Assembly (NCBI GenBank): GCA_003565555.1 | Contig: PXBH01000220.1 | Location: 1 to 42,537 of the forward strand | Reading direction: 5' to 3' | Length of the DNA: 42,537 bases | Origin: Cryomorphaceae bacterium | GTDB taxonomy: Bacteria > Bacteroidota > Bacteroidia > Flavobacteriales_D > Cryomorphaceae | Shown: positions 1 to 42,537 of the stretch, piece after piece | Position numbering within the stretch: the first letter of the stretch is position 1 | Layout: every line of letters begins with the position of its first letter | Program-made: the position numbers and the translations under genes | Notes under the pieces: model-generated | What the model was told of the DNA's origin: nothing | Seen by the model: only the letters and a program-made list of their open reading frames with translations | Database searches by the model: none

Positions 1-755
1 ATGCTGAAGGCGTAGGGGTAATTGTACCCGTCCCAGCCCACCACATCGAAGGGGTGGGTGGCGTAGGTGTAGTGATGGAGCCTGTTCTCTTTGCGGATTT
101 TGACGGTGAAATCGCCCGTCTCATCTTTCGGCGCCGTGTAATCGGGACGGCGGATGTCGCGTTCGCAAAAGGGGCTGTGCTCGAGCAGCTGCCCGAAGTA
201 ATTGCGGTAGCGCTTCGGCGTGTAGATCGGGGTGAACGACTGCACGATGAAAAGCCGGTTATTCTCGCCTTCGAAGTGCATTTGATAAATCATGCCGCGG
301 GGAATGACGAGGTAATCGCCGTAGCCGAAGTCGATTTTTCCGAGCAGGGTAAAGAGCGTTCCCTTGCCTTCGTGTACGAAAATGACCTCGTCGGCATCGG
401 CATTTTTATAGAAGTAATCGGTCATCGAGTTTCTCGGAGCCGCCAGTTCGATGTAGCAATCATTGTTGACCAAGACCGGAGTGCGGCTGTCGAGGAAGTC
501 ATCGGCAGGCGCGGCTTTCATTCCGGCAAACATGTAGCTCTTCAGGTTGTGCTCCACGGCTACTTCCGGTGCCACTTTGTGCACATCACCGATCGCTTTT
601 ACGATGGTGGGGCGGTGCGTGTGGTAGAGCAGGGAGCTCATTCCGCTGAAACCTTCTGTTCCGAAGAGTTGTTCATAATACAAATCGCCGTTCGGCTTTC
701 GAAAGGTGGTGTGTCTTTTCTGCGGGATGTCGCCGAGTCGATGGTAAAATGGCAT
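1..755 (-). CDS. hmgA: Homogentisate 1,2-dioxygenase, C-terminus cut by window edge
   Basis: Reading the minus strand from the ATG at 755 gives 251 codons without a stop up to the window edge, so the gene continues outside. The protein begins MPFYHRLGDIPQKRHTTF and contains YYEQLFGTEGFSG, VFVHEGKG and YGDYLVIPRGMIYQM, which I recognise as the N-terminal and central cupin part of homogentisate dioxygenase. The enzyme opens the aromatic ring of homogentisate to maleylacetoacetate in tyrosine and phenylalanine catabolism, using Fe(II) in the cytoplasm. The iron-ligand His and Glu residues lie in the C-terminal third, which is not visible here. A TATATTTG promoter element sits 27 nt upstream of the start. 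The gene is divergent from the small membrane-protein gene to its right. Confidence 0.93.
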   Translation of the reverse strand, partial: MPFYHRLGDIPQKRHTTFRKPNGDLYYEQLFGTEGFSGMSSLLYHTHRPTIVKAIGDVHKVAPEVAVEHNLKSYMFAGMKAAPADDFLDSRTPVLVNNDCYIELAAPRNSMTDYFYKNADADEVIFVHEGKGTLFTLLGKIDFGYGDYLVIPRGMIYQMHFEGENNRLFIVQSFTPIYTPKRYRNYFGQLLEHSPFCERDIRRPDYTAPKDETGDFTVKIRKENRLHHYTYATHPFDVVGWDGYNYPYAFS

Positions 756-781
756 GGTAGCAGGTTTATCGGGTGTGCCTG

Positions 782-789
782 CAAATATA
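782..789 (-). promoter_or_regulatory. -7 promoter element of hmgA
   Basis: On the minus strand this reads TATATTTG, an exact match to the Bacteroidota -7 consensus TAnnTTTG, 26 nt upstream of the hmgA ATG. No clear TTG was found at the -33 position. Confidence 0.5.
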
Positions 790-860
790 CCGATTTCACC
801 TGTGTTGCCCTTCCGGGAAAATGAGCGACCGACAAATGGCTGCCATACTTCAGGCAATCT

Positions 861-899
861 CTACTTTTGCCGACGACAGCGGAGTCCGTATGGAAAGGC
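861..899 (+). repeat. 39-bp dispersed repeat, copy 1 (intergenic)
   Basis: These 39 bases recur without a mismatch, inverted, at 25713-25751 inside a glycosyltransferase gene. The copy begins CTACTTTTGCC and so carries an exact TAnnTTTG promoter-like element (862-869). Here it lies between hmgA and the small membrane-protein gene, in the likely 5' leader of the latter. Confidence 0.9.
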
Positions 900-923
900 A
901 GAAAACAGTCCGAAGCACCCGCC

Positions 924-1220
924 GTGAAAAAAACCCACATTATTTCGCTGATTGCCACCCTGACCTTCGTTTTAGGCACAGTTGCAATGGCTCTGCCTTT
1001 CTTGCCCTTCGGCTGGGGCTTGTACGGCGCCACGGCGCTCATCCTCATGCCGTACTTTCCGTTTTTGCAAAAAGCCTACAAGTGGATGGCCTCGAAGGAC
1101 GGCACGGGCACAGCACTAAAAGTAGGTGAGAAAGTTGCCGAGCTCTACAAATGGGCTGACAAAGGGCGCTTTGCCCGAAAAATAAAAGACATCAACGAAA
1201 AAGCAAAAAACGGCGAATGA
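924..1220 (+). CDS. Small two-helix membrane protein of unknown function
   Basis: The likely protein has 98 residues and starts at the GTG at 924 (MKKTHIISLIATLTFV). The frame is open upstream to a TTG at 867, but that part lies in the 39-bp dispersed repeat and does not look like protein, so I prefer the later start. Two hydrophobic segments (about residues 4-22 and 27-45) are separated by a short LPFLPFGWG turn. A charged, Lys-rich cytoplasmic tail with KVAELYKWADKG and KIKDINEKAK follows. The segment pair is reminiscent of small inner-membrane families such as DUF454, but the match is weak and I assign no function. A TACTTTTG element about 55 nt upstream could drive it. Confidence 0.6.
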   Translation: MKKTHIISLIATLTFVLGTVAMALPFLPFGWGLYGATALILMPYFPFLQKAYKWMASKDGTGTALKVGEKVAELYKWADKGRFARKIKDINEKAKNGE

Positions 1221-1271
1221 TAAAAGGGGCAAGGCAGGATGCTTCATGCTGCTTATGTGCGAAGCGTAGTG

Positions 1272-1279
1272 TAAATTTG
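1272..1279 (+). promoter_or_regulatory. -7 promoter element of the threonine dehydrogenase gene
   Basis: TAAATTTG matches TAnnTTTG exactly and lies 15 nt upstream of the first ATG (1295). A -33 TTG is not evident. Confidence 0.5.
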
Positions 1280-1294
1280 TGCGCTTAAACGAAG

Positions 1295-2257
1295 ATGTTC
1301 ATGAAGGAAGCCATCCTGGTCATCGGCGCCGCGGGCCAAATAGGTTCAGAGCTGGTACACGCCCTCAGAGAGATACACGGCAACGACAAAGTGATCGCTT
1401 CCGATGTGCACGAAAAGGCGCCCGAACATCTCGCCTACGGGCCGTATGAGCAAACGGACGTGCTCGACACAAAAAAGCTGGGAGAGGTGGTACTCGGCAA
1501 TAAAATCACCGAGGTATACCATTTGGCCGCGCTTCTTTCGGCTACGGCCGAAAAGAATCCCGCCTTGGGCTGGGAGCTCAACATGACGGGGCTGTCCAAT
1601 GTGCTGGACCTCGCCCGAGAGGGCCATATTAAACGTATGTTTTGGCCCAGCTCTATAGCCGTATTCGGGCCGAACACGCCGAAGATCAAGACGCCGCAGC
1701 GCACCGTATGCGAACCCACCACCGTGTACGGCATCACCAAGGTAGCCGGAGAGAGCTGGTGTGAGTACTACCACAACCGTTACGGGATTGATATCCGCAG
1801 CGTGCGCTACCCGGGCATCATCGGGCACAAGAGCGCGCCCGGCGGCGGAACGACGGATTACGCCGTGCACATTTTTCACGAGGCGGTGAGGCACGGCAGG
1901 TACGAATGCTTTCTAAGCAAGGAGGCAGCCCTGCCGATGATGTACATGCCGGATGCCACCAAGGCCGTGCTCGAACTGATGGCAGCTCCTTCCGAAAACA
2001 TCGGGTTGCGTACGGCCTACAATATTTCGGGCTTCTCTTTCACGCCCGATGTATTGGCCGCAGCCATTCAAAAGCATATGCCGGAATTTGAAATCACCTA
2101 CAATCCCGACTACCGTGACAAAATTGCCAAAAGCTGGCCGAGCAGCCTCGATGACTCCGCGGCGAGAAAAGACTGGGGCTGGAAACCCGATTTTGACATC
2201 GATGCTATGGTGGCCGACATGCTGAAGAACATCAGCGAACAAACAGGGGTACACTGA
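1295..2257 (+). CDS. L-threonine 3-dehydrogenase, SDR/epimerase type
   Basis: This 320-residue extended short-chain dehydrogenase most resembles the NAD-dependent L-threonine 3-dehydrogenases of Bacteroidota, which oxidise threonine to 2-amino-3-ketobutyrate. Visible features are the Rossmann motif GAAGQIGSE near residue 12, the acidic residue after the second strand (ASDVHEK) and the catalytic pair in TVYGITK. Family-typical segments include WPSSIAVFGP, RYPGIIG and GGGTTDYAVHIFH. The length fits the family. ATG 1295 and ATG 1301 are both possible starts; the shorter one would begin MKEAILVIG. It stands alone with its own TAAATTTG promoter element. A UDP-sugar epimerase is less likely, given the GGGTTDYAV and MMYMPDAT segments. 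Confidence 0.87.
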   Translation: MFMKEAILVIGAAGQIGSELVHALREIHGNDKVIASDVHEKAPEHLAYGPYEQTDVLDTKKLGEVVLGNKITEVYHLAALLSATAEKNPALGWELNMTGLSNVLDLAREGHIKRMFWPSSIAVFGPNTPKIKTPQRTVCEPTTVYGITKVAGESWCEYYHNRYGIDIRSVRYPGIIGHKSAPGGGTTDYAVHIFHEAVRHGRYECFLSKEAALPMMYMPDATKAVLELMAAPSENIGLRTAYNISGFSFTPDVLAAAIQKHMPEFEITYNPDYRDKIAKSWPSSLDDSAARKDWGWKPDFDIDAMVADMLKNISEQTGVH

Positions 2258-2308
2258 GAAACTTTCGTGGGTGCAGTGACGTAAGGGAGTAAGTTTTAAC
2301 CCTTACCT

Positions 2309-3214
2309 ATGCATATTTTCAGACAAATTACCTTTGTATTGTGCGCAGTTTGCGCTTTAACGGTATTTGCCGAAAAGGCCTGTGCAACAGACACAACTAA
2401 CCCCGGAAAGGCCGCCAATCACACGGATGAAAAAGGGTTGCGACAAGGCTTTTGGCAAATCACAGGGGCGATGGTGCAGGACAAGGCCTACAAATCGAAC
2501 CAAGTGGTGGAGGAAGGCACCTACATTGACAACAAGCGCAACGGTGTGTGGAAGAAATACTATCCGAACGGAAAAATGCGCAGCGAAATCACCTACAAAA
2601 ACAACCACCCCCGCGGGCTGTATACCACCTACTACGAAACAGGCGCCAAGGAAGAATACGGTGACTGGCAGGGCAACCGAAATGTGGGGGAGTACAAAAG
2701 ATTTCACCCCAACGGGACGCTCTCCCAAGAGTTTACCTTCAATGAGTTCGGCAAACGTGACGGGATACAATACTATTACTTCGAAAACGGACAGCTCCAA
2801 ATGACCGCCGAAATAGACAACGGCACCGCTCACGGAGAAATGAAAATCTACTACTCCGACGGAACGCTGCGCAAAGAAAAAATGATTGTCAACGGCCACG
2901 TGGATCCGTCTACCGTGAAAGAATACGAGCCTCAGTCAAGAAGTTTCGCAAAAGAAGAAACTCCGGTGCTGCCCGTACAGGAAACCGTACCCGCCGAACC
3001 CGACCGCCCCAATATGGGAACATTTAAAGACAACGGGTTCAACACCCTGTACAACAAAAGTCAACAAATCACTCAGGTGGGGGAATTCAAGGACGGAAGG
3101 CTCTGGAACGGAAAATGGCACCGCTACGACGGCGACGGCATCCTCAAAAAAGTGGAAGTGTACCAAAGCGGCAGATTCGTAGGTTACGGCATCATTGATG
3201 ATTCGGGCAATTAA
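2309..3214 (+). CDS. Exported MORN-repeat (YwqK-like) protein
   Basis: The 301-residue protein starts with a Sec signal peptide (hydrophobic stretch ITFVLCAVCALTVFA, probable cleavage after KACA near residue 26). It continues with a series of MORN-type repeats of the form GxWKxYYPNGKxxxExxYKNN (about residues 65-200), a Pro/Glu-rich linker, and one or two more repeats at the end (FKDGRLWNGKWHRYDGDG). Such YwqK-like proteins are often annotated as toxin-antitoxin antitoxins, but exported Bacteroidota versions have no known biochemical role. The surface sheet of MORN repeats suggests binding. The cysS promoter overlaps its 3' end. Confidence 0.72.
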   Translation: MHIFRQITFVLCAVCALTVFAEKACATDTTNPGKAANHTDEKGLRQGFWQITGAMVQDKAYKSNQVVEEGTYIDNKRNGVWKKYYPNGKMRSEITYKNNHPRGLYTTYYETGAKEEYGDWQGNRNVGEYKRFHPNGTLSQEFTFNEFGKRDGIQYYYFENGQLQMTAEIDNGTAHGEMKIYYSDGTLRKEKMIVNGHVDPSTVKEYEPQSRSFAKEETPVLPVQETVPAEPDRPNMGTFKDNGFNTLYNKSQQITQVGEFKDGRLWNGKWHRYDGDGILKKVEVYQSGRFVGYGIIDDSGN

Positions 3215-3223
3215 CTAAATTTG
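3195..3223 (+). promoter_or_regulatory. Bacteroidota-type promoter of cysS
   Basis: TTG (3195-3197), 18 nt, then TAAATTTG (3216-3223): both boxes fit the Bacteroidota consensus with ideal spacing. The -33 box lies inside the 3' end of the MORN gene, and the cysS ATG follows 32 nt after the -7 box. This is the best complete promoter in the window. Confidence 0.7.
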
Positions 3224-3255
3224 CCCCCCTTAAATCCCGTCCCGGCTTAAACGTT

Positions 3256-4728
3256 ATGGAGCAATCGCTGAAGATTTACAACACCCTCACCCGCCGCAAA
3301 GAGACCTTCGAACCCATCAACCTGCCCCACGTGGGTCTCTACGTGTGCGGCCCCACTGTGTACAGCGATGTACATCTGGGCAATGTGCGCTCTTTTCTCT
3401 CCTTCGATGTGGTGTACCGCTACCTCCGATTCCTCGGGTACAAAGTGCGCTATGTACGCAATATTACAGACGTAGGCCACTTGGTGGACGACGCTGACAG
3501 CGGCGAGGATAAGATTGCGGAGAAAGCGCGACTGGAAGCCTTGGAGCCCATGGAGATCGTGCAGAAATACACGATCGGTTTTCACGATGTGATGCGCATT
3601 TTTAACATCCTCCCTCCCTCGGTGGAACCTACGGCCACAGGCCACATCATCGAGCAAATTGAGATGGTGAAAAAAATACTGGGCAAAGGATATGCCTATG
3701 AGGTGAACGGGTCTGTGTATTTCGACGTGCGGAAGTTTAATGCCGACTTCCCTTACGGAAAACTTTCGGGACGCAATATCGACGAGCTGCAGGCGAATAC
3801 CCGGGCACTGGACGGGCAGAGCGAAAAGCGGGATGCCCTCGACTTTGCCATCTGGAAAAAGGCAGAGCCTTCACACATCATGCGGTGGCCTTCACCATGG
3901 GGCGACGGCTTCCCGGGTTGGCACCTCGAGTGCTCGGCAATGAGCACCAAATACCTCGGTGAAGAATTCGACATCCACGGCGGAGGAATGGACCTCAAGT
4001 TTCCGCACCACGAGTGCGAAATTGCACAGAACGTAGGGGCGAGCGGAAAAAGCGGCCCGCGCATCTGGATGCACGGCAACATGCTGACCGTAAACGGTCG
4101 AAAAATGTCGAAAAGCGAAGGAAACGGATTCACCCCGGAGGAGCTCATCACGGGAAACCACAAATTACTCGAGCAAGGCTACTCGCCGATGACGGTGCGC
4201 TTCTTCATGCTCCAATGCCACTACGCGAGCACCCTCGACTTCTCGAATGATGCCCTGCGTGCAGCCGAAAAAGGCTATGCTCGCCTTACGGAAGCCATCG
4301 AAAACCTCGATAAAGCGCAGGCCTCAGACACTTCTGATATCGACGTAGACAAACTGCGCCAAAGCTGCCGGGCAGCGATGGACGATGACTTCAACACGCC
4401 CGTGCTGATTTCCGTGCTCTTCGAAGCGGCCAAAACGGCCAACCAAGTACAAAGCGGAAGGCGCAAGGCCACGGAGAAAGATATTACCGCACTCAAAAAA
4501 ATCTTTGAGGATTACGCCTTTGAAGTGCTCGGCTTCCGACGGGAGGAGAGCGCTGCCGAAGGCGACTCGTCCCTCACCCCGGGACTGATGGATCTCGTGC
4601 TCAACCTCCGCAAGGCGGCCAAACTCAACAAGGATTTTTCCACCGCTGATCAAATCCGAGATCGGCTCAATGCCTTGGGAATTCATATCAAAGACACCCC
4701 CGAAGGCACCGAGTACAAGATAAACTGA
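3256..4728 (+). CDS. cysS: Cysteinyl-tRNA synthetase
   Basis: The 490-residue class I aminoacyl-tRNA synthetase charges tRNA-Cys with cysteine in the cytoplasm. Diagnostic features are [19 protein letters not shown] near residues 29-47 (zinc-ligand Cys and the HIGH-type signature HLGN) and [10 protein letters not shown] with the second zinc ligand. [18 protein letters not shown] and KMSKSEGN (about residue 284) are also present. The C-terminal helical part ends with [21 protein letters not shown], typical of the family. Length is normal. A full promoter (TTG-18-TAAATTTG) precedes it, and polA follows after 58 nt in the same direction. Confidence 0.98.
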
Positions 4729-4786
4729 TCGCGGACGCTGCGGTACATGGGGCAATCCGTATATTCGGGCTCCCAAGTACCCACCG

Positions 4787-7570
4787 ATGAGCAATCCTGA
4801 AAAAAACCTTTACCTTCTTGACGCGTACGCTCTCATATACAGGGCGTATTACGCTTTTATTCGCAATCCCCGCGTAAATTCAAAAGGCCTGAACACCTCA
4901 GCTATGTTCGGATTTACCAATGCGCTGACCGATGTGATCAACAACCGAAAGCCCACCCACATCGCAGTGGCTTTCGATGTGTCGGGACCTACCTTTCGCA
5001 ATGAGGACTATCCCGAGTATAAGGCAAACCGAGAAGAAACCCCGGACGATATAAAGATCTCGATTCCGTACGTCAAAAAAATCATCGAAGCCTTCAACAT
5101 TCCCATTCTGGAAAAAGAGGGTTTCGAAGCCGACGACATTATCGGGACCATCGCAAAGAAGGCCGCTGCCGAGGGTTTCAATGTGTACATGGTGACGCCC
5201 GACAAGGACTTCGGGCAGCTGGTAACAGAAAAAGTAAAAATCTTGCGCCCCGGCAGGCAGGGCAATGACCATGAGATTTGGGGTCCGAAGGAGGTGTGCG
5301 AAAAGTTTAAAATCAGCAGGCCGGAGCAAGTGATTGATATGCTCGGCATGTGGGGTGATGCCGTGGACAATATTCCGGGCATCCCCGGAGTGGGTGAAAA
5401 AACGGCCCAAAAGCTCCTCGCCGAATACGACAACCTCGAGAACCTGCTGGAACACGCAGATGAACTCAAAGGCAAGATGAAGGAGAAGGTCAAAGGCAAC
5501 GCCGAACAGGCAAGGCTGAGTAAAATGCTGGCCACCATCATATGCGATGCGCCCGTCAAATTTGACCCCGAGGCGCTCGAATTGGAAGACCCCGACAGCG
5601 AAAAGCTGAGGGCCATCTTTGCCGAGCTGGAGTTCAGAACACTTTCCGAGCGCATCCTCGGGGAAAAAATGCGCAGCACCGGCAACGGGCAGATGGACCT
5701 CTTCGGCGGAGGGGAAGCGGAGAAGACCGCGGCTGACAGCGGGGCAGAGCGCATGGAACGCTACGACCCCGACCAAGTCGATTATAAGATCATTGATACC
5801 AAGGACAAGAGGAATACTTTGGTGAAAATGCTCGCCAAGCAGAAGGCCGTTTGTTTCGATACGGAAACCACCTCCACAGACGCAAATGCCGCCCGATTGG
5901 TAGGCATATCTTTCAGCCGAAAGGCCGGAGAGGCCTACTACGTTCCTATTCCCGAAAAGGAAAAAGCCGCACAGTTCATTTTGAAAGAATTCATCCCCTT
6001 TTTCACAGATGCGAAGGTGCTGAAGATCGGCCATAACCTCAAGTACGACCTCACCGTGCTTCGGGTGGCGGGTATCGAAGCCAAAGGGCCCTTTTTCGAT
6101 ACCATGCTGGCGCACTACCTCATTCAGCCCGATATGCGCCACGGTATGGACGAGCTCTCTGAAACTTACCTGGGCTACCGCCCCATCAGCATTGAATCCC
6201 TCATCGGAAAAAAAGGCAAGAACCAAAAGAGCATGCGCGACATTCCCGTAGAGGAAGCCGGACCATACGCCTGTGAAGATGCGGACATTACTTTCAGGCT
6301 TTACGAACTTTTTGATAAAAAAATTAACGAAGAAGCTTGGCTCAAGTCGCTGTTTCACGATGTAGAAATGCCCCTGATGCCCGTGCTCGCCAAGATGGAA
6401 TTCGACGGGGTGCGCATCGACAAGGAGGCTTTGGCGGTAATTTCCGAAAAGCTGGCCAAAGAAGCCCTGGCCTTGGAAAAGGAAATCTACGAAGCCGCGG
6501 GACGCGAATTCAACATCGGCAGCCCGAAACAGCTCGGAGTCATCCTCTTTGAAGAACTCAAAATTGATGAAAAGCCGAAGAAGACCAAATCGGGTCAATA
6601 CTCCACCAACGAGGAAACCCTGCAGAAATACGCCGATCACCCGATCGTAGGCAAGCTCTTGGAATACCGTCAGATTTCCAAACTGAAGAGCACCTATGTG
6701 GACAGCCTGCCCGAGCTGGTCAATAAGCGCGATGACCGCATCCACACCACCTACATGCAGGCAGTGACTTCAACAGGGAGGTTGAGCAGCCAAAATCCGA
6801 ATCTTCAAAACATACCCATCCGAACAGAGCGCGGCCGAGAGGTGAGAAAGGCCTTTATCCCTTCTGATGAAAACCATACGATTCTTGCTGCAGATTACTC
6901 GCAAATCGAGCTCCGAATCATGGCCGAACTGAGCGGGGACGCGGGCATGCTCGATGCCTTCAAAAACGGGGAGGACATTCACGCCTCCACCGCCGCTAAA
7001 GTATTCGACGTAAGTCCGGAGGAAGTAAGCCGCGAGATGCGCAGCAAGGCCAAAGTAGTCAACTTCGGCATCATCTACGGCATCAGTGCCTTCGGGCTTT
7101 CACAGCGCATCGGCGTACCCAGAAGTGAGGCGGCCGAACTCATCGAGAATTACTTCAGAAAGTATCCCGACATTAAGTCCTTTATGGATGAATGCATAGC
7201 CAAAGCCCGTGAAAAAGGGTACGTAGAAACCGTGCTCAAGCGGCGGCGCTACCTGCCCGACATCAACAGCCGCAACGGCACGGTACGCGGATTTGCCGAA
7301 AGGAATGCCATCAATTCTCCGATTCAAGGCTCTGCCGCGGATATGATAAAGATTGCCATGATTCGCATCGGTAAAGCCCTGGAAGAAGAAGGATTCAAAT
7401 CAAAAATGATCCTCCAAGTACATGACGAACTTGTATTTGACGCCCGCAAGGACGAGCTGGAAAAGCTCAAAAAAACCGTTGAATCGCATATGCGGGAGGC
7501 CATTCCCTCGCTGAAAGTTCCGATCAAGGTGGATATGGATACCGGTGAAAACTGGCTGCAGGCACATTAA
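4787..7570 (+). CDS. polA: DNA polymerase I
   Basis: The 927-residue protein has all three domains. The 5'-3' exonuclease (about residues 1-290) has FEADDIIGT, VTPDKDFGQLV and the helix-hairpin-helix GIPGVGEKTA. The 3'-5' proofreading domain (about 330-520) has its acidic pair intact in CFDTETTST near residue 357, unlike Bacillus-type enzymes that have lost it. The polymerase domain contains TGRLSSQNPNLQNIP, DYSQIELRIMAEL (motif A, near 701), KVVNFGIIYGIS (motif B) and LQVHDELVFD (motif C, near 879). It fills gaps and removes primers in replication and repair. A near-consensus TATATTCG lies about 25 nt upstream of the ATG. A 615-codon open frame on the other strand is a coding shadow. Confidence 0.98.
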   Translation: MSNPEKNLYLLDAYALIYRAYYAFIRNPRVNSKGLNTSAMFGFTNALTDVINNRKPTHIAVAFDVSGPTFRNEDYPEYKANREETPDDIKISIPYVKKIIEAFNIPILEKEGFEADDIIGTIAKKAAAEGFNVYMVTPDKDFGQLVTEKVKILRPGRQGNDHEIWGPKEVCEKFKISRPEQVIDMLGMWGDAVDNIPGIPGVGEKTAQKLLAEYDNLENLLEHADELKGKMKEKVKGNAEQARLSKMLATIICDAPVKFDPEALELEDPDSEKLRAIFAELEFRTLSERILGEKMRSTGNGQMDLFGGGEAEKTAADSGAERMERYDPDQVDYKIIDTKDKRNTLVKMLAKQKAVCFDTETTSTDANAARLVGISFSRKAGEAYYVPIPEKEKAAQFILKEFIPFFTDAKVLKIGHNLKYDLTVLRVAGIEAKGPFFDTMLAHYLIQPDMRHGMDELSETYLGYRPISIESLIGKKGKNQKSMRDIPVEEAGPYACEDADITFRLYELFDKKINEEAWLKSLFHDVEMPLMPVLAKMEFDGVRIDKEALAVISEKLAKEALALEKEIYEAAGREFNIGSPKQLGVILFEELKIDEKPKKTKSGQYSTNEETLQKYADHPIVGKLLEYRQISKLKSTYVDSLPELVNKRDDRIHTTYMQAVTSTGRLSSQNPNLQNIPIRTERGREVRKAFIPSDENHTILAADYSQIELRIMAELSGDAGMLDAFKNGEDIHASTAAKVFDVSPEEVSREMRSKAKVVNFGIIYGISAFGLSQRIGVPRSEAAELIENYFRKYPDIKSFMDECIAKAREKGYVETVLKRRRYLPDINSRNGTVRGFAERNAINSPIQGSAADMIKIAMIRIGKALEEEGFKSKMILQVHDELVFDARKDELEKLKKTVESHMREAIPSLKVPIKVDMDTGENWLQAH

Positions 7571-7698
7571 GAACCCAAACCCTGTAACATTTCAGCCCCG
7601 AAGGAGGTAAAACACTGTAATCGGTATGCAGGCCGGTGCTCGGATCACATGCTCTGTGCAATCCGCAGCGCCCTCGGCAACGGAAAAAGAACGATACC

Positions 7699-8628
7699 AT
7701 GAAAAGCGAATTGAAATCACTCAGAAAAACGGCAGCGCTCGGGCTGATACTCGGGGCCGCGGGGCTGTGGACTGCTTGCGGGGAAACTCCTCAGGGAGAT
7801 ACCGCCATTACTGAGACCTCATCTTCAGAAGCAGTGCCGACCGGTGAAGAAAAAGAGCGTGCCGAACGTGTGAAGCACATTTTTCACGCGGTACCCTCGC
7901 CTATGGAAATGGCTTCCATGCTCAAAAGAACGGGGGCGCAGTACGATGCAAATCTGCTGAACGACGTAAAAAACGTAAACAGCTACAACACTGCCCGCAG
8001 TAAGGCACTTAATTTGGGCATTTACGGTGCGGGCCTGAGTTACGCAAGCGTATTCAATCAAAACCAAGAGTCCATTATCTTTCTTTCCTGCACCAAAAAA
8101 TTGGCAGATAAGCTGGGTGTATCGAAAGCCTTTGATGAAGAAACCATCGAAAGGATGGAAGCCAACGTAGACAACCGAGACTCCCTGCTGAACATCGTTT
8201 CGGAAACGTACTATCTCCTCGATGCCTATCTGAAAGAAAACGGTCGTGAACACATTTCCGCTATGGTGATCGCCGCAGGGTGGATCGAGGGACTGCATAT
8301 TTCCACCTCGGTGGCGCGGGGCTCCGAGGCCCCCTCGGAGGAACTCATGACCCGTATCGCCGATCAGAAAATATCGCTCGGAAATTTAATAGACTTGGTT
8401 GAGGCCTATAACACGGACAACAAGCTGGAAGAAATACACAGTGATCTCCTTGCCCTTCGTGAAGTCTTCAACAGCACTGTGCAGACGGAGAAAGGCGAGA
8501 CTGCCCTGCAAACCGCAGAAGACGGTACCGCCGTGATCGGTGCTAAGACAAAAACACAGTTTACCGCCGAAGGTCTCGAATCCATTTACACGGCCGTAAA
8601 TGAGATCAGAACCCGATACATCAGCTAA
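7699..8628 (+). CDS. Lipoprotein of unknown function
   Basis: The frame is open from a GTG at 7636, but the ATG at 7699 gives a clean lipoprotein signal (MKSELKSLRKTAALGLILGAAG followed by the lipobox LWTAC), so I place the start there (310 residues). The mature protein begins with a Ser/Thr/Glu-rich linker and continues as a mostly helical, Leu- and Glu-rich domain. Recognisable segments are FHAVPSPMEMASMLKRTGA, LNLGIYGAGLSYASVFNQ and LDAYLKENGREHISAMVIAAGWIEGL. This pattern is known to me as a conserved hypothetical lipoprotein of Bacteroidota; no catalytic motif is visible. It lies 10 nt before the next exported protein, probably in one transcript. Confidence 0.78.
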   Translation: MKSELKSLRKTAALGLILGAAGLWTACGETPQGDTAITETSSSEAVPTGEEKERAERVKHIFHAVPSPMEMASMLKRTGAQYDANLLNDVKNVNSYNTARSKALNLGIYGAGLSYASVFNQNQESIIFLSCTKKLADKLGVSKAFDEETIERMEANVDNRDSLLNIVSETYYLLDAYLKENGREHISAMVIAAGWIEGLHISTSVARGSEAPSEELMTRIADQKISLGNLIDLVEAYNTDNKLEEIHSDLLALREVFNSTVQTEKGETALQTAEDGTAVIGAKTKTQFTAEGLESIYTAVNEIRTRYIS

Positions 8629-8638
8629 ACCCTGAGAG

Positions 8639-9082
8639 ATGAAACGTATCCTTCCCCTTTTACCAACGCTCGCTTTCTTCCTGTTCGCAGCAGCAGAGAT
8701 CAGTGCCCAGTGCCGCACTTTCGTAAAAAACAATTGCGGCGAGGCCATGGGTGAGTACATTCCCGGAGAGAATTTCAGCGCGGCCAAGTTTATGCCCGGC
8801 GATGAAGCAGAACTTTCCATGACCTTCTCCAAAGGCGAAGATTACCGCCTTTTGGTGTGCGCACAATCGGTGCTGGGCGACGTGGCCTTCAAGATTAAAG
8901 ACACCGAAGGTGAAACCTTATACGACAATGCCAAACACGATTTCAATGCCTCTTTCGACTTTCGCGTTCCCGGAACGCAAGAATTGGTGTTGGAGATCAA
9001 AGTGCCCGAAAGCGAAAGCAGCAATAATTTCTCACCGCAAGGATGTGTTGCAATTTTGGTAGGCAAAAAAGTGACCCCCTGA
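8639..9082 (+). CDS. Small secreted protein of unknown function
   Basis: The 147-residue protein has a Sec signal peptide (LPLLPTLAFFLFAAAEISAQ, cleavage near residue 23) directly followed by CRTFVKNNC. The rest is a compact beta-rich domain with FKIKDTEGETLYDN and FRVPGTQELVLEIKVPE, ending GCVAILVGKK. Three or four Cys residues could form disulfides in the periplasm. It follows the lipoprotein gene by 10 nt and is closed by a perfect terminator, so the two form a likely two-gene operon of cell-envelope proteins. I do not recognise a named family. Confidence 0.7.
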   Translation: MKRILPLLPTLAFFLFAAAEISAQCRTFVKNNCGEAMGEYIPGENFSAAKFMPGDEAELSMTFSKGEDYRLLVCAQSVLGDVAFKIKDTEGETLYDNAKHDFNASFDFRVPGTQELVLEIKVPESESSNNFSPQGCVAILVGKKVTP

Positions 9083-9104
9083 TCAGAACCGATTTGTACA
9101 ATTT

Positions 9105-9130
9105 AAAAAGGAGCCTCGAGGCTCCTTTTT
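9105..9130. terminator. Perfect bidirectional terminator
   Basis: A 26-base perfect palindrome: AAAAAGGAGCCTC followed directly by its reverse complement GAGGCTCCTTTTT, with U-tracts in both directions. It lies between the secreted-protein gene (+) and the metalloprotease gene (-), so it can end both transcripts. Confidence 0.9.
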
Positions 9131-9212
9131 TGTTTTCGTCCTGAAACACCGTCCCTACCGTTTTTTCGAGAACCCTGCACGGGCACCGAAGCCACCGGTA
9201 AAGAGGTGGTGA

Positions 9213-11330
9213 TTACTGCACAATCAGTTTCTTCACGGCCGCATCGCGTTCGGATGACATACGGATGAGGTACACGCCGGGGGTGAGATGGCTTACATCG
9301 TAGGCCGCAATGTACTTACCCGAAGAGCGCTGCGCCGAGAAAAGCACGTCGAGCACCCTACCCGAAAGATCGATCAACTCCGCCGTCACCCGGTCGGGAG
9401 TGCCGACCGAGTATTCCAGGGTGAATTGGTTCGTCGCAGGGTTGGGGAAAATTTTCATTCCCGCATCAAATGTGACTTCTTCAGCGCTTACGGTAAGCGG
9501 ATCGAAAATATTGATATCGTCGATGTAGATGTTGTTACCGAGCAGGCTGGTAAATTCAAAACGCGCCTTAAATTCGGGATTGAGCAAAATAGAGACGATG
9601 TTGGGCACACTCACTTCCTCCCAATCACCGGGGCCGGAAGGGACAAATTCTCCCGAAACGTTTCCGCTTACGGTAGGCAAGTCGTTCATGGTTTTGACCA
9701 CAAAAGTATTCCACAAGGCACCGCAGTTGCGTGTGACACTCACTTCGAGGCGGTCATTTGAACTTGAGTTTCTGCGCGCATGGGCATATTTGAACGTGAA
9801 TGTGGCATTCTGTGATACGGAGCTCAAATCGATGGTCGGGGTCTCGAGGTACTCCACGGCACCGTTCGCGTTGAAACGACCGCGAACGCGCACGCTTCTG
9901 TTCCCGGAGTACCCCGTTCCGTTTGCCATTTCCCATTGCCGCGTCATATCGCCGTCGGGATTCGATACCACCCAATTATTCTGCATATTTAGCTCGCCCG
10001 AGAAAGATTCGAAACTTTCGAAGTAAGGGATGGCATTTTCACCGGCCGGCACTACGACGACCAAGGATTCCTTGGTCACCGATTCCTCTCCCAAAGCATT
10101 ACTCACCGTCAAGCTGACGTCGTAGGTTCCCGGGGCGTCGTATGTAACTACCGGATTGGCAGCCGAGGAAGTCGAAGGCGTTCCGCCCTCGAAGCTCCAT
10201 GTGCGCTGGGTAACTCCGTTATACGAGATGTCGTTGAACACCACCTCATCGCCGGGACACACCGCACCGCCGCCTCCGGAGACGGTAAAATCAGCCAGAC
10301 AGATTTGATCGGGTTGGTTTACGCCGGTTAAAGTAAGGTTTGAATTAGTGGTGAGTTGATTGCGCTGAGCAATGCTGCTGTTGAGGGCGGCACGCATGCG
10401 CACGGCTTGTCCGGCCGTAAAGTTTTTATGGCAATAGGAGTAGTCCATAAAGTTCTCCACATTATCCAAGCTGCCGCAAGTGGCACCCTGCAGGTTGCAA
10501 GTGGTCCATCCGATGGTGTTCGGCGTATCTGCCACACCGTCGTCGAAATTGCAGTTTGACGGCTCTCCGGGTGAATTGGTCGGACCCCAAGGGTGCTCCA
10601 AGTTGATCCAGTGACCCACCTCATGGCTGATGGTGTGCGAGCGGGTAGGATTCGAAGTACCGATCCGGCCCACATAGGAGTGGGTAATGTAGATCGCATC
10701 AACGCCTGAACCTTGCGAGCCGTTGACCTGACTCGGAATCAAGGTAAAACCGATTGTATTACCTTCGATGGCGGCACAGACATACACATTCATGTAGCGG
10801 TTGCGGGGCCATTGCTGAGAAATATTCAACAGCCCGAATCCGCCGTCAAAGGTCTGTACGCTCTGAGCGCGAACGATCCCGTTGGTGCAATTCCCGTCGG
10901 GATCTTTTCGGGCCAGGCGAAACTCGATATTGGCATTGCCGATGACGCTTTGAAAAGGTGCCTGAACAGACCCGATTTCCGGATTTGACGCGCTGAAGTC
11001 TTCGTTGAGCACATCAATCGCAGATTGCACCTGCGCATCAGAAATATTCTCAACTCCGCCCGCATGGATAATGTGAAATACCACCGGCACCACCAGCGTT
11101 TGAGAACGATCGCCTGTTTCGGCATAGGCTTCCGTGAATTCCTCAAGGGCTTTGGCCGCCTCCCGGGCGCCTTCACGCTCCTCGGGATACGCTTCAAAAA
11201 AAGCCTCCGTCATCGCATTTTTGCCGCAGTTGAAATCATGATCGTGGTGGTGGTGCTCTTGGGCCTCAACGGCAAAAAAGAAAAAAAAGAAAAGTATGCT
11301 CAGGGTTGAGCTGAGGGAAAACTTATACAT
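9213..11330 (-). CDS. Secreted M43 (pappalysin-type) metalloprotease with PKD domain and T9SS sorting signal
   Basis: The chosen ATG (11330) gives 705 residues starting with a signal peptide (MYKFSLSSTLSILFFFFFF, cleavage near VEA-Q); the frame runs open further upstream, but without a signal. The mature N-terminus has a His cluster, EHHHHDHD. The protease domain carries the zinc motif HEVGHWINLEH (about residues 233-243) and the Met-turn FMDYS (near 296), typical of M43/pappalysin peptidases. Next come a PKD-like domain (GDEVVFNDISYNG, TYDAPGTYDVSLTVSNALG) and a jelly-roll-like domain with WEEVSVPN. The end is a type A T9SS C-terminal sorting domain (KIFPNPATNQFTLEY to TPGVYLIRM). It is expected to be secreted through the type IX system. 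A TATCTTTG element lies 19 nt upstream. Confidence 0.9.
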   Translation of the reverse strand: MYKFSLSSTLSILFFFFFFAVEAQEHHHHDHDFNCGKNAMTEAFFEAYPEEREGAREAAKALEEFTEAYAETGDRSQTLVVPVVFHIIHAGGVENISDAQVQSAIDVLNEDFSASNPEIGSVQAPFQSVIGNANIEFRLARKDPDGNCTNGIVRAQSVQTFDGGFGLLNISQQWPRNRYMNVYVCAAIEGNTIGFTLIPSQVNGSQGSGVDAIYITHSYVGRIGTSNPTRSHTISHEVGHWINLEHPWGPTNSPGEPSNCNFDDGVADTPNTIGWTTCNLQGATCGSLDNVENFMDYSYCHKNFTAGQAVRMRAALNSSIAQRNQLTTNSNLTLTGVNQPDQICLADFTVSGGGGAVCPGDEVVFNDISYNGVTQRTWSFEGGTPSTSSAANPVVTYDAPGTYDVSLTVSNALGEESVTKESLVVVVPAGENAIPYFESFESFSGELNMQNNWVVSNPDGDMTRQWEMANGTGYSGNRSVRVRGRFNANGAVEYLETPTIDLSSVSQNATFTFKYAHARRNSSSNDRLEVSVTRNCGALWNTFVVKTMNDLPTVSGNVSGEFVPSGPGDWEEVSVPNIVSILLNPEFKARFEFTSLLGNNIYIDDINIFDPLTVSAEEVTFDAGMKIFPNPATNQFTLEYSVGTPDRVTAELIDLSGRVLDVLFSAQRSSGKYIAAYDVSHLTPGVYLIRMSSERDAAVKKLIVQ

Positions 11331-11349
11331 ATTAATGATTTGAGAAGTC

Positions 11350-11357
11350 CAAAGATA
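11350..11357 (-). promoter_or_regulatory. -7 promoter element of the M43 protease gene
   Basis: The minus strand reads TATCTTTG (TAnnTTTG), 19 nt before the ATG at 11330. This supports that start over the longer upstream frame. A GGCTGT-CGA-ACAGCC hairpin lies just upstream (11380-11394). Confidence 0.55.
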
Positions 11358-11473
11358 AGTGATGTCGAATTGGTGTGGCTGTCGAACAGCCGACATTCGT
11401 GCTATCCTAACTACAGAATAAAGATAAAAAACCCTACCCTCAACGCCAATGAAACCGGAGATAGCTTGGAACC

Positions 11474-12619
11474 CTAAACGGCCCCAAGCGCCGCATCGAG
11501 GTCGGCAATTAAGTCCTCAATATCCTCAATTCCCACGCTCAACCGTATGAGAGAATCCGCCACACCGGACGCCCTGCGCAGGTCTGCGGGAACAGATGCG
11601 TGGGTCATGGCGGCGGGATGTCCGGCAAGAGACTCCACACCGCCGAGTGATTCGGCAAGACTGAAAATTTTAAATCTCTTTAACACTTCATGGGCCGCCG
11701 CGGCGGTGTCATTTTTCAAGCTGAATGACACCATGCCCGTGAATGACTCCATTTGCCTCTTTGCCGTTTCGTGTCCGGGATGGCTCTCCAGCCCGGGATA
11801 GTATACGCGGTCTACGGCCTTGTGGGAAAGTAAGAAGCGTGCGATGTGCATTCCGTTTTCACCGTGCCGCTGCATTCTCAGATGTAGTGTCTTCACACCG
11901 CGGAGTGCCAGAAAGGCGTCTTGGGGTCCGCAAACGGCTCCCGACGAGTTTTGAATCCGGTACATTTCCGCGGCAATATTCTCGTCTGCAGTGACCAAGG
12001 CACCCATCACCACATCGCTGTGACCGCCGAGGTACTTGGTCACCGAGTGCATGACCACGTCCGCGCCGAGCTCCAGCGGACGCTGCAGGGCCGGGGTGGC
12101 GAAGGTATTGTCTACGGCTAAGATGACTTTTCCTTCACGGGCTACTTCCGCCATCGCGGCGATGTCGATTATTTTCATGGTGGGATTGGTCGGCGTTTCC
12201 ACCCAAATAAGCTTGGTCTTGCTGTTCATCAATGCCTTCACTTCAGAGGGATCATCCATTCGGGTGTAGTGAAATTTGATACCGTATTTTGCAAAAACCG
12301 TATTGAACAAGCGGTAAGATCCCCCGTAGAGGTCGTTGGTACTTACCACTTCATCTCCCGGATTCAGCATTTTGAGCAGGCAGTCGATCGCGGCGAGGCC
12401 GCTGGCAAAGCAAGCCCCGCGGGTCCCGTTTTCCAGTGCGGCCAGGTTGGCCTCGAGTGCGGCTCTGGTGGGATTTCCCGTTCGGGAATATGCATATCCT
12501 TTGTGTTCTCCCACAGCATCTTGCACATACGTGGAAACTTGATATACGGGAGTCATCACCGCTCCCGTAGCGGGGTCGGGACGCAAACCTGCGTGGATGG
12601 CCTTGGTGGCGAATTTCAT
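11474..12619 (-). CDS. metB: Cystathionine gamma-synthase family PLP enzyme
   Basis: The 381-residue protein belongs to the Cys/Met metabolism PLP-dependent family. Visible features are the N-terminal [20 protein letters not shown], the arginine-containing [11 protein letters not shown], the PLP-contacting CFASGLAAI and the DNTFATP segment. The PLP-lysine motif is [18 protein letters not shown], and the C-terminal [19 protein letters not shown] is typical. The enzyme most likely makes cystathionine from an acylated homoserine and cysteine. Cystathionine gamma-lyase and O-acetylhomoserine sulfhydrylase are close relatives and cannot be excluded from sequence alone. It appears monocistronic, with a TACCTTTG element 54 nt upstream. 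Confidence 0.85.
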
Positions 12620-12672
12620 AGATCAGCTGATTAATCGGATTTATTGACGGATCCTCATGAAGGTAGCAGATC

Positions 12673-12680
12673 CAAAGGTA
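12673..12680 (-). promoter_or_regulatory. -7 promoter element of the cystathionine synthase gene
   Basis: The minus strand reads TACCTTTG, matching TAnnTTTG, about 53 nt upstream of the ATG at 12619. A TTTG lies 15 nt further upstream, somewhat too close for the usual -33 box. Confidence 0.45.
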
Positions 12681-12701
12681 CGCGATCGCGGGCATCAAAC
12701 T

Positions 12702-13934
12702 TCACTCAGCGCTCCGTGCCTTCCTTTTCTTTGCTGTGGCTTTCAGCCAACGGGGCAGCACCACCGCACCGATAAACAGGTAGGGATAGTAGCTGATCAG
12801 CCTCCATACCAGCGCAAGGGCGGCTACCAACCCCATGGGTATAAACTCACGAAGAAATCCTGAAAATGCGAACTCTGCAACCCCTGCACTGCCCGGGGTG
12901 GGACTGATGAGCATGATCACCCACATCACGAGCTGCCGCGCGTAGATGAGCATGTGATCGGCGAACCCGGTTACAAGCGGATTGTGAGGATTTGCGAAAG
13001 CGAGAATGAGAAAATTCACCACCCAGTAACGCGCAGTCCACGAAGCATAGGTGGCACCGAAGGCCTTGGCCCAGTAAGCGAAGGGCTTACCGCGGAGTTC
13101 TCTGCTTGTGGTGATGATGTCGTCGCCCACTTCGATCACCTGGTAGCGCCAACGCCTCAAGAGGGGCAGTCTGAAGATTTGTAAAAGCAGGTATTTCAGC
13201 GTGCGCGGGGCAGTGAAGATTCCTGCGAGTATGGCTGTGGTCATCAAAAAAATGAAGACATAGCCCAGCCAAAAAATCCCTTTGGTTCCCAATGTGACAC
13301 CGAACAGTTCCATCTCCATGCTCACGGGAAACAGATCGGAAGTGCCCACCGCCAAAAGCACCACGGCCACCATGGTAATATAGAACAGCTCATCGAGCAG
13401 CGCAGACACCAAGACAATGGCGGTGCTCTTCCCGAGTTTGATCCCCTCCCGATTGAGGATGAACATGGCCACTCCCGATCCGCCCACGATACCGGGGGAA
13501 AGGGCTGAAGCGAATTCCCAAAGCATGATGACCCGGAAGCTGCGCCGCCAGGAAAGTTCGTAATCGGTAAGCACCCTGATACGGTACATGTAGGCAAGGT
13601 CACGGGTAATCATGGCCAAAAGGGACATAAATAGCCAAAAGGCGGCGTAATACCCCCACTCGATGTCACCCAGCGTATCCTTATAGGTGCGCATGCGGTG
13701 GGTACCTCCGCACGGCTCCGTCTCCTCCCAGAGATCTTCGTCGTGGATATCGGGAACCTGCCCCTCTCCCGCCCAAATGTAATCACCGCATACGCCCTCG
13801 GCCACAGGCTCGAAGCGCACATCATTCAAGTTGCTGATGAGGAGAAAAGCCGCCACCCCGAGGCCCAAAAGCACCGGCCAAATAATCCGCTTCGGACTGA
13901 GCTTGCGAACAATGTCTTTTTCTTTTACAGCCAA
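12702..13934 (-). CDS. LPG synthase/flippase-like (UPF0104) integral membrane protein
   Basis: The 410-residue protein belongs to the lysylphosphatidylglycerol synthase transmembrane-domain (UPF0104) family. It has several hydrophobic helices and family-typical segments such as FRVIMLWEFASALSPGIVGGSGVA, INREGIKLGKSTAIVLVSALLDELFY and ISPTPGSAGVAEFAF. It lacks the aminoacyl-transferase half, so it is not itself an LPG synthase; such stand-alone proteins may act in lipid or polyprenyl translocation, but this one's substrate is unknown. An insertion after the first helix (CGDYIWAGEGQVPDIHDED, with C in EPCGGTHRMR) probably faces the periplasm. The start is a TTG at 13934, as no ATG or GTG lies nearby in frame. 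It is divergent from the ArsC-like gene. Confidence 0.82.
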   Translation of the reverse strand: MAVKEKDIVRKLSPKRIIWPVLLGLGVAAFLLISNLNDVRFEPVAEGVCGDYIWAGEGQVPDIHDEDLWEETEPCGGTHRMRTYKDTLGDIEWGYYAAFWLFMSLLAMITRDLAYMYRIRVLTDYELSWRRSFRVIMLWEFASALSPGIVGGSGVAMFILNREGIKLGKSTAIVLVSALLDELFYITMVAVVLLAVGTSDLFPVSMEMELFGVTLGTKGIFWLGYVFIFLMTTAILAGIFTAPRTLKYLLLQIFRLPLLRRWRYQVIEVGDDIITTSRELRGKPFAYWAKAFGATYASWTARYWVVNFLILAFANPHNPLVTGFADHMLIYARQLVMWVIMLISPTPGSAGVAEFAFSGFLREFIPMGLVAALALVWRLISYYPYLFIGAVVLPRWLKATAKKRKARSAE

Positions 13935-13962
13935 TAGATTTCGTATTCGGCGCGGCGAAAAT

Positions 13963-13970
13963 TACTTTTG
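13963..13970 (+). promoter_or_regulatory. -7 promoter element of the ArsC-like gene
   Basis: TACTTTTG matches TAnnTTTG and lies 51 nt upstream of the ATG at 14022, in the divergent gap with the UPF0104 gene. Confidence 0.45.
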
Positions 13971-14021
13971 GGGTGTGAACCCTAAAAATGAACCAAAATT
14001 AAGGGAAACCGTTCGGATACC

Positions 14022-14378
14022 ATGAAGAATTTCTATTACCTCGAAACCTGCAGCACCTGCAAGCGCATTGCGGAAGAATTGGACCTCGGAAATGAGGTGA
14101 CCCGCAGGGAAATCAAATCCGCACCTCCCACTGCGGAGGAGATCGACCGCATCGCATCGAAGGCAGGGAGTTATGAAGCTGTTTTTTCCAAAAGGGCGAT
14201 GAAGTACCGCGCGCTCGGGCTGCACGAAAAAACGCTGAGCGAACAGGATTACCGCAAGCACCTGACGGAAGAATACACCTTCCTCAAAAGACCCGTCCTC
14301 GAAACCGAGGAGACCGCAGTGGCGGGCAACAGTAAGAAAGCCGTGACCGAAATGAAGCGCCTGCTTTCGGCTAAATGA
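14022..14378 (+). CDS. ArsC/Spx-family thioredoxin-fold protein
   Basis: This 118-residue protein of the ArsC family begins MKNFYYLETCSTCKRI, with the CxxC (C10, C13) at the end of the first strand as in YffB/Spx/ArsC proteins. Further marks are KSAPPTAEEIDRIASKAG (the P(P)TxEEL-type helix) and FLKRPVLE, which matches the family's conserved IKRPVL strand. True arsenate reductases use one Cys and glutaredoxin, and no ars genes are nearby, so an oxidoreductase role of unknown substrate is safer than arsenate resistance. It is a single gene between divergent and downstream promoters. Confidence 0.82.
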   Translation: MKNFYYLETCSTCKRIAEELDLGNEVTRREIKSAPPTAEEIDRIASKAGSYEAVFSKRAMKYRALGLHEKTLSEQDYRKHLTEEYTFLKRPVLETEETAVAGNSKKAVTEMKRLLSAK

Positions 14379-14452
14379 CAGCGCTTGATGCCCCCCGATT
14401 TTTTCCGGAAGGGAGCACCGGAAGTCAGAAATGCAAAGTACCCGCCGTTGCG

Positions 14453-14460
14453 TACCTTTG
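14453..14460 (+). promoter_or_regulatory. -7 promoter element of the yicC-gmk-nadD operon
   Basis: TACCTTTG matches TAnnTTTG, 18 nt upstream of the yicC ATG (14479). No TTG sits at the right distance upstream. Confidence 0.5.
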
Positions 14461-14478
14461 CGTCCTTAAATCAGCGCC

Positions 14479-15354
14479 ATGTTAGAATCCATGACCGGTT
14501 TCGGCAAAGCAACCGCCGCCTTCGGTGAGAAAAAAATCACTGCCGAAATCAAATCATTGAACAGCAAACTCTTTGACCTTTCGGCAAAATTGCCCTCGGC
14601 GTATCGGGAAAAAGAAACTGCCCTGCGCAGCCTGCTCAGCGATAAGCTCGGAAGAGGTAAAGTAGACCTCACTGTGTACACCGAATCCGGGGAGGGAGAA
14701 AAACGGGCGCGGATCAACATGCCGCTGGCCCTCTCCTACCTCGAAGAAATCAAGTCCTTGGCTGAAAAAGGCAAAATTCCCGCCGGCGAGCCCGTGCTGC
14801 CGCTCCTCCTGGAAATGCCCGAAGTATTGCAGTCCGAGCGGCCCGAAATGAGCGCTGAAGAAGGCGAAGTATTGGTAAAAACCGTTGAGACTGCCGCCGA
14901 CGCCCTGCTGGAATTCAGACGAAACGAGGGCGCACGCCTTGCGCAAGATATTGCCATGCGCATCCGAAAAATTGAAGCCCTGCGCAAAGAAACGGAGCAG
15001 CATCTCGCCGAACGCATCGACCGCGTGCGTGAGCGCATCCGAAAAAACATCGAAGACCTGCTCTCGGAAGAAGAAACGGACAAAAACCGCATGGAACAAG
15101 AGATCATCTACTACCTCGAAAAACTCGATATCACCGAAGAGCATACCCGCCTGAAGGGCCATTGCGACTTCTTCCTGGAAACAATGAAATCCCCCACAGC
15201 TGCCGGAAAGAAGCTGGGCTTTATCACGCAGGAAATCGGGCGGGAAATCAATACCATGGGCGCAAAGGCAAACCACGTGCCCATCCAAAAACTGGTGGTA
15301 GAGATGAAGGATGAGCTGGAAAAAGTAAAAGAGCAACTGCTGAACATCAATTGA
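14479..15354 (+). CDS. yicC: YicC-family endoribonuclease-like protein
   Basis: The 291-residue protein begins MLESMTGFGKATAAFGEKKITAEIKSLNSK, the hallmark N-terminus of the YicC family. It ends with the DUF1732-type helical part (HCDFFLETMKSPTAAGKKLGFITQEIGREINTMGAKA). Family members have been linked to RNA turnover as endoribonucleases; that role is known from the family and not shown here. It is the first gene of a tight operon: the guanylate kinase ATG begins 1 nt after its stop, a common arrangement of yicC with gmk. Confidence 0.93.
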   Translation: MLESMTGFGKATAAFGEKKITAEIKSLNSKLFDLSAKLPSAYREKETALRSLLSDKLGRGKVDLTVYTESGEGEKRARINMPLALSYLEEIKSLAEKGKIPAGEPVLPLLLEMPEVLQSERPEMSAEEGEVLVKTVETAADALLEFRRNEGARLAQDIAMRIRKIEALRKETEQHLAERIDRVRERIRKNIEDLLSEEETDKNRMEQEIIYYLEKLDITEEHTRLKGHCDFFLETMKSPTAAGKKLGFITQEIGREINTMGAKANHVPIQKLVVEMKDELEKVKEQLLNIN

Positions 15355-15355
15355 G

Positions 15356-15931
15356 ATGGACAGGACTTACGGAAAATGCGTGATCGTATCGGCGCCCTCG
15401 GGTTCGGGCAAGACCACCATTGTGAAGCATCTGCTGAAGGTTGTTCCCGACCTGCAATTTTCCGTCTCTGCCACGAGCCGCCCCCCGCGACCCGATGAGC
15501 ACCACGGCAAGGACTACTACTTCTTGAGTGCAGATGCCTTCCGGAAAAAAATCAGCGAATCGGCCTTTCTGGAATGGGAGGAAGTGTATCAGGGCCGCTA
15601 CTACGGCACGCTCAAAAGCGAGGTAGAGCGCATCCGCTACTCGGGCGGTCACGTAATTTTCGATCTGGATGTGGTGGGCGGCGACAACCTGAAGCAGTAC
15701 TTCGGCGGTGAAGCCCTCTCTGTATTCATCCGGCCGCCGAGCATCGCAGAGCTTGAGAAAAGGTTGCGCAACCGCTCCACCGAGAGCGAAGAAACCTTAA
15801 AGGTACGCCTCGACAAAGCAGCCCGAGAGCTGACCTATATCGACCGATTCGACTGCGTGATTGTCAATGACGACCTCGACACCGCCTGCCGCGAAGCGGA
15901 GGAAAAAGTCGCCTCATTTCTGACGTCATGA
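15356..15931 (+). CDS. gmk: Guanylate kinase
   Basis: The 191-residue enzyme phosphorylates GMP to GDP with ATP. It has the P-loop SAPSGSGKTTIVKHLL (about residues 12-27) and the GMP-binding stretch SVSATSRPPRPDEHHGKDYYF. The segments AFLEWEEVYQGRYYGTLKSEV and VIFDLDVVGG are also typical. Length is normal. It starts 1 nt after yicC and its stop overlaps the nadD start by 4 nt (ATGA), so the three genes are translationally coupled. Confidence 0.97.
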   Translation: MDRTYGKCVIVSAPSGSGKTTIVKHLLKVVPDLQFSVSATSRPPRPDEHHGKDYYFLSADAFRKKISESAFLEWEEVYQGRYYGTLKSEVERIRYSGGHVIFDLDVVGGDNLKQYFGGEALSVFIRPPSIAELEKRLRNRSTESEETLKVRLDKAARELTYIDRFDCVIVNDDLDTACREAEEKVASFLTS

Positions 15932-16539
15932 AAAAAATCGGGCTCTATTTCGGCACCTTTAATCCGGTGCATGTCGGTCACTTGATTATCGCCAATTATA
16001 TGGCTTGCAATACCGACCTCGACGAAGTATGGCTGGTGGTGTCTCCGCAAAATCCGCTCAAGCAAAAAGCCGGTATGCTCGCCGATTATCACCGCCTGGC
16101 CCTCGTGCGCACCGCCATCGAGGACAATACAGCACTAAAGGCTTCGGACGTTGAGTTTTCCATGCCCAAACCCTCCTACACTGCGGACACCCTCGCCTAC
16201 CTGACGGACCGCCACCCGGAAGCATCTTTCTCCCTGATCATGGGTGAAGACAACCTGCGCACCTTTCACAAATGGAAAAACCATGAAGTGATCCTCGATC
16301 GGCATAAAATATACGTGTACCCGAGGGTGCTCACTGAGCAGGAAAAAGATGATCTCAAGGGCCACCGCACCACGGCTTTCACCGCAAATCACCCGAACAT
16401 CACCAAGGTAGATGCCCCGGTCATGCGGCTTTCGGCAAGCTTTGTGCGCAAGAGCATCAAAGAAGGCAAAAGCGTGCGCTACCTGCTCACGGAGAAGGTG
16501 CGGGAATATGTGGAGGAGATGCATTTTTATGAGAAGTAA
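15928..16539 (+). CDS. nadD: Nicotinate-nucleotide adenylyltransferase
   Basis: The 203-residue nucleotidyltransferase makes nicotinate adenine dinucleotide from NaMN and ATP in NAD synthesis. It has the N-terminal GTFNPVHVGHL (residues 9-19, containing the H-x-G-H motif), VVSPQNPLKQ, FSLIMGEDNL and the C-terminal RLSASFVRKSIKEGKSVRYL, equivalent to the ISSTxIR motif. Its ATG overlaps the gmk stop (ATGA). The 51-aa gene follows about 100 nt later. Confidence 0.95.
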   Translation: MKKIGLYFGTFNPVHVGHLIIANYMACNTDLDEVWLVVSPQNPLKQKAGMLADYHRLALVRTAIEDNTALKASDVEFSMPKPSYTADTLAYLTDRHPEASFSLIMGEDNLRTFHKWKNHEVILDRHKIYVYPRVLTEQEKDDLKGHRTTAFTANHPNITKVDAPVMRLSASFVRKSIKEGKSVRYLLTEKVREYVEEMHFYEK

Positions 16540-16636
16540 AGGGCGTAACTATCACGCCGACAATTTACTGAGGCCTCATCAAAAAGTTTGGCACACCGTT
16601 TGAAATATCCTTTTCGAACCTTTAATACAATGCGCC

Positions 16637-16792
16637 ATGAACTTTGAAAGCACCTACCGACTCGCCAAAGAGCAAGCCAAATCACTGATGAAGCAGGGCA
16701 ATATCCCCGCTTACATTCGCGCACTTCACGACCTCAGGGATCTGCAGCGTCTGCGCGCCATCGGCCTTCACCTGCGCCAACCCCTGCGATGA
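16637..16792 (+). CDS. 51-residue conserved small protein
   Basis: An ATG at 16637 opens 51 codons ending in TGA: MNFESTYRLAKEQAKSLMKQ, then GNIPAYIRALHDLRDLQRLR and a short AIGLHLRQPLR tail. It is amphipathic, helical and strongly basic. I recall similar short proteins encoded after nadD in Bacteroidota, which supports a real gene; no function is known to me. The frame shows no promoter box of its own and probably follows the yicC-gmk-nadD transcript. Confidence 0.65.
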   Translation: MNFESTYRLAKEQAKSLMKQGNIPAYIRALHDLRDLQRLRAIGLHLRQPLR

Positions 16793-16815
16793 CCGATTTT
16801 GTACACGGAGCTTCT

Positions 16816-16823
16816 TAACTTTG
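16816..16823 (+). promoter_or_regulatory. -7 promoter element of the S4-protein gene
   Basis: TAACTTTG matches TAnnTTTG and ends 5 nt before the ATG at 16829, so the transcript should be nearly or fully leaderless. This decides the ATG start against a TTG at 16799. Confidence 0.5.
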
Positions 16824-16828
16824 CAGTT

Positions 16829-17203
16829 ATGGAAGCTTCCGTGCGTTTAGACAAATTCATCTGGGCCGTGCGTTTTTACAAAACCCGCTCCGTGGCGGCC
16901 GAAGCCGTCAAAAGTGAGCAGGTGATGCTCAATGACAGCTTCGCAAAACCCGCAGCCACTGTAAAACCCGGGGACGAAATCAGGGTGAAGCGAAATCCGA
17001 TCTGGCGCACCTACCGCGTAAAGTCTCTGTTGAAAAATCGGGTAGGTGCCAAGCTCGTTGAAGGATATGTCGAAGACATCACCCCGCCCGAAGAGATCGA
17101 AAAACTCGAAATGATGAAGCTCATGCCCGGGTATGACCGCGAACGCGGAAAGGGCCGGCCTACAAAACGCGAACGCCGCAAGCTGGACGACCTCGGATGG
17201 TGA
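16829..17203 (+). CDS. S4-domain RNA-binding protein (Hsp15-like)
   Basis: From the ATG at 16829 the protein has 124 residues. The S4 fold is clear: VRLDKFIWAVRFYKTRSVAAEAVKSEQVMLNDSF, then KPAATVKPGDEIRVKR. It ends in a highly basic tail (RERGKGRPTKRERRKLDDLGW). This matches the Hsp15/RqcH-RqcP-like group, which binds stalled 50S subunits or rRNA; which of these roles applies cannot be read from sequence. Its last codons overlap the start of the GNAT gene by 7 nt. Confidence 0.88.
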   Translation: MEASVRLDKFIWAVRFYKTRSVAAEAVKSEQVMLNDSFAKPAATVKPGDEIRVKRNPIWRTYRVKSLLKNRVGAKLVEGYVEDITPPEEIEKLEMMKLMPGYDRERGKGRPTKRERRKLDDLGW

Positions 17204-17721
17204 CCCCCACTTTGAAACGCATCTCCCCGGAGGAGTCCGAAAAACTTATCTGCCTTGCAGAAGAAATTTGGCTGCCGGCATTTGCGCCATACTTCGATCG
17301 AAAACAGCTTATTGCACTATTCAAAGGCATGTATCACCCCGACCTGATCAAAGCGCAACTGGCCGATCCCGCGCGCACGTACCATTTCATCTTTTGCAAC
17401 ACCGAAAACGAGAAACCGGATGGATACTGTGCGGTCGTTAAAGAGAAGACCTCCATGCGCATCGACAAGGTTTACGTCCGCAAAGCACTGCGCGGGCAAG
17501 GCACAGGCACAGCCGTAATCCGTCAACTCCTTTCGTGTGCAGCTGCTTCGGGAATGAAAGAAGCCTCCCTGAGGGTAAACCGACAAAACACCGCAGCGGT
17601 CAGACTCTATCTTCGGCTGGGCTTTACCATTGCCTGCGAAGAAGATTTTCCCGCTCCCGACGGATACGTCTACAAGGATTATGTCATGGTGAAAAGGCTC
17701 GAACACCGAGAGTCACCATGA
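17197..17721 (+). CDS. GNAT-family N-acetyltransferase
   Basis: The 174-residue protein has the GNAT core. DKVYVRKALRGQGTGTAVIRQLL is the acetyl-CoA-binding motif A (near residues 90-112, R/QxxGxG/A form), followed by LRVNRQNTAAVRLYLRLGFTIA (motif B). The N-terminal part (ISPEESEKLICLAEEIWLPAFAPYF) resembles small-molecule or ribosomal-protein acetyltransferases of Bacteroidota. The substrate is unknown. The ATG at 17197 overlaps the end of the S4 gene by 7 nt, so the two are probably co-translated. A terminator lies about 220 nt downstream. Confidence 0.88.
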   Translation: MVTPTLKRISPEESEKLICLAEEIWLPAFAPYFDRKQLIALFKGMYHPDLIKAQLADPARTYHFIFCNTENEKPDGYCAVVKEKTSMRIDKVYVRKALRGQGTGTAVIRQLLSCAAASGMKEASLRVNRQNTAAVRLYLRLGFTIACEEDFPAPDGYVYKDYVMVKRLEHRESP

Positions 17722-17944
17722 GAGGGCAGACCCCTCGGAAGAGAGAATTCGGGACAACCCTTTGCATAGAAATTCGTCTTTGGCACAGGTTTGAATCTGT
17801 GAAGGAAAGATTTAACTTTCATTGAGATTTCACCTGCATGCCCCGGCACGTAATTTGACATTTAGTACTTACTGTGCAACGTATTCAGAGACGATGAACA
17901 CAGGAAACCCGATTTTTTTCGCAACAAGAAATCGGATTAATTTC
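17722..17944. other. Intergenic stretch before the terminator; no gene seen
   Basis: About 220 bases between the GNAT gene and a strong terminator, with no convincing open frame. A short CACAG-ATTCTGTG-like hairpin near 17780 and a CCGATTT...AAATCGG stem near 17910-17935 precede the terminator. A small RNA ending at the terminator is possible, but no promoter or known RNA fold could be identified. Confidence 0.3.
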
Positions 17945-17976
17945 AAAAAGGCCGCCCGACGGGGCGGCCTTTTTTT
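17945..17976. terminator. Strong bidirectional terminator
   Basis: A perfect 13-bp stem, AAAAAGGCCGCCC (17945-17957), loop GACG, GGGCGGCCTTTTT, followed by further T residues. It lies between the GNAT gene (+) and the kinase-like gene (-). Before the MITE inserted, it would have sat about 20 nt after the stop codon of the kinase-like gene. Confidence 0.9.
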
Positions 17977-17990
17977 ATGGGTCCGGGGCT

Positions 17991-18236
17991 TACCTCGGGT
18001 CTGCTGAAAAGCGACGAAAATATTGATTAAAAATGATTTAAAACCTTTTCTCGGAATAAAACTGCATGCCTTTTGAGTGGTTATTGCAGAAAACCGTGCA
18101 GTTATGCGAAGCTCCCGTCGTCTAACCAGCTGCGCGCCGTCTGCTTCCCCGTCTGCAACTTGCAGTATACCAATACAGCTGCGTTTTGACGGGTCACAGC
18201 CGGCACACATCTGATTTTTTCAGCAGACCCTACCTC
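17991..18236. mobile_element. 234-bp MITE with 14-bp inverted ends and 6-bp target duplication
   Basis: The element (17997-18230) begins GGGTCTGCTGAAAA and ends with the exact reverse complement TTTTCAGCAGACCC (18217-18230). It is flanked on both sides by the same hexamer TACCTC (17991-17996 and 18231-18236), a target-site duplication. It has no coding frame, so it is a non-autonomous element that would need a transposase elsewhere. Its right end supplies the last base of the kinase-like gene's stop codon. Removing the element and one hexamer recreates an in-frame TAA at the same codon, so the protein is unchanged. Confidence 0.85.
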
Positions 18237-19318
18237 AGCGACGGCATTCTGAGCTTGAGTTCCAAGGTAAGGTTGAGGTGTTTAAAAAGTATGGAGCCCA
18301 TATTGGTAAGCCTCAGAAAGCCTTTGTCTCCGTGGTGCTCGGCAAGGGCACGTTTCAGCACCCCCACGCGCCGCGCATCGCTGACGGTATCCTTTCTCAT
18401 GGCCCTGATAAGCCGCTGCAGCTGGTACCTGTTTGCGGCCACTCTCCGTCGCATCAGTGAGCGTTCCTCATTTTGGTATTGAGCGAGGCTCTCCTTGCCG
18501 AGTCTGGAAAGTGCCATTTCTACGAAGGGATAGTTCTCTTTGAAGAACTGCGGGAGGTAAATGTTCTTGCGGCCCTCATAACTCTGCTGATCGAAGTCGA
18601 TGGCACGGATGCGGTACTGCATCTGGTCAAAATCGGGTGTCATATCCACCACAAAATTGTAAGAACGCATGTCGCCCAGGAGACGCGAAAAGCAACGCTG
18701 ATTGAACTTCACAAATTCCTTGGCGAGCCGAACCAAGTTGTGGCCGTGTTCGTGGAGATTGTGTTTGAGAAACTGGTCGCCGGGAATGCCCGAGATATGC
18801 TGCTCGACGAGGGTTGTCTCATTGACCAAGTAGAAAATCTTGTTCGGAGAAAGCAATTCCTCCAGCTCAAGGCCGTACACCCGGCTGGCATCGGCCCGCT
18901 TGATGTAATAGTAGTCGTGGTTGTCATTGAGCAGGTTTCTGATCTTAATTCGAAAGGGATTGGAATTTCCGAACAGGCAATAATCCACGCTGTCTACGAC
19001 CAGATGCTCCATGAGGTCGGGCACGAGGTCGGCGGTAAGGTGTACGTAGATTCGCGTCAGGCGGTCATTGATCTCCTGCTGTTCGCCGCGATCGTACATT
19101 ACGGTGCGCCAATAGGTGTCGTTGCCCTCACTGTCATTTACCGGAAAGGAAGCCTCCCACCTCAGGAGGTCCTCGTAATTCAACTCGAAGTCAAAGTAGC
19201 GCTCGTAACGCATGAGGTAGATGACCAACTCCGGGCTGATGGGAAAGAATTTCTTTTTCTCCGTGATGATGTTCTCGAACTCGCGGTGCAAATCCATCGA
19301 GGGGAAAGCATTTTTCAT
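18230..19318 (-). CDS. Hypothetical protein with probable kinase/APH-like fold
   Basis: The protein has 362 residues from the ATG at 19318. I do not recognise a named family, but the layout resembles the protein-kinase/aminoglycoside-phosphotransferase fold. A strand with a lysine, YYYIKRAD (K140), is followed by a helix rich in Glu (GLELEELLSP, 149-158). Next come a hinge-like strand LVEQHISGIPGD (170-181), a catalytic-loop-like GDMRSYN (D216, N221) and IDFD (D241, D243) in the place of DFG. A helical tail follows. All key positions for ATP and metal binding therefore have plausible counterparts. The N-terminal 110 residues are unassigned. Assignment to a kinase is my inference. The stop codon now overlaps the end of a MITE. 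Confidence 0.75.
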   Translation of the reverse strand: MKNAFPSMDLHREFENIITEKKKFFPISPELVIYLMRYERYFDFELNYEDLLRWEASFPVNDSEGNDTYWRTVMYDRGEQQEINDRLTRIYVHLTADLVPDLMEHLVVDSVDYCLFGNSNPFRIKIRNLLNDNHDYYYIKRADASRVYGLELEELLSPNKIFYLVNETTLVEQHISGIPGDQFLKHNLHEHGHNLVRLAKEFVKFNQRCFSRLLGDMRSYNFVVDMTPDFDQMQYRIRAIDFDQQSYEGRKNIYLPQFFKENYPFVEMALSRLGKESLAQYQNEERSLMRRRVAANRYQLQRLIRAMRKDTVSDARRVGVLKRALAEHHGDKGFLRLTNMGSILFKHLNLTLELKLRMPSLR

Positions 19319-19431
19319 AGAGCCTGAAGGTAGTGAAAAAGGAGCGACCGGGGAGAATGCCGGGCACAACCGCGTTTGCGGCATCTTTTTTGTTTTCGCA
19401 ACGCGTTGTACATTTAGCGAAAATCTGAACC

Positions 19432-19926
19432 ATGAAATCCCCGCTTTTCCTCTTTTTTGCTGCCCTGCTGGTTTCAGCCTGTGCCGAGACTGCAGTCGAT
19501 GAATCGTTCGAAACCTCCCTTGCGCTCACCGGCGATATGCTTTTCGAAGGATCAAACACACTTCAGGCGGCGGCTGCCCTCACCCCTGACCAAGTAGCCG
19601 AACACGCGGGCACAGCGACAAAAAATCTGAAGAAAATCGGGGTGGCCGAAGCGGTGATGCGTATGGATGATGCACAGGCGAAAATAACCGAAAGCCTCTT
19701 GCTCCAGATCGTCAGCGACAACAACAACTTGGCCACTGTAGGCACGCTGAGCCCGCTTCCCGCATCAGGTATGCTCAAGCTCAATGTGAGTGAGCGTATC
19801 GACCTCCTTCCCTATCTGAATGATCAGGGTGCCACTTGGGTGCTTGACCTGAATCTCACCGAGAACCACATAGAAGATATGACCGTGAACGGACAAATCA
19901 CTTTCCGAACAGAATACAATGAATAA
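19432..19926 (+). CDS. Lipoprotein of unknown function
   Basis: The 164-residue protein has a lipoprotein signal (MKSPLFLFFAALLVSAC, lipobox LVSAC, Cys17). The mature domain is Ala-rich and helical first (QAAAALTPDQVAEHAGTATKNLKKIG), then beta-rich (GMLKLNVSERIDLLPYLNDQG, ATWVLDLNLTENHIEDMTV, GQITFRTEY). No catalytic residues are evident. It is divergent from the kinase-like gene and lies 9 nt upstream of the DUF2147 gene, with which it probably shares a transcript. A near-consensus TACATTTA lies about 25 nt before the ATG. Confidence 0.72.
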   Translation: MKSPLFLFFAALLVSACAETAVDESFETSLALTGDMLFEGSNTLQAAAALTPDQVAEHAGTATKNLKKIGVAEAVMRMDDAQAKITESLLLQIVSDNNNLATVGTLSPLPASGMLKLNVSERIDLLPYLNDQGATWVLDLNLTENHIEDMTVNGQITFRTEYNE

Positions 19927-19935
19927 CCCCGAAAT

Positions 19936-20418
19936 ATGAAAACGATGAAAAACGCATTCGCACTCTCCCTGCTCACGCTTATTTTTTCTTTTCTCGCAGC
20001 CCCGAGCACTGCCCGTGCGCAAGATGAAAAAGCCGATAAACTCGCGGGAGTCTGGCAACCGAGCGACGGAAGAAGCTACGTCAAAATTGATAAGATCGGA
20101 AACAAATTCTACGGCCGTGTCGTTTGGCTGAAAGAGCCGGAAGACGAAAAAGGAAATCCGCGTGTCGATGAGAACAATCCGGACAAGTCGCTCCGTTCCA
20201 CCCCGCTGAAAGGCTACAGAATTCTCAAAGACTTTGTCTACGATGAGGAGGAGGGCATCTGGAAAGACGGAACCATATACGACCCCAAAAACGGAACCAC
20301 CTACAACTGTAAGATCGAACTCAAGGAGGACAATGTCATCGAAGTTCGCGGTTACGTAGGCTCGGCCGTATTCGGAAGAACAGACACCTGGACCCGACTG
20401 AAAAAGAAGGACAAGTAG
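19936..20418 (+). CDS. DUF2147-family secreted protein
   Basis: The 160-residue protein has a Sec signal peptide (AFALSLLTLIFSFLAAPSTARA, cleavage near residue 29). The mature DUF2147 domain starts LAGVWQPSDGRSYVKIDKIGNKFYGRVVWLKEP and continues with GYRILKDFVYDEEEGIWKDGTIYDPKNGTTYNCKIEL and VRGYVGSAVFGRTDTWTR. These are the core motifs of this lipocalin-like periplasmic family, whose ligand is unknown. Length is typical. A hairpin terminator follows 23 nt after the stop. Confidence 0.9.
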   Translation: MKTMKNAFALSLLTLIFSFLAAPSTARAQDEKADKLAGVWQPSDGRSYVKIDKIGNKFYGRVVWLKEPEDEKGNPRVDENNPDKSLRSTPLKGYRILKDFVYDEEEGIWKDGTIYDPKNGTTYNCKIELKEDNVIEVRGYVGSAVFGRTDTWTRLKKKDK

Positions 20419-20441
20419 GCACCGCGCTCACCGAGCAAAAC

Positions 20442-20478
20442 AAAACCGGGCATCGACTGTCCGGTTTTGGTATTTTTG
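20442..20478 (+). terminator. Terminator after the DUF2147 gene
   Basis: AAAACCGG (20442-20449), an 11-nt loop, CCGGTTTT (20461-20468), then a T-rich run. The downstream T-run (TATTTTTG, 20471-20478) doubles as the -7 element of the malic enzyme promoter. Confidence 0.65.
20471..20478 (+). promoter_or_regulatory. -7 promoter element of the malic enzyme gene
   Basis: TATTTTTG matches TAnnTTTG and overlaps the T-run of the preceding terminator. The malic enzyme ATG is 75 nt downstream, leaving a leader that contains a 26-codon out-of-frame reading frame (ATG 20487). Confidence 0.45.
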
Positions 20479-20553
20479 CGCCCGCTATGCTTACCGGAAC
20501 ACCCCAAGGCGCGGCTGCAAGGTGCATTCGCGATATGAATCAGAAACCCGTCT

Positions 20554-21855
20554 ATGCGCATACCTGAAGTACTCCATGTGGAAATCCAACGCGGCCCCGG
20601 GCGGCTGGCACAAGTGCTGAATATCGCCGGGCAAAAAGGCTATTACATCGAAGGCCTTCAGGCGGTGAGCAGAATGCAGAATAAGACCATCTGGGAGCTC
20701 ACCCTCGACATGGAGGAGGACGACTCCCGCGAGCTCTTCGACGAAATCGCGGATCTCCACTTCGCGCGGGTCATCGGACGTTCGGACCGGGTGTTCGACC
20801 GTCATGAAGGGGGCAAAATAAGGACGGAACCCAATATCGCCATCAACAATATGGAGGTGCTTCGGGACGTATACACCCCCGGGGTAGCGCGGGTGTGCAG
20901 GGCCATAGCTGCGGATGGCTCGCTTGCAGCTCAATACACCGGGATCAACAACACGGTAGCCGTGGTAACAAACGGCACTGCCATTTTGGGCCTCGGAAAT
21001 ATCGGTCCCGTAGCGGGAATGCCGGTCATGGAGGGAAAAGCTGCTTTATTTGCGTCGCTCACCGCCCTCTCTGCCGTTCCGATTTTGATTGACTCGGAAG
21101 ACCCCGAGAAAATCATCGAAACGGTCTGCGCTATAGCTCCGTCTTTCGGGGCGGTTCAGCTTGAAGACATCAAGGCTCCGGAGTGTTTTTACATTGAAGA
21201 CGAGCTCAAAAAACGGCTCAAGATTCCCGTGCTGCACGACGATCAGCACGGCACTGCAGTGGTAACCCTGGGCGCCTTGATCAATGCGGCAGAATCTGCA
21301 AAAATAACGCTCAAAGAGGCCCGCGTGGGGCAAATCGGACTCGGCGCAGCGGGAATCGGCATCAGTGAATTACTGGCTACCTACGGAATAAAGGACCGCT
21401 GCGGTACGGACCTGAATCCCGATGCCTGCAAAATGTTTGAAGAAACAGGCGGTACGATACGTTCTTTGGAAGAAGTCATGGCATGCGCGAACATTATCAT
21501 TGCGACCACCGGTGTAAAGGGGCTGATCAAACCGGAAATGGTGCGCGAAGGCCAAATTATTCTGGCGCTGAGCAATCCGGAGGCAGAAATCGCACCCGAC
21601 GCCGCCCTCAAAGCCGGCGCCGCTTTTGCCGCTGACGGCCGAAGCATCAACAACGTGGCCGCATTCCCCGGCTTGTTTCGCGGCATCTTAGATTGCAGAG
21701 GCCGAGACTTTACGGGAGAGATGCTGATCGCCGCCGCTGAATCGCTCGCAAAACAAGCCGGCAGATCGGCCCTTGTCCCCGACCCGCTGGACAAAAAGGT
21801 GCACGCCGCCGTGGCACGCGCAGTGGCAGATGCCTGCAAGCATCCCGAAAGTTAA
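20554..21855 (+). CDS. NAD-dependent malic enzyme with N-terminal ACT-like domain
   Basis: The 433-residue protein starts with a roughly 75-residue ACT-like domain (VLHVEIQRGPGRLAQVLNIAGQKGYYIEGLQAV), followed by a compact bacterial malic enzyme. Visible landmarks are DVYTPGVARVCRAIAAD, VAVVTNGTAILGLGNIGP with GMPVMEGKA, and metal ligands in QLEDIKAPECF. HDDQHGTAVVTLGAL, the Rossmann GLGAAGIG and ATGR-equivalent ALSNPEAEI are also present. It oxidatively decarboxylates malate to pyruvate; the ACT domain suggests allosteric control by a small ligand. Its TAA stop is shared with the convergent gene: the four bases TTAA at 21852-21855 serve both. Confidence 0.93.
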   Translation: MRIPEVLHVEIQRGPGRLAQVLNIAGQKGYYIEGLQAVSRMQNKTIWELTLDMEEDDSRELFDEIADLHFARVIGRSDRVFDRHEGGKIRTEPNIAINNMEVLRDVYTPGVARVCRAIAADGSLAAQYTGINNTVAVVTNGTAILGLGNIGPVAGMPVMEGKAALFASLTALSAVPILIDSEDPEKIIETVCAIAPSFGAVQLEDIKAPECFYIEDELKKRLKIPVLHDDQHGTAVVTLGALINAAESAKITLKEARVGQIGLGAAGIGISELLATYGIKDRCGTDLNPDACKMFEETGGTIRSLEEVMACANIIIATTGVKGLIKPEMVREGQIILALSNPEAEIAPDAALKAGAAFAADGRSINNVAAFPGLFRGILDCRGRDFTGEMLIAAAESLAKQAGRSALVPDPLDKKVHAAVARAVADACKHPES

Positions 21856-22970
21856 GGGCTCACATAATTGATGCCGATCGTGAAATAAGGCGTATTTCGG
21901 AGGTCATTTTCAAAGAAGAAAGGCGTGTCGTCGCCCCAAAAGCGGAGGAAATCGCCGTCCCTGTCTACATTGAAAGCATAATTGACCCGATATCCCGCCT
22001 CTACGCTCAACCAAAAGAAGCCCTTCAATTGCCGCTGAAAGGTGAATCCGACGCGCACTTCCGAACGGCGCAACTCGACATCGCGGGCAATTAAGCCCAC
22101 GGGCCGATTCTCGAGGTCTTCATTCACAAAGTCAGAAGCAAATGCTCCGAAATCATTCAAGCGGTAGGTAGCTCCCAGCGTATTCCACCCGAAAGATAGC
22201 AGGGTCAAACTGTTAAACCTGTACCGCAACGCTCCCCTCGCAGGAGCCACGGCCTCAATACCCCACTTTTGGTTGCGGAAGGTGTGGAAGTAATACACGA
22301 CAGGCACGTAATTCAGCGGTCCGCCCAGATATGTTCTCGAGAGTCCGAATGCATACATGAGCCGGTCGTTTTTCTTCCACCCGTAGAGCACGGCTGCAGG
22401 CACGCGTAAAGTGCTCGCCGGCTGAAACTCAAAACCGTAATCCCCGTTCATTTCCAGACCTCCCTGAAACAGAAAAAACCGTGTGTCATCCAGAGGCTTA
22501 AAATAGGTCAGCTGAACAGAAGAACGCGTTAGCCCGTTCTCATTGAGGGAACGAGACAAGGGGTGTCCGTTGCTGCCCTCGATATTATAAAGTTGACGCT
22601 GGAAAAACACATTGAGGTTAAGCAGTCCTTTGGTCTTCGAAATCAGCGGGATATTGGCCGTGGCGATCACTGCTTGCGCGGGATTTATCCGCACATCATC
22701 CGCAATATCAGCATTGGGCACGGATGATAAATTTCCTGCGGTGAGGTCGTGCGGCAGGTGGTAATCGTAATAAACGCCGATGAGCGTAGTCGGACTTTGC
22801 CCCAGTACTTTGTTGTTTGCATAGCTCTTGGCGGGAGGCGCAGCAGGCTCAAATTCGGAAAAGTCGAAATCATCGTCATCGTCTTCAGGGGGGTCAGTCT
22901 GGGCGGAGAGCTGCAAGGCAGCAAAGGCGGCAACGAGAAGACTGAGCAATCGGCGAATATCCATCTGCAT
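21852..22970 (-). CDS. Outer-membrane beta-barrel protein (DUF6268-like)
   Basis: The 372-residue protein has a signal peptide (LLSLLVAAFAALQLSAQ, cleavage near residue 24), an acidic stretch of Asp residues (PEDDDDDFDFSEFE) and then alternating aromatic strands. Examples are TTLIGVYYDYHLP, FFLFQGGLEMNGDYGFEF, YVPVVYYFHTF, FFWLSVEAGYRVNYAF and the final FTIGINYVSP. This fits an outer-membrane barrel of the DUF6268 type found in Bacteroidota; the exact family name is from memory. The ATGs at 22970 and 22964 are both possible starts. It overlaps the malic enzyme stop tail-to-tail by 4 nt with no terminator between. Confidence 0.78.
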   Translation of the reverse strand: MQMDIRRLLSLLVAAFAALQLSAQTDPPEDDDDDFDFSEFEPAAPPAKSYANNKVLGQSPTTLIGVYYDYHLPHDLTAGNLSSVPNADIADDVRINPAQAVIATANIPLISKTKGLLNLNVFFQRQLYNIEGSNGHPLSRSLNENGLTRSSVQLTYFKPLDDTRFFLFQGGLEMNGDYGFEFQPASTLRVPAAVLYGWKKNDRLMYAFGLSRTYLGGPLNYVPVVYYFHTFRNQKWGIEAVAPARGALRYRFNSLTLLSFGWNTLGATYRLNDFGAFASDFVNEDLENRPVGLIARDVELRRSEVRVGFTFQRQLKGFFWLSVEAGYRVNYAFNVDRDGDFLRFWGDDTPFFFENDLRNTPYFTIGINYVSP

Positions 22971-23036
22971 AATTTTTTGCTAAAATAGAGTTTGTACAAT
23001 AATTGCGGGAGGTCTTCAGCATTCTTCCCGGTGCAT

Positions 23037-24311
23037 TCATGGCTCAACGGCCGGCGCATCCGCCAATCTGAGTAAGGAAAGCCGCTGTGCGGTGGCCAAA
23101 CTGAGCACCACAAAGCCGAAAAACATGAAGAAGCCCGTTTGCAAACGGGAGTGGTCGGTGGTGAGCACATCGGCATTCTTGGCAATACCCTCAAGCTGAC
23201 CCAACTGCTCACTCAGGATTCCGGAAAATCCGATGTACGACATAAATATGGCCACGACCATCACATCGGCCATGGACCATTTTCCGGATTTGAATACCAT
23301 AAACCGCAAAAATCGGTCGGACCTCATCTTCCGAAAATGCAGAAAAACCAACGATGCCGCCGTCTTGCCCGCGGGAAATAATACGCTGAAAGCAAACACC
23401 AAAAACCCCACCGCCAGCAGGTCGGCCTTGCCCTGCCCGATCATCAGTCCCACCACTTCCAAAATGCTCTTGCTCTTGAAGTAAAGCACTTGATCGGTGA
23501 ATACAACGGGCTCCCCCAAGAGCTGAAATGAAAGCCTGGTGATGCGCGCATCAATTTCGATCATCGGCATCATCACGCCGAGGAACAAAACGACCAAACT
23601 CGCGCCCGCCATGAATGATATGGCCCACTTGTCAATTCTCCTGCTGAAAACCAGAAAAGCGAAACACAAGGCAATGACCGTGTATATCAGCGTCAGGAAA
23701 GGCCGCTTTTCCTGCTCTGCACGGATTATTTCGGCGCGCAGTCGCTCCGAGGCAGCCGCTCCCGAATCCTCTCCCGTGCGCTGCAGCACTTGGTTGTACA
23801 GGGTGTAATCCGTCTCGGCAAAAGTCTGATCGGCATAGGCTTCCGTCTTTTCCGTAAGAAATGACCGAAGCTCATCGCGGTTGGCCGGGTCGTCCAGAAA
23901 ACTGATGATCTGATCGGTAAAGACGGGAATGTCCCGCTCCATCTTATCAAATATTCCGAAAAACGAAGCCCCTTCGCGCCTGAGAAATCCCAGTACTCCC
24001 TTTCTGTTTTCCTCCTCGAATCGCGCTTTGAGTTCACCGATCACATCGGTGAGAAACGCATTGATTTTGGCCCGCATCTCCCTCCGCTCGGAAGGACTCA
24101 GGTCAAACTCCTCAATTTTAGCGGCGATGATCTGCGCTGCAATGCGCTTCCAGGCATCCACATTGAAGATACCGTATTTGATTTTCGCGAGCTCTGTCGC
24201 GTCTTCGGTCAGCGCTCTCCGCTCACCTTCAATTATGTATAGATTAGCCCCCGACCAAACCACCAATCCGAAAAGAAACAGAAAAGCAATCCGGACGGCC
24301 GTAATTTTCAT
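23037..24311 (-). CDS. PqiA-like (paraquat-inducible protein A) membrane protein
   Basis: The 424-residue protein has one N-terminal membrane segment (IAFLFLFGLVVWSGANLYII), a long soluble helical insert (about residues 28-205) and four further membrane segments. The C-terminal half has the PqiA signature FKSGKWSMADVMVVAIFMSYIGF, preceded by a hydrophobic segment ending in FPAGKTA. The zinc-binding Cys pairs of enterobacterial PqiA are absent. PqiA-type proteins belong to envelope lipid-transport systems with MCE proteins, but none is in the window. The start is ATG 24311. Confidence 0.8.
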   Translation of the reverse strand: MKITAVRIAFLFLFGLVVWSGANLYIIEGERRALTEDATELAKIKYGIFNVDAWKRIAAQIIAAKIEEFDLSPSERREMRAKINAFLTDVIGELKARFEEENRKGVLGFLRREGASFFGIFDKMERDIPVFTDQIISFLDDPANRDELRSFLTEKTEAYADQTFAETDYTLYNQVLQRTGEDSGAAASERLRAEIIRAEQEKRPFLTLIYTVIALCFAFLVFSRRIDKWAISFMAGASLVVLFLGVMMPMIEIDARITRLSFQLLGEPVVFTDQVLYFKSKSILEVVGLMIGQGKADLLAVGFLVFAFSVLFPAGKTAASLVFLHFRKMRSDRFLRFMVFKSGKWSMADVMVVAIFMSYIGFSGILSEQLGQLEGIAKNADVLTTDHSRLQTGFFMFFGFVVLSLATAQRLSLLRLADAPAVEP

Positions 24312-24346
24312 GGCATGGCGTCAGCGCCGACAGTGTTAAAATTCGC

Positions 24347-24796
24347 TTACTTCAGAATTTTCACGTTGATGGCCACGGGACCTTTTTCTCCCTTCGCCTG
24401 CTCGAAGCTCACGCGGTTTCCTTCGGTCACGCCTTCGTCCAGGTGAGAATTGATGTGGGTAAATACGCTGTCGCCCGTTCCTTTTACTTTGATAAAGCCG
24501 AAGCCCTTGTTGTGGTCAAAGAAGGTGACGGTGCCTTCTTTCAGGTGATCGTCTTCGCGGTCTTCCTTGGGCGGTATCCCGATGATGATGTCCTCGGCTT
24601 CTATTTCTTCCCGTTCGGCGGGATCCGGCGGGGTGTCCGTGGGGTTTCCGAATTCGTCTACGTACGCAATCATATCGTCAAAGCTGTCCGGAGACTGCTC
24701 CGCACGCTCTTCCTTGCGCTTCATCTTCTCTTCTTTCTTCTTGGCCTTTTTCTTTTCTTTCTCCCGTTTGCTCCAGGATTCATGTGATCTTCCCAT
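24347..24796 (-). CDS. Cold-shock-domain protein with Lys/Glu-rich N-terminus
   Basis: The 149-residue protein has a highly charged N-terminal region (residues 1-32, repeating Lys/Glu), an acidic linker (about 35-85) and a C-terminal cold-shock domain. The domain has KEGTVTFFDHNKGFGFIKV with RNP1 (KGFGFI) and VFTHI as the RNP2-like strand, then GNRVSFEQAKGEKGPVAINV. It probably binds RNA or single-stranded DNA. This architecture is usual for Bacteroidota cold-shock proteins, in contrast to the 70-residue Csp of other bacteria. Regulation by cold cannot be judged here. Confidence 0.92.
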   Translation of the reverse strand: MGRSHESWSKREKEKKKAKKKEEKMKRKEERAEQSPDSFDDMIAYVDEFGNPTDTPPDPAEREEIEAEDIIIGIPPKEDREDDHLKEGTVTFFDHNKGFGFIKVKGTGDSVFTHINSHLDEGVTEGNRVSFEQAKGEKGPVAINVKILK

Positions 24797-24921
24797 TGGG
24801 TAATTGCTGTCTTTTTCGGTTTACGGCGCTTTCGTTCGCACCTCCGTGAAGATAAGCAGGTTTTTTGAATTGACGAATTTTTATTTATCAAGGCACCTGC
24901 CCCCGCGCTGTGAGAGGCAGT

Positions 24922-26130
24922 TCACGGATTCCTTTCCGCGCCTTTCGGCAAAATGCCCTTTTCCGCCGCCGTCTCGAGCAAGCGCCTTGCCACATTGCGC
25001 CAAGAGAATGTAGCACAGGCAGCCTCAGCCCGCCTTCCGCGCTCTTGCGGTGATGATGCCACACCGCGTACCTTTTCGGCAACCGAGGCATCACTCAAAT
25101 CGGAATAATACCCCACATGTTCTGCGTGCGCACCGATGTGTGACAGGCTCCTTACATCGGGCAGCACACAGGGCAATCCCGTACCGATCGCCTCAAAAAC
25201 AGAAATCGCCGGCACCGTGTACAGCGCAATATCGGCGGCGTTGTACAGAGCATTGAGCCTTTTGTGGTCGGAGTGCGGCAGTGCTTTGAACCTGTCCTTC
25301 CCCAGTGCTTGTTCGGCCTTTCGGCAAAATTGGCGGGAATAATCGGTGTCCGTGTGGCCCACAGTCATCCATATCCACTCCGCAGGCAGGGCCGCAAAAA
25401 GCGAAAAGGCTCGCTCCAATCGCTTCTCCGGCACGGGGCGGGTAGCGGTGATCACCACTTTTCCGGAAGGGGGAATGCCCGCCCGGGTGCGCGCTTCATT
25501 GCGCAGCTCGGGGTCGAAATAAAACTTACGCGGATCGAAACCCAGGCTGATGAAAAAATCTTGGCGCAGCAATTTTTTGCGGAAGCGGCCGTGGAGCATT
25601 CCCGCCGCCGCCTCAAAACTCTCGGGGGTATATGCAGCCGACAAATCACTTTTTTCCACGGCCTTCCTGTACACCGACGCTTTGAAAGCGGCGAAATGCA
25701 GTTTGATTTTCAGCCTTTCCATACGGACTCCGCTGTCGTCGGCAAAAGTAGTTCCCGCATAGCTGTGCAGGTTGTCGCCGAAGAGGGTGATCACCGGAAT
25801 GCCGAGCCCGAACACGGGCTTCGGAAAGCGCTTGCCGAGTCCGATCGCGATCAGGAGGTCGGGGTTTTCACCGAGCACAGCGGCATTCACTCCCTTGGCC
25901 GTCACTACCTGCCCGAGTTCAAACTGCGGCTTGAGCCGAATGACCTTCACCTTGCCGTCGTGCTCCGTCCCGACTTCTACCGGACCTTGCAGGTGCGCCA
26001 CATAGCGCGGCACCGCCGAGGATGTCACCACCGACACGGCATGACCCAAATCGGCAAGGGCCCGCGCCAGGTGCACTTCGATGTAGCCCAAGTCGGGGAG
26101 GTAGTGACCGCAGATGAGGGTGATGTTCAT
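24922..26130 (-). CDS. Glycosyltransferase family 4
   Basis: The 402-residue GT-B enzyme begins MNITLICGHYLPDLGYIEVHLARALADLGH, the typical glycine-rich N-terminal loop of GT4. Its C-terminal domain has RPVPEKRLERAFSLFAALP, LNALYNAADIALYTVPAISVFEAIGTGLPCVLPDV (the E-x7-E nucleotide-sugar motif region) and a capping helix. It probably adds a sugar to a lipid-linked glycan at the cytoplasmic membrane. A 39-bp repeat found elsewhere in the window lies inside the coding frame and encodes about 13 residues (TFADDSGVRMER). This is the last glycan gene at the left end of the polysaccharide region. Confidence 0.88.
   Translation of the reverse strand: MNITLICGHYLPDLGYIEVHLARALADLGHAVSVVTSSAVPRYVAHLQGPVEVGTEHDGKVKVIRLKPQFELGQVVTAKGVNAAVLGENPDLLIAIGLGKRFPKPVFGLGIPVITLFGDNLHSYAGTTFADDSGVRMERLKIKLHFAAFKASVYRKAVEKSDLSAAYTPESFEAAAGMLHGRFRKKLLRQDFFISLGFDPRKFYFDPELRNEARTRAGIPPSGKVVITATRPVPEKRLERAFSLFAALPAEWIWMTVGHTDTDYSRQFCRKAEQALGKDRFKALPHSDHKRLNALYNAADIALYTVPAISVFEAIGTGLPCVLPDVRSLSHIGAHAEHVGYYSDLSDASVAEKVRGVASSPQERGRRAEAACATFSWRNVARRLLETAAEKGILPKGAERNP
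25713..25751 (-). repeat. 39-bp dispersed repeat, copy 2 (inside a GT4 gene)
   Basis: This is the exact reverse complement of 861-899. In the gene's reading frame it codes for the stretch around TTFADDSGVRMER, between the N-terminal domain's fifth strand and a helix. It does not disrupt the frame. Confidence 0.9.
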
Positions 26131-26260
26131 GGGTGTTTACGAAGGTAAACTAAATCATTCCCGTCAACACCGGGCATGCAGTCTATTCTTTCAATTCGAT
26201 AGATGTAGAAGCCTTCAAAATTTCAACTGACCGTCTGATTTTCTTGACATCCGAGATGTA

Positions 26261-26533
26261 CTATTTCGGAAAGTACTTGTAGATATCCTTTCTCGGAAGC
26301 ACACGAACCAAAATCACAGTCTGATCTTCGAGTTCTGCGCCAATTCTAAAGTCCTTGATTTTCTTTCTATAGTACATCCTCGCGCCACTTTTGAGCTTTT
26401 TCAAATTTGATACTTCGGACAAGCGTTGTGCCTCTTGAATTTCCATAATCGCATCGGCAATCGCACGGCGAATAACCGGATCTTTAATTTTCTTCAGATC
26501 CTTGGTAAAAGTCCGTTCGATTTTGAGATTCAC
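26261..26533 (-). CDS. RelE/ParE-superfamily toxin
   Basis: The 90-residue protein has the RelE/ParE fold signature: N-terminal ERTFTKDLKKIKDPVIRRAIADAI, LKKLKSGARMYYRKKIKDFRIGAEL in the central sheet, and TVILVRVLPRKDIYKYFPK at the end, with the HR(K)xDIYK-type terminal motif. Such toxins cut mRNA in ribosomes or inhibit gyrase; the sequence does not tell which. The GTG start overlaps the antitoxin's TGA in the tetranucleotide GTGA, the usual coupling of these pairs. Confidence 0.85.
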   Translation of the reverse strand: MNLKIERTFTKDLKKIKDPVIRRAIADAIMEIQEAQRLSEVSNLKKLKSGARMYYRKKIKDFRIGAELEDQTVILVRVLPRKDIYKYFPK

Positions 26534-26724
26534 TTGAGCCTTTTAAGCACTTCGTCCACATCGACAAAATCGTTTTTGCGCCCTTCTTCAATGGCCTTTG
26601 CGAGTGCGAGGTCCTCATACATTTCAAGTGATAAAGGGCTTACTTCAATACCGAGCTTCGCCGCCAATTTCATCAACAGTTTAAGATCACTCGACGATTT
26701 TCCTTTTAGCAACAGAGCTTTCAT
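26530..26724 (-). CDS. Antitoxin of the RelE/ParE-like pair
   Basis: The 64-residue protein begins MKALLLKGKSSSDLKLLMKLAAKLGIEV and ends in ALAKAIEEGRKNDFVDVDEVLKRL, a common layout of Bacteroidota antitoxins: short N-terminal strand and helix, then a C-terminal toxin-binding helix with VDVDEVLxxL. It comes first in its operon, with the toxin overlapping by 4 nt. No classic DNA-binding domain is visible. It starts 32 nt downstream of the truncated HepT gene. Confidence 0.75.
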   Translation of the reverse strand: MKALLLKGKSSSDLKLLMKLAAKLGIEVSPLSLEMYEDLALAKAIEEGRKNDFVDVDEVLKRLK

Positions 26725-26756
26725 GTACGCGTACTTTACTTCGAATATAGGAAAAA

Positions 26757-26915
26757 TTACCCGATGAGCGACAATTGAAACAAAACAGCTTCATTGCATT
26801 TTGAGTCTTTTACAAACTTCTCTAACGTCAAGTCGCCCGTGTAAGTGACGATCCTATCTATAGCCTCGGAAATGTGCAGCAGCCTTTCTCTGCTTCTCTC
26901 TTCACGGCTTTTCAT
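26757..26915 (-). pseudogene. Truncated HepT-like (DUF86) protein
   Basis: The 52 codons from the ATG at 26915 read MKSREERSRERLLHISEAID, RIVTYTGDLTLEKFVKDSKC and NEAVLFQLSLIG, then stop. This is the N-terminal third of a HepT/DUF86 toxin, which normally runs to about 110-120 residues and continues after ...LxxIG with EAxxxL and the RX4-6H catalytic motif. The remainder is missing; sequence leading directly into the RelE/ParE antitoxin follows. It overlaps the 3' end of the MNT gene by 14 nt, as in intact MNT-HepT operons. Confidence 0.75.
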
Positions 26916-27497
26916 AAATCAAAACGGCTTCATTCATAATTTGCGGTGCCGCATTCACTTTCGCGGAATCGGAAAATCCGAGATCCACTTTTTTTTGAAT
27001 CAGCTTTTCCAACCGAAATTGAACATCGGCCGGGTCAAAATAGCTAAACTTCAAATTTTTATCTTCCTCGATCAAAAGATCCAAATCACTGTCGCGGCCG
27101 TCGTCTCCCCGCGCAAAAGAGCCGAATATCCACGCTTTTTTGATCCTGCCATCTTGATCGAGAAGGTTCTTTATTTTCGCGATGATTGATGTTCGGTCTA
27201 TAGCAGTTCGGCTGAGATAAGCCACTTTTTCCTCTGCTACTTTGAGTACTTCCGCAGCCAAATCTTCACCGTGGAGTTCATCTGCGATGCGGTCGCTCAG
27301 CAGGGCAATGCGCATTTCACCTTTGTCCGCATCAAAATATTCGGCGAGCTTCTCAACTTGCTCTTTGCTCGGCCTGCGCTGCCCTGTTTCGATCTTGCTC
27401 AGATCGCTTGATCCACTTGCAGATATGCAGCAATCACCCTGAGAGGCTCTCCCTTTTCCTTTCGCAGCCTGCGAATCATTTCTCCAATGCGCTCCAT
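26902..27497 (-). pseudogene. HTH-nucleotidyltransferase (MNT-type antitoxin) gene with frameshift
   Basis: From ATG 27497 the frame encodes an XRE-type helix-turn-helix (MERIGEMIRRLRKEKGEPLR, VIAAYLQVDQ) and hits TGA at 27399-27401. In the -1 frame from 27408 the same domain continues without a gap (SDLSKIETGQRRPSKEQVEKLAEYF). It runs on into an MNT nucleotidyltransferase with WIFGSFARGDDGRDSDLDLLIE, the GSxARG...SDxD signature. One missing A near 27408-27410 restores a protein of about 198 residues. Downstream of the shift an ATG at 27315 could still give 137 residues holding the nucleotidyltransferase part. MNT proteins AMPylate HepT toxins. The shift may be true decay or a sequencing error. 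Confidence 0.8.
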
Positions 27498-27513
27498 GTT
27501 TGACTCATTCAAT

Positions 27514-27532
27514 CTTGACAAATATTGTCAAG
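27514..27532. promoter_or_regulatory. Palindromic operator upstream of the HTH-MNT gene
   Basis: CTTGACAAATATTGTCAAG is a perfect 8-bp inverted repeat with a 3-nt spacer, 17 nt upstream of the HTH gene's ATG. Its position and symmetry fit an autoregulatory site for the XRE-type domain. The minus-strand sequence AATATTTG inside it is close to the -7 consensus. Confidence 0.65.
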
Positions 27533-27562
27533 TTTTTTTGATTCGTCCAAATTTAATCGGGC

Positions 27563-29452
27563 TCAAACCACCTCCGTCCCAAAAGCCTCCGTCCACCGTA
27601 TCAGCGCCGTGATCCGCCAGAATTCGCTCAGGTGGACGTTGCTTTGCAGGTCTTTGCTGAAAAGCGCCTCCAAAGCCGGGCGGTCGAGCCAAGCGGGCAC
27701 GGGGCCGTCCAGGGCGCGGCTGCGCAGCTCGGGAAGCAGCTCCTCGCGCCAGCGCTGCTGCGGGGCCACAAAGCCGAGCTTGTCCCTGCGCCGTGCGAGT
27801 TCTTTGAGGTTCCGCTGATCGAGGTAGCGGCGCACGGGGTATTTGGTCCATCCGTCGGCGATCTTCTTATTTGCCGGCAGGCTTACGGCCCACTCCACAA
27901 GTCGATGATCCAGAAACGGCACCCGGCTCTCGATCCCGAAGTGCATGGCATTGCGGTCCTCGTAGTGGAGGAGTTCGTAAAGGCCGTGCTGAATGCTCTT
28001 TAAAGCGAGTGCTTTGAAATCGCTCGAGCCGCGGTCGGGCGCGGAAAGGGCAGCGGCTTCGCGGCGAAAATCGGGCGCAATCAGGGAAGTCCCGAGGCGT
28101 TCACGCTTCCGCAAATACTGCTGCACCGGTCGGGGCAGGCTGTAAAAAGCCGCCCGCGCCATGGCGGTGTTCATGCCCGGGTTGAAGTTGGTTTGCAGGG
28201 CTTTTTTCGCTTTCGCAAATTCGGCAAAGCGGCCGCCGCGCAGGAGGCCGAGGAGGTATGCGCCCGCAAAGGGGTAGTAGCCCCCGAGCACCTCATCGGC
28301 ACCCTGTCCGTCGAGGAGGACTTTGATACCGGCCTCGGAAGCGCACTGCATCACGGCGTACTGGGCAAAAATGCTCGCCGAGCCGATGGGCCGCTCCTGC
28401 AAAAGCACCAGTTCGTCGAAGGCCCGCATAAAATCGGTGGAAGAAGGCGTGGTAAACCGCTGATCGAGGCCGGGGCGGATGGCGGTAAGCTTTTTAGCGA
28501 AAGCCGTTTCATCAAACCCCTCGCCCGGAAATGAGGCTGTGAAAGTCTTGAAGCCCTTGGCCGAGGCGGCAGCCGAGGCCACGATGGCACTGCTGTCGAG
28601 GCCGCCGCTCAGGCAGCTGCCCACCTCTACATCGGCCACCATGTGGGCGCGGATGCTGTCGGTAAAAAGGCTTTCGAAATCGCCGGCAGACGGCTGACCC
28701 GTCGCAGTTTCAAGGTCGTACCAACGCTCCGTTTGAACACTGCCGCCGTCGAGCCGACAGCGCATCAGTGTGCCGGGCGGCAGGGCGGTGATGTCCTCAA
28801 AAAATGTCTCGTTGGGATGGCTTGCGGCGCCGTAGCTGAGAAATTGAAGGATTTTACTCCGTGCAATGCGCGGTGCGATTCCGGCCACTTCGAGCAGGGG
28901 CTTTACTTCGCTGCTGAAAGCAAGCGACTTCCCCTGCAGACAGCAATAGAGCGGCTTGATACCGAAACGGTCGCGGCAAAGGATGAGCTCCCCTTTTTCC
29001 AAATCGAGGAGAGCGAGGGCCCACATGCCCTGCATTTCTTCGAAGCAAGCGGTGCCGAGTTTTGCGTAAAGCGCAAGGATGATCTCGGTGTCGGTGCCGG
29101 TGCGGGCTTCGATGCCGTGGGCCGCAGCCAATTCTTTGAAATTGTACACCTCGCCGTTGTAGCTGATGTAGATTTGCCTTCCGGGCAGCTGCATGGGCTG
29201 ATGGCCGGCGGGCGAGAGGTCGAGGATGGAAAGGCGGCGGTGGAGCAGGGCGTTGGGGCAAGGCGCGGCGTCGGGCAATTCGGGCAGGCCCGGGGCGGTG
29301 GTGTCTTTTCCAGAAAAGGGAACTGCCCGGCCTTCGCTGACCGTCAAAAAACCCTCATCATCGGGACCCCTGTGGCGCAGCAGTGCCGATGCCCGCTTGA
29401 GGTCGCTGCCGGTGATGCCGTGATGGTTCCATACGCCGAAGATGCCGCACAT
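27563..29452 (-). CDS. asnB: Asparagine synthetase B-type amidotransferase
   Basis: The 629-residue protein begins MCGIFGVWNHHG, with the catalytic Cys2 of class II glutamine amidotransferases. It continues with LRHRGPDDEG, HRRLSILDLSPAGHQPM, YNGEVYNFKEL and GTDTEIILALYAKLG. The synthetase half has the PP-loop SGGLDSSAIVAS (near residue 284), LLDGQGADEVLGGYYPFAGAY and FGIESRVPFLDHRLVEWAVSLP. In polysaccharide clusters such enzymes often amidate sugar acids rather than make free asparagine. The neighbourhood of glycosyltransferases favours that here, but simple AsnB cannot be excluded. It is flanked by the decayed TA module and the C45 hydrolase. Confidence 0.9.
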   Translation of the reverse strand: MCGIFGVWNHHGITGSDLKRASALLRHRGPDDEGFLTVSEGRAVPFSGKDTTAPGLPELPDAAPCPNALLHRRLSILDLSPAGHQPMQLPGRQIYISYNGEVYNFKELAAAHGIEARTGTDTEIILALYAKLGTACFEEMQGMWALALLDLEKGELILCRDRFGIKPLYCCLQGKSLAFSSEVKPLLEVAGIAPRIARSKILQFLSYGAASHPNETFFEDITALPPGTLMRCRLDGGSVQTERWYDLETATGQPSAGDFESLFTDSIRAHMVADVEVGSCLSGGLDSSAIVASAAASAKGFKTFTASFPGEGFDETAFAKKLTAIRPGLDQRFTTPSSTDFMRAFDELVLLQERPIGSASIFAQYAVMQCASEAGIKVLLDGQGADEVLGGYYPFAGAYLLGLLRGGRFAEFAKAKKALQTNFNPGMNTAMARAAFYSLPRPVQQYLRKRERLGTSLIAPDFRREAAALSAPDRGSSDFKALALKSIQHGLYELLHYEDRNAMHFGIESRVPFLDHRLVEWAVSLPANKKIADGWTKYPVRRYLDQRNLKELARRRDKLGFVAPQQRWREELLPELRSRALDGPVPAWLDRPALEALFSKDLQSNVHLSEFWRITALIRWTEAFGTEVV

Positions 29453-29517
29453 TGTGGAGGGGAATTGACGGGCGAAGATAGGGCAATACTGCGGTAAATT
29501 GCCCTGCTCCCTAACAC

Positions 29518-30708
29518 TCAGTCCCCGAAACGAAGCTCGAGGTATTCCGTCTCATGCGGCTTGCCCGGGGCGATGTGAAACACCGGATTTGCGGAAAGCG
29601 CATAGACCACGCTCGCATAGGTAAGGCTGTTGCTCAGCACATCGACGCCCTCGTGGTCGCGGGAGCTGAGTACTTCCACGATCTCGCCGATGCCGAAATC
29701 AGCGGTGGTGCTGTCGAAGCGCTGCCGGAAGGAGGGTAGTCTTTGGCAAAAAGTCATCGCTTCTTCGAGGCTGACTCCGTACTCTTCGAGGATTTCGAAA
29801 TAGCGTGCGCTGAAACTCTCGTTGGTCAAGGGGTGGTTGGTGTGGTAGGTGAAGGGCGCTTCCGCAAAAGGGCGGTACTCGGCGATGGCGGTGGCGGAGC
29901 ACTCAAAGCTGCCCACCTGCTCCTCCCCGCCGATCAGGTAATTTTGCCCGGAAGCGTGGGGAATGCGGTGGAGAAAATCGCGCGCTTCTTCATAGCTGTT
30001 TTGCCTGAGCACGCCACGAACTATGAAGCTGACGGGCAGGCCCTTCCTTGCGTAATCCAGTTGCATCAGGATGTTGCAATTGACGGAAACAGGCGCGGCG
30101 CTCATACCGGTGATTCCGATATGTCCGGGAATGGTGAGCATCATGTATTCGCGGCCATCTGTTTCCGTGATGTGCATCACGGTTTGATAACCGTGGAAGT
30201 AGTGCGGAATGTCCATGTTTTGCGCCGCAATGGCGGGATGATTGTCGCTTTTGTTAATGCCGACGGAGCTGCACTTGTGCGCAAAAATATACTCGCTGTT
30301 GAAGAAAAACTCATCTCCGAGTTGGTGCATCATGATGATGTCGTGATCGATGCCCGAGCCGGCGGCGATGCCTTTGATCTCCTCGAGCAATTCGGGGGTG
30401 TGGGCCTTGACGGCCGTGATGAAATCGGTTTCGGTGAGAAATCGGGTGATGAAATCGCGCGCATCACCGCCGGCGGTGCGCTCAATATCGAGGAGGAGGG
30501 AGTCGGTCACTGCCTTGATGTCGTTCTTGAGCAGGCGCCCGTGAGCGAGGCCTCGGTCGTAAGGGTTACCGGTGAGTTCGAGGTAGCGCAGGTTGCCGTC
30601 GGCGAGGTAGGTGAGTTCGGCTTTGGATCTGACGGTTGCTTCGGTCGGGGCTTGCGGGGTGCAGGCGGCGAGAAGAAAGAGGAGGAAAATGGTGATAAAC
30701 GGCTTCAT
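29518..30708 (-). CDS. C45-family autoproteolytic acyltransferase/hydrolase, lipoprotein
   Basis: The 396-residue protein has a lipoprotein signal (ITIFLLFLLAAC, Cys16). It then has the C45 (isopenicillin N acyltransferase-like) N-terminal nucleophile domain: GNPYDRGLAHGRLL, EEIKGIAAGSGID, and the probable autoprocessing site HKCSSVGI with nucleophile Cys146. AAQNMDIP, GHIGITGMS and YHTNHPLTNESF follow. Family members cleave or transfer acyl groups on amides. A lipid-anchored periplasmic location suggests the substrate is extracytoplasmic. It is followed 65 nt later by asnB in the same direction; whether both act on the same glycan or peptide is unknown. Confidence 0.87.
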   Translation of the reverse strand: MKPFITIFLLFLLAACTPQAPTEATVRSKAELTYLADGNLRYLELTGNPYDRGLAHGRLLKNDIKAVTDSLLLDIERTAGGDARDFITRFLTETDFITAVKAHTPELLEEIKGIAAGSGIDHDIIMMHQLGDEFFFNSEYIFAHKCSSVGINKSDNHPAIAAQNMDIPHYFHGYQTVMHITETDGREYMMLTIPGHIGITGMSAAPVSVNCNILMQLDYARKGLPVSFIVRGVLRQNSYEEARDFLHRIPHASGQNYLIGGEEQVGSFECSATAIAEYRPFAEAPFTYHTNHPLTNESFSARYFEILEEYGVSLEEAMTFCQRLPSFRQRFDSTTADFGIGEIVEVLSSRDHEGVDVLSNSLTYASVVYALSANPVFHIAPGKPHETEYLELRFGD

Positions 30709-30963
30709 GGTCCGGCGTCAGAAGTATCAAACAGCGAATGTAGGAACTTCCCAAATGCTCTGTCATGGGGAGCGTTCAATTCACACTGTCCGGGAGCTTC
30801 TTTTTAGCTTCGCCATATATGCCCTACACTCCCTATCCATCCGGTGCTTTCTTGTTGGTATCGGAATCAAACACGATAATGCTACACTCATGGCCCATGC
30901 CGAATTTATTGATTCGCTCCCCTTCGAGGATTCTTTATCTACACAAAAAAAAGCGGAAGGTTT
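30709..30963. other. Intergenic stretch, no gene seen
   Basis: About 255 bases between the C45 gene and the VapC-like toxin. No convincing frame on either strand, no terminator and no repeat seen. It may hold the promoter for the C45 gene and remains of a lost cassette. Confidence 0.4.
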
Positions 30964-31383
30964 TTAATACCCCAAACTCTTGATAAATGCCTCTGCAGTC
31001 ATTACAGGAATCGCGGAACTTTTAAAATCCCGTAAATTTCTTGTTATGATTACCTCTTGATGACTACCGAGAGCTGTATGATACTGTAATGAATCTTCGA
31101 AGTCATTGAAGGCGGAATCATGTAATGCTTGTGAAAGAATGCCATCTGTCAAATCGATTGAAGTACAAACATTTTTCAGTTCGACCAGTGCCGATTTTAC
31201 AGCAGCTTTGCTATTGGACTTTTTAAGAATGTAATGTGCATTGGCAAAACTCAAAACCGACGCGGACAAAACAATCTCTTTCCTATACCCTAAATCAAAG
31301 AGAATTTCCGTCCATTGAAAGTAGTTCTCGCGCTTGGCCAGCAGATCAATGATGATGTTGGTGTCGACAAAAACCCGCGTCAC
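30964..31383 (-). CDS. PIN-domain toxin (VapC-like)
   Basis: The 139-residue protein begins MTRVFVDTNIIIDLL with the first PIN-domain aspartate (D7). Further acidic residues lie in FNDFEDSLQYHTALG and ITRNLRDFKSSAIPVMTAEAF, completing the metal-binding set of a PIN ribonuclease. VapC toxins cut tRNA or rRNA. The GTG start overlaps the antitoxin TGA (GTGA, 31380-31383). The end, AFIKSLGY, lies before a gap without genes. Confidence 0.88.
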   Translation of the reverse strand: MTRVFVDTNIIIDLLAKRENYFQWTEILFDLGYRKEIVLSASVLSFANAHYILKKSNSKAAVKSALVELKNVCTSIDLTDGILSQALHDSAFNDFEDSLQYHTALGSHQEVIITRNLRDFKSSAIPVMTAEAFIKSLGY

Positions 31384-31625
31384 TTATACTTTTTTTCAAG
31401 GTGGTCGCGGTAGTCTTTACGGTAATCATAGTCCTCAGGAAGGGTGACTATTCCACTGAGTTTTTTCACCTGCTTGCTGATGGGTCGTCCATCCTGCTGC
31501 TTGTTGGTGAGCAGTTCCAAATAAGTTTCAATGAGTCGGGACAAACTGATATTGTGTGCCCGCGCATAGTCTTTGGCCTTGCCGATGACTTCCTGATTGA
31601 GCTTAAGGGTGAGCTTGGAATCCAT
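31380..31625 (-). CDS. Antitoxin of the PIN-domain pair (DUF6364-like)
   Basis: From the ATG at 31625 the protein has 81 residues (MDSKLTLKLNQEVIGKAKDY, ARAHNISLSRLIETYLELL). The first half is a ribbon-helix-helix-like DNA-binding unit; the second half, KQVKKLSGIVTLPEDYDYRKDYRDHLEKKY, is a typical toxin-wrapping tail of the DUF6364 type. A frame extension to a TTG at 31646 is unlikely because the promoter box TATTTTTG sits directly there. It is the first gene of the pair, coupled to the toxin by a 4-nt overlap. Confidence 0.8.
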   Translation of the reverse strand: MDSKLTLKLNQEVIGKAKDYARAHNISLSRLIETYLELLTNKQQDGRPISKQVKKLSGIVTLPEDYDYRKDYRDHLEKKYK

Positions 31626-31643
31626 GATTTCTTGCGTTACGTA

Positions 31644-31651
31644 CAAAAATA
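31644..31651 (-). promoter_or_regulatory. -7 promoter element of the VapBC-like operon
   Basis: The minus strand reads TATTTTTG, matching TAnnTTTG, 18 nt before the antitoxin ATG at 31625. Confidence 0.5.
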
Positions 31652-31773
31652 AGTAATTTGCACGTATGTTGAAAGCATGATGCGTTTTTAGACTTTAAAT
31701 TCCTTCATGAGCATTTGAAGAACAAATGATCTTCCGACTTAAACTGCTATGAGGTTGTTGGGCTGGTTTGAGA

Positions 31774-32886
31774 CTAATTTATCAGCTTCTTGTAAGCTTC
31801 TTGAAGTCTCTCAGCATACCCCTCCACCCCCCATCCCTCCGTCACATGCTCCCTGATCACCTCAGGCTCAAACTTATTTATTCGTCCCGCCATAGTCCGC
31901 ATCCCTTCGGCGATGGCTTCCTCGCTTTCGGGGTCGACCTGCATACCGACTTTCGGATCGAAATAATCCCGGGGCCCCGTGCGGTCAGTGAGCAGGACGG
32001 GCAGGCCGGTGCTCATGGCCTCAAGCGGCACCAGACCGAAACTCTCATGGAGGCTCGGAAACACGAGGAAGGACGCCGCGTGGAAATATTCCAGCATTTG
32101 CTCCCGGAAAAAGAATCCTTCGTGAAACTCGACCCGGCCTTCGAGACTGTGGGTTTCAATAAATGACCGAATATCCGCAGCCTCCTCCCCTTCGCCGGCG
32201 ATGGTGAGGGTGTAGCCGGGCAGTTGATCAGCCGTTTTTGCGAAAGCGCGCAAGGTGCGCAGGGCGCCTTTGAAATCGTCGAGGCGGCCGAGGCAGAGGA
32301 TATTTTTGCAGGTGCTGAGGGGCGCGCTGCGCAGGGAAAAAAGCTCAGTATTTACCGGATTGCCGAGCACTTCGATGCGTTTCGGCTGTATGCCGCTCGC
32401 CGCAATTTCATCGGCGAGGTGGCGGCTCACGGGCATGAGGCAGTCGGCGGCTTCCATCACCTTTTTTACCCGGCGCAAGATGTAGGGTCTGTCGCTGATC
32501 GTGCTCCATGGACCGGTGTGCTCGGTGACCACGAGCGGCACTTCCCAATGTTTGGCCAATTTTGCCGCAAGGCCGCCCCGCAAAGCTGCGCCGTGGAGGT
32601 GGATGATATCGGGCTTCGGAATGCGCTTCGCCGCCCGAAAGGCCTGCCGCTCCCAAAGTGCATAAGCCGCTGCATTCAAAGGGCCGGGCCACTTGCGGTC
32701 GAAAAGGTGGAAATCCACGAACCGCGCCATGTCGGTTTCGCGGTAAGCCCCGCGGTCATAAGGCCCGGTATTGAATACCGTAGTTTCCGCAAAGCTGCTC
32801 AGCGCCCGCACCTGGTCTTGCATAAACACCCCGGCATTGGGGTGGTCTTCGCTCGGGTACATTTCGGGGATGAGGAGTACACGCAT
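31774..32886 (-). CDS. Glycosyltransferase family 4
   Basis: The 370-residue GT-B protein begins MRVLLIPEMYPSEDHPNAGVFMQDQVRAL, typical of GT4 enzymes. It has HLHGAALRGGLAAKLA, VVTEHTGPWS, NPVNTELFSL, the C-terminal LGRLDDFKGALRTLRAF and the donor-site motif FLVFPSLHESFGLVPLEAMSTGLPVLLTD. It probably transfers a sugar in glycan assembly at the inner membrane. Its ATG follows the MazF-like toxin stop by a single nucleotide, so it is probably transcribed and perhaps translated from the toxin-antitoxin operon. Confidence 0.92.
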   Translation of the reverse strand: MRVLLIPEMYPSEDHPNAGVFMQDQVRALSSFAETTVFNTGPYDRGAYRETDMARFVDFHLFDRKWPGPLNAAAYALWERQAFRAAKRIPKPDIIHLHGAALRGGLAAKLAKHWEVPLVVTEHTGPWSTISDRPYILRRVKKVMEAADCLMPVSRHLADEIAASGIQPKRIEVLGNPVNTELFSLRSAPLSTCKNILCLGRLDDFKGALRTLRAFAKTADQLPGYTLTIAGEGEEAADIRSFIETHSLEGRVEFHEGFFFREQMLEYFHAASFLVFPSLHESFGLVPLEAMSTGLPVLLTDRTGPRDYFDPKVGMQVDPESEEAIAEGMRTMAGRINKFEPEVIREHVTEGWGVEGYAERLQEAYKKLIN

Positions 32887-32887
32887 G

Positions 32888-33220
32888 TCAGTACCGCAGC
32901 AGGTCGTTTAATGTACGGTGCAATTTCATCATTTCAGCTTCAGCAATTCTGCCCACACGTTCAGTAAGTTGATTTTTAGAGATCGATCTCACTTGAGAAG
33001 TAAGCACCTCAGAGACTTCTTCCAAGCCGTTTTCGATTGCAGGGCTCAAAATGAGGTTGCCGTGGTAGTTTTTGATTTTTGTAGTAAGCGGGCAGGCAAT
33101 GACAAACTCCGTGTGGGTATTGAGCAGGTTGCCACTGATAATGAGCACAGGCCGGAAGCCCGCCTGCTCCCGGCCTGTGACGGGGTTCAAGGTCGTCCGC
33201 CATATTTCACCCTTCTTCAT
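32888..33220 (-). CDS. MazF/PemK-family mRNA interferase
   Basis: The 110-residue protein begins MKKGEIWRTTLNPVTGREQAGFRPVLIIS, the classic PemK/MazF opening (GEIWxxxLxPxxGxEQxGxRPVLIIS with the catalytic Arg). It goes on with VIACPLTTKIKNYHGN and EVLTSQVRSISKNQLTERVGRI, the second conserved block. It cuts single-stranded RNA at short motifs. It overlaps the antitoxin gene by 14 nt and is followed by a glycosyltransferase ATG after 1 nt. Confidence 0.93.
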   Translation of the reverse strand: MKKGEIWRTTLNPVTGREQAGFRPVLIISGNLLNTHTEFVIACPLTTKIKNYHGNLILSPAIENGLEEVSEVLTSQVRSISKNQLTERVGRIAEAEMMKLHRTLNDLLRY

Positions 33221-33449
33221 CCTCGAGCTGCTTATAATACTCGTTCATACCTTCTTCGGCGAGCGCAAGCACATCTTCGTCGTGCTGCATTCGCTTGTAC
33301 GACTTCAGGTAGGCGGCTTTATTGAGCTGATCGAGGTAGGCCCTCAGAGCCCTTTCGATAAGCTGATTCTTGGGTATGGAGAAAGCCTCTGCCTTTTCAG
33401 CAAGCAGTGCCAGAAGATCTTCGGGCAGTGAACTGGTGAAGGTTTTCAT
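33207..33449 (-). CDS. Ribbon-helix-helix antitoxin of the MazF-like toxin
   Basis: The 80-residue protein begins MKTFTSSLPEDLLALLAEKA, EAFSIPKNQLIERALRAYLD, a ribbon-helix-helix DNA-binding domain. An acidic C-terminal tail (DEDVLALAEEGMNEYYKQLEDEEG) for toxin binding follows. It is first in the operon and should repress it. The repeat island begins about 60 nt upstream of its ATG. Confidence 0.87.
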   Translation of the reverse strand: MKTFTSSLPEDLLALLAEKAEAFSIPKNQLIERALRAYLDQLNKAAYLKSYKRMQHDEDVLALAEEGMNEYYKQLEDEEG

Positions 33450-33506
33450 ATTTATTATTTGTATTTATGTTTCAAACGTATAAAACAAGAACATTTTTTA
33501 CAAACA

Positions 33507-33547
33507 TTTCCGAAACAAATACGTCACATCGCTCCCGATTTTTGTCT
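33507..33547 (-). repeat. Methyltransferase 3'-end repeat, copy A
   Basis: About 40 bases matching the 3' end of the methyltransferase gene (copy C, 34581-34629) in the same orientation. On the minus strand it reads ...CGGGAGCGATGTGACGTATT... and would encode the gene's final SDVTYLFRK, but carries a 1-nt deletion. Confidence 0.8.
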
Positions 33548-33622
33548 TTGTGCGGATTCGACATGTTACTTGATGCAGACAATGGGTGAAGTGATGAGAT
33601 TAAGCTCATCTCTTTGATCATA

Positions 33623-33778
33623 AGATCCTTCCCTTCGGTCAGGATGACATGGCCCATGATTATGAGGTGGGCGGTTTGGGGAGAGAAAACGGGGCGGCTG
33701 TGCCGCCCCGTTTTCTCTCCCCAAACCGCCCTTATAGACCCCAAGGCTTACTGTCATCCTGACCGAAGGGAAGGATCT
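33623..33778. repeat. 156-nt giant nested inverted repeat
   Basis: Outer arms of 27 nt (33623-33649 and 33752-33778) are perfect reverse complements and contain the core CCCTTCGGTCAGGATGAC. Inside them is a second, independent perfect hairpin with 30-nt arms (33669-33698 and 33702-33731) and a 3-nt loop TGT. Two stems of this length without mismatch would fold very stably as RNA or single-stranded DNA. Confidence 0.92.
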
Positions 33779-33821
33779 CATGCTTAAGCGATTACTTCCG
33801 GGTACCTCTATATGCAATTGC

Positions 33822-33870
33822 TTTCCGAAACAAATACGTCACATCACTCCCGAATTTTTGCCGCAAAGGC
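33822..33870 (-). repeat. Methyltransferase 3'-end repeat, copy B
   Basis: Forty-nine bases matching the methyltransferase 3' end with about six differences, in the same orientation. On the minus strand it keeps an open frame encoding LRQKFGSDVTYLFRK and then continues into unrelated codons to a TAA. Confidence 0.85.
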
Positions 33871-34046
33871 TAATTCGAGTCTGTCCATAAAGTCCATTTG
33901 CGGCGTTGCACTTGGATTGAAAACAGTCATCCGTACGGACTCCCCGCTTTTCAACCCTACGCGCGCCTTGCTACTAAACTTTCGACCGAAGGGAGTCCGT
34001 CCGAACTGAATCAGACTCTCTACTAAATGGACAGACTCTAATTCGA
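33871..34046. mobile_element. MITE-like unit with 8-bp direct repeats and inverted ends
   Basis: Direct repeats TAATTCGA occur at 33871-33878 and 34039-34046. Just inside them are inverted ends GTCTGTCCAT (33879-33888) and ATGGACAGAC (34027-34036); counting the overlap the arms match over 12 bases. An inner inverted pair ACGGACTCCC (33935-33944) and GGGAGTCCGT (33991-34000) lies near the middle. No coding capacity. The layout fits a small non-autonomous element with a target duplication, next to copy B of the methyltransferase end. Confidence 0.65.
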
Positions 34047-34081
34047 CCTTAGCATATGCCGTGGTGTGCATTGAGTAATAT

Positions 34082-34545
34082 CTAAAGTTTCAGCGTAAAT
34101 TAATACTGAGCGTACCTAACGGCACGCAGGCTGCATAGGAAACAGCGTAACGACGGGGATAAATCCCCTCCTTACCACAAAGGGTGTACCTAAAGGCACG
34201 CCTGCTATTCAGCAAGATCACCTGCCGGTGAATAAGGCAAAGTCCTTGCGCTCAAAATTCTTGGAGCAACCGCCTGAGGGAGGCACGTCGATGCGTTCAA
34301 ATGGTGTGGGCCAATCATGTAAACGAAGGGTCGATGGCTACTTTCAGAAGAGAAGCTGCCCCCTCATAAGCAATACTTTAAATCGAAGATCAACACCCCG
34401 CGTCGTCAGATACGGCTCGTGTGGTAAGCCCGGGTTTCAACCGGGGTGTTATGATGTGCCATAGAAAAACACGTGCCGTTAGGTACGTTCAGTGTAAACT
34501 ACCCAAGATACCATCAATCGAAACTCTCAAGCTCCGAAACTTTAG
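34082..34545. mobile_element. 464-bp inverted-repeat element, no transposase
   Basis: Ends CTAAAGTTTC (34082-34091) and GAAACTTTAG (34536-34545) are inverted. A second inverted pair of 22 bases with one mismatch (34105-34126 and 34472-34493) contains CGTACCTAACGGCACG exactly. A related direct copy, GTACCTAAAGGCACGC, lies at about 34187-34202, and GGGGATAAATCCCC forms a palindrome at 34156-34169. A 78-codon frame on the plus strand (34228-34464) has no recognisable protein features. This resembles a REP/MITE-like element or a structured RNA; no family could be named. Confidence 0.6.
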
Positions 34546-34571
34546 TTTACCAATTCCACTGCGAGGATTTC

Positions 34572-35297
34572 TCATCCCTTCTTCCGAAACAAATACGTCA
34601 CGTCGCTCCCGCTTTTTTGCCGTAAAGGCCGCTCGGCATCTCCGAAATAACGGCGGGTAAGTTTGTACTTGAGTTCATTGCTGAAAAGCCGCGAAAAACC
34701 GAGAAAGCTCTGGTTGTACCGAAAACTCCGCACGAGTTCAAATCCGCCCGCCTGCACTTTTTGCAGCAGCTCCGGTTCGGGAATTTTATTGAGCGCATAC
34801 TTATCGATACCCGCCGCGCGCCGCGTGCGCAGGTAGGTGAAGATGAGTTTGGCAAACCAATGTCGGCTGTCAGTGCTTTGCAAGATGAGCATGCCGCCCG
34901 GCTTCACGAGGGCCATGCTCTGCTCCAGAAAGTTCCAAGGGTCTCGAATGTGGGCGAGTATTCCGATATTCAACACCAGGTCATAGCGGCTCGCGCCAAA
35001 ATCATGGGCGTAGAAGTCGCCGCGAATAAAGACGAGTTTGTGATTGTCCTTTTCGGAAAATCGGCTTCGGGCCGTGGCGATCATATTTTCTGAAAAGTCC
35101 ATCAGGGTCAGCTTTCCGAAGTGATGGATGTAAGGCGCAGATATATCGCCGGTGCCGCAGGGCATGTCAAGCACTTCGTCAAAGTGCTGTGCGCCGATAA
35201 AGCTGCCCACGGTTTCCATGCGGATGCGCAGGTTGTAATTGAAAGTAAGGTAGTGGTCGGTCTTTTCGAAAAAAGCCTTCACTTCGTCGGTGTTCAT
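34572..35297 (-). CDS. Class I SAM-dependent methyltransferase
   Basis: The 241-residue protein has the SAM-binding motif I in VLDMPCGTGDISAPYI (residues 42-57), motif II around LTLMDFSENMIATAR and LVLNIGILAHIRDPW. LVKPGGMLILQSTDSRHW follows. It probably methylates a sugar or lipid-linked glycan intermediate. The ATG overlaps the acyltransferase stop (ATGA), so the two genes are coupled. Its last 16 codons, LRQKSGSDVTYLFRKKG, are present in two further partial copies downstream. Confidence 0.9.
   Translation of the reverse strand: MNTDEVKAFFEKTDHYLTFNYNLRIRMETVGSFIGAQHFDEVLDMPCGTGDISAPYIHHFGKLTLMDFSENMIATARSRFSEKDNHKLVFIRGDFYAHDFGASRYDLVLNIGILAHIRDPWNFLEQSMALVKPGGMLILQSTDSRHWFAKLIFTYLRTRRAAGIDKYALNKIPEPELLQKVQAGGFELVRSFRYNQSFLGFSRLFSNELKYKLTRRYFGDAERPLRQKSGSDVTYLFRKKG
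34581..34629 (-). repeat. Methyltransferase 3'-end repeat, copy C (in the gene)
   Basis: This is the copy that forms the end of the methyltransferase gene. Copies A and B, 1.07 kb and 0.76 kb away in the same orientation, match it. The three together bracket the nested hairpin and the two inverted-repeat elements. Confidence 0.85.
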
Positions 35298-35854
35298 TGG
35301 CGGTCGCGGATGTGTCGGAGCGGCGAGCCCGCAAATATACCATACGGACGGAGTTTATCCCGCGGCCCCACGCGCGAAAGTGCGCCGATGATTACCCCGT
35401 CGGGGAGGCGCGCCCCCGGCAGCACCACTGTTCCCGCCCCGAGCAGTACATCGCGACCGATGGTGACCTCCCGAAGCACGTTGCCCTGAACGGCAAAGGG
35501 GCGGTCTCTCGCCGTTTCGTGAAAACTGCCGCGGATGCTCACATTTTCGGCGATGCCGCAGTCATGGCCCACGGTGATCGGCCCGGCAGAACTGAAGCGG
35601 ACATTGTCACTCACCGTCACGCGGTCCCCGATCACAAGGTGTCCGGTGCGGGCAATTTCGAATACCGTACCGCGACCGAAAGCCGCACGTCGCCCGATGC
35701 GAATATTGCCCTTCGGGATATCTCGAAAATGCGGAAGGCCCGCACATCGAAGGCCCGCGCCCGCCCTGCAACCGTTCAGCAGAAGGTAGATGCGCAGGAA
35801 GGCCCCGAGCGCGCGCTCGCGGATTGCCTTGAGGTATTCGAAAAATCGGGTCAT
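35294..35854 (-). CDS. Hexapeptide-repeat acyltransferase (left-handed beta-helix)
   Basis: The 186-residue protein shows the hexapeptide pattern: IRIGRRAAFGRGTVFEIARTGHLVIGDRVTVSDNVRFSS, ITVGHDCGIAENVSIRGSFHE, VTIGRDVLLGAGTVVLPGARLPDGVIIGALSRV. The catalytic-type His is in GSFHET. Such enzymes acetylate (or otherwise acylate) sugars from acyl-CoA. Its stop overlaps the methyltransferase start by 4 nt and it lies 62 nt after a GT4 gene, so it is in the same glycan operon. Confidence 0.88.
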   Translation of the reverse strand: MTRFFEYLKAIRERALGAFLRIYLLLNGCRAGAGLRCAGLPHFRDIPKGNIRIGRRAAFGRGTVFEIARTGHLVIGDRVTVSDNVRFSSAGPITVGHDCGIAENVSIRGSFHETARDRPFAVQGNVLREVTIGRDVLLGAGTVVLPGARLPDGVIIGALSRVGPRDKLRPYGIFAGSPLRHIRDRQ

Positions 35855-35916
35855 GGAGTGAATTGCGCTGATGCAATGCGCGCAAAGCTAATCAATCAGC
35901 CCTGATATGTTGCAAT

Positions 35917-37068
35917 TCAGCCGGCATCCCCGCGCAAAGACTGAATACGCTCCCATACCTCCGCCGCAATTTTACTCCAAGAGAAATTTTCTACCGCAAA
36001 TTCACGGGCCTTTTCGGCAAAATCAGGAGCCGCACTCATAGCAACGGCATCCTTCAGGGCATCCGCAAAAGACGCGGGATCATTGTCGCTGTAACAGGTT
36101 CCGTACATTCCCCCGCCGGAGAGATCAGGATAGGCATACATGCCGGTGTGGCCCGTGAGGACATTGCCGTTGATGAGCGCTTCGGCATAGGCAATGCCGA
36201 AAGACTCCACCCTCGAGGGGAGAAAAAACACCGACGATCGGGCATACTTGCGGTAGAGCTCCGCGCGGTCCGACAGGGCACCCGAAAAAGTGATTCGGGC
36301 GGCTGTTTCGGGATATTGCAGAGCAGCTTCGCGCCACGCGGATTCGAATGCGGGGGTGCAAGGGCCCACCACTTCGATCTGCCATCCCTCGGGCAACTCA
36401 AGGTGGGGCAGCGCTGCCATGAGCAGTTCGTAATTTTTGTCGGGACTGCCCGGCCTGCCCACAGACAGGATACGCTTCTCCTTTTCGATTCCGCCGGTAC
36501 AGCGCGCGATGTATGGGTCATTGGCTCCGTTGGGAAGGTACATGAGCTTGCCCGCGAGTTGTGCATAGGTATTCGTGATGACCTCAATCCCGGCGCGGTT
36601 CTCTGCGGTAACCAAATCCGCTTTCCGCAAAAACTTCTTCTCAGCCATTCTGAGCAATCCGTCTTTGACCGGGCTGCGGGAATAACGCTTAGGCTCCTCA
36701 AATGCTGCATTGTACGCATCGAGCTTGAGCCATAAGACGCCCTTAGGATTGTACCGCTTATAATAGATGCCGTAAATGAGGGAATCTCTGCTCAGGTGGT
36801 AGAGCTGAAGCACGTCAACCTCCCGCGCATGTTTCTTCAGGTAAATGAGAAAAGCGCGATCGAGAAATGCCGATTTTCCTTTGTCCGGCAGGCGGAGTAC
36901 CGAGAGGCCCGCAGCTTCCGTGCGGAGGGCGGGATAGTCCTCATCGGGAAAATGCCCGGCCAAGACGGCCTCTGTACCGGGAAGCTTGCTCAGGTGCAGC
37001 GGAATGAGCCCTACGTCTTTGGTGAGGTGCACATTGTGGATCACCGGAAAATACGTCACCGCACGCAT
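35917..37068 (-). CDS. Glycosyltransferase family 4
   Basis: The 383-residue GT-B protein has LYHLSRDSLIYGIYYKRYNPKG, a loop with VTAENRAGIEVI and LMYLPNGAND. The C-terminal domain has ILSVGRPGSPDKNYELLMAALPHLELPEGWQIEVVGP and the donor-binding SSVFFLPSRVESFGIAYAEALINGNVL. It is thus a retaining sugar transferase of glycan assembly. The ATG overlaps the preceding gene's TGA by one base (TGATG), so the pair is translationally coupled. Confidence 0.9.
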   Translation of the reverse strand: MRAVTYFPVIHNVHLTKDVGLIPLHLSKLPGTEAVLAGHFPDEDYPALRTEAAGLSVLRLPDKGKSAFLDRAFLIYLKKHAREVDVLQLYHLSRDSLIYGIYYKRYNPKGVLWLKLDAYNAAFEEPKRYSRSPVKDGLLRMAEKKFLRKADLVTAENRAGIEVITNTYAQLAGKLMYLPNGANDPYIARCTGGIEKEKRILSVGRPGSPDKNYELLMAALPHLELPEGWQIEVVGPCTPAFESAWREAALQYPETAARITFSGALSDRAELYRKYARSSVFFLPSRVESFGIAYAEALINGNVLTGHTGMYAYPDLSGGGMYGTCYSDNDPASFADALKDAVAMSAAPDFAEKAREFAVENFSWSKIAAEVWERIQSLRGDAG

Positions 37069-37781
37069 CAGTACTCGATCAAAAATTCAGAAATACCCAA
37101 ACGCCTGCTCACCGCGCGTTCCGCTCCGCGAAGCATCATCTTGTAACGGTTTCGCTCAAGTCCGGCCCCGTAGCTTCCCGATACGCCGCGAAACTGCGGA
37201 TTTTCCGGAAGGAGGGCCGTCATTTTTCGCAGCGGTGTTCCCGTCACGGCCGCGTAGATGACATGCTCGATATAGCGGCCGGCGGGGTCGTCGGCTTCAC
37301 GGTACTTCCCGGCAAAAAAGCGGTTGTAAATCAGTGTTTCCACAGCGAAAAAACCCGTGAGGGCCACCCCGAGCTTCCGATGCAAATCTATATGAAGCGG
37401 GGCACGCATCTCGGCAATCATGCGGGCGATATTTTTCACCACATACCGGCCCGTGACTTTGACCATGAGCCGCGCATCGGTCGAAGCCGCAAACCGATCC
37501 AGCATATAAAATTCCTGAAAGCCCTTGCCGGGTGATTTATCGGGATGGGGCGACATGCGAATCAGCTTAAAACGCGCATCTGCGGCGAAGGCTTCAAAAT
37601 CCGCATCACCGGAGAAGTCGAAGTCCGAATTTTCAATGAAAACCACGGGCAGGTCAGTATGGTCCAGATAATAGCGAACGGCTGTCTTATAATCGGCCAG
37701 ACGCAAACGCGGATCGGTGCGCAGGGTCTGCCCGGTGTGGACATTCACCGTGCCCGTCATGCAAAGAACGGCATCGTGCAT
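37068..37781 (-). CDS. Putative GT-A-type glycosyltransferase
   Basis: I do not recognise a firm family for this 237-residue protein. LPVVFIENSDFDF, GKGFQEFYMLDRF and ARLMVKVTGRYVVKNIARMI match a pattern seen in uncharacterised transferases of polysaccharide clusters, where the K-x-TGRY/F-x-x-x-N stretch sits in the nucleotide-sugar fold. No clear DxD is present; ENSDFDFSGDADF is the nearest acidic cluster. It is first in its operon and coupled to the downstream GT4 gene by TGATG. A TATCTTTG box lies 4 nt before the ATG, suggesting a leaderless transcript. Confidence 0.62.
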   Translation of the reverse strand: MHDAVLCMTGTVNVHTGQTLRTDPRLRLADYKTAVRYYLDHTDLPVVFIENSDFDFSGDADFEAFAADARFKLIRMSPHPDKSPGKGFQEFYMLDRFAASTDARLMVKVTGRYVVKNIARMIAEMRAPLHIDLHRKLGVALTGFFAVETLIYNRFFAGKYREADDPAGRYIEHVIYAAVTGTPLRKMTALLPENPQFRGVSGSYGAGLERNRYKMMLRGAERAVSRRLGISEFLIEY

Positions 37782-37785
37782 GGCT

Positions 37786-37793
37786 CAAAGATA
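37786..37793 (-). promoter_or_regulatory. -7 promoter element of the glycan operon
   Basis: The minus strand reads TATCTTTG (TAnnTTTG), ending 4 nt before the ATG at 37781; transcription would begin at or next to the start codon. It is divergent from the box at 37828. Confidence 0.55.
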
Positions 37794-37827
37794 AGCTTAG
37801 AAACGAATGGAGAAAATGGCTTTTGAT

Positions 37828-37835
37828 TAGCTTTG
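37828..37835 (+). promoter_or_regulatory. -7 promoter element of the sulfotransferase gene
   Basis: TAGCTTTG matches TAnnTTTG and ends 4 nt before the GTG at 37840, again a leaderless arrangement. It forms a divergent pair with the box at 37786-37793. Confidence 0.5.
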
Positions 37836-37839
37836 GGCC

Positions 37840-38751
37840 GTGGGCAGAACTTTAATACACGTCGGCATGCCGCGCTCAGCGAGCACCCTTTTGCAGAGGA
37901 GGCTTTTTCCCGCACTCCGCGGATTCGGTTTTTACGGGCCGGAGGTGACCCATTACGGAAGGGCCTTTCGGCAAATGCTTTACACCGACGACACCCTCTA
38001 TAGCCCTGACGATTTCAGCCGTGCCGTGCAGGGCATGCGCGAAGGCGATACCGTGATTTCCAACGAGCTCTTCAGCGGACAGTCAGCCTACCTCAACGCG
38101 GGCAACCGCAGCCGCACCGCGCGAAGGCTCGCGGCGGCATTTCCGGAAGGGGAAATCATTTTAATCCTTCGCTCCCAAACTGCCTTGCTGCGTTCGCTTT
38201 ACAGCATGGCCGTGTATGCCGGCGATTTTCAAATGCCCGAGGACTTTGTACAGTTTGATGCGGAGGAATCAGACACGGCAGGCATGCCTACATACCGCCA
38301 TGCAGAACGTGCAGAAATCTACCGATACTCGCCGCTGATCGCCCTTTTCGAAAAGTACTTCAACCGGGTACACCTCTTTCTCTACGAAGATTTACGCGCC
38401 GATCCCGAGGGATTTATCGATCGGTTCGCATCGGTGACGGGCACGGAATACGAGAATCACCCCGATTTTTCCCGAAAGGTAAACAGCAGCCTGTCTATGC
38501 TGCAAATCAGCGTACTGCGCAAACTGAACCGATGGAAAGATGCCCACGAAGCCACCTCGATCGGAAAGAAAGTGTTCCGTGCAAAAGTGCGCCTGACTGA
38601 GCGGTATGCGGGCGGGAAGCGGGCCTTTACCTTTCCCGAAAAACTCGATGCGCGCATCAGCCGCTATTTCGCCGAGGACAATGCCCGCCTGGCGGCAACG
38701 CACCCGCAGCTCACCGAGTCCGGGCTTTTCGAAAGCCACTACCTTCCCTGA
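37840..38751 (+). CDS. PAPS-dependent sulfotransferase-like protein
   Basis: The 303-residue protein starts at a GTG and has the sulfotransferase 5'-phosphosulfate loop at its N-terminus (LIHVGMPRSASTLLQRRLFP, residues 5-24). The 3'-phosphate-binding strand-helix is ILILRSQTALLRSLYSMAV (about 105-123). A helix-rich remainder has HLFLYEDLRADPEGFIDRFASVTG, also typical of the family. It would add sulfate to a glycan or lipid. It is the only plus-strand gene of the polysaccharide region and ends tail-to-tail with the flippase gene: their stops are adjacent (38749-38751 and 38752-38754). Confidence 0.85.
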   Translation: MGRTLIHVGMPRSASTLLQRRLFPALRGFGFYGPEVTHYGRAFRQMLYTDDTLYSPDDFSRAVQGMREGDTVISNELFSGQSAYLNAGNRSRTARRLAAAFPEGEIILILRSQTALLRSLYSMAVYAGDFQMPEDFVQFDAEESDTAGMPTYRHAERAEIYRYSPLIALFEKYFNRVHLFLYEDLRADPEGFIDRFASVTGTEYENHPDFSRKVNSSLSMLQISVLRKLNRWKDAHEATSIGKKVFRAKVRLTERYAGGKRAFTFPEKLDARISRYFAEDNARLAATHPQLTESGLFESHYLP

Positions 38752-40110
38752 TCAGCGGTTCCAAATACCGCGGGCCGTGCCGGTCATGATTTTATAGCAC
38801 TGGGCGGGTTGAAAAAACAGGCGCAACAACAGTCCGAGCAAGCTGGCCAGAATGACGCCCGCGCTTCCCAGTGCCGGATAGCCCGCAAGCCACACGGACA
38901 GGGGAATATTCACCACCATGACGAAGGCGGCGTGCATGAGGGTGAGGCGCAGCTTGCCGATGCCGCTGAGCAGGGTGCCGAAAATGCCCAGCACGGCAGA
39001 GAATATCACCCAGAGTGCCATAAAAAGATCGAGAATGAAGGGCACTTGCAAGGCATCATCCAGCCAGATGCTGTACACCTCGCTGCTCGCAGCCAGCATC
39101 AGCAGGCACCCGATGGCGAGGAAGGCCCAGACCCTGAGCAGACGCTTCACCATGGTGCGAATCCACTGCATATCCCGCTTTACAAAAGCATCGGTAAATG
39201 CCGACCAAAAAGGTGTGGTAATGAGTCCGAAAAACACACCCGCAAAACTGAAATACCGGTAAGACACGTTGTATGCCGGGACTTCCTCCGGGCCGAGCAC
39301 CTGAGAAATGATCACATTATCGGTCATAAAAACCACAAGGGAAGCCCCCTGCAAAATGAAAAACACCGCTCCGATACCGAGCAGGTCACCGGCGTACCGC
39401 AAGTTTACCGCTGAAACCCGCGGCCGATACAACCGGTAGCGGCCGGAGAAAAAAATCAGGTTTGCCGCAAAAGGCACGGCTAAATTAATGCCTCCGAGCG
39501 CTGCCGCCAGCACAGGAAGAGAATCCTGCTCGGCTCGGAGCAGCAAAAACACCGCCGAGAGCTGCAGCACATTCACTGCGGTGTTCATGGCATTGGACCA
39601 CGCGGGGCGCTGATCAGCGGTGACCACCATTTTTATCAGCTGAAGGGTAAACTGCGGGAGAAAGAGCGCCACAAGGATCCGCGTCATGGCATTCACCTCA
39701 TCGTGAAGGGATTCCGGAGCGGCAAAGGCGATGCCCCAATTCACGAAGACATCGGCAGTGAAGAAAAGGAGAAACAATCCTGCGGACACCGCTCCGATGC
39801 AGAAATAGGCCGTACTGACGTAAGTCGCAGCTTTGGCGTGGTCACCTGCTGCCTTGGCTTCGGCGAAGCGGTTCCTGAGTCCGTTTCCCAGTCCGAGATC
39901 AAAGATATTGAACCAATTGACTGCCGCACTCACCGTAAGCCAAATCCCGAAAGAAGTCTCCGTGAGCAAGGCGAGATAGAGCGGGATAATGACGATCCCC
40001 ACGAGTGAATTGATCACTTTTAAGCCCGCTCCGAGGGCGATTTGCTCCACGATTCTCTTTCCGCGGGCATCATTCGACTTGAGGTACCGGTCGATAAAAC
40101 GCGGTGTCAT
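38752..40110 (-). CDS. Wzx-like polysaccharide flippase
   Basis: The 452-residue protein has about 12-14 hydrophobic segments and the layout of the polysaccharide-export MATE/MVF group. It has an N-terminal VGIVIIPLYLALLTETSFGIWLTVSAAVNWFNIFDLGLGNGLRNRFAEAKA, the most characteristic block of these flippases. A second repeat has VFMTDNVIISQVLGPEEVPAYNVSYRYFS. It should move lipid-linked repeat units across the inner membrane. Its ATG overlaps the stop of the Wzc-like gene (ATGA), so both are coupled. Confidence 0.9.
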   Translation of the reverse strand: MTPRFIDRYLKSNDARGKRIVEQIALGAGLKVINSLVGIVIIPLYLALLTETSFGIWLTVSAAVNWFNIFDLGLGNGLRNRFAEAKAAGDHAKAATYVSTAYFCIGAVSAGLFLLFFTADVFVNWGIAFAAPESLHDEVNAMTRILVALFLPQFTLQLIKMVVTADQRPAWSNAMNTAVNVLQLSAVFLLLRAEQDSLPVLAAALGGINLAVPFAANLIFFSGRYRLYRPRVSAVNLRYAGDLLGIGAVFFILQGASLVVFMTDNVIISQVLGPEEVPAYNVSYRYFSFAGVFFGLITTPFWSAFTDAFVKRDMQWIRTMVKRLLRVWAFLAIGCLLMLAASSEVYSIWLDDALQVPFILDLFMALWVIFSAVLGIFGTLLSGIGKLRLTLMHAAFVMVVNIPLSVWLAGYPALGSAGVILASLLGLLLRLFFQPAQCYKIMTGTARGIWNR

Positions 40111-42518
40111 TGCTTCCCGGAGGCCGTCTTTTTCCGTGCTTTCCCGGCGGAAGGCTCGTCCTCGAAGTATTTTCCGTATTCGCTCCCGTAACCGTAGCCG
40201 TAGCCGTAGCCGGCTCCGTAACCGTAGCCGGCTCTTCGCGGCTTCACGGCATTAAAAATAATTCCGAGCTTGGGCATTTGATCGCGTTCATAAAGCTCTT
40301 CAATGTGCTTGAGGTGCTGCTTGCGGGTCACACCGTATCGCACGATGAACAAGGTGACATCCGCGTGCTTGGAGATAAGTAATCCGTCGGACACCAATCC
40401 CACCGGCGGGGTGTCGATCACGATTTTATCGAAGCGCTTCTTCAGCTCGGCAACCAGGAGATCCATACGCTCAGAGAGAATAAGTTCCGAGGGATTGGGC
40501 GGTACGGGACCGGCCGGTATCACTTTCAGGTTGTCATATACTCCTGAGGGCAAAATCACCTCATCGATCGCCGCATTTCCGCTCAGGAAAGTACTGCAGC
40601 CCGTCTCGTTGGTCAGGTTGAAATCTGCAACGATCCTGGGCTTTCGCAAGTCCAGCCCCACCAAGGCGGTTTTGCTCCCGGCCGCAGCCAATACACAGGC
40701 GAGGTTCATGGCATTGAAGGTTTTTCCTTCCGTGCCTACAGAGGAGGTAACCATGATAACTTCACTCTCGGAATCAGGTGCGAAGAAGCGCAGGTTTGCG
40801 CGAATATTGCGGTACTCTTCAGTAATGGGAGCGTTCGGCTTACTTACTGTGACCAAGGCATCTTCATATTTACTCAGCCTGACAGTTCCGAGCAGGGGAA
40901 TCCGGGTCAGTCGCTTCAGTGTGGAAAGGTCGGTAATTTTATCGCGCAGCTTTTCGGTAAGGAAGACCGCTCCTGCCGGTATGAGCAAACCCAAAAGCAG
41001 GGCGATGCTGTAAGCCTTTTGAGGCACCGGATATACCGGGGCGGGATGAATGCGGGCCGAATCGATCAGGCGCGCATTGCTCTCTGTGGCAGCGAGAGAA
41101 ATAGACAGTTCGGCCCTTTTTTGCAAGAGAAAGGTATAAAGTCCTTCACGTATGCGGCGGCGGCGCTCTATTTCGAGAAGTTCGCGCTCGGTAGTGGGTA
41201 TGCGCTGCATCCTGCTTTCGAGCTGCCTGATCTGTTCGTTGAGTTTTGCATCTCGGCTTTCCAAGCCTTTTCTGCTATTCCGAATGTTCTCCAGCAATGA
41301 CGCCCGCGTCAGCTCTATTTCCGCATTGAGCGGCACGAGCAAGGGGTCGTTTACCGTGCCGGTGTTGAGGGTGATTTGCCGCTGCGATTGGAGGTCTGAG
41401 AGCTTATTTATCAGTCGAATCAAGAGAGGATCAGTGACATCCAACGCAGAGGGAGCCAGGTCGCGAAGGTCTGAATTTTCTGTCACATAATTTCCGAGCT
41501 GATCCATCATGGCGATCCGGGCATTGTTCACGGCACGCTTCTCATCAAACTCGCGGATGCGCTCCAGAACGAGCTGCGCCTCTGACTCCAGGTCAATAAT
41601 TCCGCGGGTTACTTTGTAGCGCTCCCTGCTTACTTCGATGTCTTCCAAATCGCGCGATATCTCGGCCAGCTGCTCATCCAGAAAACTGCCTGTGGTCGCG
41701 GTAGCGCGATTTTTCTGTGCAATATCTTCCCGCAGATAAACTTCAATGAGCTTATTGACAAAGTCGAGTCCCTTCCGGGGTACTTCGTCCTCAACATAAA
41801 TCTGAAGGATGGTACTTTGCGCACGCGCCGGCGAAACATTGAGACGAGAGAGATAGCGGTTTTGGTTGCGCGCCATAGTATTGAACCTAATCCGGTAGCG
41901 GCGCTTGTCAAAGTCGGGGTCGTTGTAGAGCGCATCCTCAAAATGATCCCTTTTGCTCACTGCAAATACGCCCAGACCGGTCGCTAAAGTATCTCCGAAA
42001 CGGCCGGAATACTTGTGCTGCTCCCCGTCCGTTTCGTAGGTGAGATCAAAGTTTTCAGCATCTGAAATGTAAAAATTAAAAGGCACCGAGTAGGCGCGGA
42101 AATGAGGCTGCTCCGCAGAGACCTGAAAAGGACAATCTTTGTACACCTCGGATACCTTGACATCACCGACGAGATAGTAGGAGACATCAAATTCCAATTC
42201 ATTCAGGGTACGCGCCAAAATGCGGAAGGAACGGATGACTTCGATTTCATTCTCGATATTTTTTACGGCAGGATCAGCATCCAGGGCCCGCAGCAGGCCC
42301 TCGCGCCCCGTGTTCTCGTCGCGAACGTGGAGTTTAGCCGTCACGGCAAATATCGGGTTCTTATACCAGTTGTAATACTTGGCAAAACCGAAGGCCAGCA
42401 CGATACCTACAACAAAGTAGTACCAATACTTCAGGTATTGCCGCAAGAAATCCTGAAGGCTGAAATCACGCTCTTCGCGGCTGAATTTGTTGTAGTCTTC
42501 CGTATCCGGAGCTGTCAT
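40107..42518 (-). CDS. Wzc-like tyrosine autokinase / chain-length determinant
   Basis: The 803-residue protein has a Wzz-type N-terminal part with one membrane segment (about 30-50), a long periplasmic coiled-coil region (about 270-490) and a second membrane segment (about 503-523). The cytoplasmic BY-kinase domain has Walker A SSVGTEGKTFNAMNLA (near 593), Walker A' VGLDLRKPRI (near 620) and Walker B FDKIVIDTPPVG (near 698). The C-terminus is a Tyr-Gly cluster (about 761-790) expected to be autophosphorylated. The coding DNA for this tail is a run of CCGTAGCCGTAACC-like repeats. It controls polymer length and export and starts the locus at the right edge; an outer-membrane Wza partner is expected beyond the window. 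Confidence 0.95.
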   Translation of the reverse strand: MTAPDTEDYNKFSREERDFSLQDFLRQYLKYWYYFVVGIVLAFGFAKYYNWYKNPIFAVTAKLHVRDENTGREGLLRALDADPAVKNIENEIEVIRSFRILARTLNELEFDVSYYLVGDVKVSEVYKDCPFQVSAEQPHFRAYSVPFNFYISDAENFDLTYETDGEQHKYSGRFGDTLATGLGVFAVSKRDHFEDALYNDPDFDKRRYRIRFNTMARNQNRYLSRLNVSPARAQSTILQIYVEDEVPRKGLDFVNKLIEVYLREDIAQKNRATATTGSFLDEQLAEISRDLEDIEVSRERYKVTRGIIDLESEAQLVLERIREFDEKRAVNNARIAMMDQLGNYVTENSDLRDLAPSALDVTDPLLIRLINKLSDLQSQRQITLNTGTVNDPLLVPLNAEIELTRASLLENIRNSRKGLESRDAKLNEQIRQLESRMQRIPTTERELLEIERRRRIREGLYTFLLQKRAELSISLAATESNARLIDSARIHPAPVYPVPQKAYSIALLLGLLIPAGAVFLTEKLRDKITDLSTLKRLTRIPLLGTVRLSKYEDALVTVSKPNAPITEEYRNIRANLRFFAPDSESEVIMVTSSVGTEGKTFNAMNLACVLAAAGSKTALVGLDLRKPRIVADFNLTNETGCSTFLSGNAAIDEVILPSGVYDNLKVIPAGPVPPNPSELILSERMDLLVAELKKRFDKIVIDTPPVGLVSDGLLISKHADVTLFIVRYGVTRKQHLKHIEELYERDQMPKLGIIFNAVKPRRAGYGYGAGYGYGYGYGSEYGKYFEDEPSAGKARKKTASGKQ
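40180..40240 (-). repeat. Short tandem repeat coding for the Tyr-Gly tail
   Basis: On the plus strand, CCGTAGCCGTAGCCGTAGCC-type units recur, encoding alternating Tyr and Gly on the minus strand (GYGYGAGYGYGYGYGSEYG). Such repeats can change in length by slippage. Confidence 0.75.
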
Positions 42519-42537
42519 CGTGTGGTGAGGGATAAGA

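Follow-up and report, generated by a model that had tools for sequence, protein, structure and literature searches.

A MITE with IS5-type ends on the stop codon of a predicted kinase-like gene in a Cryomorphaceae bacterium, and recurrence of its family on host stop codons

Organization of the locus

The window analysed here, that is, the whole 42,537-nucleotide stretch of contig PXBH01000220.1 from a Cryomorphaceae bacterium (assembly GCA_003565555.1, genome G000), carries a short element with inverted ends exactly at the 3' end of a gene. The features of the locus are listed below.

17945-17977, minus strand: terminator-like hairpin with a U-run behind the host gene, on the far side of the element (sequence and fold; counterpart in genome G002)
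17991-17996, no strand: left copy of the target duplication, TACCTC (exact repeat at 18231-18236; 6-bp duplications recur among family members)
17997-18230, plus strand: MITE of 234 bp without a transposase gene (sequence and family matches)
17997-18010, plus strand: left terminal inverted repeat, GGGTCTGCTGAAAA (sequence; 14-mer copies elsewhere)
18115-18230, plus strand: conserved right arm, common to copies in two families of the order (copy comparison)
18217-18230, minus strand: right terminal inverted repeat, TTTTCAGCAGACCC, the perfect complement of the left end (sequence)
18230-18232, minus strand: TAG stop whose bases come from the last position of the element and the first two of the duplication; TAA in the reconstructed empty site (sequence; script joining the flanks)
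18230-19384, minus strand: host gene, ORF of 384 aa (ORF list; alignment of relatives)
18231-18236, no strand: right copy of the target duplication, TACCTC (sequence)

Direct reading of positions 17991-18236 gave TACCTC, 234 bp and TACCTC again, with perfect 14-bp terminal inverted repeats, and all the coordinates that the earlier note had given for the ends and the hexamers were right. The element is short, has inverted ends and contains no transposase ORF, as is typical of a MITE. Within the window, 23 overlapping exact 14-mer inverted pairs lie 40-600 bp apart, one of which is the MITE; 50 mononucleotide shuffles of the window gave 0.16 such pairs on average. A 14-bp inverted repeat taken without its family would be only suggestive; the identity of the element is certain because further copies are present in the genome and the same 6-bp duplication is found elsewhere. 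The 234-bp element is a MITE inserted on the stop codon of the host gene.

The relatives of the host gene align only from about residues 27-30, so the ATG at 19315 may be the actual start, which would give a protein of 361 aa. Searches of the host protein against Pfam and NCBIfam returned no family. A structure model built from 15 sequences (mean pLDDT 82) matched VPS34 and other PI3K-type kinases over residues 27-355, with the VPS34 kinase domain as the best match (Z 13.3, rmsd 4.3, 266 residues aligned). The invariant residues of the family include G-D-x-R-x-x-N and D-F-D, which we take to be similar to the loops for catalysis and metal binding in PI3-type kinases. The protein is therefore predicted to have a PI3K/VPS34-like kinase fold, which by itself shows no function, and the label "kinase-like" previously given to the gene is supported by this predicted fold and not by any Pfam or NCBIfam family. 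The gene family is widespread in Bacteroidota, with at least 572 stretches encoding a relative and no Pfam match.

The construction of the stop codon was reproduced as described before. The TAG read at 18232-18230 on the minus strand consists of the last base of the element and two bases of the hexamer, and joining the flanks by script after removal of the element and one hexamer gave AGG TAA with the length of the host protein unchanged. The claim that the protein was left unaltered holds for this reconstructed site, but the last few residues of the protein of G002 differ from it by ordinary divergence. As for the terminator reported at 17945-17976, a hairpin with a U-run and a 13-pair stem in the computed fold was found at 17945-17977, but it was not listed by a consensus terminator scan. 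The element does separate the gene from this hairpin, as had been noted, with 240 bp of hairpin-forming sequence lying between the two.

Empty site in related genomes

The congener G002 is homologous to the window on both sides of the insertion and does not carry the element. It matches both flanks at 77-78%, and its copy of the host gene (88% amino-acid identity) is followed by the stop and the terminator-like hairpin. The relative with an empty site that the earlier note had proposed to look for was thus found. The genomes G001 and G006 also have no element behind the same gene. The description of the insertion as recent stands in part: the insertion took place after the split from G002 and the nearest copies of the MITE are 91% identical to it, but the empty site is seen in a congener and not in the same species, where the site before insertion would read GAGGTAAGCC.

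Alternatively, the element might have been retained because it serves the kinase-like gene as a functional RNA element in the 3' untranslated region. The transcript across the element folds better than shuffled sequences (z = -5.3, terminator included) and the right arm of the MITE is strongly conserved; however, good folding is expected of any long inverted repeat, covariation counts against a conserved structure (term of +1.35, with a double change in only 2 of 45 pairs), and the element is absent behind the host gene in the three relatives G001, G002 and G006. Rfam gave only sub-threshold matches around the terminator and none at the gathering threshold across the whole window. We consider such a function very unlikely.

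Distribution of the family

A BLAST search of the genome of the window found 13 matches to the MITE, the window copy included. The 14-mer GGGTCTGCTGAAAA occurs there in 10 exact copies and 7 copies with one mismatch (0 for the reversed control), so the further copies of the ends proposed as a check amount to 13 BLAST matches and 17 14-mers with at most one mismatch. Matches to the MITE number 7 in the congener G001 and 6 in G019, from another family of the order, and there are none in G002. Among 299 genomes of the order searched by whole-element similarity, the only further convincing carriers were G019 and, weakly, G008, both belonging to another family. Across the copies, the left ~100 bp of the MITE are far more variable than the right arm (18115-18230). 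Weak hits in G056, G060, G132, G134 and G233 span only 26-36 bp of the A-rich left part and were disregarded.

Relatives with the same ends are also present in more distant genomes of the order. An end-pattern search of 399 genomes of the order, in which many single hits are expected by chance, showed strong enrichment in G251, G024 and G011, with 58, 17 and 14 ends, respectively, at no more than one mismatch and none in the control. Searches of plasmids with 120-bp end pieces, and of plasmids and phages with the MITE, gave no match.

Target duplication

The 6-bp flanks are identical in 9 of the 21 two-ended copies and differ by a single base in another 3. The length of the duplication is fixed at 6 bp by non-palindromic cases such as TACCTC, GAAGTA and CACTTG. 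The target was derived from 70 half-sites in A+T-rich genomes, in which both ends of one insertion are counted and all G011 rows as well as L228, L232, L240, L284, L287, L318, L326 and L327 are left out. The positions read T (62/70), A (69/70), any, any, T (70/70) and A (69/70), i.e. TANNTA, with T preferred just outside the target. The targets in the G+C-rich genera are looser (TACCTC, GAAGTA, TAATTC, GACTTA, TAAGTG and CACTTG), although the duplication is still 6 bp. The TACCTC of the window has this length and fits three of the four fixed positions of TANNTA.

Complete IS5-family elements with the same ends

One contig of G011 begins inside an element, and the C-terminus of an IS5-type transposase, scoring below the curated cut-offs of the families, stops ~20 nt before the element end. 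Through plasmid relatives of this transposase piece, complete IS elements were reached; a search of viral sequences gave no relative of it. The complete IS5-family elements with such ends are two Persicobacter copies, ISMae6 of Microcystis and ISAcma17 of Acaryochloris, and all four are flanked by a 6-bp TANNTA duplication: TAGTTA and TAAGTA for the Persicobacter copies (1669 bp), TAATTA for ISMae6 and TAGTTA for ISAcma17. The Persicobacter and ISMae6 transposases score 305 and 485 bits with the IS5-family model NF033578 (cut-off 275 bits). Like the MITE, ISMae6 and ISAcma17 have ends of the type GGGTTTGCTGA... and a 6-bp TANNTA duplication; unlike the MITE, they are full-length with a transposase, and only the ends are in common, the left end of ISAcma17 having diverged. 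The right end of ISMae6 and the MITE ends of G251 and G024 agree over GGGTYTGCTGAAAAAGTCA. The nearest complete-IS end to the MITE is the left end of the element of Persicobacter sp. JZB09 (L375/L376), GGGTCTGCTGAAATA, although this element differs from the MITE in its length of 1669 bp, its 507-aa transposase and a transposase stop that consists of the first three bases of the duplication.

The ends common to the MITE and the Persicobacter, ISMae6 and ISAcma17 elements, together with the same duplication length and TANNTA target as the complete IS, place the MITE with the IS5 type, and its parents are likely IS5-family elements of the ISMae6/ISAcma17 type. The similarity of the MITE to these elements is confined to the ends, over ~13-19 bp. 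The IS with the same ends that the earlier note had suggested searching for therefore exists, with the same duplication length. A PF01609 search of the window's own, fragmented assembly found no complete such IS, only one IS4-family gene and one unassigned ORF. Inspection by eye of the ORFs in 16 stretches showed no transposase next to solo ends, whether in G251, G024, G011 or elsewhere. The starts of 37 contigs of G024 were inspected for a short contig with an IS interior, and the shortest contig had 2333 bases.

Two other types of transposase were considered as movers of the MITE. On contig C13 of G019, two MITE-family ends enclose an IS256-family gene (399 bits with NF033543), and this IS256 element was first taken as the autonomous partner. 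This assignment was dropped once the IS256 element proved to lie within an ordinary MITE copy (L190): it is bounded by IS256-type ends of its own and by an 8-bp duplication, CTGGTCTA, of a site inside the MITE, and the MITE halves on either side align with other copies of the family. The 6-bp duplications of the MITE family also differ from the 8-9 bp of the IS256 type, making mobilization by an IS256-family transposase extremely improbable. In turn, the MITE copy around this IS256 element occupies the stop codon of a 150-aa ORF. An IS256 remnant in the genome of the window (G000:C173) is unrelated.

A REP-associated tyrosine (Y1) transposase was suggested by a contig edge of G024 (L331, C31), at which a 39-aa piece resembling the C-terminus of such an enzyme lies ~75 bp inside the element end. 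With 16.6 bits, this piece stays below the cut-off of 80, and it was found at one locus only. To our knowledge, Y1 transposases make no target duplication, but the MITE family has clear 6-bp duplications, unlike REP/RAYT systems, in which a palindromic unit lies near a Y1 gene. Movement by a Y1 transposase is thus highly improbable.

In three of the four complete elements, the transposase stop is formed by the first three bases of the duplication. At the right ends of L375 and L376 (Persicobacter) and L378 (ISAcma17), the transposase gene has no stop of its own and is ended by the TAG or TAA of the duplication. In L374, where a truncated further Persicobacter copy adjoins TATTTA, the reading frame continues into the flanking DNA. 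A comparable case is IS870 of Agrobacterium, also of the IS5 family, in which the target sequence reportedly supplies the stop codon of the transposase gene; its target, however, is said to be CTAG, and it is the element's own gene that is affected, not a host gene.

Short, non-coding MITEs with inverted ends and a target duplication, such as RUP and Correia, are thought to be moved in trans by full IS, as described in PMC2229807. The target of RUP given there is TA, unlike the one found here, and no stop-codon placement of RUP/Correia-type MITEs was found in the accessible part of that paper. According to PMC9769881, MITECca01 of Cardinium is a MITE of ~240 bp in a Bacteroidota genome; it is similar to the present one in size and in its Bacteroidota host, but its parent is IS982, not IS5 (PMC9769881).

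Proposed insertion mechanism

On the basis of the ends and the target, the window copy was probably moved by an IS5-type transposase. A DDE transposase of this type would join the GGGTCTGCTGAAAA ends to a 6-bp staggered TANNTA target. Read along the gene, the window target is GAGGTA followed by A, a degenerate TANNTA in which the TA of the host's TAA stop served as the needed half-site. The duplication restored this TA, and the first base of the element, G, completed the new stop TAG. The host protein is intact because the TA of TAA was used as the half-site and the G of the element forms TAG. The insertion is silent for the protein and places 240 bp of hairpin-forming sequence between the gene and its terminator. 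The window holds a fully reconstructable MITE insertion, and a likely parental type and a precise target rule are given for a family present in several genera of one order.

Recurrence on host stop codons

The position on a stop codon, presented by the earlier note as a single curiosity, turned out to recur. The 21 two-ended copies come from G000, G001, G019 and G008; in 12 of them, a neighbouring gene has a stop codon that starts exactly at the first or the fifth base of the duplication in the reading direction of that gene. The 21 copies leave out the one-ended or strongly decayed matches of G000 (C48, C75, C70, C10, C167, C63, C120 and C179) as well as C23 and C40 of G001 and C204 and C248 of G019, and insertions at different sites are counted as separate events. 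When only copies with an identical or nearly identical duplication are considered, 9 of 13 are on a stop (C241 included after a one-base shift of its boundary). The genes with a copy on their stop encode an L,D-transpeptidase pair, a LytTR regulator, a MotA/ExbB-like protein, a POT transporter, a polysaccharide deacetylase, a class-V aminotransferase and a 2-hydroxyacid dehydrogenase, among others. Most of the stop-bearing genes are real, since 8 of 10 looked up have a Pfam family. Two copies (C210 and C241) lie at overlapping stops of convergent genes.

In the window, 10 of 133 harmless sites with the loose motif are on stops, and a motif-weighted model of harmless sites, combining the target motif with avoidance of genes, predicts 4-13% on stops against the 12 of 21 observed. 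A further factor is therefore required, for example a bias towards gene ends or selection against damage to promoters. Altogether, 17 of the 21 copies (18 if a doubtful 90-aa ORF is counted) are on or within 50 nt behind a stop, compared with 28-30% predicted. When only sites on or within 50 nt behind a stop are admitted, the share that the model places on the stop is 27-44% with the motif weighted moderately to fully and 5% without the motif. The gene caller of these null models is a simple longest-ORF caller, which is crude and calls too much space intergenic. Once insertion is limited to gene ends, the exact coincidence with stops is largely accounted for. The simplest explanation for this limitation is selection against promoter damage, and a targeting bias is possible.

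Base composition appears to matter as well. Of the 18 two-flank copies in A+T-rich and other distant relatives, only 3 coincide with a stop in the filled as well as in the reconstructed site, a fraction not distinguishable from the 5-9% expected (P 0.06-0.22). The stop fraction in the G+C-rich genera is higher than this, whether the 9 of 13 copies (Fisher p = 0.0075) or the 12 of 21 (p = 0.019) are compared with the 3 of 18. In G+C-rich genera, TAA and TAG would be among the few TA-bearing places where occupation is harmless, making them recurrent landing sites. In A+T-rich relatives, TANNTA would be common between genes and stops would be a minority of the sites.

We also considered an active preference of the family for stop codons or gene 3' ends beyond TANNTA, for example through a feature of the DNA or of transcription termination. 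The excess on exact stops over the motif-weighted model, the excess within 50 nt behind stops and the two copies at overlapping convergent stops speak for such a preference. However, the fraction in the A+T-rich relatives is near expectation, the motif alone gives 27-44% once a site lies within 50 nt behind a gene, and the null models rest on the crude gene caller; an active preference is judged unlikely. A related and equally doubtful proposal is that stops serve as a landing niche for ISMae6-type IS5 elements and their MITEs, which would be adapted to harmless insertion at gene ends, with a real stop bias in compact G+C-rich genomes. The TA-ended target would then coincide with TAA or TAG, the first G of the element would turn TA|G into a new stop, and the transposase gene itself would often borrow its stop from the target.

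We favour the reading, with a probability of roughly 0.8, that the MITE belongs to the IS5 family (ISMae6/ISAcma17 type), was moved in trans by an IS5-type transposase and landed on stops mostly through the supply of TA and the harmlessness of these sites. Target supply and selection would explain most of the stop-codon excess, and under this reading genomes of higher G+C should have a larger fraction of their copies on stop codons. The recurrence offers a testable case of target sequence, base composition and selection jointly setting the positions of mobile elements. No report of host stop codons as insertion sites of IS5-type MITEs was found in the accessible literature, including the accessible parts of PMC2229807, PMC11448079, PMC9769881 and PMC10969869. 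IS5 MITEs are a known kind of element, and the recurrence of MITE copies on host stop codons is what is new here.

Additional observations

Three other repeats were seen in the window. Positions 33623-33778 form a long nested inverted repeat without an Rfam match (outer arms 33623-33649 and 33752-33778, inner arms at ~33669 and ~33731). At 34111-34487, a 16-bp inverted repeat surrounds ~345 bp, also without an Rfam match, and may be a structured RNA or a mobile element. Positions 33877-34041 are a second MITE-like stretch with the ends AGTCTGTCCAT and ATGGACAGACT, and a similar sequence is present in L052. In addition, ParE- and ParD-like toxin-antitoxin genes are located near MITE ends at four loci in three genomes (L011, L016, L290 and L291).

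Follow-up and report, generated by a model that had tools for sequence, protein, structure and literature searches.

As far as assembled sequence can tell, truncated copies of the 3′ ends of host genes, here called stubs, clearly recur beside toxin-antitoxin genes in the genome of a bacterium of the family Cryomorphaceae, which suggests that toxin-antitoxin pairs arrive by recombination anchored in the neighboring gene and not as site-specific cassettes. The window that we analyzed is one entire contig (PXBH01000220.1; 42,537 nucleotides) of a 3.72-Mb assembly, and it holds a methyltransferase gene (MT) whose 3′ end is present in three copies, designated A, B, and C. Along the direction of MT, the order is MT with its end C, a spacer containing E1 and M2, copy B, a spacer containing M3, copy A, mazE, mazF, and GT4 (Table 1); the giant hairpin (M3), the MITE-like units, and the MazEF-like pair (32888-33449) named in a preliminary description of this DNA are all present at the locus. 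The relatives compared include Cryomorpha ignava (G004), G001, G002, G003, G006, G007, ALOHA_ZT_11 (L045), and MAG28 (L048), and the sequences compared are metagenome assemblies, taken without read support for the window.

Table 1. Features of the MT locus (positions in the window) and stubs at other loci of the same genome
Feature	Location	Strand	Details
MT, SAM-dependent methyltransferase of an exopolysaccharide-type cluster	34572..35297	-	ORF; Pfam Methyltransf_25, E=1.4e-15
Copy C, functional MT 3′ end	34582..34629	-	Stop TGA at 34572-34574
Element E1, 464 bp	34082..34545		Terminal inverted repeat CTAAAGTTTC; strongly structured
MITE M2	33877..34038		Termini GAGTCTGTCC/GGACAGACTC; >10 relatives in the genome
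M2 target-site duplication TAATTC	33871..33876		Second copy at 34039-34044
Copy B, in-frame MT-end stub (GCC..CGGAA)	33823..33870	-	TTG, AGT, and GAT codons as in G002
Hairpin element M3	33614..33787		36-nt outer arms, 30-bp perfect inner hairpin; relatives on C41, C67, and C180
Copy A, MT-end stub	33508..33555	-	At the ancestral MT/mazE junction
mazE-like antitoxin (RHH/CopG type)	33207..33449	-	Pfam RHH_1
MazF/PemK toxin	32888..33220	-	Pfam PemK_toxin, E=7e-26
GT4 glycosyltransferase	31774..32886	-	Directly after MT in relatives without mazEF
M1-peptidase stub, 82 bp	C48		Brackets UPF0175-DUF3368 and an M2-family MITE
carB stub, 45 bp	C75		Brackets a ParD-like ORF and ParE
nifU stub, ~70 bp	C188		Brackets a 75-aa ORF conserved in G002
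Epimerase stub, 239 bp	C95		Brackets DUF6364-PIN

A repeat search returned one family of three direct copies, with B as the reference, to which C and A correspond at 90% and 75%, respectively, and the best match to the MT end downstream of MT has a score of 71, where 300 shuffles reached no more than 28. The three direct copies proposed in the preliminary description are thereby confirmed, but they are not strictly the last ~45 bases of MT, since the repeat block ends ~10 nt before the stop codon. When up to 3 mismatches are allowed, a 20-base core is found in the entire assembly at exactly three places, all of them at the MT locus, so that the genome-wide scattering of the motif that would have spoken against the attachment-site proposal of the preliminary description is absent. 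Translated in the MT frame, the copies end in ..RQKSGSDVTYLFRKKG* (C), ..RQKFGSDVTYLFRKAIAYRGTRK* (B), and ..IGSDVTYLFRKCL* (A); A and B are truncated at their 5′ ends and keep the reading frame, and homology between their left flanks and the upstream sequence of MT is not significant. Copy A, whose clear likeness extends over ~36 to 39 nt only, ends in FRKCL*, and its stop codon, TAA as opposed to the TGA of C, lies ~48 nt before mazE. Three of the differences between B and C are synonymous, and there B agrees with G002, so C is the working end that evolved on under constraint and B a frozen remnant of an older version. Both A and B clearly appear to be non-functional, decaying remnants of the MT gene end.

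The empty arrangement of the region, with MT and GT4 5 to 15 bp apart, is found in G001, G003, C. ignava, and G007. ALOHA_ZT_11 has MT, ~41 bp, mazEF, and GT4, with no gene-end copy, and its MT stop corresponds to the position of copy A, which aligns to this sequence with a score of 33, above all 1000 shuffles. Because copy A sits where the intact MT end of this relative abuts mazE, it marks the old MT/mazEF junction. In G002, MT is followed by ~720 bp of other noncoding DNA, mazEF, and GT4, and the alignment of its pre-mazE sequence with the window begins at the last bases of copy A (TTGTTTC...), so an old MT-end stub may have decayed in front of its mazE. In MAG28, a member of another genus, MT is truncated, and the order after it is a DUF433 gene, an antitoxin-like ORF, a ParE toxin, a fragment of the GT4 start (76 bp), repeats, a remnant of the DUF433 3′ end (72 bp, 82%), an MT-end stub (19 of 21 bases), mazEF, and GT4; the pile-up between MT and GT4 occupies L048:4500-6600. 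Its antitoxin-like ORF and the ORF at the nifU locus (see below) show no mutual similarity. MAG28 and the other relatives together indicate that in two genera or more, toxin-antitoxin genes and pieces of gene ends have collected in the gap between MT and GT4. None of the relatives has either segment between the copies cleanly missing at the repeats, and the mazEF pair of the window lies beyond A, not bracketed by MT-end copies.

The window holds a second toxin-antitoxin pair, composed of a DUF6364 antitoxin-like gene and a PIN toxin (30964-31646), which directly follows GT4 and is of the same kind as the pair bracketed by the epimerase stub; no GT4 stub was found. A ParE-type toxin (26279-26524) adjoins an asparagine synthase-like gene, and no gene-end stub was found around this toxin, either.

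Most of the length of the two segments between the copies is accounted for by M2, M3, and E1, so that what had been described as insertion-like segments proves to consist mostly of MITEs with terminal repeats of their own and not of cassettes ending at the gene-end repeats. M2 qualifies as a MITE by its terminal inverted repeats, 6-bp target duplication, many genomic relatives (several of them likewise flanked by 6-bp, AT-rich target duplications), and lack of an ORF; MITEs nevertheless explain the segments between the copies, not the gene-end copies themselves. E1 has 10-bp terminal inverted repeats with no clear target duplication seen and folds far better than its shuffles (z of -6.1, plus strand); its outer arm motif is found again in this genome at C149 and C188, and G002 has longer relatives at three places or more. 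An Rfam scan of E1 alone brought no family near threshold, and E1 is possibly an RNA-like structured mobile element. Rfam matches on the M3 hairpin were rejected as microRNA-like chance hits, and a search of a plasmid collection gave no match. The ends of these elements differ from those of the copies, the one exception being the M2 target duplication, which abuts the start of B. M2, M3, and E1 are thus clearly separate from the gene-end copies, and they would have transposed into the spacers later, independently of stub formation.

A survey of 1.31 Mb of the genome, with a few stretches overlapping, matched the ends of 1,114 ORFs against the 3 kb that follow each of them. Once repeat proteins, noncoding repeats, and ordinary paralogues had been set aside, it left stubs of MT and of the M1-peptidase, carB, and nifU genes, and a search that started from toxin genes contributed a fifth, that of an NAD-dependent epimerase gene. 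These host genes have no relation to one another, the stubs range from 45 to 239 bp, and their scores exceed those of all shuffles. The ParD-like ORF at the carB locus matches TIGR02606 (E=1e-6, below the cut-off of that model), and the 75-aa ORF at the nifU locus has no family match. In G003, G006, and G007, carB has as its immediate downstream neighbor the gene that here lies behind the carB stub, so the stub occupies the native site, and the module was inserted between it and carB; relatives are without a second copy at both the carB and the peptidase loci. If, as we estimate, a few percent of genes directly precede a toxin-antitoxin module, three coincidences of stubs and toxin-antitoxin genes are unlikely to have arisen by chance.

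No stub was found near two further ParE genes or two further PIN genes, three more ParE neighborhoods have repeats that either are not gene ends or are doubtful as such, and no nifU stub was seen after the antitoxin-like ORF of G002. Direct repeats flank two ParE genes at L210 (1137-1190 and 1858-1911; 54 bp) and L213 (1022-1056 and 1937-1971; 35 bp), and these were rejected as not clearly gene ends. Also rejected were an SSB pair on C180, which is an ordinary tandem paralogue, and the survey matches L071, L073, L105, L119, L134, and L150, which are repeat-domain proteins or noncoding tandem repeats; those at L073:742-1400 are long, with ~250-bp units and GCAGCATTTGCAATGC-type palindromes. A HEPN-type gene at L159:10100-11309 has a near-identical second copy of its 3′ part (282 bp) upstream of the nucleotidyltransferase-HEPN-like pair to which it belongs.

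Gene and stub have stop codons of different types at a homologous position in all five loci (besides MT, peptidase GGG TAA/GGA TGA; carB AGG TAA/AGG TGA; nifU GTT TGA/GTT TAA; epimerase TTG TAG/ATG TGA), which suggests that the copies are diverged alleles and not fresh duplications. Moreover, the identity between gene and stub ends at or just before the stop, with the spacers not included, and this, combined with the differing stops, points to diverged alleles that had different downstream neighbors. Differences between the epimerase gene and its stub fall at codon positions in the ratio 8/7/20, a third-position excess that leans toward diverged alleles but is not decisive, as the gene copy alone would also gather such changes.

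The explanation that we favor, and to which we give roughly even chances, is that the stubs are gene-end scars of homology-anchored insertion. DNA would have been joined into the MT 3′ end by recombination anchored in MT itself, the incoming fragment carrying a diverged version of the MT end together with downstream DNA. The fragment could have entered with one side recombining homologously and the other being joined illegitimately, a process termed homology-facilitated illegitimate recombination that is described in naturally competent species, or it could have circularized and undergone a single crossover; the gene would remain whole, and its 5′-truncated old end would be left before the native downstream sequence, here mazE. 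Homology-facilitated illegitimate recombination predicts just such a picture: homology anchors one side, the other side is joined illegitimately, and part of the recipient gene is left behind. It is known from experiments with selected fragments, whereas here it would be read from scars. Both entry routes are described in an E. coli test (PMC3240628). We infer the recombination route, the donor, and the action of the same process at MT as at the other stubs; no donor allele or exact join was found.

MT itself appears to have served as an anchor for recombination with diverged DNA on its upstream side: protein identity between G000 and G002 is 59 to 65% upstream of MT and 86 to 94% from MT onward, and the shift lies inside MT, where identity at third positions goes from 54% to 71%. 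The recombined block lies upstream, and this event is therefore not the one that produced the stubs. Set against L043, MT (34572-35297) marks a change in G002 divergence from ~40% of amino acids upstream to ~14% or less from MT on.

Several observations count against homology-anchored insertion. No toxin-antitoxin gene lies between C and B or between B and A, and the presence of two stubs at MT calls for two events or a later local duplication; the 3′ half of MT is orthologous to that of G002, including the TGAGA after the stop, so that a foreign replacement of C is unsupported; and the ORF bracketed at nifU is without a family match. The events behind the stubs are old. What is supported of the earlier proposal is that these gene 3′ ends are scars of insertion, as indicated by the joining of MT and GT4 in relatives, the placement of A at the junction, and the other loci; its attachment sites bracketing cassettes are not supported.

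A possible, if unlikely, source of the stubs is long target duplication, in which an addiction module inserts by an unknown mechanism and duplicates 45 to 240 bp of its target, such that gene and stub are identical at birth and diverge later. Restriction-modification genes are reported to insert with "long and variable target duplications" (PMC3031569), work for which Nobusato et al. 2000 is cited there and in PMC2654758, and the latter also cites long target duplication for toxin-antitoxin systems. The architecture is the same: at the peptidase, carB, and epimerase loci, an addiction module is enclosed by two long copies, in direct orientation, of a target that is otherwise single-copy. The likeness to the restriction-modification cases extends to a small module, no transposase, and an intact gene; the difference is that the modules here are toxin-antitoxin pairs and the repeats are gene 3′ ends resembling diverged alleles. 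Stop codons that differ in type in five loci while keeping their position, and identity that fails to run into the spacer, argue against this mechanism.

It is unlikely that the copies arose by plain tandem duplication of the gene end, through slippage or unequal crossing-over, with later interruption by MITEs and a merely fortuitous link to toxin-antitoxin genes. A and B do have one derived base in common, and with the MITEs removed, the three MT copies would lie ~120 to 150 bp apart (computed from element lengths), but no tandem unit is visible, because the sequences following the three copies are mutually unrelated, and at least three of the four other stubs bracket a toxin-antitoxin pair, with no stubs seen among 341 ORFs of the relative G007. 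Distinctly improbable is a dedicated route aimed at gene 3′ ends by which the toxin-antitoxin modules of this lineage would move, carrying or copying the last 45 to 240 bp of the host gene, the stub being the footprint of arrival.

Site-specific integrative cassettes with gene 3′ ends as attachment sites, the reading first put forward for this locus, are very improbable: gene 3′ ends are preserved and the survey matches include 3′-end stubs and no convincing 5′-end stubs, but no recombinase ORF lies between the copies, the target genes are unrelated, stub length and stop codons vary, and the inserted elements and the copies have different end points. Tyrosine recombinase-type integrative elements likewise lie between an intact gene, on their upstream side, and a displaced gene end, whereas here there is no integrase in the segments, no common core (that of MT occurs at its own locus, and the other stubs derive from unrelated genes), and a diversity of targets; nor was the integrase ORF of an integron-type gene cassette found at the locus.

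A literature search, with subscription journals mostly outside its scope, returned no description of toxin-antitoxin modules bracketed by host-gene stubs. The closest precedent is the insertion of restriction-modification genes with long target duplication. How chromosomal toxin-antitoxin modules spread without transposases is an unsettled question, and a host-gene stub beside a module offers a legible trace for which any genome can be screened. By comparing gene and stub, one can tell true target duplication apart from recombination between diverged alleles, a test that is also applicable to the long target duplications reported for restriction-modification genes.
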